The notes under the pieces were generated by a model, which was not told where the DNA came from, ran no database searches, and saw only the letters and a program-made list of their open reading frames with translations. The position numbers and the translations under genes were made by a program. This document shows, piece by piece, positions 1-64,000 of a stretch of DNA of 64,000 bases. Within the stretch, counting starts at the first letter, position 1. Each line of letters opens with the position of its first letter. Source of the stretch: Acidilobus saccharovorans 345-15 (GTDB lineage: Archaea > Thermoproteota > Thermoprotei_A > Sulfolobales > Acidilobaceae); the NCBI RefSeq assembly GCF_000144915.1, contig NC_014374.1, positions 806,001 to 870,000 of the forward strand, written 5' to 3'.

Positions 1-966
1 TGCGTAGGTGATGGCGGGCCCGAGGGCCAGCAGGGGGTGGCCCAGCGCCGCCAGCGGGATCATCACAAGGGGCCAGACCATTAAGATCGTAACGCCCACC
101 GAGAAGGCCAAGTAGGACGGCAGGCTCATGACGTTGGCCACCGCGTAGGAGACCCTCCTTATGAGGTTAACGAAGTCCCTCGCCGTGCCCCACGACTCGA
201 CCAGCAGGCTCCCCCTGGCGTCGTAAGGCCTCAGCCTGAAGCCCCTCTCCTTGAGCTTCACGGCCAAAGTCCTGTCCTCAACTATGGAGTCCCGCACCTG
301 GGCCATGCCCCCGGACTCCCAGAAGGAGTATGGATCTATAGACCAGCAGCAGCCGAACATCATCGAGTGCCTGTCGCTCGGGTTGAGGGCCCTGTCAAAC
401 CCGAAGAAGCCGTGAACTATTGACGTGAGGAGCGGCTGGGTGAGCCTGCACAGCGACGTCCTGCAGACGAACCTCGGCTCAAAGGCCACCAGCTCCCCAG
501 GCCTCACTGTGGAGGCCGTCACTATCACGTCATGAAGGTCACCCCTTACGTCGGCGTCAAGGAAGAGCATTGAGGAGCTTAGGCTGACCCTGCTGGCGCC
601 CAGCTCCAGCGCGTGGGGCTTGGGGAGCCAGCCCGGCGGAGGGCCGTCCGCCCTGATAACCTTAAGGCTCACCCCTTTGAGCTCCTCCTCAGCCTTCCTG
701 ACGGTGCCGTCAGAGCTGCTGTCATCAACTAGGACCACTTCCCTGAGCGGCTGCCACGAGAGGGACCTCATGAGTCCCCCTATCCTGCGCTCCTCGTTCC
801 TGGCAGCGACTACCACTTCCACCGGCCTCCTCACTTCGCCGTCCTCGAGCTTCCTTAGGAGGGAGTAGCTCCCCCTGAACTTGATTATGCCGTAGACGTA
901 GATCCCTGTGGTCACCGCTGAGAGCAGCCAGGCCAAGAAGTAGAGGAGGTACTTTAGCGGGGCCAT
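1..966 (-). CDS. Family 2 glycosyltransferase, membrane-bound (3' end beyond left edge)
   Basis: Transfers a sugar from a nucleotide-sugar donor, probably to a lipid or cell-surface acceptor at the membrane. The visible 322 codons begin with a hydrophobic segment (residues about 3-27). A GT-A fold follows, with VDDSSSDGT near residue 76, the metal-binding DAD near 133 and an ED pair near 218. Hydrophobic segments resume where the window cuts the gene. The order resembles ceramide- and hopanoid-glucosyltransferase-like enzymes, but the acceptor cannot be told. The ATG overlaps the stop of the upstream trehalose gene (TGATG), so the two are translationally coupled and co-transcribed. Confidence 0.85.
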   Translation of the reverse strand, partial: MAPLKYLLYFLAWLLSAVTTGIYVYGIIKFRGSYSLLRKLEDGEVRRPVEVVVAARNEERRIGGLMRSLSWQPLREVVLVDDSSSDGTVRKAEEELKGVSLKVIRADGPPPGWLPKPHALELGASRVSLSSSMLFLDADVRGDLHDVIVTASTVRPGELVAFEPRFVCRTSLCRLTQPLLTSIVHGFFGFDRALNPSDRHSMMFGCCWSIDPYSFWESGGMAQVRDSIVEDRTLAVKLKERGFRLRPYDARGSLLVESWGTARDFVNLIRRVSYAVANVMSLPSYLAFSVGVTILMVWPLVMIPLAALGHPLLALGPAITYA

Positions 967-3200
967 CACGACTCAGCCAGCCTTAGGAGCACTTCCCTCA
1001 GCTCCTGGGGGCTTGCCACGTAGTACCTCGCCTTGCTGGGGCCATAGCCCACCTTGACAGTTATGGCTCCCTGGGGAAGCGACGCGAACAGGTCCTCATC
1101 GTCGCCCGAGTCCCCGGCCGCAAATATGAAGTCGTAGCTTCCCCTGGAGAGCCAGTTCAGCGCCGCCCTCGCCTTGGTGAGCTCCGCCAGCCTGACCTCT
1201 ATGCTCATGGGCCCCCTGACCACCGCCAGGTTAGGGTGAACGGCTATGAACCTCGAGAGCAGGTCCATCAGCTCGTTCGACCTGGCCTCGCCGAGCTCGC
1301 TGGGCACGTTACGGTAGTGCCAAACTATTGAGAAGTCCTTCTCCTCGACGTAGGAGCCGGGGGTCCTCTTGGTGAACGACGTGAATATCTTCATCACCTC
1401 CTGCTTCCAGCTCAGGTCGCTCGCTGCCACCCCCTGGGACCACTTTCCGTCGATGTACAGCCAGCCGCCATTCTCTGCAGCTATCTCAATGCCCTTGACG
1501 TCGCCCAGCATGGACTCTATCGAGGCCCTTGACCTGGTGGTCACTATAACCACCTTAGTGTTCGGCTTTGACGCTATCCTGGAGAGCAGCCCCTTGAGCT
1601 CCTCGTCAGGCCTAGCCATCCACGAGAACTGCGTGAGTGGCACTAGCGTCCCGTCATAGTCAAGGAAGAGTATCCTGCTCCTTGACGCTATGAAGGAGCT
1701 CACAACCATAGTGAGCTGCACGCCTGAAAGCCTCCTGGTCCTGGCCTCCTCTATTTCCGCTGCCTGGGTCTTCTTGAAGGACAGAAGCGTTGATACAAAG
1801 TCATATGACCAGGCGTTAACGTCATAGCTTGAGACCCTGCTCTCGAGGGAGGCCATCCTGTTCTCGCGCTCATAGTCGCTCATGTCAAGGGCCCTCTTCA
1901 GCGCGTCTGCAACGCCATCGTAATCGTTGGGGTTCACCACTATGGCCTCCACCAGGTCACTCGACGCGCCTGCCCCCTCGCTGATTATAAGGACGCCGTT
2001 GTGGCCGACGTTGGCAGCTATGTACTCCTTCGCCACCAAGTTCATGCCGTCCCTGAGGGGCGTTATGAGGGCCACGTTGGCAAGCCTGTACAAAGCCAAC
2101 AGCTCTTCCTCGGGTATGAACCTCCTTATGTAAATGACTGGGGTCCACTCCAGCGTTGAGAACTGGCCGTTTATCTCGCTCACAAGCTCGTTTATCTCCC
2201 TCTTCAGCCTGGCGTACTCCTCAACCCTCTCCCTTGAGGGGGAGACCACGAAGATGTAGGACACCTTGCCGCGGTACTCGGGGTACTTCTCAAGGAGCCT
2301 CTTGAAGGCCCTGAGCCTCTCGGGCAGGCCCTTCGTGTAGTCAAGCCTATCTATTGAGAATATTACCTTGACGTCGCCCAGCTTCTTCCTCAACTCGTTG
2401 TACTTGGCCGCCACGGCCTCGCCCATGGCCGCCGCCCTGATGCCCCCGAAGTCTATCCCCATCGGGAAGACGTCGACCTTAACGCTCCTCTCGCCGTACT
2501 TTAGCTCGCCAAGGTAGTGCTCTATGCCGAGGAGCCTCCTGACGCTCTCAAGGAAGTAGTTCATGTAATCGTAGGTGTGAAAGCCTATGAGGTCAGCCCC
2601 GAGGAGCCCCCTTATTATGTCCTCCCTCCAGGGCAGCTGCCTGAAGACCTCAAATGAGGGGAACGGAATGTGAAGGAAGAACCCTATGGGGACGTCATCC
2701 CCCAGCCTCTCCCTCAGCAGCGAGGGGAGCAGCATCAGGTGGTAGTCGTGAACCCATATGACGTCGCCCCTCCTGTACGCCTGGAGCACCACATCGGCGA
2801 ACTTCCTGTTGACCTCCACGTACCACCTCCAGTAGTCCTCATCGTAGGCTGCCCTCTCAACGAAGTAGTGGAAGAGAGGCCATATGGTGCTGTTGCAGAA
2901 CCCCTCGTAGTACCCCTCTATCTCCCTTGAGTTAAGCCAGACCGGGACTACGCCCCTGAGCCTGAGGGTCTTGCTTATTGAGTCCCTGAGGTTGCCCGCG
3001 GCCTCCTCGCTGATGCCCGGCCAGCCCACCCATGTGGCTAGGCCGCTCTCCAGGAGCGGCCTCATGCCTGTGGCCAGGCCCCCCGTGCTCGGCGCTAGGC
3101 TTACCTGGCCCTTCTGGTCCACCTTGACCGTGAACGGGAGCCTGTTGGACACCAACAGCAGCCTTGACGTGCCCAGCAGGTAAGATATGTTGCTTGACAC
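966..3200 (-). CDS. Trehalose-6-phosphate synthase/phosphatase fusion
   Basis: Bifunctional cytoplasmic enzyme of trehalose synthesis: nucleotide-sugar glucose plus glucose-6-phosphate gives trehalose-6-phosphate, which is then dephosphorylated. Residues 1 to about 480 are a GT20 (OtsA) domain with SNRLPF near the N-terminus, HDYHLMLLP near 150, and SIDRLDYTKG. Residues from about 500 to 744 are a HAD phosphatase (OtsB) with nucleophile motif DYDGTLVPL near 513 and GDSGDDED near the end. A GTG start is supported by GGAGGG five bases upstream (3206-3211). The gene shares an intergenic TATA element with the divergent amidase and leads an operon with the glycosyltransferase. Trehalose probably serves as a stress solute (inference). 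Confidence 0.95.
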   Translation of the reverse strand: MSSNISYLLGTSRLLLVSNRLPFTVKVDQKGQVSLAPSTGGLATGMRPLLESGLATWVGWPGISEEAAGNLRDSISKTLRLRGVVPVWLNSREIEGYYEGFCNSTIWPLFHYFVERAAYDEDYWRWYVEVNRKFADVVLQAYRRGDVIWVHDYHLMLLPSLLRERLGDDVPIGFFLHIPFPSFEVFRQLPWREDIIRGLLGADLIGFHTYDYMNYFLESVRRLLGIEHYLGELKYGERSVKVDVFPMGIDFGGIRAAAMGEAVAAKYNELRKKLGDVKVIFSIDRLDYTKGLPERLRAFKRLLEKYPEYRGKVSYIFVVSPSRERVEEYARLKREINELVSEINGQFSTLEWTPVIYIRRFIPEEELLALYRLANVALITPLRDGMNLVAKEYIAANVGHNGVLIISEGAGASSDLVEAIVVNPNDYDGVADALKRALDMSDYERENRMASLESRVSSYDVNAWSYDFVSTLLSFKKTQAAEIEEARTRRLSGVQLTMVVSSFIASRSRILFLDYDGTLVPLTQFSWMARPDEELKGLLSRIASKPNTKVVIVTTRSRASIESMLGDVKGIEIAAENGGWLYIDGKWSQGVAASDLSWKQEVMKIFTSFTKRTPGSYVEEKDFSIVWHYRNVPSELGEARSNELMDLLSRFIAVHPNLAVVRGPMSIEVRLAELTKARAALNWLSRGSYDFIFAAGDSGDDEDLFASLPQGAITVKVGYGPSKARYYVASPQELREVLLRLAES

Positions 3201-3236
3201 CTTGACCCTCCTTGGCTCTCAAGGAGGCTAAGAGGC

Positions 3237-3245
3237 ATATATTTT
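3237..3245. promoter_or_regulatory. Shared TATA element of a divergent gene pair
   Basis: ATATATTTT lies alone between the two divergent starts. It is about 26 nt from the rightward GTG at 3267, which gives a leaderless mRNA. It also places the leftward start of transcription near 3215, leaving room for the Shine-Dalgarno site of the trehalose gene. One near-symmetric box may serve both directions. Confidence 0.5.
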
Positions 3246-3266
3246 CAAGCAGGCGTAGGTATACAG

Positions 3267-4472
3267 GTGCAAAGTTTGGAGATCGACGAGTCCCTTGAGA
3301 AGGCCGCAAAGCTTACCGACATAAACGCGGTTGTCACGGTTAACGAGAGGGCCGAGGCAGAGGCCAACGCGGTGGCCAGGAGGGGCCTGACGCCCATCCC
3401 AATAGTTATCAAGGACATAATATACACCAAGGGCCTCAGGACCACCATGGGCTCAAGGGTATTCAGGGACTACGTGCCCAGGGAGGACGCGGCTGTAGTT
3501 GCCAGGCTGCGCAGGGCGGGCTTTGTAATTATAGGCAAAAGCAACGCCCATGAGTTCGCCTCAGGGGCGACCACGACGTCGTCCGTCTTCGGGCCCACCA
3601 GGAACCCCCTTGACAAGGACAGGATAGCCGGCGGGAGCAGCGGGGGCAGCGCCGCTGCCGTGGCGGCCGGCATAGTTGAGGTGGCCATAGGCACTGACAC
3701 TGCAGGCTCAGTGAGGATCCCGGCCTCCCTCTGCGGCGTCTTCGGCTTCAGGCCCACCTCGGGCTCAACTCCCAAGGCCGGGGTCTTCCCGCTTGCCCCC
3801 ACCTTTGACGAGGTCGGAGTCATAGCGTCAAACCTTGACGTTCTGAGGAGGGCCCTTCAGGCCATAATGGTCAGAAGGAGGAAGGCCAGGCCGATCCGTG
3901 GACAGCCAAGGCTTGCGGTGCCAAGGGGGCTCCTGGTAGCCGACAGGGACGTCTCCAGGGCCTTCTGGGACCTGGCGGCGAGGCTGAACGCCGCTGAGGT
4001 TGACCTCCCCATAGCCAGGGCCAGGGGCAGGGAGTCGTTCACAGTGATAAGGCTCTCCGAGGCCTCCAGCGTGCACCTGCCCTTCAGGGACAGGTGGCAG
4101 GAGTACTTCCCGGACGTCAGGAGGCTCCTTGAGAGGGGGCTGGAGTTCAAGGCAACCGACTACGCCACCGCGCTGGAGGTTATGAGGAGGGTCAAGGACG
4201 AGTTCACGTCTGTCATGAGGAAATTCGATGCAATGATACTGCCATCAACGGCAATACCGGCGCCGAGGATAGATGAGGTGCTGGGCAAGGAGGATGGACC
4301 AGTGAGGGACCTGCTGACGGGCAACTCGTGGCTTGCCCCCTTAGTTGGGGCGCCTGCCATCTCAGTGCCCATGTTTAAGGTCAATGGGCTGCCGGTGGGC
4401 CTTCAACTTATAGGGAGGCCTGGGGAGGACCTGGAGCTCCTAGAGCTGGCTGAGCGCATACTGAGCCTATAA
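3267..4472 (+). CDS. Amidase (amidase signature family)
   Basis: Hydrolyses a carboxylic amide by a Ser-cisSer-Lys triad. The Lys is in VIKDIIYTKG near residue 47. The glycine/serine-rich signature GGSSGGSAAAVAAG begins near 121, with the nucleophile Ser in GTDTAGSVRIPAS. At 401 residues it is shorter than most GatA subunits (about 480), and no gatB or gatC lies beside it, so a stand-alone amidase is more likely than a tRNA amidotransferase subunit. The GTG start sits about 26 nt from a TATA element, so the message is probably leaderless. The substrate is unknown. Confidence 0.85.
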   Translation: MQSLEIDESLEKAAKLTDINAVVTVNERAEAEANAVARRGLTPIPIVIKDIIYTKGLRTTMGSRVFRDYVPREDAAVVARLRRAGFVIIGKSNAHEFASGATTTSSVFGPTRNPLDKDRIAGGSSGGSAAAVAAGIVEVAIGTDTAGSVRIPASLCGVFGFRPTSGSTPKAGVFPLAPTFDEVGVIASNLDVLRRALQAIMVRRRKARPIRGQPRLAVPRGLLVADRDVSRAFWDLAARLNAAEVDLPIARARGRESFTVIRLSEASSVHLPFRDRWQEYFPDVRRLLERGLEFKATDYATALEVMRRVKDEFTSVMRKFDAMILPSTAIPAPRIDEVLGKEDGPVRDLLTGNSWLAPLVGAPAISVPMFKVNGLPVGLQLIGRPGEDLELLELAERILSL

Positions 4473-4475
4473 GAT

Positions 4476-4490
4476 TATAAAAAAGAAAAG
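4476..4490 (-). terminator. T-rich terminator of the binding-protein gene
   Basis: Read leftward, this is a pyrimidine/T tract (CTTTTCTTTTTTATA-like) within 75 bases of the stop at 4546. It is of the kind that ends archaeal transcripts without a hairpin. Confidence 0.4.
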
Positions 4491-4545
4491 GGAAGGATTA
4501 TGAGGGCATGCCTTGGCTAAAAGGAGTTAATGACCGGTGACCAGT

Positions 4546-5844
4546 TCATGGACAGGGCTCTGGGTAGATCGCCGTGGCGTTGGCGTACTCGGACGGGTAG
4601 AGCAGGTTGACCGTAGTTGTGCCGTTGGGCCAGACGAAGACCTGGGCAGGTATTGGGTTCTCACCAACCTGCATCCCGTTTGAGGTCACGTTGAATATGC
4701 CGTCTATCGTCATCACCTTGCCGCTTACGTCGCTGAGCACGGCCTGCTTGAGCGCGGCCTGGTTCAGCGTGCCCGCGTCCTGTATGGCAAGCTGGATTAT
4801 GAGTCCAGCGTTGAAGCCGGCTATTGCCAGGAAGTTAGGCGACGTGTGGGTGAAGTTCACCCACATGCTCTCGAACTGGGGCAGCGTGGGCCCAAACCAC
4901 TGAAGGCCCAGCTTTGAGGCCACCTGCGGCGTGTACTCCACTATGGGCGGGTAGGCCAGGGTGAAGGTGCCGTTGACCGCTGTTGGCTCGCTGCTCACAA
5001 ATATTGGGAGCAGCTGGCCTGGGAAGTTGGTTAACACGAGCGGGAAGCAGGCGTGCGAGGCCTCCACCTGCGAGAGGAAGGCTTCATCGTTAGTCGGATA
5101 GCCAAGCTCAAGCACCGCCTGCGGGTGTAGGCTCTCAATCGCTGCCACTAGGCTGGTGTACTGCGACGTTGACGTCGCCACGCTCGTGTTGTAGACCACC
5201 TTAATTCCGTAGCTGCTCAGGCCTGGGGCCAGGAAGTACGCCTGGTAGGCGTTGAAGTCGTTATCATCATAGACCACTGCAACATTATGAATTCCTAGCA
5301 TGTGCAGGAACCCTGGGACGTAGAGGACGAAGTACGGCGAGACAGGCAGGCTGGTCAATATTATGTAGTTGTTGTTAGTGAAGAACTTGAACGAGCTGCC
5401 CGTCACGTCCCACAGCAGCACGTGGCTGGCGTTAGTGAAGCTCACCGCGGGCGCTGTCATCACTGAGCCGAAGTCAGCCACAAGCACGTCCACGTGGTAA
5501 GTGTTGACTAGCGTCTCGTAGTCGCTCTCGGCAGTGGACGGGTTGCTGGCCGCGTTGAGGGCTATTACCTTAACCGTGAGGTTCCTGCCGTACTGCTTGA
5601 CGTATATGCCGCCGTGGCTGTTGACCCAGCTCGCCCAGAGCTCAAGGCCCTCGTACTCTGGCATTGACGACGACGCGAACTCGCCGCTCGAGTCGTAGAC
5701 CACGCCAATGGTTATGTACTTGACGGAGGGCTTCTTAGTTGATATATATGCATAGTATCCTCCTATAACAGCTACTACGACTACTACCACGATAATGACC
5801 GCCAGGGCGGTTGTTGATATACTTCTGCGGACCCTACTCAAAAC
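4546..5844 (-). CDS. Branched-chain amino-acid-type ABC substrate-binding protein (copy A)
   Basis: Extracellular, membrane-anchored receptor of a LivJ-type importer (periplasmic-binding fold type I). The N-terminus has RRS followed by ISTTALA and about 20 hydrophobic residues. This is a prepilin-like (class III) signal of the sort cleaved by PibD in Sulfolobales sugar-binding proteins. A GTG at 5844, behind GAGGTGA, is preferred over the TTG at 5862. The gene is divergent from livH, its presumed partner. Residues about 64-148 are identical to the copy near 58 kb and nearly identical in DNA, while the middle third differs strongly (see findings). The ligand, an amino acid or another small amide, is not fixed by sequence. 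Confidence 0.88.
   Translation of the reverse strand, partial: VLSRVRRSISTTALAVIIVVVVVVAVIGGYYAYISTKKPSVKYITIGVVYDSSGEFASSSMPEYEGLELWASWVNSHGGIYVKQYGRNLTVKVIALNAASNPSTAESDYETLVNTYHVDVLVADFGSVMTAPAVSFTNASHVLLWDVTGSSFKFFTNNNYIILTSLPVSPYFVLYVPGFLHMLGIHNVAVVYDDNDFNAYQAYFLAPGLSSYGIKVVYNTSVATSTSQYTSLVAAIESLHPQAVLELGYPTNDEAFLSQVEASHACFPLVLTNFPGQLLPIFVSSEPTAVNGTFTLAYPPIVEYTPQVASKLGLQWFGPTLPQFESMWVNFTHTSPNFLAIAGFNAGLIIQLAIQDAGTLNQAALKQAVLSDVSGKVMTIDGIFNVTSNGMQVGENPIPAQVFVWPNGTTTVNLLYPSEYANATAIYPEPCP
5400..5655 (-). repeat. 256-bp near-identical tract shared with 58032-58287
   Basis: Aligning the reverse complement base by base with 58032-58287 gives 255 of 256 matches, without gaps. The only difference is a silent C/T in a Thr-Ala-Glu stretch. 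The flanking sequence of both copies diverges abruptly. The copies lie in opposite orientation. Confidence 0.9.
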
Positions 5845-6318
5845 ACCCGTCACCTCGCTCAAAGTTCACCTATTATATCGTGTGACTACAGTTGGGCTGC
5901 CAGGGTATTAATTTATATCATGGTCGCTAATCATTATTCCCAAAGTTTTCCGGGGCGCCCTTAGCAAAGCAACCGAGAGAATGGCCATGGTTTGGCCCTC
6001 GTCCTGATCAACAGTCACGAAAAGCCGCTGCTAATAGCTGGCCTTATAATCCTTTCCCTCAACAGGCTCCTCGACAGGCGCCGCCTACGAGCTACCTAGC
6101 CTCAGGGACCATGAGACCTCGTTGGGCGCCCTCCCTCTGCCTTGCAACTGTCGCCGGGCTTCACAGTGGCACCTTCAGTAGCCTAAAGTAACTAGCAGTT
6201 ACGTAAATAGCATTACAGGCGCTCCCGAGGCCCACCAATGAAAGGGCCCGCGCCTTGCTTTACAAAAGGGTGCAAGCCCCCATCATGACGGCCTAGAAAT
6301 CAACTTTTAAGTCCAGGC
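5845..6318. other. Long intergenic region between the Liv binding protein and livH
   Basis: About 470 bases without a convincing gene. The left end holds the leftward promoter (a TATAAT-like element near 5872-5878). The right end holds ACTTTTAAG near 6303, a plausible TATA for livH. In between, a 35-codon frame from TTG 5992 to TAG 6099 encodes one hydrophobic segment with an arginine-rich tail. No ribosome site or homology supports it as a gene. The region may hold regulatory sites for both units or decayed sequence. Confidence 0.5.
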
Positions 6319-7242
6319 GTGTATACCACGTTGACCAGAGGCTGCAACAGGTTGAACGCTGGCCCACTGGTAGGATATGCCCTGGTCGTCGGCCTCCTTG
6401 AAGGCCTTTACTTCGCGTTTATGGCGCTGGGCCTGAACCTGGTTTTCGGCGTGGTCAGAATGGTCAACATAGCCCACGGCGACCTAATAGTTATGGGCGG
6501 CTACCTGGCCTTCGTGCTCTTCTCAGCGTTTAAGCTTAACAGCCTCGGCTCCATGGTGGCCGCGTTCCTGCTGTTCTTCGTTGTTGGCATAGCCCTCTAT
6601 TACGTCCTAGTGCCGAGGCTTCAGGGCAGCTCAGACCCTGAGATGTTCTCGTTCATAGCCTTCTTCGGCATCTCCATGTTCATAGAAGCTATAGCGACTC
6701 TTATATTCGGCGAGTACCCGCTCAGCCTCCCCTTCTCGGCGCTGTTAGGGGGCTCCGTTGAGTTCATGGGCCACGGCATACCCAAGGCCTTCATAGTAAT
6801 GGCCGGCGTCTCAGCGGCAGTGCTCGTATTGACCTACTACTACCTCGAGATGACGGGCCTCGGCAGGGCCACCAGGGCTATGATGCAGAACCCCGAACAG
6901 TCGGCAGCCCTCGGCGTGAACTCCAAGCTGGTGGCCCTCTTCGCCTTTTCCTACGGCATAGCCCTGGCCGGCGCGGCCGGCGCCTTCACCCCGTACGTCT
7001 TTGGCAACATCTACGCCGCGGCGGGGACGCAGATAACTGCGATAGCCTTCACGATAGTCATCATAGGGGCCCTGGGAAACCCGCTGAGCACCGTCATAGG
7101 GGGGCTCATATTCGGCGTCTTCTACCAGGTGCTTGAGGTCTTCGTGCCGTCGCTCGCATACGCCATAGTGTTCATCGCGCTGCTAGCGATAATCGTGGCA
7201 AAGCCGGGAGGCCTGCTGGGAGGTGAGCAGCGTGAGGTCTGA
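6319..7242 (+). CDS. livH: Branched-chain amino-acid ABC transporter permease LivH
   Basis: Integral membrane subunit of a LivHMGF-type importer, with about eight hydrophobic segments over 307 residues. Family hallmarks are LVFGVVRMVNIAHGD near residue 45 and the late GALGNPLSTVIGG loop. The GTG at 6319 is one possible start. TTG at 6331 lies nearer the expected transcription start from the TATA near 6303 and would be leaderless. It overlaps livM by about 11 bases. The cognate ATPases are not downstream but converge from the other strand, which is unusual for this family. Confidence 0.9.
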   Translation: MYTTLTRGCNRLNAGPLVGYALVVGLLEGLYFAFMALGLNLVFGVVRMVNIAHGDLIVMGGYLAFVLFSAFKLNSLGSMVAAFLLFFVVGIALYYVLVPRLQGSSDPEMFSFIAFFGISMFIEAIATLIFGEYPLSLPFSALLGGSVEFMGHGIPKAFIVMAGVSAAVLVLTYYYLEMTGLGRATRAMMQNPEQSAALGVNSKLVALFAFSYGIALAGAAGAFTPYVFGNIYAAAGTQITAIAFTIVIIGALGNPLSTVIGGLIFGVFYQVLEVFVPSLAYAIVFIALLAIIVAKPGGLLGGEQREV

Positions 7243-8182
7243 GCTGAGGAGCCCCGTGGGCTTCGGCAAGAGGGAGGCCAAGGAGCTGGCCATACTAGCA
7301 GCTGTCCTGGCCGTCATATTCCTGGCCGGCCCGCTGGCCTACAGGAACCAGTTCTTCTTCCTCAGCATGATGATCTACATGATGCTGGCCTTCGGAATAA
7401 ATATGATATATGGCTTCACGGGCTACCTTCCCTTCGGCTACACGGTGTTCTACGGCCTTGGAGCCTACGGCGTTTACATAGGCCTGGTCCTCGGCCTTCA
7501 CCCCGCCCTGGCGTTCATCTTCAGCATAGCAATATCAATGGCCGTCGCCGCAGTCCTGCTGCCCCTCTTCAGGCTCAGGTCCCACTACTTCGCAATAGCC
7601 ACCTTGGCCGCCCTGCTGGCAGTAAATTACCTCGTGGCGTCCTCGGAGCTGGCAAGGTGGACCGGCGGCGGCAAGGGCGCGTCGCTGGTGACCATTTATG
7701 ACCCCAACCTGACGTACTACGTGACCTTTGTGCTCCTCCTGGTATTCCTGGCCGTGACGTCGCTGGTTAAGTACAGCCGCTATGGGCTGGCCCTCAGGGC
7801 CATAAGGGGTAGCGCGCTCACAGCGTCGATGGACGGCGTCAACGTCCCCCTAATAAGGGGCCTGGCGTGGCTCATCAGCGCCCTCATGGCAGCTGTCGCC
7901 GGGGCCATGTATGGCTGGTACGTCTCGTTCTTCTACCCTGATATATTCAGCGTTGCCACCGACGTCTACGTGATAACCTACGCGATATTCGGCGGCGCTG
8001 GGACCCTTACAGGTCCCATACTGGGCTCTATAATACTGAGCAGCGTCTACCAGTTCATAGGCATCTACTACACGGAGTACCTTAACATAGTATTTGGCAT
8101 ACTTCTGGTGCTGCTGATACTCTTTATGCCAAGGGGCCTGGTGGACCTGCTCAACAGGAAGGCGCACCTGAGGCTGCCGTAG
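7232..8182 (+). CDS. livM: Branched-chain amino-acid ABC transporter permease LivM
   Basis: Second membrane subunit of the Liv importer, about 316 residues with 8-9 membrane segments. The conserved LivM stretches NMIYGFTGYLPFGY and GLALRAIRGS (the ATPase-contact loop) are present. GTG at 7232 is chosen because GGAGGTGA, a near-perfect match to the 16S 3' end, ends seven bases upstream. A GTG at 7223 lies inside that site. The gene overlaps the end of livH, so the two are coupled. Its stop is two bases from the stop of the convergent livF. Confidence 0.9.
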   Translation: MRSELRSPVGFGKREAKELAILAAVLAVIFLAGPLAYRNQFFFLSMMIYMMLAFGINMIYGFTGYLPFGYTVFYGLGAYGVYIGLVLGLHPALAFIFSIAISMAVAAVLLPLFRLRSHYFAIATLAALLAVNYLVASSELARWTGGGKGASLVTIYDPNLTYYVTFVLLLVFLAVTSLVKYSRYGLALRAIRGSALTASMDGVNVPLIRGLAWLISALMAAVAGAMYGWYVSFFYPDIFSVATDVYVITYAIFGGAGTLTGPILGSIILSSVYQFIGIYYTEYLNIVFGILLVLLILFMPRGLVDLLNRKAHLRLP

Positions 8183-8184
8183 CC

Positions 8185-8898
8185 TTAGGTCACCTGGAAG
8201 AAAGTCTTCCTGACGTCCTCCAGCTTGCCGACCTCCTCGGCCCTCCCAAAGATCTTGGCCCTGCCCATCTCCATAACCATCACGTAGTCGGCCACTGATA
8301 TAAATGATGGGTTCTGCTCGGCTAGAAGTATAGTTATCCCCAGTGACTTGAGCAACTTCACGTAGCCCACCACCTTGGACACCATCAGCGGGGAGAGGCC
8401 CGTTGAAGGCTCGTCGAGGAGCAGGACCTTCGGCTTAGAGACCATGGCCATAGCCATGGCCAGCATCTTCCTCTGGCCACCCGAGAGAGAGGCGGCCCTG
8501 AAGGAGAGGAACTTCGAGAGCTCAGGGAAGTACTTAACTGCCTCCTGGACAACTCTGCTGTCCCCTGTCCTCGCGGCAAGCTTTATGTTATCGGACACGG
8601 TCATGTCAGGGAAGACAGGGTTATCAGTTATCATGACCAGCCCCATCCTGGCCCTCTGGAAGGACGGCGTGTGAGTTACGTCCTTTCCCTCAAATGTTAC
8701 GCTGCCCTTAATGGCAGGCAGTATGCCCGCTATAGTCTTAAGGGTTGTAGTCTTTCCAGCCCCGTTAAGTCCAAGTATCAGCGTGGTGGTCCCCCTCTCC
8801 AGCGAGAGGCTCAGGTCCCTGACGACCACGAGCTTTCCGTAGCCTGCCCAGAGGCCCTTGACCTCAAGTATGGGGTTATTCGACTGCACCCTTCTCAC
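8185..8898 (-). CDS. livF: Branched-chain amino-acid ABC transporter ATPase LivF
   Basis: Cytoplasmic ATPase powering the Liv importer. In 237 residues it shows Walker A GLNGAGKTTT near 43, the signature LSGGQRKML and Walker B VLLLDEPSTGLSP. Its GTG start lies within the last codons of livG (23-base overlap), so the ATPases are made together. The pair converges on livHM with a two-base gap, so the two messages probably overlap at their 3' ends. Confidence 0.92.
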   Translation of the reverse strand: MRRVQSNNPILEVKGLWAGYGKLVVVRDLSLSLERGTTTLILGLNGAGKTTTLKTIAGILPAIKGSVTFEGKDVTHTPSFQRARMGLVMITDNPVFPDMTVSDNIKLAARTGDSRVVQEAVKYFPELSKFLSFRAASLSGGQRKMLAMAMAMVSKPKVLLLDEPSTGLSPLMVSKVVGYVKLLKSLGITILLAEQNPSFISVADYVMVMEMGRAKIFGRAEEVGKLEDVRKTFFQVT

Positions 8899-9598
8899 CC
8901 AGGTAAATCTTTATGACCTCCTCGTTATTGGCTATGTCGTCGTAGGTCCCCTCGGTGACCTTCCTGCCCTCGTTCATTACTATAACCCAGTCGGCCACGG
9001 ACTTCACCATCTTCATTATGTGCCCTATGTAGAGCACTCCAACCCCCTGCTTGGCCACGGCCCTTATCTTTGAGGCCAGGCCCTCAAGCTCGTCAACGCT
9101 CAGGCCAGCCCCTATCTCATCAATAAGAAGGTACTTGGGCCTGGCGGCTAAGGCCCTGGCAAAGTCGAGGAGCTTCTGCTGCTCTGCGTTGAGCTCCGAG
9201 GCCAGCTTGTCTGCCATGTTATAAATGCCCACGTACTTAAGCGCCTCCACGGCGGCGCTCATCGCATCCTCCCCCTCAAGGCCCGCGGCGTAGATGGACG
9301 ACACCATGACGTTCTCCAGCACCGTGAGGTTCGGGTATGGCTTGGGTATCTGATAGGTCCTAGCTATGCCAAGCCTGGCCCTCTTGTACGATGGTAACCT
9401 GACTATGCACCTGCTGTCAAGCCTTATCCTTCCCTCGTCTGGGGTCAGGGCCCCCGTCACAAGGTTGACAAACGTAGTCTTGCCTGCGCCGTTAGGGCCT
9501 ATGAGGGCCTTTACCTCGCCCCTCTCTATGTTCATGCTGAAGTGGTCAACCGCGATCAGCTTGCCGAAGCTCTTGACCAGCGACTCCGCCTCTAGCAA
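8876..9598 (-). CDS. livG: Branched-chain amino-acid ABC transporter ATPase LivG
   Basis: Partner ATPase of LivF. It has 240 residues, Walker A GPNGAGKTT near 35 and Walker B YLLIDEIGAGLS. The signature is degenerate: LNAEQQKLL stands where LSGGQ- or LSYGQ-type sequence is normal. One nucleotide site of the LivGF dimer may therefore be weak, as in other asymmetric ABC pairs (inference). The TTG start heads a two-gene leftward unit. Its upstream region faces that of the isoaspartyl peptidase. Confidence 0.9.
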   Translation of the reverse strand: MLEAESLVKSFGKLIAVDHFSMNIERGEVKALIGPNGAGKTTFVNLVTGALTPDEGRIRLDSRCIVRLPSYKRARLGIARTYQIPKPYPNLTVLENVMVSSIYAAGLEGEDAMSAAVEALKYVGIYNMADKLASELNAEQQKLLDFARALAARPKYLLIDEIGAGLSVDELEGLASKIRAVAKQGVGVLYIGHIMKMVKSVADWVIVMNEGRKVTEGTYDDIANNEEVIKIYLGEKGAVE

Positions 9599-9770
9599 CC
9601 CTTCTTCCCCGCGCCTTGTGTAGGGTTTTCTGGTAGGAAAGAAATATGTGTAACCCCGACCCAGGTATTAGTTTCCCGCCCCTTAAGAGCCCTGTGCGAA
9701 GACCCCCAGTTACGTTCAAAGTCCTAAACCTTAAAGTCCTAGAGATCGCAGGCCTGCGAGGAGGCCGACT

Positions 9771-10721
9771 ATGAACATAGCCGAGAGGCCCATCAGGCTC
9801 TCGAGGCCCGCCGTGGTAGTTCACGGCGGAGCCGGCGCGTGGAAAAACGCCGACAAGGAGGCCGTGAGCAGAGCAATAAGGGAGGCCCTGGAAAACGGCA
9901 TGAGGGCCTCAAGGAACGGGGGCAGCGTTGAGATGGTCGTTGAGGCTGTGGCGTCCATGGAGGACTCCGGCGTCTTTGACGCTGGCGTGGGCTCGGTGCT
10001 AGACCTGAGGGGCCACGTAACTATGGATGCTGCCGTCATGAGGGGCCACGACCTGAGGGCTGGCGCTGTGGCGGCCGTGACATATCCGAAGAACCCAGTC
10101 AGGCTGGCGAAGGCAGTTATGGAGAGGACCCCGCACGTAATGATAGTGGGCAGCTGGGCTGACGAGCTGGCTAAGAGAATTGGCCTTGAGCCCTTCCCAG
10201 GGCCCAGCAGGAGGTCGCTGGAGAGGTGGAGGCAGCTCAAGGAGAGCGGCGGGGGCGACGACGAGCTGGCGAGGAGGTGGATCGCCATGGCCAAGGAGGT
10301 GGGCCTCGACACCGTGGGGGCCGTTGCCGTGGACTCGGACGGAAGGCTGGCGGCCGCGGTGAGCACCGGGGGCGTGATAATGAAGTTCCCCGGCAGGGTC
10401 GGGGACTCCCCCATTGTTGGGGCCGGGCTTTACGCTGACAGGCTCTCGGCGTTTGCGGCCACGGGCATAGGGGAGTACATCATGTCACTGGGCCTCAGCC
10501 TTAGGGCGTCGCTGGCCTACGCTCAGAGAGGGGACATTACACAGGCCGTGGAGTCCCAGATAAAGCTCATAACGGATACCTTCGGCCCTGGCACCGCGGG
10601 CCTTATTGGGATAGACTTTATGGGCAACGCGTGGGGCGATGCGAACACTAACGCAATGCCGTGGGGGGTAGCCGACGGCACGAGGCTCCTGGTGCTTGGC
10701 CTACCTGAGGGCCACCCCTAG
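9771..10721 (+). CDS. Isoaspartyl peptidase/plant-type L-asparaginase
   Basis: N-terminal nucleophile hydrolase that removes isoaspartyl residues from peptides and can hydrolyse asparagine. PAVVVHGGAGAW opens the family fold. The autocleavage Thr is in LDTVGAVAVD near residue 184, followed by the GGVIMKFPGRVGDSPIVGAG loop typical of the beta chain. Length (316) is normal. The ATG follows GAGGAGG with suitable spacing. It lies directly ahead of the peptide-import operon, which suits a role in using imported peptides, though it has its own promoter region. Confidence 0.9.
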   Translation: MNIAERPIRLSRPAVVVHGGAGAWKNADKEAVSRAIREALENGMRASRNGGSVEMVVEAVASMEDSGVFDAGVGSVLDLRGHVTMDAAVMRGHDLRAGAVAAVTYPKNPVRLAKAVMERTPHVMIVGSWADELAKRIGLEPFPGPSRRSLERWRQLKESGGGDDELARRWIAMAKEVGLDTVGAVAVDSDGRLAAAVSTGGVIMKFPGRVGDSPIVGAGLYADRLSAFAATGIGEYIMSLGLSLRASLAYAQRGDITQAVESQIKLITDTFGPGTAGLIGIDFMGNAWGDANTNAMPWGVADGTRLLVLGLPEGHP

Positions 10722-10805
10722 AAACCAAAATTGTAATATTAAAAGAATAAAGTAAATTTTTGAAATGTATATATGTTAATGGGTCCCTTTCTGATAGGAT
10801 AAGCC

Positions 10806-10812
10806 TTAAATA
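10806..10812 (+). promoter_or_regulatory. TATA box of the dpp operon
   Basis: TTAAATA within CCTTAAATATTC, a strong archaeal TATA element. It predicts transcription starting about 10832-10836, some 25 bases before the ATG at 10858. Confidence 0.6.
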
Positions 10813-10816
10813 TTCC

Positions 10817-10838
10817 CATTGGGAGGAGTCTCCCAGTG
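10817..10838. promoter_or_regulatory. Inverted repeat at the dpp transcription start
   Basis: CATTGGGAG, a four-base spacer GAGT, then CTCCCAGTG: nine paired positions with one T.G. It begins five bases after the TATA box and covers the predicted start of transcription. A bound repressor here would block polymerase loading. As RNA it would be a small 5' hairpin. Confidence 0.5.
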
Positions 10839-10857
10839 CCAGGAAAGTGGTGATTTT

Positions 10858-13746
10858 ATGAAAGGCAGGCATAGTATAGGTTCAAATAACAGAAGGTCCC
10901 TCTCGACCACAGCCCTCGCGGCAATAATCATTGTAATAGTGGTTATAGTGGCCGTAGGCGGTTACCTTGCCTACACGTCTACCAGGCACCATGTAACTAC
11001 GACTTCTCCTACCACTACACCTGTTACTACTACAAGTACCAGCCCGACGACCACGACAACTACCACCACTACCACTACTACCACCCCTATATCACCTACC
11101 TACACCATGTCGCCGGCGGCCCTCAGCTCCTACTCAACCACCGCGGGCTCCCCCATATCGATAACCATATCAACATTTACACCATCAGCTGGCAGCTACG
11201 TCCTCGTCTACACAGGCAATGGATCTGTAATTAACACCACCAAGTCTTACGCATCAGTATACTACGCTTACCCAGGCCACTACCTGGTGTACTACGCCAT
11301 ATATAAGAACGGCCAGCTCGTGGGCAGCTCCCAGGGCAACCTGCTTGAGGTCCTCGTGGCCCCGCCGCAGTTCAACGAGAGCTACGCCCAGCTCATAACA
11401 GTGCCAGTGATAACGCTCGTCAGCCCCACCACTCCAGTCGTCAGCGTGGGCCAGCCGGTCAACCTCTCGGCGGGCTTCCTGCAGCCGCCCTCGGGCACCA
11501 ACATGACCATAGAGGAGTACGTCTGGAACCTCGGCAACGGCACGACGATAACTATACCTTCAGTCAACGGCACGGGCTACGCCGAGCAGGTGTGGCTAAC
11601 AGGGTCAGGCAACACCACTTACCTGGAGCCGAAGGAGAAGTACATAAAGGTAAGCTACAGCTCCCCAGGTCTCTACGCCGTGTCGCTCACGATAGTCACT
11701 GAGAACATAACTACCAAGGCAACGTACAAGTATACCACGTACTACACCATAGCCGTCAGCTCTACCAGCTCGCCGTTCGCTGTATTCAGCCCACTCATAA
11801 GTGTGCCTAACCCAGGCACCATTGTGGTTGCCGAGAACGTGCCAGGAGGTCCCTTCAGCTTTGACCCAGACATAGACTATGAGAGCGTGGGCTTTGAGGT
11901 CATAGCCAACATCTACGGAACACTTATACAGTACTTCGGCGCTAACACGACCAAGTTCATACCGATGCTTGCCGAGTACGTGCCGACCGTCGGCCATGGC
12001 ATTAACTCCAACTACACTGAGTACACCTTCCAGCTGAGGCCAGGCCTCAGGGCCGCCAACGGCGACCCCATAACAGCTTATGACGTGTGGTACAGCGTCA
12101 TAAGGGACATGCTCTGCGCCGGCGGCACTCCGGGAACCCCAGGCTGGATACTCACGCAGTACCTCATACCCAACTACACGCCGTTCACCTTCGTTGTGAC
12201 CTCCCCCAACGACACTCAGGGCGCGGAGGAGATCGTGAACGCCATAACCTACGACAACACCACCGACACGGTGACCTTCCACCTGGCACAGCCGACATCG
12301 CCTGAGGCGCTCTTCACCGCAATAGCTGACCCACTTGGAGGAGGGGTCCTTGACGCCAAGTGGCTTGAGGAGGTCGGCGACGGCATAAACCTCACGGGGC
12401 TCTACGACCACAACCTCACCCAGCTGGCGGAGGCCTTCTACAGCTACGAGCAGACCTGCAGCGAGGGGAGCTACAACACGGCGGTCCAGTGGCCCTCGGG
12501 CCCAAGCGCTGGGTTCACCGGGCCATACTACATAGCCGTTTACACGCCGGGCCAGAGCGTGGTTCTCAAGCCTAACCCGTACTGGCCCACGAACATAACT
12601 TACTTCCCGAGGCCCAACGACACCGTGATCATAGAGTGGGTCAAGGACCCGACGACCGCTTACGAGCTGTTCGCCTCAGGCCAGGCCGACATAGTGACTG
12701 GACTGCCTAGCAGCTTCATACCTAGCCTTGAGGCCCTCGAGTCCAAGGGCCAGGCAGAGCTCTACGAGTTCCCAACGCTCAGCGAGTTCTTCTTCGTGTT
12801 CGTAAACAACGTGAGCCAGTCAGCGCTTCACCAGCTCAACCCGGCCTACCACATACCGAGCTGGTACTTCGCCAACCCGCTCGTCAGGGAGGCCTTCGCC
12901 TACGCCTTCAACTACACCGAGTACATAGACGACATAGTTGGCAACGTGAAGTATCACTTCAACTTCGGCAGCCTTTACTGCGGCGTGCTCATACCTGGCC
13001 TGAACTACTACTTCCCGCCGTCTGAGCTCACCGGGTGCCCGACCTTCAACCTCACATACGCTAAGCAGCTGCTGGAGGAGAGCGGGTTCTACAACATAAG
13101 CGTCTACTTCCCGATAGTGATATCAAGCGGCGACACCACCGACTACACCGCCGCCCAGATGTGGGCAGCGGCCCTGCACAACATAGACCCGAACATAAAC
13201 GCTGTGCCAATATACTTGCCGTTCTCAACCATAATAAGTGACGAGATACCAGGCCAGAACCCAATGCCATTATACTACCTGGGCTGGATAGCTGACTACC
13301 CGCTGGCCTCGGACTTCATAAACGCCATGTACGAGCAGGGAGGAACGTACCCAAGCCCTGACGGGTGGACCGTGCAGTACTTTGAGAACCTCAGCGCGTA
13401 CTTCAACCAGTCAAAGATAAGCTACCCGGGGCTGAGCCCGAGCGTCGAGCCTGAGATAGGCAAGTGGCTCTGGCAGGAGGCCATGGAGTACCAGGAGCTG
13501 AACAATGTAATCACTAAGGCCGACGCCGCCGAGCTAGCCAACAACGTGACTGCCGCCTCCACCTACTACAAGCAGGCTGAGGACATGGCCATAGAGCTCT
13601 ACATGTACGTCTACACAATACAGCCCAACGAGTACTGGGTCATCAAGCCGTACATGCACGGCTACATGGGCATGATATCGTGGGAGGAGAACCCAATGGT
13701 TGGGGGCTCCGGCGACAGCTGGTACTTCTGGTGGGTTAAAGGTTAG
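10858..13746 (+). CDS. Oligopeptide ABC transporter substrate-binding protein
   Basis: Surface receptor of the Dpp/Opp-type importer (SBP family 5), about 962 residues and much longer than the usual 550-600. It opens with a prepilin-like signal (RRSLSTTALA plus a hydrophobic stretch to about residue 42). Next come a threonine-rich stalk (about 47-80), two beta-rich segments resembling PKD/Ig-like modules (about 80-320), and the peptide-binding domain from about 325 with FDPDIDYES and many N-glycosylation sequons. ATG 10858 is chosen because GGTG lies five bases before it. An in-frame TTG at 10819 lies inside the promoter palindrome. It is the first gene of the dpp operon. Confidence 0.92.
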   Translation: MKGRHSIGSNNRRSLSTTALAAIIIVIVVIVAVGGYLAYTSTRHHVTTTSPTTTPVTTTSTSPTTTTTTTTTTTTTPISPTYTMSPAALSSYSTTAGSPISITISTFTPSAGSYVLVYTGNGSVINTTKSYASVYYAYPGHYLVYYAIYKNGQLVGSSQGNLLEVLVAPPQFNESYAQLITVPVITLVSPTTPVVSVGQPVNLSAGFLQPPSGTNMTIEEYVWNLGNGTTITIPSVNGTGYAEQVWLTGSGNTTYLEPKEKYIKVSYSSPGLYAVSLTIVTENITTKATYKYTTYYTIAVSSTSSPFAVFSPLISVPNPGTIVVAENVPGGPFSFDPDIDYESVGFEVIANIYGTLIQYFGANTTKFIPMLAEYVPTVGHGINSNYTEYTFQLRPGLRAANGDPITAYDVWYSVIRDMLCAGGTPGTPGWILTQYLIPNYTPFTFVVTSPNDTQGAEEIVNAITYDNTTDTVTFHLAQPTSPEALFTAIADPLGGGVLDAKWLEEVGDGINLTGLYDHNLTQLAEAFYSYEQTCSEGSYNTAVQWPSGPSAGFTGPYYIAVYTPGQSVVLKPNPYWPTNITYFPRPNDTVIIEWVKDPTTAYELFASGQADIVTGLPSSFIPSLEALESKGQAELYEFPTLSEFFFVFVNNVSQSALHQLNPAYHIPSWYFANPLVREAFAYAFNYTEYIDDIVGNVKYHFNFGSLYCGVLIPGLNYYFPPSELTGCPTFNLTYAKQLLEESGFYNISVYFPIVISSGDTTDYTAAQMWAAALHNIDPNINAVPIYLPFSTIISDEIPGQNPMPLYYLGWIADYPLASDFINAMYEQGGTYPSPDGWTVQYFENLSAYFNQSKISYPGLSPSVEPEIGKWLWQEAMEYQELNNVITKADAAELANNVTAASTYYKQAEDMAIELYMYVYTIQPNEYWVIKPYMHGYMGMISWEENPMVGGSGDSWYFWWVKG
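10996..11090 (+). repeat. Threonine-codon microsatellite (ACN-rich)
   Basis: Low-complexity run of ACC/ACT/ACG/ACA codons encoding a Thr/Ser/Pro stalk, including about 13 threonines in a row. It holds the binding domain away from the membrane and is probably heavily O-glycosylated. Its length may vary between strains. Confidence 0.75.
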
Positions 13747-13836
13747 CCAACAGATTTTCAAATAATAATCTTAATATTTTATTGATTTTTCACACCCTAA
13801 CGCTTTTTAGGTTCCACTTTTGTTCTCCGTTGCCGT

Positions 13837-13845
13837 GGAGGGTGG
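13837..13845 (+). promoter_or_regulatory. Ribosome-binding site that places the dppB start at AUA
   Basis: GGAGGGTGG is followed, after six bases, by ATA at 13852. No ATG, GTG or TTG occurs in the permease frame between the stop at 13798 and the ATG at 13969. The site therefore marks 13852 as the likely start. Confidence 0.6.
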
Positions 13846-13851
13846 TTTAAA

Positions 13852-14910
13852 ATAAAGCTCTGGCAATACATACTTAAGAGGGTTCTCTACTACATACCCA
13901 CGCTAATAGGGCTCACAGTACTGGTCTTCGCTTTAATTCACGTCGGCGGAGTCACAAAGCTCCTAGCCATGTACATAAATCCAAGGCTCACGGGGCCCGC
14001 AAGGCAGCAGCAGATCCAGATGCTAATAGAGAAGTTCCACCTCAACCAGCCCCTCTACGTTCAGTACTTCTACTGGCTTGACGCGGTGCTTCACGGCAAC
14101 CTTGGCTTCACTGCCACGAGTTTCTTCAGCGGCCCCGTTACCCAGGCCATAGAGATCTTCTTCCCCAACACGGCAATGCTAGCAATAGTCGCTGGCATAC
14201 TTACATGGCTTATGGGGATACCCCTGGGCACCTGGTCCGCCGTCAGGAGGGACAAGCCAGATGACATAGCTATAAGGGTCATCTCATATGGCCTTTACGG
14301 CATGCCTATCTACCTGATAGCATTTGCCCTGATAATCATCTTCGGGGTCTACCTCAAGGCGTTGCCCATCTCAGGAACCGTCAACACCGCCCTCCTGGCC
14401 GGGGTCAGCTGGTACCGCGATGGAACCTCCTACCCCACTCACGTGATACTTATAGATGCAATAATACACAGGGACTGGCCCGTGGCCCTGAGCGCCTTTG
14501 AGCACCTGCTGCTGCCCGCATTCACGCTGGCGCTGGCCGTCATGGCAGGGGTCATAAACATACTCAGGGCCTCCATGCTTGAGGTCCTGGACCAGGACTA
14601 TGTTAAGTTCGCCAGGTCCAAGGGGCTGCCGGAGAGGGTTGTTATAAACAAGCACGCCAGGCCGACCGCTATGTTCCCGGTCTACACGAACTTCGCCTAC
14701 ACAGTGGCCGGCATGCTGAGCGGCGTAGTTGTCGTTGAGGACGTATTCAACTACCCTGGCATAGGCTACTGGCTCACTCTTGCCATGGAGGAGAACGACA
14801 TGGGGGGAATTATGGCCGGGACCCTGCTCTTCGGCCTGATATTCATAACGGTCAGCCTCGTGCTTGACATAGTGTTTGCCCTTAAGGACCCGAGGGTGAG
14901 GCTGGGATGA
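13852..14910 (+). CDS. dppB: Oligopeptide ABC transporter permease DppB, probable AUA start
   Basis: First membrane subunit of the peptide importer. Reading from ATA at 13852 gives 352 residues beginning KLWQYILKRVLYYIPTLIG, the first membrane segment found in nearly all DppB/OppB proteins. The ATG at 13969 would delete that segment. DppB landmarks follow: PLYVQYFYWL, the EAA-type loop near YVKFARSKGLPE and VVVEDVFNYPGIGYW. The AUA codon is backed only by its position and the Shine-Dalgarno site before it. A sequencing error is the alternative. It overlaps dppC by four bases (ATGA). Confidence 0.85.
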   Translation: MKLWQYILKRVLYYIPTLIGLTVLVFALIHVGGVTKLLAMYINPRLTGPARQQQIQMLIEKFHLNQPLYVQYFYWLDAVLHGNLGFTATSFFSGPVTQAIEIFFPNTAMLAIVAGILTWLMGIPLGTWSAVRRDKPDDIAIRVISYGLYGMPIYLIAFALIIIFGVYLKALPISGTVNTALLAGVSWYRDGTSYPTHVILIDAIIHRDWPVALSAFEHLLLPAFTLALAVMAGVINILRASMLEVLDQDYVKFARSKGLPERVVINKHARPTAMFPVYTNFAYTVAGMLSGVVVVEDVFNYPGIGYWLTLAMEENDMGGIMAGTLLFGLIFITVSLVLDIVFALKDPRVRLG

Positions 14911-15869
14911 ACATGCTTGCCACAGTAGCTGCGGCCGCCGCCTTCGTGATCTTAGCGCTTTCTGTGACGTTCGCCAGAGGGCGGAGGTCCCTCTCAATTC
15001 TGACGCCCGAGAGGAAGCTCTCCCTTCAGGTGTTCTTCTCAAATAAGCCCGCCATAGCCGGCCTCATAATAGTCCTAGCGTATGTTATTGACGCCCTGCT
15101 CGTCCAGTTCGCGCCGTGGGCGCTGGGCCTCAGGCACCCCTACGTGCTGGTTCCTAACTATGCCAACCCTATACCGCAGCCCCCGTCCTGGAAGCACCCC
15201 CTGGGCACAACTTACCCGGGCGTTGACCTGCTCAGGGCTGTGATAAAGTCAATAAGGGTCGACTTAGCCCTCTCCGTCGCAGTCGTGCTTCCAGGGGCCT
15301 CCATTGGGATAGTCATAGGTATACTGGCCACCTACCTGGGCGGCATAGTTGACGACGTGCTCATGAGGCTCACGGACATATTCTTCAGCATCCCCTACCT
15401 AGTCCTAGCGGTTGCCGTGGGCTACGTGCTTGGGAGGGACCTGAAGAGCCTCCTAATAGCGCTCATAGTTGTCTGGTGGCCGCTCTACGCCAGGTACACC
15501 AGGAGCGTCACGCTTCAGGTGAAGGAGATGACCTTCATAGAGGCCGCCAGGGCCGCCGGGGCCAGCAACGTGAAGATAATGTTTAGGCACATACTTCCCA
15601 ACGCCCTGCCCCCAGTGCTGGTGCAGATGTCAATGGACCTCGGGACCATAATGCTCGTCATATCAACGTTGGCCTTCATCGGCTTCCTGCCAGTCTCCAA
15701 CTTCCCAGAGCTGGGCTACCTCACCACGCTTGGCATCCAGTATCTCACCACAGCCCCCTGGACGGTCATAGTGCCCGGCTCCTTCATCGTGATATTTGCA
15801 GTTGCGGTCTACTTGATGGGGATGGGCCTCATGGACGTGATTAACCCGAGGAGGAGGAGCTCGCTATGA
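14907..15869 (+). CDS. dppC: Oligopeptide ABC transporter permease DppC
   Basis: Second membrane subunit of the peptide importer, 320 residues with six membrane segments expected. It carries the N-terminal oligopeptide-permease region around FFSNKPAIAGLIIVL, the HPLGTTYPGVDLLRAVI stretch, and the ATPase-contact loop EAARAAGASNVKIMFRHILPN. An additional hydrophobic helix at residues 1-18 precedes the usual start. ATGA overlaps join it to dppB upstream and dppD downstream, so the operon is tightly coupled. Confidence 0.92.
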   Translation: MNMLATVAAAAAFVILALSVTFARGRRSLSILTPERKLSLQVFFSNKPAIAGLIIVLAYVIDALLVQFAPWALGLRHPYVLVPNYANPIPQPPSWKHPLGTTYPGVDLLRAVIKSIRVDLALSVAVVLPGASIGIVIGILATYLGGIVDDVLMRLTDIFFSIPYLVLAVAVGYVLGRDLKSLLIALIVVWWPLYARYTRSVTLQVKEMTFIEAARAAGASNVKIMFRHILPNALPPVLVQMSMDLGTIMLVISTLAFIGFLPVSNFPELGYLTTLGIQYLTTAPWTVIVPGSFIVIFAVAVYLMGMGLMDVINPRRRSSL

Positions 15870-17230
15870 GTGGGAACGACAGGGCCCCAGTGGTTGTAGT
15901 CAGGAACCTCAGGCTCGCGTACTACACCAGAAGAGGCATCTACAAGGCGCTGAACGGAGTTGACCTGGAGATCTACAGGGGTGAGGTGCTCGGAGTGGCG
16001 GGGGAGAGCGGCTGCGGCAAGAGCACGCTGGGCCTCACAATAATGGGCCTTATACCCAGGAACGCCGCCGTAACTGACGGCCAGGTCCTTGTTGACGGCT
16101 TTGACGTAGTTGCGCCTCTCAGGGAGTACTTCAAGAAGGCAAAGAAGTTCAAGGCCGATAAAAACGAGGACGTTCTAAAGAGGCTCCACAAGAAAATGAT
16201 GAGTATAAGGGGCACCAAGATATCAATGGTGTTCCAGGAGCCTATGACAACTCTTAACCCTGTGCTGCCAGTGGGCTACCAGATAGCTGAGGTGGTGCTT
16301 CAGCACAACCCCGCGCTCCTGGCCAAGAGGAGGCTTGCGAGGGCCAGGGCCACAAAGGACGACGTTAAGACCATCTTAGGTTACCTCAAATCTAACGACT
16401 ATGACAACCTGAGGGAGTTCGTCAAGGCTAGGGGGCTCGAGGGCCTTGATGACCAGGCTATAGCTATCTGGAGAAGGAAGGACATACATGACATAGTCAA
16501 GGAGCTCAGGATCCTTAACCTCTGCTGCCAGAAGATCAGCCCAATGCTAGCGAAACCCCTGGAGGACGTGGCCAGGACGAACAGGATACCTAAGACGCCG
16601 ATCATCTCCTCAATCGTGAGGAGGGAGCTCATCAAGGAGGGCTACATCAAGGCGGCCGAGTTCCTGGGCCTGCTCGGCATGCCCGAGCCCGAGAAAGTGG
16701 TTAAGATGTACCCGCACGAGCTGAGCGGCGGCATGAGGCAGAGGGTTGTCATAGCCACAGCTATGATTAATAGCCCTGAGCTAGTAATACTTGACGAGCC
16801 CACCAGCGCCCTGGACGTGACCATACAGGCCCAGATACTGGAGCTCCTCAAGGAGCTCAAGGAGGACATAGGCTCAGCCTTCATGTTCATATCCCACGAC
16901 CTGAGCGTGCTGTACCAGGTCTCCGATAGGGTAGCTATAATGTATGCAGGGAAGGTGGTCGAGGTAGGCCCCAAGGAGGCTGTCTTCAAGGAGCCCAAAC
17001 ACCCCTACACGCAGATGCTCCTTGAGGCCGTGCCTACCATAGAGCCGCACGAGCTCAAGGGCATAAAGGGCGAGGTCCCTGACCTGAGGAACCCGCCGAG
17101 CGGGTGCATGTTCCACCCCAGGTGCCCGTTTGCCATGCCGGTCTGCAGGTCCAGGGAGCCCCCGACCGTAGATCTCGGCAATGGGCATAGGGTGGCCTGC
17201 TGGCTTTACGCCGGAGGTGAGAGGCAGTGA
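15866..17230 (+). CDS. dppD: Oligopeptide ABC transporter ATPase DppD with helical-domain insertion
   Basis: ATPase subunit of the peptide importer. Walker A GESGCGKST is near residue 47, the Q-loop FQEPMTTLNP near 125, signature LSGGMRQRV near 285 and Walker B VILDEPTSALDV near 308. The Q-loop to signature distance is about 160 residues against roughly 57 in typical DppD, so about 100 extra residues, mostly charged and helical, sit in the helical subdomain. The C-terminal extension has four cysteines (GC, RC, VC, AC). In related bacterial proteins that pattern has been reported to bind an iron-sulfur cluster. It overlaps dppF by four bases. Confidence 0.92.
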   Translation: MSGNDRAPVVVVRNLRLAYYTRRGIYKALNGVDLEIYRGEVLGVAGESGCGKSTLGLTIMGLIPRNAAVTDGQVLVDGFDVVAPLREYFKKAKKFKADKNEDVLKRLHKKMMSIRGTKISMVFQEPMTTLNPVLPVGYQIAEVVLQHNPALLAKRRLARARATKDDVKTILGYLKSNDYDNLREFVKARGLEGLDDQAIAIWRRKDIHDIVKELRILNLCCQKISPMLAKPLEDVARTNRIPKTPIISSIVRRELIKEGYIKAAEFLGLLGMPEPEKVVKMYPHELSGGMRQRVVIATAMINSPELVILDEPTSALDVTIQAQILELLKELKEDIGSAFMFISHDLSVLYQVSDRVAIMYAGKVVEVGPKEAVFKEPKHPYTQMLLEAVPTIEPHELKGIKGEVPDLRNPPSGCMFHPRCPFAMPVCRSREPPTVDLGNGHRVACWLYAGGERQ

Positions 17231-18495
17231 TAATAGCTGGAAGGAACCTTAAGATGTACTTCCCAGTCAAGGGCGTCAGAGGGGCCTACGTAAGGGCTGT
17301 CGACAACGTCAGCGTTGAGGTCAAGGAGGGAGAGATAGTAGGCCTGGTGGGCGAGAGCGGCAGCGGGAAGAGCACCCTTGGAAGGCTGCTGATAAGGCTC
17401 CTTGAGCCCACGGCAGGCGACGTGCTGTTCAAGGTGCCTGACAACGAGCTTGAGAACTATGACGCCGCAGTTGAGAGGAACGACCTTGAATCGGCCAAGA
17501 AGATAGCGTCCAGGTACTCCATCCTCAAGCTGAGGGGGTCAGCCCTCAAGCAGTTCCGCAGGGAGGTCGGCATAGTTTTTCAGGACCCCTACTCGTCGCT
17601 TGACCCAAGGCTAAGGATAGCAGACATCATAGCCGAGCCAATGATAGAGACGGGCTTTGCCAGCAGGGACAAGGCAATGTCAAGGGTCTACGACCTCCTG
17701 GAGGAGGTGCAGCTACCCAGGGAGTTCGCCGACAGGTACCCGCACGAGCTCAGCGGAGGGCAGAGGCAGAGGGTTGCCATAGCCAGGGGCATAGCCACCA
17801 ACCCTAAGTTCGTCGTGCTCGATGAGCCCACCAGCGCCCTGGACGTCTCAGTTCAGGCCGAGATACTTGAGCTGCTGAAGGACCTTAGGGAGAAGTACAA
17901 CATGGCCATGCTCCTCATAACTCACAACATCTCCGTGGTCTCATACATGGCCGACAGGATATACGTTATGTACGCCGGCAAGCTTATGGAGAAGGGCCCC
18001 AAGTCGGCCGTGATAAAGAGCCCCGCCCACCCATACACGCAGGCGCTGATATCTTCGGTGCCCCAGGTGGGTAAACTGATGCAGAGGGTGGTGCTCAAGG
18101 GAGACGTGCCCAGCCTTGTCAGCCCTCCCAAGGGGTGCAGGTTCCACGAGAGGTGCCCGGTGGCAGTGGCGACCTGCGGGTGGACCTCTGACGAGGTCGC
18201 AGAGGCCCTCACCAGGCTCTCTGAGGCCAGGTACTCTGAGCTTAGCAACAGGCTCTCAATTAAGGTAATAGACGAGCTTACCCTGGCCGTCAGCGGCATC
18301 TCATCAGAGGAGCTGAAGTCCATAATAGACAACGAGTCGGAGGGGGTCAGGGCCCTTAAGTCCATAGAGTCGGTCAAGGAGGAGGACGGCAGGGTCATTA
18401 TAAAGCTAAGCAGGTACGCTGAGCCCCCGATGCGGGCTGTCTCCGAGGGCCACTATGCGGCGTGCCACCTGGTTAACCCAAGGCTTCAGACCTGA
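17227..18495 (+). CDS. dppF: Oligopeptide ABC transporter ATPase DppF
   Basis: Second ATPase of the peptide importer, 422 residues against the usual 320-330. Walker A is GESGSGKST, the Q-loop FQDPYSSLDP near 118, signature LSGGQRQRV near 174 and Walker B FVVLDEPTSALDV. Q-loop to signature spacing is normal. The extra length lies before the Q-loop (about 75-105) and within the C-terminal cysteine region (about 310-395), where GCRFHERC and a final AC are separated by a charged helical segment. It starts at GTG overlapping the dppD stop. The stop codon lies in the loop of the terminator hairpin. Confidence 0.92.
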   Translation: MIIAGRNLKMYFPVKGVRGAYVRAVDNVSVEVKEGEIVGLVGESGSGKSTLGRLLIRLLEPTAGDVLFKVPDNELENYDAAVERNDLESAKKIASRYSILKLRGSALKQFRREVGIVFQDPYSSLDPRLRIADIIAEPMIETGFASRDKAMSRVYDLLEEVQLPREFADRYPHELSGGQRQRVAIARGIATNPKFVVLDEPTSALDVSVQAEILELLKDLREKYNMAMLLITHNISVVSYMADRIYVMYAGKLMEKGPKSAVIKSPAHPYTQALISSVPQVGKLMQRVVLKGDVPSLVSPPKGCRFHERCPVAVATCGWTSDEVAEALTRLSEARYSELSNRLSIKVIDELTLAVSGISSEELKSIIDNESEGVRALKSIESVKEEDGRVIIKLSRYAEPPMRAVSEGHYAACHLVNPRLQT

Positions 18496-18520
18496 AGCCT
18501 TGAATAGAGATCTTTTCTTA
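18481..18520 (+). terminator. Hairpin-plus-T terminator of the dpp operon
   Basis: AGGCTTCAG-AC-CTGAAGCCT is a perfect nine-base inverted repeat (18481-18500) spanning the dppF stop codon. A T-rich stretch, TCTTTTCTT, begins about ten bases later. The layout is close to a bacterial-type intrinsic terminator and marks the end of the operon. Confidence 0.55.
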
Positions 18521-18530
18521 GCCTGACCCC

Positions 18531-18539
18531 TTATATATA
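18531..18539 (+). promoter_or_regulatory. TATA box preceding the structured RNA
   Basis: TTATATATA. Its centre is 26 bases from 18561, the first base before the long closing stem of the RNA candidate. No protein-coding start follows at that distance. Confidence 0.5.
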
Positions 18540-18561
18540 CTGGGCCAGTAGTAGGAACAGC

Positions 18562-18702
18562 GGTGACAGGGGAGAGGGCCACTAAAGGGCCGCAGCGCCA
18601 AAACCTGAGGGTTCCAAGCCCTCAGGCCAAAGCGCCGCGACCCACTGGAACCCTCACGGCCTCAGGCTGTGGGGGCTTCCGATGACCCTCACCCCTGTCA
18701 CC
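18562..18702 (+). ncRNA. Structured RNA candidate closed by a 17-position stem
   Basis: The ends pair as GGTGACAGGGG (18562-18572) with CCCCTGTCACC (18692-18702), 11 perfect pairs. After one A/A mismatch, GAGGG pairs with CCCTC (18574-18578 with 18686-18690). Inside, CCTGAGGG/CCCTCAGG (18604-18611 with 18619-18626) forms a hairpin. Alternatively TGAGGGTTCCA (18606-18616) pairs perfectly with TGGAACCCTCA (18646-18656), so two core folds exclude each other. A TATA box lies one standard distance upstream. I see no RNase P, SRP, 5S or H/ACA hallmarks. A MITE-like element is an alternative, but no flanking duplication is visible. Confidence 0.5.
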
Positions 18703-18712
18703 TCCTGGACCC

Positions 18713-19807
18713 TCACTCCACCCTGATAACCGCCTCCTCGCCATATCCAACTGTGACCCTTCTGTAGCCCCTGAGCTGCCTGTTAAGCTCCTCATCGCCG
18801 GTGTCGACACGGAGCACCTTAAGCCTTGAGATCTTGTCCTTGGTTGCGACTATTATAATGTTGTTTACTCCAACCGCCCTTATCACCTGGGGGCTGAGCT
18901 GCTGGTTCCCCCTACCCAGCAGGAAGCCCTGGCCTCCAAGCGGGGATAACACAACCTTAGCCTTATGGTAGGTCCTCAGCAGGCCGAGTATCTGGGCCTC
19001 GTTGAGGTCCAGGCCCACCACCTTGCCGTCGTAGACTGCGTCCACGCCGAGAAGGGTCTTAGGGACCCCCAGCTCCTCGGCTATCGCTGCCACCGAGGTC
19101 CCAGGCCCCAGGAGGTAGAGGGTCCCTGGCTCCATGTTCTCAACTACGTACTTCGCTATGGACTTAAGCTCCTCCAGGTCATGCCTTGAGGAGTCCTTGC
19201 CCTCCAGCACGACCTCCGGCGCCCTGGGGACCATGGCGTAGCCGTAAAGCCTGACCATGAGCTCGCCCCTCCTGAATGCCTCCTCGTCTATGTCAAGCAC
19301 CTCGGCCCTGACCAGCTCGGCCTCCCCGCTGAGGAACTTCCTCAGGGCCTCAGCCGCCGCGGCCGGCGTCTCGGCAAAGACCCCGCTGTACATCTTAACC
19401 CCTGAGGGCACGCCGAGTATTGGCACCCTGCAGCCGACCGCGCTGATTACGTCCCTGGCCGTGCCATCCCCTCCAACGAAGACTATTAAGTCCACCTGAC
19501 TCATCATCATAGAGGCGCACCTCCTGGTGTCCTCAGCGCTCGTCAACTTGCCTTCACTCGCGCATCGAATCACCGCAGGTCTGAGGCCCTCCTCAGCGGC
19601 CTCCTCCTCGCCCATGATGCCGTTGGGAGCCACTACCTCCACGCCGCGAGGCAGGGACCTCAGGAACTCCCTGGCCCTTGAGGGGGCCACGGGCTTTGAG
19701 CCAAGGCTAAGGGCCTTCAGGTAGGCGTCCCCGTCCGTCCCCTTCAGGCCCACCCTGCCCCCCATGCCAGCTATTGGGTTGACTATAAGCCCAACCCTGC
19801 CCTTCAT
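18713..19807 (-). CDS. ATP-NAD kinase-like protein (COG3199-type)
   Basis: Member of the NAD kinase/diacylglycerol kinase-like superfamily, 364 residues. GLIVNPIAGMGG opens the fold and the nucleotide-binding GGDGTARDV lies near residue 115, followed by GVPSGVKMYSGVFA. This group is longer than the classical NAD kinase (about 250-280) and is usually labelled predicted polyphosphate/ATP-NAD kinase or AcoX-like. NADP synthesis is possible but not proved by sequence. It is a single leftward gene ending just beyond the structured RNA candidate. Confidence 0.8.
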   Translation of the reverse strand: MKGRVGLIVNPIAGMGGRVGLKGTDGDAYLKALSLGSKPVAPSRAREFLRSLPRGVEVVAPNGIMGEEEAAEEGLRPAVIRCASEGKLTSAEDTRRCASMMMSQVDLIVFVGGDGTARDVISAVGCRVPILGVPSGVKMYSGVFAETPAAAAEALRKFLSGEAELVRAEVLDIDEEAFRRGELMVRLYGYAMVPRAPEVVLEGKDSSRHDLEELKSIAKYVVENMEPGTLYLLGPGTSVAAIAEELGVPKTLLGVDAVYDGKVVGLDLNEAQILGLLRTYHKAKVVLSPLGGQGFLLGRGNQQLSPQVIRAVGVNNIIIVATKDKISRLKVLRVDTGDEELNRQLRGYRRVTVGYGEEAVIRVE

Positions 19808-19871
19808 TTTGCTTCACTTTCAGCGGGGGGTGAGGGATGCTCTTTAACCTGCGCCACCTGTGGTGAAGTTA

Positions 19872-21599
19872 ATGGGCAGGAGGTCCCTGAGCGAGGTAAT
19901 AGGCGCCTTCATAGTCCTTGGCGTGGTGCTCCTCGCCGCCATATCGCTCGTCAGGATGGGCTCCGAGATCGTAGGCTACTCGGAGAAGGTGTCGTCGCAG
20001 CTCTTTCAGAGGGCAGCGGAGGAGGCGACCCCTCCTAAGCTAGAGCTCCTGGTAAACGGCTCCAGGCTTTACCTGATGGTGTCGCCCAACTCCCCGCTTA
20101 ACATCTCCTATGCTATAGTTGAGGCCAACGGCAACGTGTTTATAGAGAGGGTTAACAGGCTGGTCAGCTCATCGGAGGCCCTGCCGCTGCCGGGCAACTA
20201 CTCCGCCTGCCAGAACGTGAGCGTGTACCTGGTGACTTCGAGCGGGGCCATGTTCGCCTACTCGGCGTCCTCAGATCCGCTCATAGCTAAGGCGTGCGGG
20301 TGGAACATCTCCGACGCCGGAGGGGGCTACCAGGCGACGGGGCCCTCGCAGGCGTACCTTGGGCCGGACTCCTACCCGGCCGCCCTTGACATGGTTTACA
20401 TCTCTGGGCTCGACGGGGGTAACTCCACGCTTGAGTACCTGGGGGAGGTCAACGTGACTGTCCACTTGTCGGGGAAGCTGCTCAGCTACATCAACGTAGT
20501 TGTCACCTCAGGGGGCAGGAGCCTCAGCGGGACAGTGAACCCCTCGGCCGGCGACTACGTGACCTTGCTGGGCTACATTAACGTCTCCGGACAGAACCTG
20601 GCGGTGGCAGCCTACGATATACCGAGCAGGGGCGCGGTGGGCATAGCAATAGGGGGCCCGGGCGACCTAGTTAACTACACGGGCCGCGTCAGCGTCAGAG
20701 GGTTCATCTCTAGCCCCTACACCACTATCCTGTCGACTGTCCTGGCGTCGCTGGTGGGCTACTCGGGCAACTTCACCTCTAAGTGGTTCATAGGCAACCC
20801 CATAATTAACACCACGTACTACTACCGCTATAACTCCACCGCGACGGGCTACGGCTCAACCCTGGGGCCCATAAACCTCGCCTACTACGTGATGTTCTAC
20901 CACGACCCGCTGATATACTGGCCCACCACGATAAACCTTAACGCCTCCCTGAGCCTGAAGGTCTACCACGTCACGGGAGGCTCCTACGTGAACATCAGCC
21001 TTCCGTCGCCGCTCTCGCTCTACTCAGTGCCGGTCTACACCAATGCCAGCGAGAGGGCCTACGTGGCCGGGAAGCTAATGGCAATGTACGGCCCCTTCAA
21101 GGTAACTTTCCAGACCAGGCTGGGCGAGGCCTCCGAGTACTTCGGTAACGGCACCTTCCTCATACAGAGCAGCTCAATATCTGTGGAGTCCCCCGAGCTG
21201 GTCATGATACCGATAACCTCTAACCTGACCTTTAACTACACTAACTATGGCAGCTACGTCAGCGGCGCCGCCTGGGCCAGGCGCGCGTTCTACGTGGAGC
21301 CTCTCGCGTACCTGCTTGAGGTCAACGACTCCTCCTACAGCGTGTTCCTGTCGCCCTCAGTATATAACAGCAGGCCCGTACTTGTCAACGGGGTCCTGGA
21401 GTCAGGGCCCGTGCTGGCCGTGATACCTGGAGCTAACGTGACCCTGCCCTGCCCTGGGCTGCTGTTCCCCGCGCAGGTTGAGGGGCTCCGCGTCTCCCTT
21501 GGAAGCCCCCTGGCGGTCGGGCAGTCCCTGCCCCAGCTCAAGCCAGGGCTTTACCTTTACGTGTGCTCCGACCAGGAGTACTGGCTTGTTTACTCATGA
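19872..21599 (+). CDS. Large secreted protein with archaeal type IV pilin-like N-terminus
   Basis: I do not recognise a family for the body. The N-terminus, GRRSLSEVIGAFIVLG and a hydrophobic run to about residue 28, is a textbook class III prepilin signal (cleavage expected after the arginines, before LSEVIG). The remaining roughly 545 residues are rich in Ser, Tyr, Gly, Val and N-glycosylation sequons and look all-beta, with no second membrane segment. ATG 19872 is preferred because GGTGA ends five bases upstream. It may be a large surface pilin, a pilus-tip adhesin or a membrane-tethered surface protein. No pilus ATPase or platform gene is nearby. Confidence 0.7.
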   Translation: MGRRSLSEVIGAFIVLGVVLLAAISLVRMGSEIVGYSEKVSSQLFQRAAEEATPPKLELLVNGSRLYLMVSPNSPLNISYAIVEANGNVFIERVNRLVSSSEALPLPGNYSACQNVSVYLVTSSGAMFAYSASSDPLIAKACGWNISDAGGGYQATGPSQAYLGPDSYPAALDMVYISGLDGGNSTLEYLGEVNVTVHLSGKLLSYINVVVTSGGRSLSGTVNPSAGDYVTLLGYINVSGQNLAVAAYDIPSRGAVGIAIGGPGDLVNYTGRVSVRGFISSPYTTILSTVLASLVGYSGNFTSKWFIGNPIINTTYYYRYNSTATGYGSTLGPINLAYYVMFYHDPLIYWPTTINLNASLSLKVYHVTGGSYVNISLPSPLSLYSVPVYTNASERAYVAGKLMAMYGPFKVTFQTRLGEASEYFGNGTFLIQSSSISVESPELVMIPITSNLTFNYTNYGSYVSGAAWARRAFYVEPLAYLLEVNDSSYSVFLSPSVYNSRPVLVNGVLESGPVLAVIPGANVTLPCPGLLFPAQVEGLRVSLGSPLAVGQSLPQLKPGLYLYVCSDQEYWLVYS

Positions 21600-21658
21600 C
21601 GCGGCCACGCCTCAATCAACTATAAGCCCTTGGCTTAACACAGCAGGCCAGAGGAGGC

Positions 21659-22342
21659 TTGATACAGGGGGTAAGGGTAAAGTACGACTCTGAGCGATGG
21701 GAGATCCTGCGGGGGAAGAGGGCCCTGGCCGAGGTCCTGCTGAGGGCCCTGGGCGGGCTCAGCGCCTTCGTGTACGGCAGCGTTGCCAGGGGTGACGTGA
21801 GGCCGTCCAGTGACGTTGATGTAGTAGTTCTTGATAACGTGTCCCCATTCATGGTTGAGGTCAGGCTTGAGGCCGCCGGCCTGAGGCCGTACGCCAAGGA
21901 GATAGTCCAGGCGACCCCCAACTACGTCCCAAAGGCTTACATTTACCTTGACCCAGACCTCAAGGTCACCGTCAGCTTCCCCCTGGGCAGGATGAGGAAG
22001 AGGGAGGCCGAGTTCTACTCCTGGGGAGGGAAGCTTGACCTGGACGGCCTCAGGAAGGGGCTCAGGGTCCCGGGGGTCAACAAGGAGTTGAACCTAATAG
22101 TTCCCACGGAGGACGGCCACATAGAGTACCCCGTGGCCGGCCACGAGGCTGAGGTGGCGAGACTGCTTAACATAAGCTTGGACACCGTTGAGGAGAGGCT
22201 TAGGGTCCTCAGCAGGAGGAGGGAAGTGGGGAGGACCGGCACCTTCCTTAAGGTCGAGGTTCCCCCGGACGAGCCCATAGAGGACGCGGTGAGGAGGATT
22301 GCGGGGAGGAACGAGTTCTTCAGGAGGGCCGTGGACCTCTAG
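21659..22342 (+). CDS. Nucleotidyltransferase-fold protein (pol beta superfamily)
   Basis: Residues about 36-58 carry the minimal nucleotidyltransferase signature: YGSVARGDVRPSSDVDVVV, i.e. GS followed by the metal-binding DxD. The remainder (227 residues in all) contains a predicted winged-helix-like stretch near LLNISLDTVEERLRVL. The target, tRNA, protein or a small molecule, is unknown. TTG start. The gene is followed after 40 bases by ribH in the same direction and may be co-transcribed with it. Confidence 0.75.
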   Translation: MIQGVRVKYDSERWEILRGKRALAEVLLRALGGLSAFVYGSVARGDVRPSSDVDVVVLDNVSPFMVEVRLEAAGLRPYAKEIVQATPNYVPKAYIYLDPDLKVTVSFPLGRMRKREAEFYSWGGKLDLDGLRKGLRVPGVNKELNLIVPTEDGHIEYPVAGHEAEVARLLNISLDTVEERLRVLSRRREVGRTGTFLKVEVPPDEPIEDAVRRIAGRNEFFRRAVDL

Positions 22343-22382
22343 GCTTTTATTTTGAAGGGCACTAGGCAGGTGGGAGCTGAAA

Positions 22383-22850
22383 ATGTCGGCGCAGCCCGTG
22401 AGGATAGCCCTCGTGGTCTCGGAGTTCAACTATGACATAACCAAGATGATGGAGGAGAAGGCGCTGAGCCACGCCAAGTTCCTCGGGGCCGAGGTGCCAG
22501 TGGTGTTCCACGTGCCAGGCTTCTTCGACTCCCCCTTTGGCGTGGCCCAGGTGATAAAGCTTGACTACGTTGATGCGGTTGCAGTGATAGGCGCCGTAAT
22601 CCAGGGGCAGACAAAACACGACGAGCTGATAGCCAACCAGGCCACAAGGGCCCTCGTGGACCTGTCGCTCCAGTACAACAAGCCCGTGACACTCGGGGTC
22701 ATAGGCCCAGGGGCCTCCAGGGCCCAGGCCCTCGAGAGGATAGAGGAGTACTCAAGGAGGGCCATAGAGGCCGCCGTGAAGCTGGTAAGGAGGCAGAGAG
22801 AAATGTCAGCCCTCAGCTACACTCCGGGCCAGACGCTAGTGGTGGAGTGA
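22383..22850 (+). CDS. ribH: 6,7-Dimethyl-8-ribityllumazine synthase
   Basis: Penultimate step of riboflavin synthesis: joins 5-amino-6-ribitylaminouracil and dihydroxybutanone phosphate. Its 155 residues match the family length. SEFNYDIT near the N-terminus and IGAVIQGQTKHDE near residue 76, with the catalytic His, are diagnostic, and VTLGVIGPGAS corresponds to the substrate-binding GVLT region. The stop overlaps the start region of the GTP cyclohydrolase gene, so the first and penultimate steps of the pathway are co-expressed. Confidence 0.95.
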   Translation: MSAQPVRIALVVSEFNYDITKMMEEKALSHAKFLGAEVPVVFHVPGFFDSPFGVAQVIKLDYVDAVAVIGAVIQGQTKHDELIANQATRALVDLSLQYNKPVTLGVIGPGASRAQALERIEEYSRRAIEAAVKLVRRQREMSALSYTPGQTLVVE

Positions 22851-22852
22851 TC

Positions 22853-23614
22853 TTGAGCGAGTGCGTCAAGGTAACACTGGTGGAGCTCGCGAGGTACAGG
22901 GAGTGGACAGAGCTGCTCGGGAGCGACAGGGAGTGGAGGATACAGGAGGAGCAGTCAAGGATTTACAGCAGGGCGCAGGAGGCGGCCTCCTCAAGGGGAG
23001 GCCTTGCCATACCCCTGAGGTACGACTACCTCCTACTCCTCACCAGCGGGCTCTCGGATGGCGACATAAGGGCCATAGTGGACTCCATAAGGGAGGAGTC
23101 GCCCGTTGAAGTGAGGTACTCCACGGCCGCCTCACGAAGCCCTGCCGCGGCTGTTTCAATGGCATTCGCGCTGCTAAGGGGGAACGCCGGAGGCCAGCGG
23201 GAGGGATGCAGCCAGGAGGTCTCGGTCCTCGGCCACGTGGACCTTGACGACGTTACAGGGCTTACCGAGAGGACCGACCCCCTGGAGGCCTTCCACAGGG
23301 TTCAGGAGCTGCTCCACTACGTCTCAAGGGAGGCCAGGCTGTACGGCGGCATAGCTCAGTACCTTGGAGGTGACAACATACTTGTGGTAATGCCTGTTGA
23401 CAACTACGAGGCCCTCGCCAGGAGGCTCTCCGAGACTGACAGGGTTAAGGTTGGGGTGGGAGTTTCGGTCACGCCTAGAAGGGCCGCTGAGCTTGCCACT
23501 AAGTCGCTCGACTGGATCAGGAGCCACAGGGGGGCCGCCTACGTAAAGGTCATGGATGACCTTAGGGCCCCCGTGACGGCCTCAAGCGGTGAGGGAAAGG
23601 CCGCTAATACATGA
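22853..23614 (+). CDS. GTP cyclohydrolase III (archaeal, IIa type)
   Basis: First step of archaeal riboflavin/F420 synthesis: GTP to the formylamino-pyrimidine nucleotide. The 254-residue protein shows the duplicated palm-like fold of this family, with HVDLDDVTG near residue 124 and the GGDNILVVMP motif near 180 for metal and nucleotide binding. TTG 22853 is favoured over GTG 22847 because GGTGG lies seven bases upstream. Convergent with the next gene, with an 11-base overlap at the 3' ends. Confidence 0.88.
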   Translation: MSECVKVTLVELARYREWTELLGSDREWRIQEEQSRIYSRAQEAASSRGGLAIPLRYDYLLLLTSGLSDGDIRAIVDSIREESPVEVRYSTAASRSPAAAVSMAFALLRGNAGGQREGCSQEVSVLGHVDLDDVTGLTERTDPLEAFHRVQELLHYVSREARLYGGIAQYLGGDNILVVMPVDNYEALARRLSETDRVKVGVGVSVTPRRAAELATKSLDWIRSHRGAAYVKVMDDLRAPVTASSGEGKAANT

Positions 23615-24068
23615 TACCCCTCGTGGCGATCTTGATGGGACCCCCGGCCCTCCAGGAGTGACCTCGGGGGAACTCCAGGGGCCCCTCGAGCTCCTTTAGG
23701 CCTTCCTCCTCATTCCCAGCCCACAGCTTGGCCCAGGCGGCCAGGACCTTGGAGTCGTCGAGCGCCCTTTGAGGCGTGTCATCTGTGGCCGTTATGTCTA
23801 TCCCTACCGACGTCGTAACCCTAGATATAGGTGTTATTGGGCCGCACGTGTACATAAGTACAAGCCCCCCGTAAACAGTGGCATACCATAGGGAAAGCCT
23901 GACGGAGTCCCACCCAGCTGGAGGGCTCCACTGAGAGAACGAGAGGTAGGCGTCGTTTATCGCTTTCTCAACCTCAGGCTCTGCGGCGAGCGGTGCGCCC
24001 TCAAGGGGGGCGGCCACCTTAAGGCACCTGGAGGACGCCAGGATGGCCGCGGGCTTCACCTTGACCAA
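23604..24068 (-). CDS. Unrecognised 154-residue protein
   Basis: I cannot assign a family. The protein has no signal peptide or membrane segment. It is mixed alpha/beta, with an aromatic stretch around LSFSQWSPPAGWDSVRLSLWYATVYGG and a helical region rich in Ala/Leu/Glu near 110-130. It follows the DUF2299-like gene by 12 bases in one leftward unit and overlaps the end of the GTP cyclohydrolase gene. Steady coding bias argues for a real gene. Confidence 0.65.
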   Translation of the reverse strand: MVKVKPAAILASSRCLKVAAPLEGAPLAAEPEVEKAINDAYLSFSQWSPPAGWDSVRLSLWYATVYGGLVLMYTCGPITPISRVTTSVGIDITATDDTPQRALDDSKVLAAWAKLWAGNEEEGLKELEGPLEFPRGHSWRAGGPIKIATRGIMY

Positions 24069-24080
24069 GACGAAGGCACC

Positions 24081-24581
24081 TCACATGTGGATAACCGTGC
24101 TGAACCCAGGGCCCTGGTCCACGTGGGCCACCTCTGCGTTGAAGAAGCTCACTATGAGCGCATACTCATTGACCAGCACCCTCACGCTCTCGCCTATAGC
24201 CGAGGGCCCTATGTTCTCGTCGTATATTACCTTGCTGACAACTATCGTGTCCGGTAAGTCGAGCTGGGGCTGAAACACTATTATGCAGGATGGGCACAGT
24301 GATGTTACGTTGACCAGCAGCTGGCTCATGAGCTTTGCCCTTTCCTTTGGAGCCATTGAGGACAGCGCTGCCTTGTGCTGGTCGGCCACCTTGACGACCA
24401 TGCTTATCACCAGCCTGTCAGCCTTGGTCTTGGGCTTCTGAACCCCCAGCAGGACCCTGAGTGGGGCCTTCACGGTAGCGTTGAGGGCCCACTCGACCGG
24501 CGCCCCCGCGGGCACTGGAACCTCGTCAACGTCTATCTCCTCGTCCTTGAGCCACCTGGCCACGTCGTCCTTGAGCCCCAA
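24081..24581 (-). CDS. Conserved hypothetical protein, DUF2299-like
   Basis: Cytoplasmic 166-residue protein. It starts LKDDVARWLKDEEIDVDEV, followed by a beta-rich core (APVEWALNATVKAP, LVISMVVKV) and a helix. The pattern resembles DUF2299 proteins of crenarchaea, distant relatives of small chaperone-like folds such as YbjN/CesT. The assignment is from memory of the family and is tentative. First gene of a two-gene leftward unit, divergent from mtnA across 73 bases. Confidence 0.65.
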   Translation of the reverse strand: MGLKDDVARWLKDEEIDVDEVPVPAGAPVEWALNATVKAPLRVLLGVQKPKTKADRLVISMVVKVADQHKAALSSMAPKERAKLMSQLLVNVTSLCPSCIIVFQPQLDLPDTIVVSKVIYDENIGPSAIGESVRVLVNEYALIVSFFNAEVAHVDQGPGFSTVIHM

Positions 24582-24654
24582 ACCAGACGCCTGATAGCTT
24601 CTAACTACACACAGTTATTAACCTTCTCAATGCCGTTAACCTTGGGCGAGAGCT

Positions 24655-25758
24655 TTGCTGGAGGACCTGCTGTCCAGGCTTGACAGGCTCAAGGAGTTCC
24701 TTACCATAAAGCCCCTCTACTACGACCTCAACACTAACGAGTTCGTCTGGATAGACACCAGGCAGCTGCCCTGGAACGAGGTCTACATAAGGACTAAGGA
24801 CTACAACAGGGTCGCCAGGGCCATAAAGGACATGGAGATAAGGGGCGCGCCGGCCATAGGCGTCACGGCGGCCTTTGGCCTCACGCTGGCGGCCGTGCAC
24901 TCTAAGGCTAAGAGGGCTGAAGAGCTGATGAATGAAATAAAGGAGGCCTACGGCGTCCTCGCAGCCACCAGGCCCACGGCCTACAACCTGTTCTGGGCCC
25001 TTGACAGGACGTGGAGGGCCGCGCAGAGGGCCTTTGAGGTCGAGAACGACGCTGACGCCATAAGGGAGGCCGTGCTGAGGGAGGCCTTCACCATATACGT
25101 CGAGGACGTTGAGAACAACGTAAACATGGGCAGGAACGGGGCCAAGCTAATAGATAACGGCGACAGGATAGTGACGCACTGCAACACCGGCTCCCTCGCA
25201 ACCGCGGGCTTTGGAACGGCCCTGGGAGTCATAAGGTACGCCTGGCACGAGGGCAAGAGCATAAAGGTATACGCTGACGAGACGAGGCCCCTGCTCCAGG
25301 GCGCCAGGCTGACGGTGTGGGAGCTCAAGAAGGACGGCATACCCGTGACCCTGATAGTTGACGGGGCCTCAGGACTGCTCTTCAGGAGGGGCATGGCTGA
25401 CCTTGCAATAGTTGGCGCTGACCGGATAACGCTCAGTGGTCACGTGGCGAACAAGATAGGCACCTATAACCTGGCGCTCGCGGCCAACGCCAACGGCAAG
25501 GAGTTCTACGTGGCGGCCCCCACGAGCACGATACAGCCCGTGGTGGGCGAGGACTCAATAGTTATTGAGGAGAGGTCGCCGGACGAGGTGAAAACGGTCC
25601 TAGGCCGTCTAACGATAACAGTTGATGACGTCGAGGCCTGGAACCCAGCCTTTGACATAACGCCCCCCGAGCTCGTGTCTGGCATAATAACTGAGAAGGG
25701 CGTGGCGAGGAGGCCCTACGAGAAAACTTTAAAGGAAATCATAGGCCTAACGGAATAA
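24655..25758 (+). CDS. mtnA: Methylthioribose-1-phosphate isomerase
   Basis: Methionine-salvage enzyme of the eIF2B-alpha-related family: isomerises methylthioribose-1-phosphate to the ribulose form. IRGAPAIGVTAAFGL near residue 61, the catalytic Cys in HCNTGSLATAGFGTALG near 175 and the catalytic Asp in VGADRI near 254 are all present. Length (367) is normal. It differs from the archaeal ribose-1,5-bisphosphate isomerase by these MtnA-type motifs. TTG start. SAM-derived by-product recycling is also served by ahcY at 41 kb. Confidence 0.9.
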   Translation: MLEDLLSRLDRLKEFLTIKPLYYDLNTNEFVWIDTRQLPWNEVYIRTKDYNRVARAIKDMEIRGAPAIGVTAAFGLTLAAVHSKAKRAEELMNEIKEAYGVLAATRPTAYNLFWALDRTWRAAQRAFEVENDADAIREAVLREAFTIYVEDVENNVNMGRNGAKLIDNGDRIVTHCNTGSLATAGFGTALGVIRYAWHEGKSIKVYADETRPLLQGARLTVWELKKDGIPVTLIVDGASGLLFRRGMADLAIVGADRITLSGHVANKIGTYNLALAANANGKEFYVAAPTSTIQPVVGEDSIVIEERSPDEVKTVLGRLTITVDDVEAWNPAFDITPPELVSGIITEKGVARRPYEKTLKEIIGLTE

Positions 25759-25813
25759 AGCTACATTTAACCTTTTTAAAGCCTCGTATGTACCCCTCTG
25801 CCTGGGACCTTTC

Positions 25814-27103
25814 ATGGTCTCTCACCCCTGCACTGCAGACGAGGCTAAGCCTCCTTCGGAGGGCCAGCTGGCAAGGTTTGAGAACGGCAAGCTCATAGTA
25901 CCTGATAACCTGATAGTGGCCTACTTCAAGGGAGACGGCATAGGGCCTGAGATCGTTGAGAGCGCCAAGAAGGTGCTTGACGCTGCCGTTGACAAGGCCT
26001 ATGGCGGCACCAGGAGAATAGTTTGGTGGGAGGTGGCCGCCGGCGAGGAGGCCCAGAAGGAGTGCGGCTCCCTGCTGCCTGATGGAACGCTTCAGGCCTT
26101 CAAGCTGGCCCGCGTCAACCTCAAGGGGCCCCTGACCACCCCCGTGGGAGGAGGCTTCAGGAGCCTCAACGTGACCCTCAGGATGGTGCTTGACCTATAC
26201 TCAAACGTCAGGCCAGTCAAGTGGTATGGCCAGCCGACCCCGCACTGCCACCCAGAAAAGATAGACTGGGTGATATTTAGGGAGAACACTGAGGACGTCT
26301 ACGCTGGCATTGAGTGGTCCTTCGACAGCCCCGAGGCCCAGAAGCTGAGGGACTTCCTCAAGAAGGAGTTCGGAATAGAGCTGACCCCGGACACGGGTAT
26401 AGGCATCAAGCCAATATCCAAGTGGAGGACGCAGAGGCACGTCAGGAGGGCAATGGAGTGGGCCATAAGGAACGGCTACAAGCACGTCACAATAATGCAC
26501 AAGGGTAACATAATGAAGTACACTGAAGGCGCTTTCAGGCAGTGGGCCTACGACCTCATACTCTCGGAGTTCAGGGACTACGTTGTCACCGAGGACGAGG
26601 TAAACACTAAGTATGGAGGCAAGGCGCCCGAGGGCAAGATAATAGTTAACGACAGGATAGCTGATAACATGCTGCAGCAGATAATAACTAGGCCCGGCGA
26701 CTATAATGTGATAGTGACTCCCAACCTGAACGGGGACTACATAAGCGACGAAGCCAACGCCCTGGTGGGCGGCATTGGAATGGCCGCAGGACTTGACATG
26801 GGTGACGGCGTGGCCGTCGCCGAGCCCGTCCACGGCAGCGCCCCCAAGTACGCAGGCAAGAACGTCATAAACCCGACCGCCGAGATACTGAGCGGCATGT
26901 ACCTGCTCAGCGACTTCGTGGGATGGCCGGAGGTCAGGCTGCTGGTTGAGTACGCCGTCAGGCAGGCAATTGCCCACAAGCAGGTTACCTATGACCTGGC
27001 CAGGGAGATGGGAGGGATAACACCGATATCGACTACGGAGTACACGGATGTCCTAATTGACTACATAAGGCACGCGGACCTCAAGGCCCTCAAGGGCCAG
27101 TGA
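25814..27103 (+). CDS. icd: Isocitrate dehydrogenase
   Basis: Oxidises isocitrate to 2-oxoglutarate in the citric acid cycle, probably NADP-dependent. The 429-residue protein shows FKGDGIGPEI near 37, the substrate-binding RSLNVTLRMVLDLYSNVRP with the regulatory-type Ser, RENTEDVYAGIEW, and EPVHGSAPKYAGKNVINP. A TATA-like TTTTTAAAG lies near 25771-25779. The ATG at 25814 gives a short leader. Its 3' end overlaps the convergent HAD gene by 14 bases. Confidence 0.95.
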   Translation: MVSHPCTADEAKPPSEGQLARFENGKLIVPDNLIVAYFKGDGIGPEIVESAKKVLDAAVDKAYGGTRRIVWWEVAAGEEAQKECGSLLPDGTLQAFKLARVNLKGPLTTPVGGGFRSLNVTLRMVLDLYSNVRPVKWYGQPTPHCHPEKIDWVIFRENTEDVYAGIEWSFDSPEAQKLRDFLKKEFGIELTPDTGIGIKPISKWRTQRHVRRAMEWAIRNGYKHVTIMHKGNIMKYTEGAFRQWAYDLILSEFRDYVVTEDEVNTKYGGKAPEGKIIVNDRIADNMLQQIITRPGDYNVIVTPNLNGDYISDEANALVGGIGMAAGLDMGDGVAVAEPVHGSAPKYAGKNVINPTAEILSGMYLLSDFVGWPEVRLLVEYAVRQAIAHKQVTYDLAREMGGITPISTTEYTDVLIDYIRHADLKALKGQ

Positions 27104-27773
27104 GGCCCTCCCACTTTTGTCCTTCACCCTCTATTTTCTTCAGGAGGTCGCACACCTCTGAGAGCCTGTTCACCCTATACTTCGCCACGCCCTCGAGGGA
27201 CGCATCATCACCCATGGCAACCGGGTAGCCTACAAGCTTCATGGCCCCTGCGTCCCACTGCGAGTCGCCGACATACATGACCTCGCCGAGGCTAACCCCG
27301 AGCTCCCCTGCGAGGAGCTTTATGGCCCTGGCCTTGTTGACCCCCACCGCCGCCACGCCCCCGGGAACCAGCCTCCACCTGGAGTCAAAGCTCAGCTGGT
27401 TCGCCATCCACAGGTCAGCGCCAACCACGTCAGCGACCCTTGCGACTAGGAGGTCTATGCCTCCACTCAACAGGGCTATCCTCTTACCCATCCTGTGGAT
27501 GCATATCGAGACCTCCCTTATGCACGGCCTCAGCGGTATCCTTGATAATATCCTCTCCAGGTCCCACCTCGTTATCTGGCCTCCTGTTGCCTCAACCCAG
27601 AGGCCGGTGTCCAGCCTAAGCCAGTCCTGGTATGTTATTTCGCCTCTCTCGAACATTTCAGCGTACCGCCTGGCCCTGTCGGCGACCCCAAGGGTCTCGT
27701 GGACGAAGCCCCAGCTGCTCTTAACCTCTGTAAGGACGCCGTCAACGTCAAATATCACTGCCTTAACCTTCAA
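27090..27773 (-). CDS. HAD-superfamily phosphatase, phosphoserine phosphatase-like
   Basis: Haloacid dehalogenase-fold hydrolase of 227 residues. The catalytic DVDGVLTE (residues 9-16) is followed by a helical cap with FERGEITYQDWLRLD, LLSGG as motif II, Lys in GVNKARAI as motif III and GDSQWDAG as motif IV. Cap and motifs resemble SerB, so it may dephosphorylate phosphoserine or another small phosphate ester. A TTAAAAATCA element near 27822, read leftward, is a plausible promoter. Confidence 0.82.
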   Translation of the reverse strand: MKVKAVIFDVDGVLTEVKSSWGFVHETLGVADRARRYAEMFERGEITYQDWLRLDTGLWVEATGGQITRWDLERILSRIPLRPCIREVSICIHRMGKRIALLSGGIDLLVARVADVVGADLWMANQLSFDSRWRLVPGGVAAVGVNKARAIKLLAGELGVSLGEVMYVGDSQWDAGAMKLVGYPVAMGDDASLEGVAKYRVNRLSEVCDLLKKIEGEGQKWEGLTGP

Positions 27774-27866
27774 TGTCCCGCGGGTCCCCCGGCCCTGGGG
27801 GCCTGGGGGCTTTATGATTTTTAACCCATAAGGACCTTAGTCGAGGTGAACGGGCACCTCAATTGC

Positions 27867-28397
27867 TTATGTCCCACCGACATGGTCATCACCAAAATCA
27901 ACAAGTGTCCCCACAGACTTGAGAAGCGACACCACCGCGGCCCTGTCGCTGCATATGAACATGTGAGGCCTCTTAGAGTCCGTGGCCCCAAGCATTCCCA
28001 CGGGCCTCAGCGATTCGAGCTCCATTAGCCGCCCGGCCAGCTCGTCCTCCGCCTTAACGCCAGAGCTCCCAACCCTGTAGAATATGAACTCGACGGAGGC
28101 TGCAGCCCTCGATATGCAGTCTACGTGCCACCAGCAGCGGTCGGCACCCCAGAAGTGCCTTGAAATCCTCGACCTAAGCCCTCCTGGCCCCCCGGCGCTG
28201 CCTACATATAGCACAAGCCCTGGCCCGGCCGAGCCCAACACCTTGCCTCCTCTGCCCATAACGATAACTGGGCTGTCGAGCCTGAAGCAAATGGCGTAGA
28301 CCCCCTTACAGGAGGGCAGAGCGTCAACGACGCCGTCAGGGCGGCGTCTGATACCCCGGAGAGCGTCACTGCCCCTAAGGGCTCCCTCCGGGCACAA
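27867..28397 (-). CDS. GIY-YIG-like DUF123 nuclease-fold protein
   Basis: A 176-residue protein of the Uri/GIY-YIG superfamily. SCKGVYAICF and VLYVGSAGG give the two beta strands, RISRHF the catalytic-type Arg, and WWHVDCI is typical of the DUF123 (COG1833) branch. Members are often next to or fused with endonuclease III or sugar-fermentation nucleases, though none is beside it here. A TTG start behind GGTGA fits, with TATA-like AGTATAATAC upstream. The DNA-repair role is inferred from the family. Confidence 0.78.
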   Translation of the reverse strand: MCPEGALRGSDALRGIRRRPDGVVDALPSCKGVYAICFRLDSPVIVMGRGGKVLGSAGPGLVLYVGSAGGPGGLRSRISRHFWGADRCWWHVDCISRAAASVEFIFYRVGSSGVKAEDELAGRLMELESLRPVGMLGATDSKRPHMFICSDRAAVVSLLKSVGTLVDFGDDHVGGT

Positions 28398-28525
28398 CTT
28401 ACTTCACCCGCCGCCTTAGGTTGATGCACGTAGGTGGAAGTATTATACTTATGTGCGCTTATATGTGCTAGGAACCGGGCCTGCGCCATGAGCAAGCCAA
28501 GATTAGGCCGTCGCTGCCCTGTCCT

Positions 28526-28966
28526 TTACTTTGGCCTGGCCCGCGGGACGCAGGGCCTGACGCCCAAGTTTGAGGCCACGTACTTCTTCAGCTCCGACAG
28601 CGAGGGAACGCCTATCATGCGCAGTTCCTTGAGCAGCCTCCCCTGGGACACAACGGCCCAGTAGAGCGTAGGGGAGTCCTTAATCTTGAACTGCTGGAAG
28701 GCCCTCCTTGCCATCGTGTCAAGGCACATTGTAGTGAACCAAGTGCACGAGACCACGTAAATTGTCGCCCTACAGTAGTACATTTCAACTATGTCAGGCA
28801 TCTTGAGGTCCAACACAGCGCAGGAGGCGCACCAGTTGTTCCTAAAGTATATCAGGTTCAGGCCGTCGCTGAGGGATGATGGACTTAAGCAGCCGGCTTT
28901 TGACCAGCCCTTACCCTTGCTGTAGACGTAAACGCCTTCGGCCTTAGGTATAACATCTGATGACAC
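28526..28966 (-). CDS. Thioredoxin-like protein with WCASC motif
   Basis: About 146 residues with a thioredoxin fold: LNLIYFRNNWCASC carries the redox-active CxxC, and FKIKDSPTLYW the cis-proline loop. Three further cysteines (in CRATIYVVSC and TTMC) are unusual and could reflect a second disulfide. GTG 28966 is chosen. A longer reading from 29068 would run into the end of the upstream gene and cross its T-rich terminator. A thiol-disulfide exchange role is expected, with no signal peptide from this start. Confidence 0.7.
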   Translation of the reverse strand: MSSDVIPKAEGVYVYSKGKGWSKAGCLSPSSLSDGLNLIYFRNNWCASCAVLDLKMPDIVEMYYCRATIYVVSCTWFTTMCLDTMARRAFQQFKIKDSPTLYWAVVSQGRLLKELRMIGVPSLSELKKYVASNLGVRPCVPRARPK

Positions 28967-29046
28967 TGCCCTGCGCCTCAGCCCTCCCCTATTCAAGTGA
29001 TGAGAAAAGAAAATAACAGGAAAAGGACGAGTTTGTAGCTCATTAT

Positions 29047-29640
29047 TCACCCGTAGAAGGGTACCCACTTTGCCCAGTCGGCCGTGTGCTCAAACGTGGC
29101 CATGCCACCTATGTATGCTGACAGCAGGGCTGCCAAGACGAGCAGTATTACCTCTAGGTATGCGACGTACTTTGATGACTTGCTCAGGTTAAGGAATGGA
29201 CCAAGTATTCCAGAGAGCCCTACCAATACGAACAGCGCCGCCGCTGCTGCAGGAGAGTTAGTTAGGTGATACTTAGCTATGTCAGCTGCATATATCAGGA
29301 CAGAGATGGAGAGGAACGCTATGGCTATCGTGGGGCCCTTGAGGTCCACGCCGGCTATAAGGGCGAGGCCTATCATGAGAAGCGCGACCCCGTAAAGGGC
29401 GTATGGATCCATAAGCACTATGTTGTAAGAGCTTGGCAGAGGCCACGTCATGGAGCCCCAGAGGCCCATCACTAAGGCGTAGACGCCTATAGCAAGGAAG
29501 GCGTACCCAAAGCCCCTGTCGGCCTGCTGCCCCCTGCCCATGACAAACCTGTAGGTCACCCAGGCGGCCGCCGTGAGGAGCCCCCAGGCCAGCACAGCGA
29601 GCCAAATGTCGAGCGTGTCCACGAATAGAGGATCCGCCAC
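29047..29640 (-). CDS. Six-helix membrane protein, DUF981-like
   Basis: Integral membrane protein of 197 residues with about six hydrophobic segments and small polar loops. FGYAFLAIGVYALVMGLWGSMTWPLPSSYN resembles the DUF981 family (COG3374) of archaeal membrane proteins, whose function is unknown. GTG start after GGGGAAGGAG. Its promoter has a TTAAATATCG TATA box flanked by two palindromes, so it looks tightly regulated. The neighbouring thioredoxin-like gene lies downstream but is separated by a T-rich stretch. Confidence 0.7.
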   Translation of the reverse strand: MADPLFVDTLDIWLAVLAWGLLTAAAWVTYRFVMGRGQQADRGFGYAFLAIGVYALVMGLWGSMTWPLPSSYNIVLMDPYALYGVALLMIGLALIAGVDLKGPTIAIAFLSISVLIYAADIAKYHLTNSPAAAAALFVLVGLSGILGPFLNLSKSSKYVAYLEVILLVLAALLSAYIGGMATFEHTADWAKWVPFYG

Positions 29641-29654
29641 GCTCCTTCCCCTTT

Positions 29655-29698
29655 CTCTAGTTAGAGATCACGATATTTAAGGTTTTCTCTAATGAGAG
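29655..29698. promoter_or_regulatory. Two palindromes flanking a TATA box
   Basis: CTCTAGTTAGAG (29655-29666) and CTCTAATGAGAG (29687-29698) share CTCT/AGAG half-sites and lie 32 bases centre to centre, three helical turns. Between them, read leftward, is the TATA box of the DUF981-like gene (29671-29680). This is the layout of a dimeric winged-helix regulator binding the same face of DNA on both sides of TBP. Confidence 0.55.
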
Positions 29699-29751
29699 TA
29701 CGTTCGTACCCCTATTGACCCTAAATAACGCGGGGCCGCTGAAGGCGATCC

Positions 29752-30636
29752 TTAGGCTTTGCCTCCCGAGGTCGCCGCGCTCTTTATCGCCTCAACTATG
29801 GGGTCCGTCACCTCGGGCCCGTAGCCCTCGCGGGGGTCCTCCAGCAGGGGCAGCTCAACCTTGCTCACGTAGCCCGTGAGCTCAAAGAGCTCCGAGGCCT
29901 TGGAGACCCACGGCTTGCCGTCCATTACTAGGATCTCCATGGCGTTCCTGTACCTCCTCCCGTCGACTATGTAGGCCTCGCCCGGCGACACCAGGACAAC
30001 CAGGTCTGGGGCGGCCGAGGCTGAGGTGGGGGCTGCAACGTCGCTGTTAGACTCTATTACTACCACATCGCTTGACCTCTCCTCAAGAGCTATGCAGCTG
30101 TCGGCGGCCTCGTTGGCTGAGCCCATGAATATGCCCTCGGCGACCTGCTCATTTACCTGGACCGGGGGAGGCGTCAGGTATGAAACTATGTCCTGGACCT
30201 CCTGCTCAACGGGACGGGTGACCCTTGAGAGCGCGGCGGAGTTGACCAGGTGGACGCTGGAGCTGCCGCCGACGCAGCTTGTTATCCTGAGGAGGGCCGC
30301 CCTGGAGTACGGCTGTGAGAGCGAGGCCTCATACGCTGTCCTGCTGGGGTACTTCGACCTTGGCGTGGGGACCAGCAGGGCCCCGACGGGGTTCACTATC
30401 TCCACTGGGAGCCTCTCGCCCGACGCCTTGTACAGCACGTATCCGTCCTCCGTGGTTAGGATGTGAAGCCTGCGCGTGTATGCAGCCGCGTCTGGAGAGC
30501 CCCACAGGTCCGTGGCGCCCACCGGCTTTGAAGGCGCCGCAGTAAAGCCCTCCCGTATCAGCTGAGCTGTTAAGCTCGCCGCCAGCGTCGTCTTGCCTGA
30601 GTTCCTTGGCACTAGGCCTGCCACTAGCACCTTCAA
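29752..30636 (-). CDS. P-loop ATPase/GTPase of unknown role
   Basis: A 294-residue protein with Walker A LVPRNSGKTT at residues 7-16 and a Walker B-like DVVVIESNSDVA near 190. The switch/recognition region DLVVLVSPGEAYIVDG follows. The arrangement resembles SIMIBI-type P-loop enzymes such as dethiobiotin or cobyrinate-amide synthetase relatives (predicted P-loop ATPase/GTPase families of archaea). No substrate can be assigned. It is divergent from rtcA across 60 bases. Confidence 0.72.
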   Translation of the reverse strand: MKVLVAGLVPRNSGKTTLAASLTAQLIREGFTAAPSKPVGATDLWGSPDAAAYTRRLHILTTEDGYVLYKASGERLPVEIVNPVGALLVPTPRSKYPSRTAYEASLSQPYSRAALLRITSCVGGSSSVHLVNSAALSRVTRPVEQEVQDIVSYLTPPPVQVNEQVAEGIFMGSANEAADSCIALEERSSDVVVIESNSDVAAPTSASAAPDLVVLVSPGEAYIVDGRRYRNAMEILVMDGKPWVSKASELFELTGYVSKVELPLLEDPREGYGPEVTDPIVEAIKSAATSGGKA

Positions 30637-30696
30637 CTTCTGTCCCCGACTCGTGAAACAGTAAGCCTTTATCTCATATACGGCTTAGCCTCTGTC

Positions 30697-31776
30697 GTGG
30701 CCAGAGGGAGGCAAATGAAGGTGCTCCAGGTGGACGGCAGCATGGGAGAGGGAGGGGGCCAGGTGCTGAGGACGTCATTAGCCCTGGCGGCTGTCCTTGG
30801 GGTGCCGGTGAGGGTCTACAACATAAGGGTCAAGAGGTCAAGGCCTGGACTACAGCACCAGCACCTGGAGTCCGTCAAGGCCATAGAGGAGATGTCGCAC
30901 GGCAAGGTTGAGGGCGCCAGGCTCGGCTCCACCGAGGTGACCCTTTACCCTGGCAAGATATCAGGGGGCGAGTACAGCTTTGACATAGGCACCGCGGGCA
31001 GCATAACGCTCCTGCTCCAGGCCATAATGCCGCTCATGGTCGCCGCCGAGGGCGAAGTCAAGGTCCGCGTCAGAGGGGGCACGGACGTGCCCAAGTCGCC
31101 CCCGATAGACTACTACCGCTTCGTCCTGAGGCCCCTCCTATCTAAGTTTAACGTAGAGCTAGACTTAGACCTCATCAGGAGGGGGCACTATCCAAGGGGT
31201 GGGGGCGAGGTCGTAGTTAAGGTTAGAAGGAACGGGGCCCTCAGGCCCGTTGACCTGGTGCGCGCGGGGAGGCTCATCAGGATCGAGGGCCTCAGCCACT
31301 GCGTCAGGCTCCCAGCGCACGTGGCCATAAGGCAGGCTAGGGCTGCGAGCGAGGCGCTCAGCGGCCTCGGGGTGCCAGTCAATATTGAAGCTGAGCATTA
31401 CGAGGGCAGGCCAGACCCGCACCTGGGCCCCGGAAGCGGGATCGTGGTGTGGGCCCTCACGGAGAACTCCGTCCTGGGCGGCGACTCCCTTGGAGAGAAG
31501 GGCAAGCCCGCGGAGCGAGTTGGCAGGGAGGCGGCCACCTCACTGATGCAGGACCTCTTAACTGGGATGGCGCTGGACAGGCACTCCTCTGACATGCTTC
31601 TAATATACGCTGTCCTGGGCAGCGGGGTCAGCAGGCTGGGAGGAGCCTCGCTGACCTCCCACGCCAGCACGGTGGTGGAGCTAATCAAGATAATGGCCCC
31701 TGAGGCCTCGATATCAGTTGAGGGAAAGCCTGGGTCGCCCTTCACTGCAACAGTCAAGGGCCTGGGCCTCCTGTAG
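30697..31776 (+). CDS. rtcA: RNA 3'-terminal phosphate cyclase
   Basis: Converts RNA 3'-phosphates to 2',3'-cyclic phosphates using ATP, for RNA repair or processing. VDGSMGEGGGQVLRTSLALA opens the family fold, RPGLQHQHLESV follows near residue 50, and the catalytic His is expected in DRHSSDMLLIYAVLG near 300. Length (359) is normal. GTG 30697 is about 26 bases from a CTTTATCTC-type element and could be leaderless. The ATG at 30715, behind GGGAGG, is equally possible. Confidence 0.92.
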   Translation: MARGRQMKVLQVDGSMGEGGGQVLRTSLALAAVLGVPVRVYNIRVKRSRPGLQHQHLESVKAIEEMSHGKVEGARLGSTEVTLYPGKISGGEYSFDIGTAGSITLLLQAIMPLMVAAEGEVKVRVRGGTDVPKSPPIDYYRFVLRPLLSKFNVELDLDLIRRGHYPRGGGEVVVKVRRNGALRPVDLVRAGRLIRIEGLSHCVRLPAHVAIRQARAASEALSGLGVPVNIEAEHYEGRPDPHLGPGSGIVVWALTENSVLGGDSLGEKGKPAERVGREAATSLMQDLLTGMALDRHSSDMLLIYAVLGSGVSRLGGASLTSHASTVVELIKIMAPEASISVEGKPGSPFTATVKGLGLL

Positions 31777-31914
31777 GCCGCATATAATCAGCCACCATGT
31801 AGTCCGTTAATGACGCTCAGCTGCTGTATATGAAGTATAACCCTGTATTTACGTGTATACATATTAGCATAAAAGTTAAAAACAAGATAGCTTACGACTA
31901 CGGCGGTGTAAGTT

Positions 31915-34854
31915 ATGGAAGCCCTTAGGAAAGTCCTTGCGGCTTTCACGCTAGCCCTAGTGGTAGCCGCCCTAGTAGCTCCCTTCACGTCGCTGGGACC
32001 CCGCGTCTCCCTGGCTCAAAGTGACGAAGTTTACTCTAACTTCACGGTGACGCCCACTGGCTACCTTACCGTTTACCTCTACGGAGTGCCCCCCTCATCT
32101 AAGGTGCTGCTCTGGTGGGGCGTAGAGCCGTACCCGCAGGGGCCGTGGAGTACGGTCAACGGCACCCCGGGGAACATGGAGACCCCAATGACTTACAACA
32201 GCTCGATAGGGGCCTTCCAGGCCACCGTGGGGCCGTTCAAGAATGGCACGTGGATAGGCTACGTCTTCAACGTGAACGGGAGCACCTGGCTAAACTACGA
32301 CAACCACCCGTTCTGGAACTGGAACGTCATAATTAACCCGCCAGCTAACATAATAGGCTTCACCAGGGCCTGGGTGCTGCCGAACGGCTCCATAGTTATA
32401 ACTACCATAGGAAGGCCGCCGGATACCCTGCTGCTGTGGTGGGGCCTCACAACCGGCCCGCAGACGGGCCTGCCCTGGTACAACACGGTTGGCAAGCCAG
32501 GAAATAACGTGAGCGTCATGCACTACAACCCTCTCTGGGGCAACTACACCGTGATGATAGGCCCCTTTGAGCCCGGCCAGTGGGTTCAGTGGGTCTATCA
32601 TGACAACACCACTGGGGCCTGGATACACAACAGCAACGTGAGCTCCAGCGCGAACTTCGCAATACAGGACGTCTACACCCCTGTGCACGTCGTTGCCGCC
32701 TACTATAACGAGTACGTCTACCTTGTCGGGGAGCAGGCCAAGGTCAACGTTACAGTGCAGAACGAGGGCCCGGCCGCAAGCTACGACGTGGCCCTTGTCG
32801 TGGGAACTAAGGCAGTCTTCAACTCGACAGTTACAATACCGTCGGGAACAACTAACCTGACGTTCAGCTTCCCCATCAACTACCCGCAGGGCATCTATAA
32901 CGTGTACTTCCTGGTAGGCACCTCAGGCCTGTGGCAGAACACGTCTCTGCCGCAGCTCTACGTGCTTAACACCACCGGCAAGAAGCCCATAAGCGTCGTG
33001 ATAGTGTGGAACATGCACCAGCCTCTCTACATAGAGCCCAACGGCACCTGGGGCCAGCCGTGGGTTCAAATTCACACGGGCCAGGATATGGACTGGAACG
33101 GGCAGCTCGTGGGAGCCTACGAGCTGCAGGCGATGCTGCTCAACGAGTTCCCCAACCTAAACGTAACCATAGACTTCACGCCAGTGCTCCTCTACCAGTG
33201 GGAGGCCTTCCTGCACCAGTCGAGCCCCACCTTCACGACATCCGGCGTCAACGTAACCCATGACATTAACGCCACCGAGTACACGCTGAGCCTCTACAGA
33301 AAGCTAGTCAAGGAGGGCAGGCTCCAGGTGCTCACGGTGCCCTTCTACCACCCGCTCATGGCAATAGAATATGATAACGGCTGGTCCTCCGACCTGCTGG
33401 CACAGATACTCATGGGCAAGAACATGACCGAGTACGTCTTCGGTGTCGTGCCCAACGGCGCCTGGACCCCAGAGATGGCCTTCAACATGGGCCTGGTCTG
33501 GCTCTACAATGAGACGGGCATTAACGCCACCGTGCTGGACTACCAGGCCTTCGTTCAGATGGCGCCCGACCTAACGGTCGTGTCAGGAAGCCTTAACAAC
33601 GGCCCCTACGGAGTCTACGTAGTTCAGAACTCCCTGGGCCAGAGGATCTACGTGCTGTTCAGGGACACTAACCTCTCTAACGAGTTCGCGTTCCTCTTCT
33701 TCCACCAGTCGCCGCAGCTGACGGAGCAGGAGCTGCTCCAGTACCTGGCCAAGGTCTACATGGAGCACCCAGGAGGTGTCGTAGTGGTTGCCCTTGACGG
33801 CGAGAACCCGATAATATTCAACCCGATGCCGCTCTCCGGCGAGGACCTCTATGCCATATATCAGGCCCTCTCAAACGCCGAGGGCCAGGGATGGCTTGTC
33901 ACCCAGACAGTTGACCAGGCCATAGCAACCCACGGCGTGTCAGCCGTGCTGACAAACCTGCCGGAGGAGAGCTGGGCCCTCAGCCTCAACAACTGGAACA
34001 ACGGCTACATAGGCAAGGTGCTCATCTGGAGGAATGTGACTGAGGCCAGGGAGTACCTGGTGGCATTCTCAAACGTGCTCGGCATGCCCACGTCGCCCCT
34101 GGTGCCGCTCTCCTTTGCCCACGCGCCGAACGCCAGCACAGCGGCCTTCGAGGCCATGACCCATATGCCCGCCTATGTAAACGTCTCTGGCTACACTGAG
34201 GCCAACCCGCTTTACATGTACTATTCGCTGTGGAACTACCTCTACGTCAGCGAGGGCAGCGACTGGACGTGGCAGGCTGGGCCGCCCAACTATGGGCCGC
34301 AGTGGTTCTCCGTGCAGCCCATAATATATGACAGTGCCATAGTAAACTACGTCAAGTCCCAGCTCTCTGAGATAACTCCAAGCGGCGCCATACCGCTGCC
34401 TGGGCTGAAGGGAGTGACCGTGTTCATAAACGACAGCCTCGGCGCGCCGCTGCCTATAGCGTCCCACGTGATAGTTGTCGTGAGCAACGGCACCGCCAAC
34501 GCGAGCGCTGAGGTAACGTTGTACCCTGGCGTTGACATAGCAATAGTTAAGGGCGTCTACTTCAGGCCCTCGTCGCCAGTCTCAGTCTATATCTACGCCC
34601 CGCTGAACGCATCGCAGCTGGGCTCCTACATAGTGCCCTTCAGCAAGTATGGGCTCCTGATCTCCAGCGGCACCTTCGGGCTCGGCAACGTAACGTTCAA
34701 CGTTAACGCGGTGCACATAGCTAACGTGAACACCACGGCGCCTGAGACCACCCATCAGACACCGCAGCCCAGCGACTACAGCGTCTGGGTAGTCGTTACG
34801 TTGGTTATAGTCGCAGTTATAATAGCGGTCATAGCTGGATACCTTAGGCTCTAA
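31915..34854 (+). CDS. Surface-anchored GH57 glycosidase (amylase/pullulanase type)
   Basis: Extracellular polysaccharide hydrolase of 979 residues. A Sec signal peptide (1 to about 35, ending VSLAQ) is followed by two related beta modules (about 45-140 and 150-250; both contain LLWWG, a GPW or LPW motif and an IGPF/VGPF motif). These are probably starch-binding. A CARDB-like module follows (about 260-345), then the GH57 domain with NMHQPLY near 366, the nucleophile motif WTPEMAF near 517 and the acid motif ALDGENP near 626. A final helix (about 955-977) anchors it in the membrane. The ATG follows GGTG by six bases. It is a single gene. Confidence 0.9.
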   Translation: MEALRKVLAAFTLALVVAALVAPFTSLGPRVSLAQSDEVYSNFTVTPTGYLTVYLYGVPPSSKVLLWWGVEPYPQGPWSTVNGTPGNMETPMTYNSSIGAFQATVGPFKNGTWIGYVFNVNGSTWLNYDNHPFWNWNVIINPPANIIGFTRAWVLPNGSIVITTIGRPPDTLLLWWGLTTGPQTGLPWYNTVGKPGNNVSVMHYNPLWGNYTVMIGPFEPGQWVQWVYHDNTTGAWIHNSNVSSSANFAIQDVYTPVHVVAAYYNEYVYLVGEQAKVNVTVQNEGPAASYDVALVVGTKAVFNSTVTIPSGTTNLTFSFPINYPQGIYNVYFLVGTSGLWQNTSLPQLYVLNTTGKKPISVVIVWNMHQPLYIEPNGTWGQPWVQIHTGQDMDWNGQLVGAYELQAMLLNEFPNLNVTIDFTPVLLYQWEAFLHQSSPTFTTSGVNVTHDINATEYTLSLYRKLVKEGRLQVLTVPFYHPLMAIEYDNGWSSDLLAQILMGKNMTEYVFGVVPNGAWTPEMAFNMGLVWLYNETGINATVLDYQAFVQMAPDLTVVSGSLNNGPYGVYVVQNSLGQRIYVLFRDTNLSNEFAFLFFHQSPQLTEQELLQYLAKVYMEHPGGVVVVALDGENPIIFNPMPLSGEDLYAIYQALSNAEGQGWLVTQTVDQAIATHGVSAVLTNLPEESWALSLNNWNNGYIGKVLIWRNVTEAREYLVAFSNVLGMPTSPLVPLSFAHAPNASTAAFEAMTHMPAYVNVSGYTEANPLYMYYSLWNYLYVSEGSDWTWQAGPPNYGPQWFSVQPIIYDSAIVNYVKSQLSEITPSGAIPLPGLKGVTVFINDSLGAPLPIASHVIVVVSNGTANASAEVTLYPGVDIAIVKGVYFRPSSPVSVYIYAPLNASQLGSYIVPFSKYGLLISSGTFGLGNVTFNVNAVHIANVNTTAPETTHQTPQPSDYSVWVVVTLVIVAVIIAVIAGYLRL

Positions 34855-34881
34855 GCTTGGCTAAAGCTCTGACCCCTTTAA

Positions 34882-34909
34882 TCATTCTTCTTTTTCTCCC
34901 CTTTTCCCT
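34882..34909 (+). terminator. T-rich terminator after the GH57 gene
   Basis: A pyrimidine tract with runs of three to five T (TTCTTCTTTTTCTCC and CTTTTCCC) begins 28 bases after the stop. Confidence 0.5.
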
Positions 34910-34987
34910 GATTAAGCTCAGGACTCCGCTGGGCCACAAAACGCGTTTATTGTTAATTGGCCGCTGAAGAATTCCTAGGCGGGGACC

Positions 34988-35800
34988 TTGTCCGGGTTTG
35001 TAGGGCTAATAACTGACTTCGGGGATTCCGTCTATGACGGCATTGTGGAATCCGTCATAAAGTACGTGGATCCCTCCATAAACGTGATAAGAATTGATAA
35101 CGAGGTTCCGCACTTCTCCGTGCTCGCTGGGAGCTACATAACGTACTCCTCATACAGGTGGCTGCCGCCGGGCTCCGTAATAATGATAGTAGTTGACCCC
35201 GGAGTTGGGACCAGCAGGAGGGCAGTAGTCATAAGAACCAACAACTACTACTTTGTAGCACCCGACAACGGAGTGGCCTATGAGGCCGCCGCAGAGGACG
35301 GCATAAGGGAGGCCTATGCAATAAACTACTCCAGGGTCCGCTCGCTGGCCGGCGTCAAGGCATTCAACTCCTGGCCGCTCTCATACACGTTCCACGGCAG
35401 GGACGTCTTCGCTCCAGCGGCGGCCCTCATAGCCAAGGGGGTCCCACCGTCCCAGTTCGCCACCCCTATACCAGCTGGCTCCCTGGTGTCGCTTCGCCTC
35501 AGGTACAGCTTCCGTTCAGAGGGCGTCACGCGCACGAGGGTGGTCTACATAGACAAGTTCGGCAACGTCGCCCTAGGGCTCACGACAAGGGAGTACAGGC
35601 TGCCGCGCGGCAGGCTAGTGGTAAACGTCAAGGGCACCCAGCACCTGTTCACCACTGGCAGGACCTTCGCTGACGTCAGGCCTGGGGACGCCATAGCTTA
35701 CATAAACAGCTTCGGGTTCGTGGAGCTCGCGATAAACCAGGGCAGCGCTGCCTCGAAGCTTAACGTTAACGTAGGTGATGAGGTGTCGCTGATACCTTAG
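34988..35800 (+). CDS. S-adenosylmethionine hydrolase (hydroxide adenosyltransferase, DUF62)
   Basis: Splits SAM to adenosine and methionine using water; member of the fluorinase/chlorinase fold family. GLITDFGDSVYDG, VDPGVGTSRRAVV and PDNGVAYEA form the N-terminal binding site. FHGRDVFAPAAA supplies the conserved Arg-His part of the Asp-Arg-His set that marks hydroxide rather than halide users. Length (270) fits. TTG start. The gene's physiological role in archaea remains unclear, and it ends against a convergent FAD oxidoreductase with a four-base overlap. Confidence 0.9.
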   Translation: MSGFVGLITDFGDSVYDGIVESVIKYVDPSINVIRIDNEVPHFSVLAGSYITYSSYRWLPPGSVIMIVVDPGVGTSRRAVVIRTNNYYFVAPDNGVAYEAAAEDGIREAYAINYSRVRSLAGVKAFNSWPLSYTFHGRDVFAPAAALIAKGVPPSQFATPIPAGSLVSLRLRYSFRSEGVTRTRVVYIDKFGNVALGLTTREYRLPRGRLVVNVKGTQHLFTTGRTFADVRPGDAIAYINSFGFVELAINQGSAASKLNVNVGDEVSLIP

Positions 35801-36879
35801 CACTCGCAGAGCCTGTCAAAGGGCTCCCTGGGGCCGTTGAGCCTTCCATATAAGAGCCTTCTAGGCGAGAGCCTGCCGTCCTCTTTGCTGACTCCCTCGG
35901 CGACGTCCACTACTAGCCTTGCTAGGCCTGGTGAAAGCGTGAGTCCGGCTCCGTCGAGGCCAGTGAGTATATAATAGCCGTTGAGCTCGCCGACCACAGG
36001 CATGCCGTCTGAGGCTGATATGCACGGCGCTGCCCACGATGAGACGGGGTAGAAGTTCTCGGCGTCAGGCAGCCTGGCGGCCACAAGCTCCAGCACCTCA
36101 TACGCCTCGCCCTGGGATAGCCTGAAGCCATCCTCAGGCCTCACCAGCTGGGAGTCCCCACCCCCAACTATGGCCTGGCCCTCAGCCTCAGGCACCACAT
36201 AGAAGCCATTTATGTCGTCTTCAACTATCACGTTAGGCGTCTGACCCCGCACGCTGTGGGCAGAGCACCTGTATATAGTGAAGTTGTCCCTTAAGCCGAC
36301 GAGCTCTGGCGTCCAGGGCCCCGCCGCTATGAACTTCAGGTCCGCCTCCACTTCAAGGCCATTATAGAAGAGCCTGTCACCTTTTCGGATTACGGGACCC
36401 TCCTTCAAGGTGAAGCTCGCGTCGGCCAAAGCCTTGGTCAGGTGACCTAGGGCGTCGCCCGGACTTACTACCCCCTGCACCATAATGGAAACGGGCAAAT
36501 CGTCGTCGCCAGCGAGCTTCAGGTTTAGCCCTCTTAACTCCTCGAGCCTCAGCACGTCAGCGTCTATGCCCTCGAGCCTCAGGGTGGAGATTACGTCCTT
36601 AATGCAGTGAAGTTCCTCAGGCCTTGGTATCCATAAGGTTTTTGTCATCCTCTCCACTCCGAGCTCTGCATAAGCCTTCACGCCCTCTATGGCATATCCA
36701 AGTAATGACCTAGGAAGCTGTAACGATATTATGCCCGCGGCCCTTGATGAGGCCCCATAGCCGACGGAGTTCGCCTCATAGAGGGTCACGTCATAGCCTC
36801 TTCGAACAAGTTCATAAGATATCCAGAGGCCTGAGAGGCCGCCGCCTACGACTGCGGCCCTTCCTCGTCTATGCAACAT
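35797..36879 (-). CDS. FAD-dependent amino-acid oxidoreductase (DAO family)
   Basis: Flavoprotein of the D-amino acid oxidase/glycine oxidase/sarcosine oxidase group, about 360 residues. The N-terminal AVVGGGLSGLWISYELVRRGYDVTLYEA is a complete Rossmann FAD motif with the terminal Glu. GASSRAAGII and a C-terminal GLDGAGLTLSPGLARL complete the FAD site. ATG 36879, two residues before the core, is preferred to the start at 36927. It probably deaminates an imino or amino acid. The substrate is open, and no partner dehydrogenase subunits lie nearby. Confidence 0.85.
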   Translation of the reverse strand: MLHRRGRAAVVGGGLSGLWISYELVRRGYDVTLYEANSVGYGASSRAAGIISLQLPRSLLGYAIEGVKAYAELGVERMTKTLWIPRPEELHCIKDVISTLRLEGIDADVLRLEELRGLNLKLAGDDDLPVSIMVQGVVSPGDALGHLTKALADASFTLKEGPVIRKGDRLFYNGLEVEADLKFIAAGPWTPELVGLRDNFTIYRCSAHSVRGQTPNVIVEDDINGFYVVPEAEGQAIVGGGDSQLVRPEDGFRLSQGEAYEVLELVAARLPDAENFYPVSSWAAPCISASDGMPVVGELNGYYILTGLDGAGLTLSPGLARLVVDVAEGVSKEDGRLSPRRLLYGRLNGPREPFDRLCEC

Positions 36880-36983
36880 CGCACCTGTACGTTGACGGTA
36901 GTCCTGGAGGGTTATTAGCATTAGCATGTAGCTGCCGTGTCCAAAAGAAGGGATTGACTTAGAGGTTACAGATGGCGGCGCGG

Positions 36984-38201
36984 TTACCTCCTCATGGCCT
37001 CCGCGGCGAACTCGGCTATCCTCTTGACGCCTTCAACTATGTTATCCATGGACGTGGCGAAGCTGAACCTCACGAAGTCCCTGCCCAGCCTGTCAGGGAA
37101 CGTGGTGCCGGGCAGCACTAGGACTCCCTTCTCGTAAAGAAGCCTGTTGACCAGCTTGTCCACGCTGTCAAGCCCTAGGGCCTTCATGAGCTGCGAGACC
37201 CTCGGGAACATGTAGAAGGCGCCCTGCGGCTTGTAGGACTCGAAGCCAGGGACCTCCTTCAGCAGGTTGTAGAGCGCGTCCCTCCTCTTCCTGAACTCGT
37301 CTATCATGTTCCTCACGGGCGTCCAGTCGCCCCTGAGCGCGGCCACGCCGGCCTTCTGAGCTATGCTGGTTGCACAGCTGTATATTGAAACTGCCAAGTC
37401 AAGCATCCTGCTTATGACCTCGCGCCTTGCAACGAGGTAGCCCAGCCTCCAGCCAGTCATCGAGAAGGTCTTGGAGAAGCCGTTTATGTAGAGGAGGTTG
37501 TCCCTCCAGCCCGAGTGACTTATTGTGCTGCCGAACTCCCCCTCATATATGAAGTTATCATAGATCTCATCAGCGACCACTATAACGTTCTTCTTCGCCG
37601 CCACCTCCATTAGCTCCTCTACCTGCCTGGGGCCTATTACCACGCCAGTCGGGTTGTTGGGGTTGTTGAGGAAGAGCAACCTGGTCCTGTCAGTTATGGC
37701 CTCCTCAACTTTCCCTATGTCGAGGCTGAACCCCTTGCCCGGCTCGAAGTCCATGCTCACAAACCTTGGCCTAGCGCCGAAGAACTTCGTGACCTGGGCA
37801 TAAGCGTAGTAGCTGGGCTCTATTATTAACGCTTCGTCCCCGGGCCTCAGGTAGGCCGCCCCTGCCATGAAGAGGGCGGTCTTGGTGCCCGTGGTAACTA
37901 TTATCTCGTTTGGCTTGACGTCGGACTTATACCTGCTGTTGAGGTAGTCGGCTATGGCCTCCCTCAGCTCCGGTATGCCGGCCGTCTCCGTGTAGCCCGT
38001 GAAGCCCTGGTCAAGGGCGTCCTTGGCCGCCTCCCTTATGTGCTTGGGCGTCGGAAAGTCAGGCTGCCCTATGCCAAAGCTGATAACCTTAATTCCCTTG
38101 GACTCAAGCTCCCTTATAATCGGGAGGTAGCTGAAGGCGCTCTCTCCCTGTATTAAAAACATCTCCTGCTTGAGCCCCAGCGTCGGAGGCTCATTCGACA
38201 A
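36984..38201 (-). CDS. Class I/II PLP aminotransferase (AspC-like)
   Basis: Cytoplasmic aminotransferase of 405 residues. NNPNNPTGVV binds cofactor, DEIYDNFIYEG carries the pyridine-nitrogen Asp and stacking Tyr, and the Schiff-base Lys lies in NGFSKTFSMTGWRLGY near residue 240. RFSFATS near the end gives the carboxylate-binding Arg. Aspartate or aromatic amino acids with 2-oxoglutarate are likely substrates. TTG start with a CTTATAATT element about 38 bases upstream. Divergent from the next gene. Confidence 0.92.
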   Translation of the reverse strand: MSNEPPTLGLKQEMFLIQGESAFSYLPIIRELESKGIKVISFGIGQPDFPTPKHIREAAKDALDQGFTGYTETAGIPELREAIADYLNSRYKSDVKPNEIIVTTGTKTALFMAGAAYLRPGDEALIIEPSYYAYAQVTKFFGARPRFVSMDFEPGKGFSLDIGKVEEAITDRTRLLFLNNPNNPTGVVIGPRQVEELMEVAAKKNVIVVADEIYDNFIYEGEFGSTISHSGWRDNLLYINGFSKTFSMTGWRLGYLVARREVISRMLDLAVSIYSCATSIAQKAGVAALRGDWTPVRNMIDEFRKRRDALYNLLKEVPGFESYKPQGAFYMFPRVSQLMKALGLDSVDKLVNRLLYEKGVLVLPGTTFPDRLGRDFVRFSFATSMDNIVEGVKRIAEFAAEAMRR

Positions 38202-38303
38202 TTTTCAGGCACCAAAGTTAACTTGTACTGTCAGAAATTATAAGGATTTGAGATACAGATAGGGACATCTGAAGTATTTAATCTATAAGAGAACCCGCTA
38301 CTA

Positions 38304-38316
38304 CGTATTAAATACG
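38304..38316. promoter_or_regulatory. Palindromic TATA region CGTATT-A-AATACG
   Basis: A perfect 13-bp palindrome that contains the TATA element (TATTAAATA) for the gene starting at 38348. A protein that binds the palindrome would compete directly with TBP. Confidence 0.45.
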
Positions 38317-38347
38317 CTTTGGAGAGGACAACTAGAGGGGGAGCCTA

Positions 38348-38923
38348 TTGGCAAAGCTGCAAGTTAGGTGGTTCAAAAGGAGGACGCTGACAATAGGCCC
38401 AGTGGAGCTTGAGGTGATGAACCCAGTCGCCGATGACACAATAGAGGTCAGCGGCAACGTCCTGGACTCGATGCTTACTGAGGCCGACAAGTTAATGAGG
38501 AACAGGAAGGGGGACTTCGTCATAATCGTTGGTGAGACGCCCGAGACCAAGTACGTCATTGGCGAGGGGGTCAGGGACAGAGCGGGAACCAGGCAGCTGA
38601 GCGCCCTGCCCAGGAGGCTCCTGAAGCTCGCGGTTATAAGGCTAGGCTCCCTCTCCTCAGTTCAAACAGAGGGCATGGCAAAGTTCTCCCTGAGCTCGCT
38701 GGAGTGGTACGACGCCCCGCCAGACACCTACATATTCGACGGGCCGCTCAAGGCAGAGGACGACGTTGAGTACGTCGTGCTCCAGCTGGAGGACGGGATC
38801 AGGATTGTAAGGGCCCCGAGGCTCGCGAGGCTCCTGCTATCCTTGAGGCCTCCTGTCTCACAAGATCAAGGATCTCAGGGTGATGAGAGCGAAGAAGGTG
38901 AAGGTAGTAGCCCCGAGGAGTGA
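38348..38923 (+). CDS. Conserved hypothetical protein with acidic tail
   Basis: Unrecognised 191-residue cytoplasmic protein. An N-terminal beta-rich half (VRWFKRRTLTIGPVELEVMNPV) leads to DFVIIVGETPETKYVIGEGV, then a C-terminal region with YVVLQLEDGIRIVRAPRLARLL. It ends in a 20-residue acidic, Ser/Gly-rich tail. TTG start with GAGGGGG upstream and a palindromic TATA promoter. The last 125 bases overlap the zinc-finger gene on the opposite strand, which is exactly where the low-complexity tail is encoded. Confidence 0.7.
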   Translation: MAKLQVRWFKRRTLTIGPVELEVMNPVADDTIEVSGNVLDSMLTEADKLMRNRKGDFVIIVGETPETKYVIGEGVRDRAGTRQLSALPRRLLKLAVIRLGSLSSVQTEGMAKFSLSSLEWYDAPPDTYIFDGPLKAEDDVEYVVLQLEDGIRIVRAPRLARLLLSLRPPVSQDQGSQGDESEEGEGSSPEE

Positions 38924-39131
38924 AGGATCCCCTCCTCTCATTGCAGAGGGCGCAGGTGAGAACCCCATCCTTAAGGCTCCTCAGCCTCATGCCGACAAGC
39001 TTTACAGCCTCGGCGTAGTGGCCTGAAAGGATTCCGAGCTCGGCGCTCTCGGGGCTCTCAAGGCCGCTGGCTATTTTGGCCACATGTTCAACTATAACGT
39101 ATTCTAATAGCTCTGAGCTCCTCCTGGACAA
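38799..39131 (-). CDS. Small protein with C2H2-type zinc finger
   Basis: A 110-residue, mostly helical protein. CALCNERRGSFTPRGYYLHLLRSHH gives a Cys-x2-Cys ... His-x4/5-His arrangement typical of archaeal C2H2-like fingers, so nucleic-acid or protein binding is likely. Its C-terminal third is antisense to the acidic tail of the convergent neighbour. The finger itself lies partly outside the overlap, which favours a genuine gene. No known family name can be given. Confidence 0.6.
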   Translation of the reverse strand: MSRRSSELLEYVIVEHVAKIASGLESPESAELGILSGHYAEAVKLVGMRLRSLKDGVLTCALCNERRGSFTPRGYYLHLLRSHHPEILDLVRQEASRIAGASRASGPLQS

Positions 39132-39186
39132 CTTGCCTCAAGGTAATATCACACTTTGACGGTTAAAAGCGAGGGGGAACATTGGG

Positions 39187-39522
39187 TCAAGCCTTAGCCT
39201 GCTGACCCCTGGGCGAAACTGAGCCTTCAAGCCAGGAGAGGTACTCCGGAAGCCCCCTCTCAACCCTGAGCGCCAGGACCTCAGGCACCTTATACGGGTG
39301 GACCCTCCTTATGAGCTCCTCAAGCCTGTCGTAGGCCTCCTCCGTGGTCTTTATTATAAGCAGGTCCTCCTCAGCCTCCTCTACCTTGCCCTCCCACCAG
39401 TAGGAGCTGTGGACCCCAGGTATCACGTTAACGCAGGCCGCTACCTTGCCGTCCAGCAGCTCCTTGGCTATCCTGGTGCCGTCGCCCTTGGGCGCCGTCA
39501 CCAGGACCACGAGGGCCGCCAA
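39187..39522 (-). CDS. cutA: CutA1 divalent-cation tolerance protein
   Basis: Small trimeric cytoplasmic protein (111 residues) of the PII-like ferredoxin fold. VVLVTAPKGDGTRIAKELLDGKVAACVNVIPGVHSSYWW covers the conserved Cys and the ExxxE/W region, with TTEEAYDRLEELIRRVHPYKVPEVLAL diagnostic. Linked to metal tolerance in bacteria, its exact activity is unsettled. Three bases separate it from the upstream zinc-ribbon gene, so they form one unit. Confidence 0.92.
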   Translation of the reverse strand: MAALVVLVTAPKGDGTRIAKELLDGKVAACVNVIPGVHSSYWWEGKVEEAEEDLLIIKTTEEAYDRLEELIRRVHPYKVPEVLALRVERGLPEYLSWLEGSVSPRGQQAKA

Positions 39523-39525
39523 GGC

Positions 39526-39858
39526 CTAGCCCTCTTCCTCGGGCGGCTCGTCGTTAAAGTTCTGTATGTCGCTTAGGTCGAGCGTTATGGTCTCTCCCTC
39601 CTCCTTTTCAGTGGTCTGCGGGACCCCGGCCCCCTCCTCCTCGCCGCTCTTGAACTTCTTTATCACGGCCTTCCAGGTGTGGCCGTTGGGGCACCTGAAG
39701 GCGCCCATAACTGTTATCGTCACCCTTCCCTCCCTGTCAGGTATTGGCGACACCAGCGTCCAAGTCCTCTCTGGGTCCGTGACTCTGACGCCGCACACGG
39801 GGCACGTGAACGGGTCCCCTGACTTACCCTTGGACTTCCTTGGCAAGCTTCCGCCCAC
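39526..39858 (-). CDS. Zinc-ribbon protein with acidic C-terminus
   Basis: A 110-residue basic-to-acidic protein. FTCPVCGVRV and FRCPNGHTW supply CxxC and CxxxH ligand pairs of a zinc ribbon enclosing a beta hairpin. The last 40 residues are acidic and low-complexity. Such ribbons occur in archaeal transcription and RNA proteins, but the family cannot be named. First gene of the unit with cutA. TTAAAATACC upstream (near 39879-39888, read leftward) may be part of its promoter. Confidence 0.7.
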   Translation of the reverse strand: MGGSLPRKSKGKSGDPFTCPVCGVRVTDPERTWTLVSPIPDREGRVTITVMGAFRCPNGHTWKAVIKKFKSGEEEGAGVPQTTEKEEGETITLDLSDIQNFNDEPPEEEG

Positions 39859-40004
39859 TGGCCTCCTGACCCTTAGCGTTAAAATACCTAATAGGGTGCC
39901 TTGCGTCTGCAGCTTAATAAGAGGCCTCGGTCAAGGCCTGTGGCGGCGTAGGCGGAGCCCATCGCTTTTTACCTAGGGCCCTCACTGGCCACGCGGTGAG
40001 CTGA

Positions 40005-41303
40005 GTGGCCAGCGACGAGGACTTCATTATATCCTCGGTGCACGGCGTCCTAGCCCTCGACTCGAGGGGAAACCCCACGGTTAAGGTAATAGCTAAGACG
40101 AAGGCTGGGGTAGGCGTAGGCATAGCGCCCAGCGGGGCTAGCAAGAGCAGCAAGGAGGCCATAGAGAAGAGGGACGGCGGCAGGGGCTGGGGCGGCATGG
40201 GAGTTAACCAGGCGCTGTCAAACGTTAACACCATAGTCGCCCCCAGGCTCATAGGCCTCGACTCAAGGAAGCAGTCGCTTATAGACGGGGTCCTGATAGA
40301 GATAGACGGCACCCCTAACAAGTCAAGGCTCGGAGGTAACGTCACCACCGCGACCAGCATAGCGGTAGCTAAGGCGGCCGCGGCCTCCTCAGGGGTTGAG
40401 CTCTACGAGTACCTTGGAGGGCCAGGAGCTAAGGTGCTGCCGACCCCCCTCATGAACGTCATAAACGGGGGAGTGCACGCGGGCAACAACCTAGCCTTCC
40501 AGGAGTTCATAATAATACCTGCAGGCGCCCCCACGTTCACTGAAGCCATGAGGATGGCCGTTGAGGTCTACAAGTCCCTCAAGAGCTACCTAAGCGACAA
40601 GTATGGCAAGACGTCAACTAATGTGGGCGACGAGGGGGGCTACGCGCCGCCTATGAACGAGGTCAGGGAGCCCCTCGAGGCCCTGAGGGCGGCCATAAAG
40701 GCCGCAGGGTACGAGCTGGGCTCTGACTTCTTCCTGGGCATTGACGCGGCCTCCTCAGAGTTCTACGACCCTGAGAAGAAGGCCTACAGGGTTGACGGAA
40801 AGCTGTACGACCCTGGCTCGCTCCTCGACCTCTACGTTCAGCTTGTCGACGAGTTCAGCATAGCCTACCTCGAGGACCCCTTCCACGAGGAGGACCTGCA
40901 GCACTTCTCTGAGATAACTGCAAAGCTCGGCTCCAGGGTCCTCATAGTTGGCGATGACCTCTACGCTACTAACGTCAAGTACCTGCAGGAGGGCATCAAG
41001 GCCAGGGCGACCAACGGGGCCCTGGTCAAAGTAAACCAGGTGGGCACCCTCACGGAGACCCTGGACTACATAAGGGTCGCCAGGAACGCCGGCATAAGGC
41101 CCGTCATAAGCCACAGGAGCGGGGACACCGAGGACCCGTTCATAGCTGACCTCGCAGTTGCGGTCGGCGCCGGCGTGATAAAGACCGGCGCCCCGGCCAG
41201 GAGCGAGAGGCTGGCCAAGTACAACAGACTCCTTGAGATAGAGGACTCCCTGGGCCCGATGGCGACCTACGCAGGCAGGGAGCCCTTCATTACCAGGGCC
41301 TGA
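40005..41303 (+). CDS. eno: Enolase
   Basis: Interconverts 2-phosphoglycerate and phosphoenolpyruvate in glycolysis/gluconeogenesis. All landmarks are present in 432 residues: [12 protein letters not shown] at the N-terminus, [16 protein letters not shown] near 145, the metal ligands in [11 protein letters not shown] and [10 protein letters not shown], the catalytic Lys in [14 protein letters not shown] near 342, and [21 protein letters not shown] start with GGTGA five bases upstream and a TTTTTA element about 40 bases upstream. Confidence 0.97.
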
Positions 41304-41356
41304 GGCCCACATCTGAGCTTATTTTTAGCGGCCCCTCCCTAGGCCGGGGAAGCCAA

Positions 41357-42601
41357 GTGGAGGTCAAGGTCAAGGACCCCTCGCTCGCCGGCGAGGGCAG
41401 GCTTAAGATAGAGTGGGCCGAGGCCCACATGCCCGTCCTTATGGAGCTCAGGCGCAGGTACCAGGACAAGAAGCCCCTGAGGGGCTACAGGATCTCAGCG
41501 GCCCTTCACGTCACCAAGGAGACGGCCGTGCTCATAAGGACCCTGAAGGCGTGGGGCGCCGAGGTATCCCTGGTGCCAAGCAACCCCCTCTCAACGCAGG
41601 ACGACGTGGCCGCGGCCCTGGCCGATGAAGGCATAGCGGTGAGGGCCTGGAGGGGCATGAACGAGCAGGAGTACTTTGAGGCCATAAGGGAGGCCGCCAG
41701 GTCCTCCCCTGACGTAGTGGTAGATGACGGCGCTGACCTCCATGTGACCCTCCACGAGGAGATGCCCAGCGTGGCTAAGAACGTCATTGGGGGCAACGAG
41801 GAGACTACAACAGGGGTCATAAGGCTCAAGGCCCTGGAGGCCAGCGGGAGGCTCCTCTACCCCGTCATAGCAGTTAACAACGCGCTGACCAAGTACCTCT
41901 TCGACAACAGGTACGGCACCGGCCAGAGCGCGCTGGACGGCGTGCTCAGGGCCACTAACGTGCTCCTCGCGGGCAAGAGGCTTGTGGTAGCCGGCTACGG
42001 CTGGGTCGGAAGGGGCATAGCAATAAGGGCCAGAGGCATGGGGGCCAGGGTTATAGTCACCGAGGTTGACCCGATAAGGGCCCTTGAGGCGGTTATGGAC
42101 GGCTTTGACGTGATGAGCATGGACGAGGCCGCGCCCCTGGGCGACATATTCATAACGGCCACGGGGGACAAGGACGTCATAAGGAAGGAGCACATGCTCA
42201 AGATGAAGGACGGGGCGATACTTGCTAACGCCGGCCACTTTAACGTTGAGGTGAGCGTGACGGACCTGGAGTCCATAGCAAAGTCCAAGAGGGAGATAAG
42301 GCCGAACACCGTGGAGTACGTGCTGCCCGACGGCAGGAGGCTCTACCTCCTGGCAGAGGGAAGGCTCGTCAACCTGGTCGCGGCTGAGGGACACCCAAGC
42401 GAGGTCATGGACATGAGCTTCGCTAACCAGGCCCTCTCGGTTCTATATCACATAAACAACAGGGGGAGGCTGCAGCCCAAGGTTTATGACGTGCCCCTTG
42501 AGCAGGACCAGGAGGTGGCCAGGCTGAAGCTAAGAACCATGGGCATAAATATAGATGAACTCACGCCGGAGCAGCAGGAGTACCTGAGGAGCTGGAAATG
42601 A
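41357..42601 (+). CDS. ahcY: S-adenosylhomocysteinase
   Basis: Hydrolyses S-adenosylhomocysteine to adenosine and homocysteine, relieving product inhibition of methyltransferases. The 414-residue protein has [42 protein letters not shown], the NAD-binding [21 protein letters not shown] near 210, and the C-terminal [26 protein letters not shown]. The length is the short archaeal form. Its stop overlaps the ATG of the next gene (ATGA), so it heads a four-gene operon. Confidence 0.96.
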
Positions 42602-43728
42602 ATGGAGCCACTGCGGTCCTGGCGGCGGCCCTGTTTGTTGTGGCCTGGCTCCTGCTATACGTTAGCCTGAGGAACCGAAAGGTCGAAGGCCTCACGGTTT
42701 ACCCCTTTATCCTGATTTACAGGCTGAGATACTCCAGGAGCCCCCTGAGGCCGGGGCTTGAGTCAAAGCTTGTAAAAGTTTACGGCGTTGCGGGCCTGGC
42801 GGCGACGGCTTTTGCCATGGGCTACTTCTACTTTGTCAGCGGCTCCCTGTTCCTTGAGAGGTACCTCGTCAGGGCCCCGCAGGCGAGCGCCGAGGGCTTC
42901 GTGCCCCTCATACCGGGGGTCACGGTAGGCCTCTATGAGTTCATGTTCATACTGATAGCCGTTGGCGTGGCTGTCCTAGTTCACGAGTTCTCCCACGCCA
43001 TTGTCTCAAGGGCCGCTGGCGTGCCCGTGAAGGGGGCCGGCCTGCTGCTAATGGCCTTCGTGCCCGCGGCCTTTGTGGAGCCAGACGAGGGGTCCCTCAA
43101 GGCTGCCCCGCTAAGGTCAAAGGTAATGATATACGCGGCCGGCGTGGCCTCCAACGTTGCCCTGGGCTTCCTCTTCGCCTACATCATGTCATTACTTATA
43201 CCGTCGCTGGCCTCCGGCATAACCATAGTGTCCGTGGAGGCGAACAGCCCAGCTTACGTCGCTGGCCTGCTGCCCGGCATGAAAATCATAGCAATAAACG
43301 GCGCGCCCGTGAGGACCGTCACCCAGGGGCTCCAGGAACTGATAAAGGCCGGCGCTGAGGGCGCGGCGCCTGCCAACGTCACCCTGACCGTGATATACAA
43401 CGGACTTGAAAAGGCCGTGACAGTCGTCAAGCCTGCCGGGGTGGACCACATAGGCATAGAGGTTGTCCAGAGCTTCAGGCTCAACTGGCTCGTGGAGCTC
43501 CTCACGTCATTCTACGTTGTTAACATGGGCCTAGCGCTCATCAACGCCGCCCCCTTCGCCTTCCCGCTCCCAGGCTTCGGCGTGGAGAGCGACGGGGGGC
43601 AGATGCTCAGGGAGGTGCTGTCAAGGGCCGCGGGCAGGCTAGGCTACGCTATATCAGCTGGGGTTGAGATGGCAACCTTGCTCCTCATAATAAGCCTCCT
43701 GACGCTCGCGCCCGTCAGGCTCCCGTGA
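42598..43728 (+). CDS. Site-2 protease family metalloprotease (M50) with PDZ domain
   Basis: Membrane-embedded zinc protease, 376 residues. [16 protein letters not shown] near 125 is the HExxH site within a membrane segment. A PDZ-like domain (about 200-285, with [22 protein letters not shown]) precedes [10 protein letters not shown], the second metal-binding motif in which DG is kept but the usual NPDG preface is altered. About six hydrophobic segments are present. It probably cleaves membrane-bound regulators within the bilayer. It is translated together with ahcY and followed immediately by a phosphoesterase. Confidence 0.88.
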
Positions 43729-43776
43729 GTGCTAAGGAAAATAAGTTCCCCCAACCACGCCAGAGGGGGTAACGCC

Positions 43777-44286
43777 TTGTTAATGGCCGTCATAAGTGAC
43801 TCGCATGACGATGTGGCCTCTATGAGGCTGGCGGCCGCTAAGGTGAAGTCCCTTGGGGTAAAGCTTATCATACACCTGGGCGACATAATATCGCCGTTCA
43901 CGCTCAGGGAGCTCGGTCAATCTGGGGCGAGGGTGGAGGCCGTTTTTGGCAACAACGACGGCGAGTTTGAGATGTTAAGCGAGGTTGCCAGGTCGCTTGG
44001 AGGCAGGATAGGGAGGTGGCCAAGGGTCCTGGACATAGATGGAAGGAGGATCCTCGTAATGCACGGCCAGGGGCCTGCTGATAGCACCGTTGAGCTTGCC
44101 CACGCTCTTGCTGAGTCGGGCAGGTACAGCGGGGTCCTCTATGGGCACACCCACCAGCAGGAGCTCACCTATGAGAGGGGGGTGCTGATACTGAACCCAG
44201 GCCCGCTGGCTTCATTCCTTGGGGGACCGTACATGGCTTTGCTTGAGACGACCTCCATGGCGGCTAAGCTTGTGAGGCTGAGCTGA
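43777..44286 (+). CDS. Metallophosphoesterase (MJ0936/YfcE type)
   Basis: Calcineurin-like phosphodiesterase of about 165-170 residues. AVISDSHDD, HLGDII, GNNDGE, VMHGQG and YGHTHQQ give the complete two-metal site. TTG 43777, behind GGGGGT, is chosen. ATG 43783 and a longer GTG 43729 are alternatives, the last adding an atypical N-terminus. Homologues hydrolyse cyclic or bis-phosphate esters in vitro. The physiological substrate is unknown. It lies between the M50 protease and a JAMM peptidase. Confidence 0.88.
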   Translation: MLMAVISDSHDDVASMRLAAAKVKSLGVKLIIHLGDIISPFTLRELGQSGARVEAVFGNNDGEFEMLSEVARSLGGRIGRWPRVLDIDGRRILVMHGQGPADSTVELAHALAESGRYSGVLYGHTHQQELTYERGVLILNPGPLASFLGGPYMALLETTSMAAKLVRLS

Positions 44287-44670
44287 TTGAGGAGCCTAGT
44301 TATCGGCAGGGGCCTCGCGGAGCACCTCAGGATGCTCTCCATGGGGAGGAGCGAGGAGACGGGGCTATGCCTTGGGATAGGCAACAGGGTGCTCGCGCTG
44401 GAGCCGGCCGAGAACGTGCTGAGGTCGCCGACTGAGTTCATGGCCAACCCGCTCGACATAGTTGCCGGCTATGCAGTAGCAGAGAACCTAGGAGTGGAGG
44501 TCGTAGCGCTTTACCACACGCATCCCGGCGGCCTCCCTGTGCCAAGCGATAAGGACGCCGAGGGCATGAGGCTCTGGCCGCTTCCATGGATAATAGCCTC
44601 GAGGAGCGGCCTAAGGGCGTGGGTTTTAAGCAATGACGCGCCTGAAGAGATAGCTATTGAAATTGTGTAG
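44287..44670 (+). CDS. JAMM/MPN+ metallopeptidase
   Basis: Cytoplasmic zinc isopeptidase-like protein of 127 residues. The full motif is visible: Glu in SEETG near residue 22, then YHTHPGGLPVPSDKD near 78 (H-x-H-P ... S-x2-D). Archaeal members remove ubiquitin-like SAMP modifiers from proteins or trim sulfur-carrier proteins. No modifier gene is in the window. It abuts the phosphoesterase stop without a gap, as the last gene of the ahcY operon. Confidence 0.88.
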   Translation: MRSLVIGRGLAEHLRMLSMGRSEETGLCLGIGNRVLALEPAENVLRSPTEFMANPLDIVAGYAVAENLGVEVVALYHTHPGGLPVPSDKDAEGMRLWPLPWIIASRSGLRAWVLSNDAPEEIAIEIV

Positions 44671-44688
44671 TCCGAGTATAAACGAAAG

Positions 44689-44704
44689 CCCTTTTGCGAA
44701 AGGG
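44689..44704. promoter_or_regulatory. Hairpin/inverted repeat upstream of the ModA-like gene
   Basis: CCCTTT-TGCG-AAAGGG, six perfect pairs, lies just after GTATAAACG (44676-44684), the probable TATA box. It therefore covers the expected start of transcription. It could equally be a terminator hairpin for the operon upstream. Confidence 0.4.
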
Positions 44705-44730
44705 GGCCGCTGAGGCGCCTGTGACCGACC

Positions 44731-45477
44731 ATGGAGGCCGTGGAGCTCACGCTGCCTCCCTATGACTCGCTCTCTGACATACATGGCTATACCGATGGCG
44801 TTCCCATGTCCTTCGCTGGCAACCAGTGGTTCCTAGTCGACAAGATCGTTGAGATCCTCCTGAGGAGCGGCATAAGGGCCTACATAGAGACCATACCTCC
44901 TGGAATAGTGAGGCAGAGGGCCCTCGGGGCGCCGCTTAAGGTGGGGACACTTACCTTCTCGGCCAGGCCCCAGGTGGTTTCCCTGCCGCCAGCGCTTCTG
45001 GAGGGCCTACAGCTTGAGGAAAGGTATGAGTACGTCGAGGACACTATAGTGCTGGCCTACAGGGGGTCAAGGCCTAACGTCAGCTCATGGTGCGACATCA
45101 GGGAGATCCCAAGGCTTGCTATACCAAACCCTGTGACCGAGGGCATAGGCGCCCAGGTAAGGGACGCCATACAGAGGTCCTGCGGAGGGTATGAGTCGCT
45201 GGCGTCCCGCTCCTTCATAACTAGGGTTCACCACAGGGAGATACCGCCCCTGCTCTACGGCAACGTGATAGACGCCGGCGTCATGTGGATCTCTGAGGCC
45301 AGGTACTGGGGCCTCAACTACGTGGTGCCGCAGCCTGAGCTCAGGGGGCGGCTGGCCTTCGCGCTCCTGAGCGGCGCCAGCGAGGACGCCAGGAGGGCCT
45401 ACAGGGTCCTGGTGAACTCAAGGGATGAACTTAAGGCTGCCTATGAGGCCTACGGCTTCAAGTGGATAGGAAGTTGA
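44731..45477 (+). CDS. Cytoplasmic ModA-like substrate-binding-fold protein
   Basis: A 248-residue protein of the periplasmic-binding fold type II, closest in pattern to molybdate/tungstate or anion-binding proteins: IPNPVTEGIGAQVRDAI, then HHREIPPLLYGNVIDAGVMWISEARY in the second lobe. It has no signal peptide, lipobox or prepilin-like start, and no permease or ATPase genes adjoin, so a sensor or intracellular metal-anion carrier is possible (inference). ATG start. A longer secreted form would need an upstream start, and none is visible. Confidence 0.65.
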   Translation: MEAVELTLPPYDSLSDIHGYTDGVPMSFAGNQWFLVDKIVEILLRSGIRAYIETIPPGIVRQRALGAPLKVGTLTFSARPQVVSLPPALLEGLQLEERYEYVEDTIVLAYRGSRPNVSSWCDIREIPRLAIPNPVTEGIGAQVRDAIQRSCGGYESLASRSFITRVHHREIPPLLYGNVIDAGVMWISEARYWGLNYVVPQPELRGRLAFALLSGASEDARRAYRVLVNSRDELKAAYEAYGFKWIGS

Positions 45478-45483
45478 TAAAGC

Positions 45484-45519
45484 AACTCAGATGAGTTCTA
45501 TATTAAAAAGTCTTTTTAA
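45484..45519. promoter_or_regulatory. Two palindromes in the CDGSH gene promoter
   Basis: AACTCA-GA-TGAGTT (45484-45497) is followed by TTAAAAAG-T-CTTTTTAA (45503-45519), which includes the TATA-like region 33-49 bases before the start codon. Both are perfect except for the central bases. Confidence 0.5.
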
Positions 45520-45551
45520 CTAATAAGCTCTTCAATGGCCTGTGAGCGGAA

Positions 45552-45776
45552 ATGGCAAGGATAGTGCTTCATGAGAGGAACCATCCTTATATCATAAAGT
45601 TAGATAACGGAAAGGAACTCCACATATGCGCCTGCGGCCTCTCCCAGAACAAGCCGTACTGCGACGGCCATCATAAGCTGACCCTGAACGAGGAGCCAGG
45701 TAAGATTTACGTCTATAAGCCTGACGGCACGAGGGTCGAGCTCATAAGCTACTACCCTGAGGGGCAGGGCAAGTAA
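45552..45776 (+). CDS. CDGSH-type iron-sulfur protein
   Basis: A 74-residue protein with one [2Fe-2S] CDGSH finger: ICACGLSQNKPYCDGHHK supplies three Cys and one His ligand. The usual Ser/Ala/Thr before the His ligand is His here (CDGHH). No membrane segment, so it is a soluble, probably dimeric cluster protein for electron or cluster transfer. ATG start behind GAGCGGAA. Promoter palindromes and a T-rich terminator (45796-45822) make it a single-gene unit. Confidence 0.9.
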   Translation: MARIVLHERNHPYIIKLDNGKELHICACGLSQNKPYCDGHHKLTLNEEPGKIYVYKPDGTRVELISYYPEGQGK

Positions 45777-45795
45777 ATCAGGCCTGAATAATAAC

Positions 45796-45822
45796 CCTCT
45801 TCTTTCTTCTTTTCTTTTGTTC
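45796..45822 (+). terminator. T-rich terminator of the CDGSH gene
   Basis: CTCTTCTTTCTTCTTTTCTT-like pyrimidine tract starting 20 bases after the stop. Confidence 0.55.
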
Positions 45823-46152
45823 TTAGGTATTATTTCCCCTGTTGGCGTTAATGGTCTCCATGCCTACTACCTCCTGGTGTCCCTGTTGGAGTGCCTGGAC
45901 GTTCACGTGGAGAGGCTCCTTAAGGAGGAGATAGCTGAAGTCCTTGAGGAGATAGGAAGCGTTGACGCAAGGCTTGAGGAGCTCAGGGGGAGGAGCGACG
46001 ACGACTCAAGGATAGAGTTTATAGTGATGAGCGCCTACAAGAGGCAACTCGTCGAGGACCTTGACCAGCTGCTGGGGTTCGCAAGCTATCATAACATGGA
46101 CGTCATAGGTGACCTAGTTGCAAAGCCTCAGCAGGCCGCGGGCGTCACGTGA
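45817..46152 (+). CDS. Short helical protein of unknown function, start uncertain
   Basis: Up to 111 residues. The part from about residue 22 (GTG or TTG codons near 45880) reads as a charged, amphipathic helical protein with VERLLKEEIAEVLEEIGSVDARLEELRGR, probably a coiled coil. The first 20 codons lie in and after the terminator of the preceding gene and are doubtful. No family recognised. The stop at 46150-46152 directly abuts the C/D sRNA encoded on the other strand. Confidence 0.5.
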   Translation: MFLGIISPVGVNGLHAYYLLVSLLECLDVHVERLLKEEIAEVLEEIGSVDARLEELRGRSDDDSRIEFIVMSAYKRQLVEDLDQLLGFASYHNMDVIGDLVAKPQQAAGVT

Positions 46153-46212
46153 AGGCCCTCAGTGCTGCAGTGGGTCCTCATCAGTCAGCGGTTACATTAC
46201 ATCACCGGGCCT
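46153..46212 (-). ncRNA. C/D box sRNA (2'-O-methylation guide)
   Basis: Read leftward from 46212: AGGCCC, box C GTGATGT, ten bases, box D' CTGA, one base, box C' TGATGA, 15 bases, box D CTGA, GGGCCT. The end sequences form a perfect six-base stem directly flanking boxes C and D, the kink-turn layout bound by L7Ae. At 60 nt it has the normal archaeal size, though box C has one mismatch and the D'-C' spacer is short. Targets predicted from the guides are TGCTGCAGTGGG (box D) and CGGTTACATT (box D'). The RNAs they belong to cannot be named here. Confidence 0.7.
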
Positions 46213-46226
46213 ACGCATTTTAACTG

Positions 46227-47018
46227 GTGGTCTCAGCTTCCCCTAGGTGGCTAAGGCTGAGGGCCTTAATAACGGCCTCTAGCAGGGGCATAGGTTTTGG
46301 AGTCGCCAAGGTCATGCTTTCGAGGGGGCATGAGGTCACGATAAACGGCAGCTCCGAGGAGCACGTGAACAACGCCCTGAGGCAGCTGTCCCCCCTGGGC
46401 AGGGTGCACGGCGTTGTGGCCGACATGACCGCCCGCGAGGGCGTGGTGAAACTTGTCTCGGAGGCGGTTAAAGCAATGGGAGGGCTCGAGGGCCTCGTCT
46501 TCATAGCGCCGCCGCCGAAGCCAGGGAAGTTCGAGGAGCTGAGCCCTGCTGACTGGGAGCTCGGCGCCAGGCAGCTGATGCTGAGCGCGGTGTGGCTCGT
46601 GCAGGAGGCGCTGCCCTACCTTAAGGCCAGCAGGGGAAGCATAGTGATACTCTCAAGCTTTGCCATAAGGGAGCCCGTGGAGGTGCTGGCGCTGAGCAAC
46701 GTGATAAGGATTTCCCTGGCCGGCCTGACCAGGACCCTGGCCAGGGAGCTGGGCAAGTACGGCATCAGGGTCAACATGGTGCTGCCCGGCAACATAGAGA
46801 CTGACAGGTCGAGGCAGGTGATAGAGAGCAGGGCCAGGGCTAAGGGCATAAGCTACGAGGAGGAGCTCAAAATAGAAATGGCTGACGTCCCGCTAGGCAG
46901 GATAGGAAAGCCGGAGGAGGTCGGGGAGGTGGTGGAGTTCCTCCTGAGCGACAGGGCCAGCTACGTGAGCGGCGCTGCCATACCGGTTGACGGCGGGCTG
47001 CTGCACGGAGTCTTTTAG
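46227..47018 (+). CDS. Short-chain dehydrogenase-fold protein lacking Tyr-x3-Lys
   Basis: SDR Rossmann protein of 263 residues. ITASSRGIGFGVAKVMLSRGHEV binds the dinucleotide, GSIVILSSF holds the catalytic-type Ser, and the end has GAAIPVDGG. Aligned on GLTRTLARELG, the usual Tyr and Lys positions are Ser and Arg (SNVIR near residue 154), so ordinary carbonyl reduction is unlikely. It may be a regulatory or differently working member of a crenarchaeal SDR subgroup. GTG start. The C/D sRNA lies in its upstream region on the other strand. Confidence 0.85.
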   Translation: MVSASPRWLRLRALITASSRGIGFGVAKVMLSRGHEVTINGSSEEHVNNALRQLSPLGRVHGVVADMTAREGVVKLVSEAVKAMGGLEGLVFIAPPPKPGKFEELSPADWELGARQLMLSAVWLVQEALPYLKASRGSIVILSSFAIREPVEVLALSNVIRISLAGLTRTLARELGKYGIRVNMVLPGNIETDRSRQVIESRARAKGISYEEELKIEMADVPLGRIGKPEEVGEVVEFLLSDRASYVSGAAIPVDGGLLHGVF

Positions 47019-47557
47019 AGGGGCTCGAGGTACGCGCTGAGCCCTAGCCTGCTCAGGACTCTCCTGCTGACCCTTATTCTGGCCCTGTGACCTCCGCTTA
47101 ACTTTATGAGGACCTCGTTCATAAGCCTACCCTTGACTACCTGGACAGACAGTATATGATATTGTTGAAGCCCACTGGGATTGCATGACTCCCTCAGCGC
47201 CCTGCTAAGTCTAAGCGAGCTGCCCAATAACAGCATGGAATCAAGGAAGGCCAAGGCGCCAGCTACTAGGCCGAGGACTATGACTAGGGAACCCCTCAGG
47301 TTAAGCGATGAGATGGCCAAGCTCAAACCAGTTAACACGGCGGCCGCGGCCTCCGCCAGGTAGACGCTCCTTCTCTTGCTCCGAGCGGCACCCATTACTA
47401 GATCCTCCCCGATGGGCCTCTCCGCCACAGACCCCGACAATATAGTGATAGCGCAGGAGTACTCCTCGTTGTCGGGTCCAGAGCACATGCCTGTGACTAC
47501 CCATGCGCCGGCCCTGCACCTCTGAACGTATGACAGCCAGGCCTTATCCCTGTCCAT
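47015..47557 (-). CDS. Two-helix membrane protein, sister of the upstream gene
   Basis: Unrecognised 180-residue protein. A soluble N-terminal part with four cysteines is followed by two adjacent membrane helices (about 66-110) and a C-terminal beta domain ending RIRVSRRVLSRLGLSAYLEPL. The same plan, cysteines and C-terminal pattern recur in the next gene upstream (47625-48182), so the two look like diverged tandem duplicates. The 3' end overlaps that of the SDR gene by four bases. Confidence 0.6.
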   Translation of the reverse strand: MDRDKAWLSYVQRCRAGAWVVTGMCSGPDNEEYSCAITILSGSVAERPIGEDLVMGAARSKRRSVYLAEAAAAVLTGLSLAISSLNLRGSLVIVLGLVAGALAFLDSMLLLGSSLRLSRALRESCNPSGLQQYHILSVQVVKGRLMNEVLIKLSGGHRARIRVSRRVLSRLGLSAYLEPL

Positions 47558-47624
47558 CTCAAGGCCTAAAGCTAAGCGCGTGTTAAAAAGGATTGCACAA
47601 GGATGAGCGCTAACACGTAGGACT

Positions 47625-48182
47625 TCAATATGTGGGCGTTGGGCTCAGAACGCCCTGAGTCCTAAGCCGCTCAAGTTCCCTGTCGCTCAAGTAAAGCGTA
47701 GCCCTGACGCCGTTTGCCATTGTAACAACTACCTGCCTCGCGCCCCCAGGGCCCTCCCGCTCCTCGGCGGACGTTATGGTTACGAACTCCACGCCCTCCG
47801 CCTTGCAGAGCTCGTCCCTGCTAGTCATGACTGAAATTGAGGAAAACCTCCGTGCGGGTGAGGGCCTGGCCCTTAGGACCACCGCGATAACAACTATTGC
47901 CAGCGCCGCAGCAGCGAAGTAAAGTCCCTGGGAGGTCACTGCCTTCGTCTGGGAGAGGATAAGAGTGAGCAGGACGTCAAGTGCCACCCCAATGGCCGCG
48001 TAGAGCCACCTCCTGGCCGAGCCCTGCCCGTACGAAACTGCCTGGCCCATTGATGCCAGCGGCCTGACGCCGCCCTCGGCCCTCCTCAGGTACACCATGC
48101 AATGAGCAGGGCCCCTGTAGCCTTTGACGCCCTCGCACGTGCCAAAGCTGACGTAGATGCCGTTCCTGCACTCAATAAGCAT
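47625..48182 (-). CDS. Two-helix membrane protein, sister of the downstream gene
   Basis: Unrecognised 185-residue protein. An N-terminal domain begins with CRNGIYVSFGTCEGVKGYRGPAHC. Two membrane helices lie at about 58-105, and the C-terminal domain has VVVTMANGVRATLYLSDRELERLRTQGVL. The C-terminal pattern (a beta hairpin, then an S-R/D-R-x-L-x-R-L helix) parallels that of the gene at 47015. Probably a membrane protein with cytoplasmic domains either side. ATG start, with a TTTAAAT-like element upstream near 48217-48224. Confidence 0.6.
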   Translation of the reverse strand: MLIECRNGIYVSFGTCEGVKGYRGPAHCMVYLRRAEGGVRPLASMGQAVSYGQGSARRWLYAAIGVALDVLLTLILSQTKAVTSQGLYFAAAALAIVVIAVVLRARPSPARRFSSISVMTSRDELCKAEGVEFVTITSAEEREGPGGARQVVVTMANGVRATLYLSDRELERLRTQGVLSPTPTY

Positions 48183-48236
48183 ACTAGTCAGCCGAGACCT
48201 TAGACGTCTGTCATTGTTTAAATTTTTGAGAAGGGC

Positions 48237-49799
48237 TCAGCCGCCGCCCGAGATGAGCGAGTAGGCCTCCCTTATGGCCGCCTGGACCTTGTTCAACACA
48301 TCAATTGCCGTTATGTTATCCCCTTTCTCCTCGACCGCCAGCTCGCCCGCCCTGCCAGAGGTCCAAGCGGCCGCAGCAGCTATGTTGAGAGGCTCCAAGC
48401 TCTTTGAGAGGGCGGCCCTCCTGGCCAGGAAGCCCGCGGTTATCCCAGTGAGCACGTCCCCGGTGCCGCCTACTGCCATGGCTGGGTGGCCCGTCAGGTT
48501 GAACCTGCACCTGCCGTCGGGGCTGCATATTACGTCGCCCGGGGGCTTAGGCGCCTTAACTATCACGGTAGCGCCGTAGGTCTTGGCTATCTCTGCCGCG
48601 AGCTCCTGGGGTTCCCCGTCGTGGCCCGCGAGCATCCTGGCCTCGCCCCTGTGAGGCGTTAGCACGGCCTCTGGCCACAGCTTAGGCCTGAGCTCAGCGA
48701 CAGCCTTGAGGGCGTCAGCGTCTATGACGGTTGGCTTGCCCCTTATGGCCTCGAGGAACTCCGCCACAGCCTGCTTGGTCTCCTCCGCGGTGCCGAGCCC
48801 TGGGCCTATTGCGACCGCGTTCACGTGCCTGGCCTCCTCGACCAGGTCCTTAACGTGTTCCCTAGTAATGATATCGCCCTTGAGCGGCACCGGTATTATG
48901 CCTGGGTTCGCCGTGGCGGCGGACCTCGCCACGTCCTCGGGCGCCGCCAGGAACGAGAGGTCTGCCCCGGCGTAGAGCGCTGCGGAGGCCATGTAGAACG
49001 GCGCCCCAAAGTAATGGTAGGAGCCGCCGACGCTCAGGACCTTGCCGTTGCCCCCCTTGTAGGCGTCCCTGGGCCTCCTTGGGATCCTGGCGGCGACGTC
49101 GCCAGGGCCGGCGTAAATGTAGGCGTCCCTCGGCATCCCTATGTCGGCCACCAGCACCTGACCCACGTAAGGCTTAGCCTCGTCGGCCAGAAGCCCTGGC
49201 TTAAGCGTGCCCATGGTCACAGTTATGTCCACCCTCGCGGTCCCCTCGACGGCCTTCCCAGTGTCAGGGTCGAGGCCAGTCGGTATGTCCACGGCAACCC
49301 TGAGGCCCTTGGACGCGTTGAAGGCTGCCAGGGCGCTGGCGACGGGCTCCCTCAGCTTGCCTCTCACGCCTATGCCCAGTATGCCGTCTATGAGCGCATC
49401 GGCCTCCTGGGGGCTGTAGTCCCTGGGGTCGTCAAGGTGTACCACCTTTACCGTCTTAAGCCTCTGGAGGTGCTGCAGGTTCAGCGCGGCGTCCCTGTGC
49501 TCCATGAGCTTTGGGTCGTATAGGAGGTAAACTGTGACGTCAGCCCCTCTCAGGGCCAGGTGCCTCGCCGCTACTATGGCGTCCCCGCCGTTGCCCCCCT
49601 TGCCAGCGTAAACTACGACCTTCCTGTTCCTCACGTCACCCAGGACACACTCGACGGCGTCTGCCACGGCCCTCCCAGCGTTCTCCATGAGGAGGAGCAG
49701 GGGGAGGCCGAGCCACACGGTGTTTGTTTCGTAGGCCCTGGTGTCCTCAGTGGTCCAAGTCTCTGGGTTCCTGATAAAACCGGGACACTCCAGCTCCAA
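48237..49799 (-). CDS. nnr: Bifunctional NAD(P)H-hydrate repair enzyme
   Basis: Repairs hydrated NAD(P)H. The N-terminal domain (about 1-215; MENAGRAVADAV, GKGGNGGDAIVAARHL, IDGILGIGVRGKL, DIPTGLDPDTG) is the epimerase. The C-terminal ribokinase-like domain (about 225-520; GNGKVLSVGGSYHYFGAPFYMASAAL, IGPGLG, LTPHRGEARML, GGTGDVLTGI) is the ADP-dependent dehydratase. The fused form is standard in prokaryotes. TTG start with CTTAAATA about 40 bases upstream. Confidence 0.95.
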   Translation of the reverse strand: MELECPGFIRNPETWTTEDTRAYETNTVWLGLPLLLLMENAGRAVADAVECVLGDVRNRKVVVYAGKGGNGGDAIVAARHLALRGADVTVYLLYDPKLMEHRDAALNLQHLQRLKTVKVVHLDDPRDYSPQEADALIDGILGIGVRGKLREPVASALAAFNASKGLRVAVDIPTGLDPDTGKAVEGTARVDITVTMGTLKPGLLADEAKPYVGQVLVADIGMPRDAYIYAGPGDVAARIPRRPRDAYKGGNGKVLSVGGSYHYFGAPFYMASAALYAGADLSFLAAPEDVARSAATANPGIIPVPLKGDIITREHVKDLVEEARHVNAVAIGPGLGTAEETKQAVAEFLEAIRGKPTVIDADALKAVAELRPKLWPEAVLTPHRGEARMLAGHDGEPQELAAEIAKTYGATVIVKAPKPPGDVICSPDGRCRFNLTGHPAMAVGGTGDVLTGITAGFLARRAALSKSLEPLNIAAAAAWTSGRAGELAVEEKGDNITAIDVLNKVQAAIREAYSLISGGG

Positions 49800-49850
49800 G
49801 CCTGACCCCGTTGACTCTGGGGTCCAAGGCTCTATTTAAGTGGCCACGGG

Positions 49851-50438
49851 CTAGAGCCCGGCCCTGTTAAGCCTTCCCTCGGGCTCGGCCACGTAGCCCA
49901 TTACTCCCAGTATTTCCTCCCCCTCACCTATTGCGTGGCCTATTAGCTCCACCTCGTCGCCAGGCCTGAAGACCTCGAAGTCCGCCAGCACGCCCATGGG
50001 GTCATAGCCTCTAGTGTAGAGCTCCTGCATCACTATTATGAGCCTTCTGACGCCCCCTCGCAGGACCTCTAGCTGGACAACCTTCGGCGAGGGCGACTGG
50101 TTGTAGAATCCAAATATCACTATCGCCTGGTCGTCCCTGACCCTGTACCTCAGAAGCGTGTTCCTGCCGCTCCTGACCTGAAACATCCACTCAGGGCCAG
50201 GAAGGCCAAGGTCCTGGGGCCTCAGCTGCCTCACCACAAGCCTTTTGCTGACGCCGCCGCTCAGGAACGCTATGCCTGCCTGCATGGCCCTCTTCTGGGC
50301 CTCCAGGTAGACGCTGTAGACTGACTCCCTGGGCATCACCGTTATGGGGTAAATGACCGCGTACTGCTCCTGCCTAATGTTATACTTCGAGATATCTATG
50401 TCCTCAAGCCTCCTGAAGCTGTCCTCCATTCGCTTCAC
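49851..50438 (-). CDS. Unrecognised conserved 195-residue protein
   Basis: No signal peptide or membrane segment. The predicted order is a short charged N-terminus, a helix with YLEAQKRAMQAGIAFLSGG, then a long beta-rich part ending in FRPGDEVELIGHAIGEGEEILGVMGYV. A beta-barrel-like last third could bind a ligand. No motif allows a family call. Leftward gene just upstream of nnr but with a separate promoter between them. Confidence 0.6.
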   Translation of the reverse strand: MKRMEDSFRRLEDIDISKYNIRQEQYAVIYPITVMPRESVYSVYLEAQKRAMQAGIAFLSGGVSKRLVVRQLRPQDLGLPGPEWMFQVRSGRNTLLRYRVRDDQAIVIFGFYNQSPSPKVVQLEVLRGGVRRLIIVMQELYTRGYDPMGVLADFEVFRPGDEVELIGHAIGEGEEILGVMGYVAEPEGRLNRAGL

Positions 50439-50521
50439 CCATGGCGCTTCCAGGGCGCAAATTTAAAGGCTAGATATTTCTAATAGAGATATATGGAAAA
50501 TTTACGCTTAGGGGTAGCCAA

Positions 50522-51736
50522 ATGAAGGAGCCCACCAGGTCGCTTGTTTACCTGAGCGTGCTGAGGTCCGTGAGGAGCGTCGCAGCCGGGATACTCTTTA
50601 TAGTGTTCCCCTACATGGTGCGTGAGCTGCTTCACGGGAGCCTCTTTGAGCTCGGCATAATGTACGCCGTGGCGGGGCTTGCCACAGCGGGGCTCTCAAT
50701 CATAGTCGGCTACATGGCTGACCTCATTGGAAGGAAGGCCTCGCTATACATATCCTCCGTCCTCCTGGTGCTGACGCCCATAGTAATGCTTGTTAAATTT
50801 AACCTAGCCACAGCGTTCGCGGCTGCCATACTCGGAGGCATATCAGCCACCGGAGCCATGGGGGCGGGAGGCGTCGGGGGCGTCGTGGGGCCCGTGCAGA
50901 ACGCCATAATAGCTGACCTAACCCACAGGGGCAACAGGACGAAGCTCATATCGCTGCTTTCCTTCATAGGCAGCGTCACAGCCGCGGCTGGAACTCTGAT
51001 CGGCGGCATGTTTAACTACAGGGAGGAGCTCCTTCTGGCCACCGTGATAAGCGCTGCCTCGATGCTGCTCATACCGCAGCTCAGGCTCCCAGACGTGAGG
51101 GCCAGGGGCCTGAGCATGAAGTCCAAGGTCAACGCCTTTAAGTTTTCAGTGACCGGGATGCTCAACGGCCTCACCAACGGCCTCACTGTGCCATTTATAG
51201 TGCCCATATTCATCTATGTCTATGACGCCCCGAGGTACCTGACCGGCGAGGTGACAACGGCCGCGTCGCTTATAGCCACGTTCTCAATGCTGCTGGCGCC
51301 GAAGCTTGAGGAGTCCCTGGGCTTCCTGAGGAGCATATACATAACCAGGGGGCTCACGATACCCATAATGCTGGCGTTCCCCCTGGTCGGCAACTTCTGG
51401 GCCGCCGTGGGCCTCTACCTAGCGTACCCCATGCTGAGGGTCATAGCAATACCTGTGCAGCAGTCCTTCCTGCTCGAGCTCACCCCGCCCGAGGAGAGGG
51501 GGAGGGTCTCAGGCTACAACCAGGGGTCAAGGCTTCTCCTCTCATCAGTTGGCACCTTCATAGGCTCCCCGTTCTTCTACCTGCAGGACGCATCACTGCT
51601 CGGCCTCATGCCCCTCTACGCAGTGCCGTTCTTGGCCTACGCCGTGGCCATGGGGGCTAACATATACCTTTATAGGAGGTTCTTCGGAGCTGACGAGGCA
51701 AGGCTAAGGGGGTCAAGCGCTGGAGTTGAGGCCTGA
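50522..51736 (+). CDS. Major facilitator superfamily transporter (first of tandem pair)
   Basis: Inner-membrane carrier with about 12 hydrophobic segments in 404 residues. The MFS loop motif GYMADLIGRKAS lies between segments 2 and 3 (residues about 60-72), and a related ELTPPEERGRVSGYNQGSR loop occurs in the second half. A glycine-rich GAMGAGGVGGVVG stretch in segment 4 is characteristic of drug or sugar porters. The substrate is unknown. ATG start behind AGGGGTAG. It overlaps the second MFS gene by 11 bases, so both may be produced together. Confidence 0.85.
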   Translation: MKEPTRSLVYLSVLRSVRSVAAGILFIVFPYMVRELLHGSLFELGIMYAVAGLATAGLSIIVGYMADLIGRKASLYISSVLLVLTPIVMLVKFNLATAFAAAILGGISATGAMGAGGVGGVVGPVQNAIIADLTHRGNRTKLISLLSFIGSVTAAAGTLIGGMFNYREELLLATVISAASMLLIPQLRLPDVRARGLSMKSKVNAFKFSVTGMLNGLTNGLTVPFIVPIFIYVYDAPRYLTGEVTTAASLIATFSMLLAPKLEESLGFLRSIYITRGLTIPIMLAFPLVGNFWAAVGLYLAYPMLRVIAIPVQQSFLLELTPPEERGRVSGYNQGSRLLLSSVGTFIGSPFFYLQDASLLGLMPLYAVPFLAYAVAMGANIYLYRRFFGADEARLRGSSAGVEA

Positions 51737-52844
51737 GGACAGGCTAGCTATAATAGGCGCCCTGAGGGTGCTGGGCTTCTCTATAGCGTTGCCCTTCGCT
51801 GGGCTGGCGCTTAACCTTGACTTCAGGGAGCCCCTGGCGGTGGTCTCAGAGTTCTACGCTTCGCTTGCGGTGGCCAGCGCCGTGGGCCAGGTGGTCGGCG
51901 GCTACGTCAGCGACAGGACGGGAAGGGTGAGGACCATGTTTATGAGCGGGCTCGTGGCGTCCCTCAGCCTGGCCGTGGCGGCCCTCCTCTGGAGGGCTAC
52001 AGCCATAGAGGTGCTGCTCGCCGTTCAGTCCTTCTTCTCCAACGCCTACTCGGTCGCCAGCATGGCAATAGTGGGGGACTACTTCAGCGAGCACTCCAGC
52101 CTGGTGAAGGCCTACGGAAGGCTCAGGGTCGGCTCCAACCTCGGCTGGGCCCTCGGAATAGCTGTTGGCGGGGAGCTCTACGCGCTCATAGGCTTTAGGT
52201 GGCTCCTCGCGGTGACCTCGGCCGTCCTGGCGGCCTCCCTGGCGGCCCTCTGGGGGCTTGGTGAGCCGCCAAGGAGCGAGCTGGCCGTCGCCTTCGAGAG
52301 GCCGACCCCTGTCATGGTGAAGTTCCTGGCCCCCACGTTCATGACCTTTATAATAGCTGGGCTCATGGGCTACCCGCTCGTGCAGTACTTCTCAGGGTTT
52401 CTGAGGATAAGCACGAGCTACTCTGGGGCGCTGCTGGCCATAAACGGCCTCATGGTAGTTCTACTACAGGACATGGTAGCTAGGAAGGCCAGCGCGCACA
52501 GCCCGGCCAAGTCCCTCGCCACGGGCATGGCAATCTACGGCCTGGGCTACGGCCTCATGCCTATGGTCAACAGCGTCCCGGCCGCCGCCTTGGACATAAT
52601 GCTAATTACCTTGGGCGAAATGATAGTGATGCCTGTCTCTTCGGCGGTAGCTGCGGAGCTCAGCTCCCCTAGGGCCAGGGGGTCCCACATGAGCCTCTAC
52701 GGCATAGCTAATACTATTGGAAGGAACCTCTCCTCGGCCATCTTCGCTGCAGCAGCCTACTCCCTGGGGGCCTCCTATGGGTGGGCCCTCATGGCCTCCA
52801 TAGCTATGGCCTCGTCCGTAGGCTACCTCGCTGTAATAGGCTGA
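51726..52844 (+). CDS. Major facilitator superfamily transporter (second of tandem pair)
   Basis: A 372-residue membrane carrier. GGYVSDRTGRVRTMFM is the loop 2-3 motif, YGRLRVGSNLGWALGIAVGGEL is segment 5 with the antiporter-like G/R pattern, and ELSSPRARGSHMSLYGI is the late loop. The N-terminal extra helix is short, and 11-12 membrane segments are expected. Translationally coupled to the preceding carrier. The two may work as a pair or on related substrates (inference). Its 3' end overlaps the convergent isochorismatase gene. Confidence 0.82.
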   Translation: MRPEDRLAIIGALRVLGFSIALPFAGLALNLDFREPLAVVSEFYASLAVASAVGQVVGGYVSDRTGRVRTMFMSGLVASLSLAVAALLWRATAIEVLLAVQSFFSNAYSVASMAIVGDYFSEHSSLVKAYGRLRVGSNLGWALGIAVGGELYALIGFRWLLAVTSAVLAASLAALWGLGEPPRSELAVAFERPTPVMVKFLAPTFMTFIIAGLMGYPLVQYFSGFLRISTSYSGALLAINGLMVVLLQDMVARKASAHSPAKSLATGMAIYGLGYGLMPMVNSVPAAALDIMLITLGEMIVMPVSSAVAAELSSPRARGSHMSLYGIANTIGRNLSSAIFAAAAYSLGASYGWALMASIAMASSVGYLAVIG

Positions 52845-53386
52845 GCTGACCTGAGGTAGCTCTCCACCTCGTCACTGTTGAGCACGGTCGCGCCGTAGAC
52901 CTTCTTGTAGTAGGTCTCCCAGTTCTTGTCAATCCTTGCGGCCACCGCGTCCCTAACAACGACAACCTTGTAGCCCCTGAAGAAGGCGTCTGCCGCCGTG
53001 TGCCTGACGCATATGTCCGCGTCAAGCCCCACTAGGACTACCGTATCAACGCCGAGGGACCTAAGTATGTGGTCCAGGGCCGTGCCGAAGAAGCCGCTGT
53101 AGGCGTGCTTCTCGAGGACATACTCGCCCTCCCTGGGCGCCAGCTCGCTGTAGACCTCGGCCCCCCTGGTCCCCTTCATGGCGTGCGGCCCCCAGAGGGG
53201 CATCTCTATGTCTGTCGGGTAGTGGGCGTCATTGACGTATATGACTGGCCAGCCGTTGCGCCTGAAGGCCTCAAGGACCTTTCTCGCGGGGGCCACCGTG
53301 GCCTTGGCCTCCGGGGTCGCGAGCGCCCCATCAATGAAGTCATTAAGCATGTCAACAATTACAAGCGCGGGCCTCAAAGCGCTCAC
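52823..53386 (-). CDS. Isochorismatase-family cysteine hydrolase (nicotinamidase-like)
   Basis: Cytoplasmic amidohydrolase of 187 residues. The triad is visible: Asp in VIVDMLNDF near residue 12, Lys in VLEKHAYSGFFGT near 99 and the nucleophile Cys in VGLDADICVRHTAADA near 134, preceded by the usual cis-peptide region. Nicotinamidase is the most likely activity, giving nicotinic acid for NAD recycling, but other amides are possible. It converges on the MFS pair with a 22-base overlap. Confidence 0.88.
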   Translation of the reverse strand: MSALRPALVIVDMLNDFIDGALATPEAKATVAPARKVLEAFRRNGWPVIYVNDAHYPTDIEMPLWGPHAMKGTRGAEVYSELAPREGEYVLEKHAYSGFFGTALDHILRSLGVDTVVLVGLDADICVRHTAADAFFRGYKVVVVRDAVAARIDKNWETYYKKVYGATVLNSDEVESYLRSAQPITAR

Positions 53387-53412
53387 CTAGAGAACAGCTG
53401 TTCTCCAGGTAT

Positions 53413-53946
53413 TTATTGATTAACACTGACGTGCTGGGGCAGCTCGAAGGCCACGCTCTCATAGCCCTTCACCTTGGTGCCGCTCCTGACCCTGACGGAG
53501 AGCACCCTGCCGTCCTCCGAGAGCCTGGCCTCGCCGCTTATGTCAAAGCTCTTTATCCTTCCTCCCCTCGGCATTATCCAGTAGACGGTGTAGTCGTACT
53601 CCGCCACGGCCTCCTCATACATGTTTTCATAGGTGTTGGTGCCGCTCAGGGGCCTGTAAGGTATCTCTATGAAGAACGTGGCCGACGAGAGCCTCCTTAA
53701 GCCCCTGACCTCGGCCTTGGCTGAGAGCACGAGCGCCCTTGAGTAGGAGCTGTTTATTACGATCCTCTCATCGTCAAGAATCCTCTGCATCTCAGCCCTA
53801 AGCCTCTCCTCCTCTTCTCCCTCGCTCCCTCTGCTGATCAGACTGTAATATTCTTCCTCCTCGTCGGAGTACTCGAACACTATGGTATAGAATATGGTCC
53901 CAGGGGTGACGTGAAAGAAGCCGTTGCCGTAGATGGGCCTTGCCAT
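53413..53946 (-). CDS. Unrecognised beta-rich protein
   Basis: About 177 residues, cytoplasmic. ATG 53946 is chosen. A longer start at 54045 adds a compositionally odd Pro/Ser/Cys-rich segment and intrudes into the neighbouring gene. It has alternating beta strands, an acidic helix (GSEGEEEERLRAEMQRILDDERI) and a final beta sheet with KSFDISGEARLSEDGRVLSVRVRSGTKV. No family recognised. Expressed leftward after the PAP2-like gene. Confidence 0.6.
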   Translation of the reverse strand: MARPIYGNGFFHVTPGTIFYTIVFEYSDEEEEYYSLISRGSEGEEEERLRAEMQRILDDERIVINSSYSRALVLSAKAEVRGLRRLSSATFFIEIPYRPLSGTNTYENMYEEAVAEYDYTVYWIMPRGGRIKSFDISGEARLSEDGRVLSVRVRSGTKVKGYESVAFELPQHVSVNQ

Positions 53947-54001
53947 CGCTGACCGCCCAGGAGGCTGTGGCCCTGGACCTTCTAAGCTGAAGCGGCCAGC
54001 C

Positions 54002-54592
54002 TTAGTGCTTGAACGCGGGGCCCAGGTAAAGGAACAGCTGCACAAGGGTTAACGGCATGAATGCCCAGCCTGCAGCCACCTGCCTTATCGTGTGAACTCC
54101 CAGCCTAACCCTAGCCCACGTCAGGGCGGCCGGTATAGCAAAGAGGGGGAGCAGCGAGAGGCCGTCCAGGTAAACGATTGCGGTAACTATGGCGGACGCC
54201 GTTGAGACGTGTATGCTGATCTTAAACTTCAACAGGAGCGTCACTATTATTACTATAGCTGAGTTGACCAGGTAAAGCACCTCAAGGAGCAGGAGTCCCC
54301 GGCTGCGGCTCACGAGAGCAGTTGTTATTATGCCGACCACGTACGAGGCCTCGGCTAACATGAGCGGCGCCAGCCTCTGTGACGTCCTAACTACGTCGAA
54401 GGAGCTCACGAGCCCGAGGGCCCTCAGAGCCGCTAGTAAGGTGAGGGGGAGCAGGGAGTAGGTGAACACCGCTATAGCCGCTCCCAGCGGCCCATAGCCC
54501 AGCGCTGGGCTGGCGGCCAGGAACAGCGCTGCTGTCATTACAGTTGGATGGAAAATCCAGGAGAACGCTGCAGCTAAGTTCTCAGCTTTCAA
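54002..54592 (-). CDS. PAP2-superfamily-like membrane phosphatase
   Basis: A 196-residue membrane protein with five to six helices. KFKISIHVSTAS resembles the second PAP2 motif. RVRLGVHTIRQVAAGW matches the third (R-x5-H-x3-D), but with Gln in place of the final Asp. It could dephosphorylate a polyprenyl or lipid phosphate, or be an inactive relative. ATG start. Divergent from the prenyltransferase gene across about 110 bases, which hints at shared lipid metabolism. Confidence 0.65.
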   Translation of the reverse strand: MKAENLAAAFSWIFHPTVMTAALFLAASPALGYGPLGAAIAVFTYSLLPLTLLAALRALGLVSSFDVVRTSQRLAPLMLAEASYVVGIITTALVSRSRGLLLLEVLYLVNSAIVIIVTLLLKFKISIHVSTASAIVTAIVYLDGLSLLPLFAIPAALTWARVRLGVHTIRQVAAGWAFMPLTLVQLFLYLGPAFKH

Positions 54593-54703
54593 GGTAATCT
54601 CCTTGGTTCCTTGGCTTTCTTCATATTAAAAGCTCTACCCGTGGACCCACATCTATACCCTGCCTTTTAGAGATTCCCGGCATAGCGGTCCCGGGCTAAG
54701 AAG

Positions 54704-55579
54704 ATGGCAAACTTAGTAGACTACATAAAGTCCACCAGGCCTTGGACTGTGGCGTTCTCAGCGCTAATTTACATGCTAGGCGTGTTCGCTGCGGTCAGGC
54801 TGGGCCTGGGCATAAGCTACCTCCTTGTGGGCCTGGGCCTTGCTGGGGAGGCCCTGGTGCATACCATGGTTAACATGTTCAACGACTACTTCGACTTCAA
54901 GCTCGGCTTTGACTCGGCCCCCAGCCCCGTCAGGCTTCACCCAATACTTAACGGCATAACCAAGCCCTGCAACCTGAGGAGGGACGCCATCGCCGTTGGC
55001 CTCGCGGGGCTCTCGCTGGGGGTCGCGGTGACGGTGCTGGGCAGGCCCCTGGCCATGGTGTTTGGCCTTATAGGCATATTCTTCGGCTACGGCTACAGCG
55101 ACCCCCGCATAGGCTTCAAGTACAGGGCCCTCGGCGACCTGGCGTACCCGCTTTCAATGGTTGTCCTGGCAGAGGCGGGCTTTTACCTTGCGAGCGGGAG
55201 GCTCCTGCCAGAGGGCCTCCTGGCCGGCCTGCCGGTGGTTATTGCCACTGAGGGGGTGCTCTTTGCAAACTACTGGAGGGACACGGATAGGGACCGCTCC
55301 CTAGGCGCAAGGACCCTAGCGCAGGTCCTGGGCCCCCGGCTGTCGGCCGCCTACTACGCGGCCGTTCTCCTCGCCTCCTTAGCGTCGGTGGTCGTGCTCG
55401 TGACCATAGGACTATACCCGGTCCTCTCGCTTGCGTCGCTGGCCTCAGCAGCCTACGCGGCGAAGCTGCTCAGGGAGTCTATGGCTGGGAGGCTGGAGAA
55501 GCTTGACTTTGAGACAGCCGTTTACTCATACCTAATCGGTTTCCTGGTGCTCGCTGGAATGGCCTTAAGCCTAGCTTAA
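54704..55579 (+). CDS. UbiA-family prenyltransferase (quinone or lipid pathway)
   Basis: Membrane prenyltransferase of 291 residues with about eight helices. The two Mg-diphosphate motifs are NMFNDYFDFKLGFDS near residue 65 and YWRDTDRDRSLGARTLA near 188, joined by GYSDPRIGFKYRALGDLAYPL. The pattern is nearest MenA-type naphthoate prenyltransferases, so a role in making the respiratory quinone is plausible. Digeranylgeranylglyceryl-phosphate or other acceptors cannot be excluded. ATG start. CCTTTTAGAG upstream may be the TATA region. Confidence 0.85.
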   Translation: MANLVDYIKSTRPWTVAFSALIYMLGVFAAVRLGLGISYLLVGLGLAGEALVHTMVNMFNDYFDFKLGFDSAPSPVRLHPILNGITKPCNLRRDAIAVGLAGLSLGVAVTVLGRPLAMVFGLIGIFFGYGYSDPRIGFKYRALGDLAYPLSMVVLAEAGFYLASGRLLPEGLLAGLPVVIATEGVLFANYWRDTDRDRSLGARTLAQVLGPRLSAAYYAAVLLASLASVVVLVTIGLYPVLSLASLASAAYAAKLLRESMAGRLEKLDFETAVYSYLIGFLVLAGMALSLA

Positions 55580-55581
55580 AT

Positions 55582-56091
55582 TTAGACCGTCATGTTTGTG
55601 CCGCCTGCTGGCTGGGACGCCGCCAAGGCCTCGGCCCTCCTTATGAGAGTGCGCTCGTGCAAAACCATGGCACCCGCAGCTATGTAAAGCACTAGCTGAA
55701 TGATATCTATTATAGACATGACTCCAACTATGATCAATATAACTCCAATTGCTAACGATGCGGAGGAGGCGCCGCCGAAGTTCATGTTCAAGGCCATGCT
55801 CCTGGGCGCCAGCAGCGCAAGGCCCAGGGCCAGCCCTACGACGCTCACCCCGAGCAGGTAATAGCCAAGTCCCCTGGCTATGGAGATGACCTCAGCTAAA
55901 GTCTCGTTCAGCTGGGACTGACTTATGTTTGGCACCCTCTCCACTAGGACGCTCCTTAGGTAATTCATGGCAATCGGGGACCTTATGTAAAAAATCATAA
56001 CGTAGGACATCACGAAACCTATGAGGCTTGCCACGGTGGCAAGCACCATCCCTATTGCGAAGAACTTAACGTCTGGCCTTATTTGCTGCAA
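55582..56091 (-). CDS. Small membrane protein of unknown function
   Basis: A 169-residue protein with four hydrophobic segments: near 10-35, 75-95, 108-130 and 132-145. The extracellular-type loop between the first two is polar (YLRSVLVERVPNISQSQLNETL) with an N-glycosylation sequon. There are no catalytic motifs. It converges with the prenyltransferase gene (two bases apart) and is divergent from the E2-like gene. Confidence 0.6.
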   Translation of the reverse strand: MQQIRPDVKFFAIGMVLATVASLIGFVMSYVMIFYIRSPIAMNYLRSVLVERVPNISQSQLNETLAEVISIARGLGYYLLGVSVVGLALGLALLAPRSMALNMNFGGASSASLAIGVILIIVGVMSIIDIIQLVLYIAAGAMVLHERTLIRRAEALAASQPAGGTNMTV

Positions 56092-56234
56092 ACGTCAGCA
56101 CCCAGTGCCTTGACGTGAGGGGACTTAAAAAGGACTCACCAGGTGCCCTGCCTTTGTAACACCACCTTACGACTTGTATATCGCCTTTTGAACGGATATT
56201 TACCTGAGGGCCCTAGTTGTAGTGGAGAAGCGAA

Positions 56235-56912
56235 ATGCCCACCCAGAGGAGGTTAGCGGGCGCTGAGGAGTTCTTCGCCGCATCTATGACGTTACGTGAG
56301 GCGGGCCCCAGGCTTAGCCTCATGAGGCTCATGTCATTTGACGGCATGATTAAGGCGAGGGAGGAGCTCAGCAGGAAGGCGCCGCTTCAGAGGCTCACGC
56401 CGACGGTAATCCTGCTTAAGGTTATGGGCGCCCTGCTCTCAAGGCCCCAGTATAATGAGCTTAACTCCAGGGTTGACCAGGACACGGTTATAACTTACGA
56501 GTCCGTCAACGTAGCGCTCCCAATATATAGGGAGAGGGGGAGAACGACAGTCATAGTAGTTGAGGACGTAAACAGGAAGACCGTTGAGGAGCTGTCCTCA
56601 GAGGTGAGGTCGGCCAAGGAGGGCACCGACTACTCAAAGGCCACGTTCCTCCTCGTAAACCTCGGCGTGATGGGCATAGACGCCATAACTGGCATCAGCC
56701 TGCCCGGCATAGCCTCGTCGGTAGCGATAGGCAGGATCAGGAAGGGGCCTGTCTACGACGAGGCCAGGGATAGGACGGTCACTGCGAACATAGCGTGGGT
56801 CACGCTTACTGTGGACCCAAGGGTGGTGGGGCCGGACGTCACAGGGTCCTTCCTGGCGGACCTGGCCAGCGTGCTGGCTAACAAGGACCTGGTGCTTCAG
56901 CTCTTGTCTTGA
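56235..56912 (+). CDS. Stand-alone E2 acyltransferase-like domain without active-site His
   Basis: A 225-residue protein matching the catalytic domain of 2-oxo-acid dehydrogenase acyltransferases: SLMRLMSFDGMIKAREEL, LTPTVILLKVMGALL, NELNSRV and FLLVNLGVMGIDAITGISLPG (normally the SNLG region). It has neither a lipoyl nor an E1/E3-binding domain. The final motif, normally DHRVVDGA, reads DPRVVGPDV, so the catalytic His is Pro. It may be a structural or regulatory relative rather than an acyltransferase. No E1 or E3 genes lie nearby. ATG start. Confidence 0.82.
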   Translation: MPTQRRLAGAEEFFAASMTLREAGPRLSLMRLMSFDGMIKAREELSRKAPLQRLTPTVILLKVMGALLSRPQYNELNSRVDQDTVITYESVNVALPIYRERGRTTVIVVEDVNRKTVEELSSEVRSAKEGTDYSKATFLLVNLGVMGIDAITGISLPGIASSVAIGRIRKGPVYDEARDRTVTANIAWVTLTVDPRVVGPDVTGSFLADLASVLANKDLVLQLLS

Positions 56913-57036
56913 GTAGGTAGCTGCGGTGACTTTATGTGAGGGTCAAGACTTACGAAAACCGTCTGCCAATTAAGTTTTAAAAAAGCTTGATAAAAGTGCT
57001 TGCCAGGCCCAGGTATATAGTCGATTCTTTCAAATT

Positions 57037-57047
57037 ATTTATATATA
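57037..57047 (+). promoter_or_regulatory. TATA box of the DUF2258-like gene
   Basis: ATTTATATATA, preceded by AAATT. It predicts a start of transcription near 57066-57070, about 15-19 bases before the TTG start. The sequence AGTGGGC recurs at 57047, 57071 and 57115, around the start. Confidence 0.5.
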
Positions 57048-57084
57048 GTGGGCCTACTATTAACTATACTAGTGGGCGTCTGCC

Positions 57085-57768
57085 TTGCCCCGACTAAGTA
57101 CAGGCCTCATAATAGTGGGCGCTTACGCCACAAAGGTTCGAAGGGCGCTCTTCGCACTTCTCAGCGACAGGGCTAAGGGGGACAAGGAGTGGTCCAGGAG
57201 GATTGCCTACTCATCAGCCCAGCTCAACAGGGTGCTCTTTGAGCTCCTGGTGAGGAAGCTTAAGCTTGATAAGGGTGACGTGGTCAGGGTCAGGATAGAG
57301 TTCGACGTTGATGAGAACTCCAAGGAGATCAGGTGGAAGTGGAACACCCTAGCCGTGGAAGCCTTCAGGAGGGTTAGCCAGGAGGACCTGAACGCGGCGA
57401 TGCGCGACACCATTTCCACCGCGGAGCAGCTGGCGGCCATTCCAAGGTATTCGCTTGTCAAGCTGGGCTCCACAATAGATGGCGACGTACTTTACTCACT
57501 CAGCCTAAATGGCGAGGACGTGGGAGCTATCATAGTGACTCCCCTTGAAGGGGGCGTGCTCATAAAGGGAGGCGCCGTCCTCTCGCCATCGCCGGCCACA
57601 ATAAAGAGGTCACAGCTTAAGCTGAGGGGCCGCACCCCTGAGGACGCTATAATGGACGCGCTGCCAGGCCTCTTACAGGAGGAGCAAGATCAAGAGCGCG
57701 CATCTAAGATTATAAATGAGCTCAGGTCAAGGCTGAGCCCTGAGATAACGAGCTCGGATAAGCCATAA
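57085..57768 (+). CDS. Crenarchaeal conserved protein, DUF2258-like
   Basis: A 227-residue cytoplasmic protein. The opening LSTGLIIVGAYATKVRRALFALL and a central helical KLKLDKGDVVRVRIEF region resemble the DUF2258 family, which I know as restricted to crenarchaea and of unknown function. The second half has a beta-rich GDVLYSLSLNGEDVGAIIVTPLEGGVLIKGGAVL and a helical tail. TTG start behind a strong TATA box. Assignment is by pattern memory. Confidence 0.7.
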   Translation: MPRLSTGLIIVGAYATKVRRALFALLSDRAKGDKEWSRRIAYSSAQLNRVLFELLVRKLKLDKGDVVRVRIEFDVDENSKEIRWKWNTLAVEAFRRVSQEDLNAAMRDTISTAEQLAAIPRYSLVKLGSTIDGDVLYSLSLNGEDVGAIIVTPLEGGVLIKGGAVLSPSPATIKRSQLKLRGRTPEDAIMDALPGLLQEEQDQERASKIINELRSRLSPEITSSDKP

Positions 57769-57848
57769 TAGTATCAATTAGTGCCCTGCATATGTACAAA
57801 TATGTATAAAATTCCTTCCTTTTAATGTTGATGACTGGTGGGAATGAA

Positions 57849-59144
57849 ATGAGGGCTGGCATGTCCTCCATCGCAGTTGCCGCGATAATAGTTATCATAA
57901 TCGTAGCCGCCGTGGGAGGTTACATTGCATATAACGCCTACTCTCATAGGCTCTCAGCCGCACCTAAGTACATACTTGTTGGTACCGTTTACGACAATAG
58001 CGGAAGCCAGGCAGTGGACTCTCTGGCACAATACGAGGGCCTTGAGCTCTGGGCGAGCTGGGTCAACAGCCACGGCGGCATATACGTCAAGCAGTACGGC
58101 AGGAACCTCACGGTTAAGGTAATAGCCCTCAACGCGGCCAGCAACCCGTCCACTGCTGAGAGCGACTACGAGACGCTAGTCAACACTTACCACGTGGACG
58201 TGCTTGTGGCTGACTTCGGCTCAGTGATGACAGCGCCCGCGGTGAGCTTCACGAACGCCAGCCACGTGCTGCTGTGGGACGTGACGGCTAGCGCCGTTGG
58301 GCTCTTCACTAATAACAACTACATAATAGACACCTCAATACCCGTCTCCGAGGTCTGGATGAATAACGTGACTGACTTCCTGAAGTATGAGGGGGTCCGC
58401 AACGTTTCCGTCATCTGGGACGACAATGACTTCAACGCCTTCCAGTCCTACTACCTGGGCTACTTCCTTAGACAATACGACATACCTGTTGTCTACAACA
58501 CCAGCGTGGCCACCGACACCACGCAGTACCTATCGCTCATAAGCGCCATGGAGTCCGAGCGCCCGTTCGCAGTAATAGAGCTGGGCTACCCCACCAACGA
58601 CGAGGCCTTCCTGCCTCAGCTCGTGGCCTCTAAGGCGTGTTTCCCACTGGTGTTCACGAACTACCCAGGCTTGATGCTCCCAACCCTGCTGAGCGACATA
58701 GGGAGTGACATGAACGGCACCTTCACGGCGGTCTTCCCGCCCATAATAAACTACACGCCGCAGGTGGCCTCAAAGCTGGGCCTCCAGTGGTTTGGGCCCA
58801 CGCTGCCCCAGTTTGAGCAGATGTTCGAGCAGGAGTTCCACACGAGCGGCGTTAACTATAACAACATAGCTGGCTTCAACGCTGGGCTCATAATCCAGCT
58901 TGCCATACAGGACGCGGGCACGCTGAACCAGGCCGCTCTCAAGCAGGCCGTGCTCAGCGACGTAAGCGGCAAGGTGATGACATTGGCAGGAGTCTTTAAC
59001 GTCACGTCCAACGGAATGCAGGTAGGAGAGGCGCCGCCCATAGGGCAGGTCTTCGTATGGCCTAACGGGACGACCACTGTTAACATAGTTTACCCACCAG
59101 CGTTCGCGAACAGCACGGCGGTAATACCTGAGCCATGCCCGTAA
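57849..59144 (+). CDS. Branched-chain amino-acid-type ABC substrate-binding protein (copy B)
   Basis: Second LivJ-type receptor, about 431 residues, 53 kb from its sister and without adjoining permease genes. The N-terminus, RAGMSSIAVAAIIVIIIVAAVGG, is a weaker prepilin-like signal. ATG 57849 is chosen because GGTGGG lies six bases upstream. Residues about 62-146 are identical to copy A, as are a stretch with YTPQVASKLGLQWFG and another with AGFNAGLIIQLAIQDAG. The ligand-facing middle region differs. It may supply the same LivHMGF membrane complex with another ligand (inference). Confidence 0.88.
   Translation: MRAGMSSIAVAAIIVIIIVAAVGGYIAYNAYSHRLSAAPKYILVGTVYDNSGSQAVDSLAQYEGLELWASWVNSHGGIYVKQYGRNLTVKVIALNAASNPSTAESDYETLVNTYHVDVLVADFGSVMTAPAVSFTNASHVLLWDVTASAVGLFTNNNYIIDTSIPVSEVWMNNVTDFLKYEGVRNVSVIWDDNDFNAFQSYYLGYFLRQYDIPVVYNTSVATDTTQYLSLISAMESERPFAVIELGYPTNDEAFLPQLVASKACFPLVFTNYPGLMLPTLLSDIGSDMNGTFTAVFPPIINYTPQVASKLGLQWFGPTLPQFEQMFEQEFHTSGVNYNNIAGFNAGLIIQLAIQDAGTLNQAALKQAVLSDVSGKVMTLAGVFNVTSNGMQVGEAPPIGQVFVWPNGTTTVNIVYPPAFANSTAVIPEPCP
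58032..58287 (+). repeat. 256-bp near-identical tract shared with 5400-5655
   Basis: Partner of the tract in copy A: 255 of 256 bases match, inverted relative to the first copy. A second, shorter tract, about 110 bases with three internal silent differences, lies near 58870-58980 and corresponds to about 4711-4821. Confidence 0.9.
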
Positions 59145-59271
59145 CCTTCAGTGACGTCTTAAGTCCTGCCTCTTAGCAGAAGTATATAAGGTGTTTGTTG
59201 CCAGCATTGATAATTTTATTTTAAAAGGGCCTGCTGGCCAAAAACCAAGGAATGAGAGACTGTAGCCCCTG

Positions 59272-60642
59272 GTGTCTCATTTGGCTACGTCAACGTCTGA
59301 TGAGATAACTATACCACTAAATGCATGGTATAAAGTTGCGGGCAGCATAAGGAGGGGCTCCATAATACTTGTCGCGGGCTACCCCGGGGCGGGGAAGACC
59401 ACGCTGGCGAGCCAGTTCGCCTACCAGGGCGCCTCATCCGGGGAGCCCTCCCTTTACGTGAGCTTCGTTGAGCCCAGGGAGGACTTCATGGCCAACGCCC
59501 TTCAGTTCAACATGGACTTCAGGCCCCTGGAGGGCAGGGGCCTGTTCAGGTACTACGAGGCGCTGAGCGTCAGCGACCCGGAGGCCCTGGGGGACGTGGT
59601 CGAGGACGTGCTGTCTCAGGTTGACTCTATGAACGCCAAGCGCGTGGTAATTGACAGCGTCACAGCGGTTGAGCAGCTCGCCAGGGACCCTCCCAGGGCG
59701 AGGGAGATAATGCACTCGGCCCTCTACCTTGGGCTCAAGAGGAGGGGGGCGACGGCGCTGCTTATCTCAGAGCTCCCCGTGGGCCAGGAGGCCTCAGGCC
59801 TCGGGCCCGAGGAGTTCATAGTTGACGGCATAATAGTCCTGAGGTACAGGGTCGTCAAGGGTAAGCTTGAGAGGTACGCGGAGGTGAGGAAGATGAGGGG
59901 GACGAACATAAAGAGAAGCGAGTTTCCTATAGCGATAACCCCCAGGGGGGTCGAAATAGTGGTACCGCCGGACATATCATCGATGCCCAGCGGCGTGAAG
60001 CCGCGCAGAAGCTTCTCACTGCTGGGGCTGAGGATACCTGAAGGAGCTAATATCCTTGTGGCTGTCGACCCCTCTGTGGACCCCCTTAAGATAACCACGC
60101 TGCTTCTAGCCTCCTCCGCCATTTCGGCTGGGCTTAAGGTCGTCGTTAAATCGTTCATACACGGGCCCTCCACTATAAGGGACCAGGTAAGCGAGTGCGT
60201 TGGTGAGGACCTTCAGGGAAAGCTATTAGTGCCTACCTACGAGCCTTCATCTATGAGTGGCGGTGAGCTGCTGGCCAACCTCTTCAGGCTCGTTGAGGAT
60301 TTCAAGCCAGACGTTGTTATAGATGAAGGTAATAACGTGCTTCTAGACCTGCTGGATAGGGATGACTACACTAAGGTCATCTATGGGTGTCTGCCCTACT
60401 TAGCTACAAACAACGTGGTCACATTCCACATATACCTGTGGCCTTCCGAGAGAGTTTTCGAGATCCCGCTGGCCAAGTTCTATGACTTTGTAATCTCCGT
60501 GAGGCCCGTCGGGGACTTGCTCGAGGTCAGGCTCCTCAAGACGTGGGGCGAGGTGCTGCCAGGGGGCAGCACTTACCTTAAGGCTTCAGACTTTACTTCC
60601 TGCGACTTCATAAAGTCGAACGGCCTCAGGCCCATATCATAG
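59272..60642 (+). CDS. KaiC/RadA-like ATPase with degenerate second domain
   Basis: A 456-residue RecA-superfamily protein. Domain 1 (about 15-240) has Walker A AGYPGAGKTTLASQF near 36 and Walker B KRVVIDSVTAVEQL near 125, followed by LRYRVVKGKLERYAEVRKMRG, typical of KaiC-like proteins. Domain 2 (about 250-450) keeps the outline, but its P-loop position reads VAVDPSVDPLKIT without GxGKT, so it cannot bind ATP in the usual way. Archaeal KaiC-like proteins often regulate other proteins. GTG 59272 or TTG 59281 starts it. Confidence 0.85.
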   Translation: MSHLATSTSDEITIPLNAWYKVAGSIRRGSIILVAGYPGAGKTTLASQFAYQGASSGEPSLYVSFVEPREDFMANALQFNMDFRPLEGRGLFRYYEALSVSDPEALGDVVEDVLSQVDSMNAKRVVIDSVTAVEQLARDPPRAREIMHSALYLGLKRRGATALLISELPVGQEASGLGPEEFIVDGIIVLRYRVVKGKLERYAEVRKMRGTNIKRSEFPIAITPRGVEIVVPPDISSMPSGVKPRRSFSLLGLRIPEGANILVAVDPSVDPLKITTLLLASSAISAGLKVVVKSFIHGPSTIRDQVSECVGEDLQGKLLVPTYEPSSMSGGELLANLFRLVEDFKPDVVIDEGNNVLLDLLDRDDYTKVIYGCLPYLATNNVVTFHIYLWPSERVFEIPLAKFYDFVISVRPVGDLLEVRLLKTWGEVLPGGSTYLKASDFTSCDFIKSNGLRPIS

Positions 60643-61645
60643 TCAGGTAAGCCGCCAGCCCTCCAAGCCCCAGCAACATTGTTACCCATGATATCCTTCC
60701 CCTCCACACCTCATATGCAGCGGTTGCGCATGCAAGCTCAGTGGCGGCCACGGCTGCTATCCCGTGAGGTCCCAGCTGCCATGGAGTTGTCAGCAGCCCC
60801 ACTGCAGGGTAAACTGTGGCGTAGAGCACCATCTCACCTATGAGGGCGCCCACGGCGAGGCTGTCGTGGCCTCTTAGCTCCCAGAGAAAGGCGACGCTTG
60901 ACTCAGGAACTGCGGTGGCCAACGGAACCAGGAGCACTGAGACCTCGAGGGGGGAAAGCCCTAAATGATGTGAGGCAGCGACCACGCCCCTCACCAGGAC
61001 CCCTGCCCCCACGTAGAGGCCCGCCAGTGAGAGCAGGAGCTGAAGGAAGCCCCAGGCCAATCCAGCCCTCCCCATGAATGACGATTTGAAGGGCTCGGCC
61101 AACGGCTCGCCAGCCCTGCTTTGCGTTGCAGTGAAAACCACGTAGGCGGCCATCAGCAGCGCCGCTGCCAAGTACTTGGCTTTGCTGTCGGCCAGCAGCT
61201 CGGGGGCTGCCACGGAGGGGAAGAGCGCAACAAAGACCACCAGGGGCGTCAAGAGCTCTTCCTCAGCCGACAGCCCTCTGCGGCCCCTCAGCAACGAGAA
61301 GGCCACGAGCAGGGGCAGCATCAGCGTGGACACGAGGAAAGGCTCCCCAATGACAGTGCCCTCCGCCACCTCGCTGCCCCTGCCCCCGTGGTAAGCTATT
61401 AGAGCGTAGAGGATCACGACAAGCTCTGGGATGGACGTTAAGAGGGGCGTTACCACGGAGCCCATCAGGCCAGTCCTAAGGCCAAGCCTAAAGCCTAGAA
61501 ATTCCATAGAGTCCCCAAAGACTATCGAGGACGCTAAAGTTAGGGCAAGGCCTGCCGCGACATCAAGCTGCCAGACCAGCGCTGACACCTTCCACCAATC
61601 AAAGTCTTCCCCCTCCTTTAAATGTGGCTGGGCTTGAGCAGGCAT
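60626..61645 (-). CDS. Sodium/calcium exchanger-family antiporter (CaCA)
   Basis: Integral membrane cation exchanger, 339 residues with about ten helices. Two inverted alpha repeats are visible: GSVVTPLLTSIPELVVILYAL near 70 and SVLLVPLATAVPESSVAFLWEL near 245, each with the ion-binding P-E. GTVIGEPFLVS and GALIGEMVL follow at matching places, with Glu in place of the usual Asn. The exact ions are unknown. Ca2+ or another divalent cation against Na+ or H+ is expected. Its 3' end overlaps the KaiC-like gene. Confidence 0.85.
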   Translation of the reverse strand: MPAQAQPHLKEGEDFDWWKVSALVWQLDVAAGLALTLASSIVFGDSMEFLGFRLGLRTGLMGSVVTPLLTSIPELVVILYALIAYHGGRGSEVAEGTVIGEPFLVSTLMLPLLVAFSLLRGRRGLSAEEELLTPLVVFVALFPSVAAPELLADSKAKYLAAALLMAAYVVFTATQSRAGEPLAEPFKSSFMGRAGLAWGFLQLLLSLAGLYVGAGVLVRGVVAASHHLGLSPLEVSVLLVPLATAVPESSVAFLWELRGHDSLAVGALIGEMVLYATVYPAVGLLTTPWQLGPHGIAAVAATELACATAAYEVWRGRISWVTMLLGLGGLAAYLTMIWA

Positions 61646-61757
61646 GAAATAATTATTTTTAATATTAATTTATTTTTATCTTTAAAAATAGTGGGACACA
61701 TGCGAATTTAAACACGAGCTCCCTACAATAACCTATACTCAGGGAGGTGTGTTTTCC

Positions 61758-62057
61758 TTGCACAAAAGTAGGGGAAGTAGGCGGGGGTCTATCTCAACTG
61801 CAGTGATGGCCGTCATAATAATAGTCGTAATAGTGGCTGTTGTGGTCGGCGTCTTCCTTGCAACATACCACCCAAGCAAAGTTATAACTATCACTTACTA
61901 TGACGACCTGTCGCCTACGGAAGCCAGCGTATTCCAGAATGACATACTGCCCGAGTTTGAGAAAACACACCCCAACATACATGTAGATTACATAGACGCC
62001 AACGCTAATGACATAGCTAGTGACGTAGAGGCGCTGGTTCAGGCCGACGCTCACTGA
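61758..62057 (+). pseudogene. Truncated sugar-type ABC substrate-binding protein (N-terminal remnant)
   Basis: Only about 99 residues remain. A prepilin-like signal (SRRGSISTAVMAVII plus a hydrophobic run) is followed by ITITYYDDLSPTEASVFQNDILPEFEKTHPNIHVDYIDA, the opening strand and helix of family 1 (MalE-like) binding proteins, which normally have 400-500 residues. A stop follows, and the next bases are the end of guaB on the other strand. TTG 61758 sits eight bases after a strong GGAGGTG. The remnant keeps a promoter-like AT-rich upstream, so it may be expressed as a small anchored peptide. Confidence 0.75.
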
Positions 62058-63472
62058 CTCGCCCTGAAGAGCTCGCCTGGCACCTGCTTTGGTATCGCCA
62101 TTCCAAACCTGGCCTTCTCCCACAGCTCCCTTATGTTTGAGGCCCCTGCGTACCCGAGCCCTGCCCTTATGCCCTCCGCCAGGTCAGCCAGCACGGACAC
62201 CACCGACCCCCTGTAGGGAACCACTCCCTCCACGCCCTCAGCGACCCTCTTAGAGGCCCGAGTGTATCTGTCGACTGCGAACCTCCTCTCCATGGCGCCT
62301 CTGCTGGCCATACCCCTGTACGGCTTATACGCCGAGTCCCCGATCCTTATCAGCGGCGCCGAGGCCTCATCAGTGCCCGCCAACAGGTAGCCTAGCATCA
62401 CGCTCGAGGCCCCAGCCGCCAGGGCCTTGACGGCGTCGCCCGACGACCTTATTCCCCCGTCAGCTATTATGGGCACGTCGCCTGCTCCATGTTGATCAAT
62501 GGCGTCCCTCACAGCGGCGACGGCCCAGAGGGCTGGCGCGTACGCTCCGCCAACGCTTGATGTGGTGCATATTGAGCCTCCAGCTATGCCGACCCTGAAG
62601 CCATCAACCCTCTCAACTACCGTGAGGGCGTCTACCGCGGCCTCATAAGTGCCTATGTTGCCTACCACGAAGTCCGCTGAGACCTCCTTCGCCATGACTT
62701 TAGCCGCAGTCATAGCTTCAACGTTGTGGAAGTGCGCCACGTCAGTCACCAGGGCATCGACGTACCTGTCAAGGAGCCTCGCCCTCTCCAGGTCGAACGG
62801 CGATACCGCGGCCGCCACCAGAAGCCTTCCCTCCGAGTCAAGTGAAGGCTTGACCCTGTTCAGTGAGGAGTCGAAGGTCACGGTGCCCACGTAAGCGTTT
62901 CCTGGGGCCACTATTGCGACGGTGTCCGACCCTCCAGACTCCAGGAAGTTCAGCGCATCCTCGACGTGCCTCACGTCGAAGGCCTTCGAGGGCTCCGCGA
63001 ACTCCGCCACAGGCCTGCCGCTGCAGCCTCTCAGCGACCCGGCCCTGACGTGACCTAAAACCTTGCCATCGGCCGAGACCAACGGGGCGTCCCTGAGGCC
63101 CAGCGACCTAAGGTCATCATAGGCTCTGCTGCAGTCCTCATCAGGCGTCACGTATATCCTCGAGGTGGGGATCGGAGGAGCGCTCTTCACCCTGCTCGCT
63201 ATTTCCGCCTGCTGCTCCTTGGGCATGTTCCTGTGGATCACGCCTATGCCTCCCATAAGTGACATGGCCACCGCCATGTCGTACTCCGTCACCGTGTCCA
63301 TGGGAGACGATGATATAGGTATGAGGAGCCTCACCCGCCTGCTGAACCTGGTGCTTACGTCAACTTTACTGGGATCCATTGGCGCCCTGCCTGGGACTAT
63401 GTAAACGTCGTCAAACGTGTACAGCTTCTCAGCGCTGCCGAGCTTTTCAAGGAATCCCATGCTCTCCACCAC
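62051..63472 (-). CDS. guaB: Inosine-5'-monophosphate dehydrogenase
   Basis: Oxidises IMP to XMP in guanine nucleotide synthesis. The 473-residue protein has the barrel domain with PISSSPMDTVTEYDMA, two CBS modules (about 95-205), the catalytic Cys loop GIAGGSICTTSSVGG near 305, IADGGIRSSGDAVKALAAGASSVMLG and the flap region YRGMASRGAM. It lies 31 bases after guaA in the same direction, giving the two GMP-forming steps as one unit. It overlaps the truncated binding-protein gene by seven bases. Confidence 0.95.
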   Translation of the reverse strand: MVESMGFLEKLGSAEKLYTFDDVYIVPGRAPMDPSKVDVSTRFSRRVRLLIPISSSPMDTVTEYDMAVAMSLMGGIGVIHRNMPKEQQAEIASRVKSAPPIPTSRIYVTPDEDCSRAYDDLRSLGLRDAPLVSADGKVLGHVRAGSLRGCSGRPVAEFAEPSKAFDVRHVEDALNFLESGGSDTVAIVAPGNAYVGTVTFDSSLNRVKPSLDSEGRLLVAAAVSPFDLERARLLDRYVDALVTDVAHFHNVEAMTAAKVMAKEVSADFVVGNIGTYEAAVDALTVVERVDGFRVGIAGGSICTTSSVGGAYAPALWAVAAVRDAIDQHGAGDVPIIADGGIRSSGDAVKALAAGASSVMLGYLLAGTDEASAPLIRIGDSAYKPYRGMASRGAMERRFAVDRYTRASKRVAEGVEGVVPYRGSVVSVLADLAEGIRAGLGYAGASNIRELWEKARFGMAIPKQVPGELFRASQ

Positions 63473-63503
63473 GTGGGACCTTGAACGCGCTGCTTTTATA
63501 ACT

Positions 63504-64000
63504 TTAAACGGGCTCTATGGTTGACGGTGGCTTGGTGGTCACAGCGTACGTTACCATCACAACCTCAGGCACCTCAGACGTTATCCTTGAGGCTATGCGC
63601 TGCAGCAGATCATACGGGAGCCTCGCCCAGTCAGCAGTCATGCCGTCCTCGCTTTCAACGACCCTCACTGTTACTATGTAGCCGAAGGCCCTCCTGTCGC
63701 CCTTGACTCCCACCCACTTGTCGTCGCCAACGACGGCAAAGGCCTGCCAGACCGAGTTGTAAAGGCCCGCCCTCCTCAGCTCCTCCTCTACTATCATTGA
63801 CGCTCTCCTTGCTATCCTGAGCTTCTCCTCTGTGACCTCACCTATGACCCTGACCGCGAGGCCGGGCCCTGGGAACGGGTGCCTCATAGCAATGCTCTCA
63901 GGGATGCCGAGGGAGAGGGCGAGCCTCCTGACCTCGTCCTTGTAGAGGTACCTGAGGGGCTCTATCACCCTGAGGCCCAGGTCCCTGGGAAGGCCCCCCA
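63504..64000 (-). CDS. guaA: GMP synthase, ATP-pyrophosphatase subunit (5' end beyond right edge)
   Basis: Aminates XMP to GMP. The 165 visible C-terminal codons include [31 protein letters not shown], the [16 protein letters not shown] motif, [20 protein letters not shown], and a C-terminus ending [12 protein letters not shown] that is typical of the dimerisation domain. In many archaea this domain is a separate subunit from the glutaminase; the upstream part is not visible. It is followed by guaB, so guanine nucleotide synthesis is one leftward operon. Confidence 0.95.

Follow-up and report, generated by a model that had tools for sequence, protein, structure and literature searches.

The window analyzed here is a 64,000-nucleotide stretch of the genome of the hot-spring archaeon Acidilobus saccharovorans 345-15 (1,496,453 bases in all). 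Its plus strand carries the gene for the ATPase of an OppF/DppF-type (oligopeptide) ABC transporter, which ends in a terminator-like hairpin followed by a T-rich stretch (18511-18520); both were read directly, and the hairpin is absent from the list of a mechanical terminator scan. A convergent gene for a NAD-kinase-like protein lies on the minus strand and, 10 nt from its stop codon, a 141-nt element is found, in agreement with a preliminary description which placed this segment between a terminator and a convergent gene. Further along the window (21659-22342, plus strand), a separate gene encodes a protein with a nucleotidyltransferase domain (PF01909) and a weak likeness to MntA-type antitoxins. 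The element was compared with its counterparts in the three other genomes examined of the genus, designated G054, G037 and G059. The features of the locus are given below, the strand of the element being the one suggested by the promoter-like block.

17227-18495, plus strand: gene for the OppF/DppF-type ABC transporter ATPase (Pfam PF00005, PF08352; NCBIfam)
18481-18500, plus strand: terminator-like hairpin at the end of this gene
18524-18539, plus strand: putative promoter block TGACCCCTTATATATA, made of an upstream C-rich block and a TATA box (18531-18539)
18541-18561, plus strand: spacer and presumed start region AGTAGGAACAGC, partly conserved (AGTAGG in three species, CGGTG in all four)
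18562-18702, plus strand: candidate structured RNA of 141 nt, a three-way junction, delineated by its folding energy and z-scores, the intergenic scan and covariance-model matches in four species
18562-18581 with 18683-18702, plus strand: predicted closing stem P1, roughly 19 bp overall
18562-18572, plus strand: 5' side of closing stem P1a, pairing with 18692-18702
18574-18581, plus strand: 5' side of P1b, GAGGGCCA, pairing with 18683-18690
18582-18586, plus strand: junction strand CTAAA, identical in G054 and diverged in G037 and G059
18587-18643, plus strand: arm P2, with a terminal hairpin (18604-18626, loop TTCCAAG)
18646-18681, plus strand: arm P3, whose basal pairs include one double change relative to G054
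18683-18690, plus strand: 3' side of P1b, TGACCCTC, from the predicted fold
18692-18702, plus strand: 3' side of P1a, with covariation over the four species
18713-19807, minus strand: gene for the NAD-kinase-like protein (Pfam PF01513, PF20143)

As first described, the ends of the segment are complementary, 16 of the 17 positions of 18562-18578 being paired with 18686-18702, and the 1.5-Mb genome has just four arm pairs of this kind 80-200 nt apart. The structure is beyond chance: the minimum free energy of 18562-18702 on the plus strand is -93.2 kcal/mol, against -54.9 kcal/mol for shuffled sequences (z-score -8.7; none of 200 shuffles as low), and on the minus strand it reaches -102.8 kcal/mol (z-score -9.2; again no shuffle as low). 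Among 3860 intergenic windows of the genome scanned for folding, the element ranks third on the plus strand and first on the minus strand. The top-scoring windows at 174-178 kb are taken to be the rRNA operon, and the remaining top windows inspected correspond to 5S rRNA, coding-like stretches or unrelated hairpins; apart from the rRNA-region windows and 5S, none of the top windows inspected contains a comparable element. Within the predicted fold, the terminal hairpin of P2 has an ensemble probability of 0.999, the P2 motif GAGGGNNCYAAGCCC is common to the window, G054 and G059, and the single C.A mismatch of P1b in the window is replaced by a C-G pair in G054. Elsewhere in the same genome, beyond the window, several hairpins on CCCATGTG...CACATGGG (L074:17430-17549 and 19461-19750) lie in a long low-G+C non-coding stretch and could be origin-like or repeat elements.

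The element had also been proposed to switch between two exclusive core folds. The complementarity on which this proposal was built does exist, TGAGGGTTCCA (18606-18616) matching TGGAACCCTCA (18646-18656) over 11 bp, but the existence of two competing folds is unsupported. The alternative fold reaches -75.9 instead of -93.2 kcal/mol, i.e. 17 kcal/mol worse; its ensemble probability at 37 °C is about 1e-12, and the 11-bp pairing is missing in both G054 (best 4 bp) and G059 (best 7 bp). An RNA switch was thus rejected on the grounds of both energy and conservation.

A DNA search identified the counterpart in G054 (74% identical), and model R1, run on the loci of the NAD-kinase-like gene, retrieved those of G037 and G059. 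In all four genomes of the genus, the element is present as a single copy at one orthologous place, with the same order: the OppF-type ATPase gene, the TATA block, the element and the convergent NAD-kinase-like gene. Its length is 141, 138, 136 and 172 nt, the 136-nt copy of G037 including 20 N (L043:1413-1432) between the two arms, which probably reflect a gap left in the assembly because of the hairpins, or else a masked stretch. The fold is as marked in two relatives (z-scores of -8.9 in G054 and -10.5 in G059). Since the spacing of the TATA box is kept while the flanks differ, with an insertion of about 200 nt ahead of TATA in G054 and a distance from the NAD-kinase-like stop codon of 53 nt in G059 instead of 9-12 nt in the three other species, the TATA box and the element form a conserved unit. 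The earlier MITE-like alternative is not supported. Long terminal complementarity is what a mobile element with terminal repeats would display; such an element is nonetheless highly improbable here, given one copy per genome, orthologous in all four species, and none found elsewhere in the order.

Beyond the genus, neither R1 in 48 genomes of the family nor R2, a model built on the four sequences (TATA and closing stem), in 214 genomes of the order gave anything above noise. R2 scores 144-185 bits in the genus versus at most 19.4 bits elsewhere, these borderline matches over 214 genomes being at chance level, and a contig scan disclosed no genus member beyond the four. The NAD-kinase loci of other genera have a different neighbor gene or no room for the element, as in genus g5 of the same family, where both protein genes lie end to end. 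In a sister-genus genome of 30% G+C (G046), no counterpart was found among the G+C-rich islands of the 1.2 Mb covered out of 1.55 Mb; these islands comprise tRNA, rRNA, 5S, an SRP-like island, a repeated element and an intron-like island. In the latter (L267:5688-5766), a closing stem is embedded in a reading frame ending ...KAGHAGTLEPDS; this island resembles the intron known from archaeal Cbf5. The repeated structured non-coding element of G046, GGTCATACCCTAGGGACTGGGGATTAAGC... and ...GGGGTAGTTCAC, occurs in about eight places (C1 near 174123-174470, 402149, 525163-525379, 594163, 760797-761005, 923689, 1001409 and 1018250) and is possibly the guide RNA of TnpB-type insertion sequences. The element of the window is hence a genus-level, single-copy, orthologous feature.

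Compensatory changes, which the preliminary description had suggested looking for, were found in the relatives. The closing stem reads GGTGACAGGGG, GGTGGCGAAGG, GGTGGCGGGGG or GGTGGCGG(A)GGGG, each with a matching partner. Over the four species, 97.6% of the cells of P1a are paired, 4 of its 11 pairs are changed on both sides and its register surpasses every slid one; in the same comparison, 90% of the cells are paired versus 40-63% in slid registers, with 5 double-changed pairs versus 2.0 on average in shuffles. When the window is set against G054, 5 of 34 compared pairs are doubly changed and 3 on one side. Template switching during replication, a process described for RNA hairpins, can create and repair hairpin stems (PMC8794818), so that covariation in long palindromes is a weaker proof of function than usual. 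The element could accordingly be a palindrome under no selection, whose paired changes arose by template switching between its arms. This process is expected to yield double changes in runs and long arms that match almost perfectly (PMC8794818), and double changes are adjacent at positions 7-9 of the closing stem. Conservation of the locus and of the TATA block speaks against a purely mutational origin, the element being kept at one place across species whose neighboring protein is only 64-73% identical, and the top intergenic windows inspected contain no comparable element besides the rRNA region and 5S; we consider this explanation improbable.

The promoter-like block is the second conserved component. 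A TATA box at a standard distance from the segment had been reported, and the C of CTTATATATA does lie 32 nt before the stem, close to the spacing of tRNA promoters: a CTTWWW box is found 31-39 nt upstream of 22 of the 48 tRNA genes of the genome, versus 2.8% of random places. The sequence ACCCCTT[A/T]TATA, with one variable position, is present in all four species, the C of CTT being 31-33 nt before the stem, and the block ahead of TATA (ACCCC) differs from the AAG-type block of many tRNA promoters of the genome. With this geometry, the TATA block may drive transcription, and its spacing would put the start site at about 18559-18562, at or just before the closing stem. As no T-run consistently follows the tRNA, SRP and RNase P genes of this genome, the lack of a T-run terminator at the element is no objection. 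Among the tRNA genes of the genome, an atypical one, tRNA-Thr(GGT) at C1:876338-876460 (L115:6338-6460, beyond the window), has complementary stretches CTGGGGGCC ... GGCCCCCAG on both sides and a second hairpin ahead of it.

Strand is the weak point of an ncRNA reading, as the reverse strand has the more stable fold in all four species. Of 50 known RNAs of the genome used for calibration, 42 have the more stable fold on the true strand, with 5S as an exception. One-by-one helix mismatches slightly favor the minus strand (9 are A.C on the plus strand, hence G.U on the minus strand, versus 3 G.U on the plus strand), and the unpaired bases of the plus strand are A-rich and U-poor, as in the known RNAs of the genome. 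The element could therefore function on the reverse strand, as a structured 3' UTR of the NAD-kinase-like mRNA which protects its 3' end or marks processing or termination, a view in line with its first rank among intergenic windows and with its distance of 9-12 nt from the stop codon in three of the species. The distance of 53 nt in G059, the lack of a clear T-run at its end on the minus strand and the failure of fold-energy strand calls for 5S in this genome argue against such a role, which would also leave the conserved plus-strand TATA block unexplained. We regard a 3' UTR as rather unlikely, though it is the most serious of the alternatives, and keep the plus strand because the conserved promoter-like block exists only there and the distance to the stop codon differs in G059. 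Extreme folding on both strands, between convergent genes, is also what would be expected from a barrier acting at the DNA level, either a transcription end or insulator on both strands or a cruciform, and giving no mature RNA. For this purpose a simple hairpin would suffice, with no need for a TATA block or for a three-way junction kept in evolution, and a sister-genus locus has both genes end to end without any element; a DNA-level barrier is thus unlikely, and less probable than a 3' UTR.

Synteny in four species, covariation and promoter geometry all sustain the initial designation of an unassigned structured RNA, as does a search of the whole window with 4227 Rfam 15 families, in which no family reached the gathering threshold. 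At lax thresholds, the elements of the window, G054 and G059 gave matches far below cut-off, mostly to generic hairpin families. The segment had been stated not to match the hallmarks of RNase P, SRP, 5S and guide RNAs. The first three RNAs are located elsewhere in the genome: RNase P RNA, a structured stable RNA with its own gene like the candidate, has its sole RF00373 match at C1:401271-401588 (142 bits) and none in the window; SRP RNA, whose ends are likewise sealed by a long stem, has its sole RF01857 match at C1:753764-754073 (125 bits) and none in the element; and 5S rRNA, which shares with the element a three-way junction, a similar size, a terminal closing stem and a comparable fold strength, is recognized by sequence near C1:479790 on the minus strand, the element having no Rfam match. 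Hallmarks of guide RNAs are not conserved. Reading for C/D boxes (RUGAUGA, CUGA) gave only an imperfect CCGAUGA at 18679-18685 (UCGAUGG in G054), with no Rfam match. Similarly, no ACA follows the closing stem, where the tails read UCCUGG, UCCUAU, GCUCCUUG and GCCUUCUC, and the Rfam H/ACA models score far below cut-off on the element.

In the literature on Acidilobus and noncoding RNA, the sole co-mention concerns a protein-gene intron. The situation is reminiscent of HgcC and other orphan ncRNAs of hyperthermophilic archaea, which were also first found computationally (PMC4247193). Their transcripts were later confirmed (PMC4247193). HgcC differs by its presence in Rfam and its homologs in 43 archaea, and by being multicopy in Thermococcus, where some copies lie within transposase genes (PMC4247193), as opposed to one copy in one genus and no Rfam match here.

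Collectively, these data support that the element is probably a new small RNA gene, a candidate with its own promoter-like block. Its transcript would start at most a few nucleotides away from the closing stem and fold as a three-way junction composed of this roughly 19-bp stem and two long hairpin arms, and sealing of both ends by the stem may confer resistance to exonucleases. Because the closing stem and the shape are kept while the sequence and length of the arms vary (136-172 nt), the RNA would most likely work through its shape, as a protein-bound scaffold, rather than by base-pairing with targets or as a ligand-controlled switch. We give this full reading, an independent plus-strand ncRNA gene at 18562-18702 whose three-way junction acts as such a scaffold, about an even chance. 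More tentatively, it is possible that the element represents a new RNA class restricted to the genus Acidilobus, a promoter-driven three-way junction scaffolding an RNP and unrelated to described archaeal RNAs.

To our knowledge, few structured RNAs are known in crenarchaea beyond tRNA, rRNA, SRP, RNase P and guide RNAs. The origin of new RNA genes could be studied cleanly on a single-copy RNA that keeps its shape across one genus while its sequence changes, and the element gives RNA-seq and the pull-down of a bound protein a definite target in a culturable archaeon. It would also help to tell selection from template switching as the source of paired changes in palindromes.
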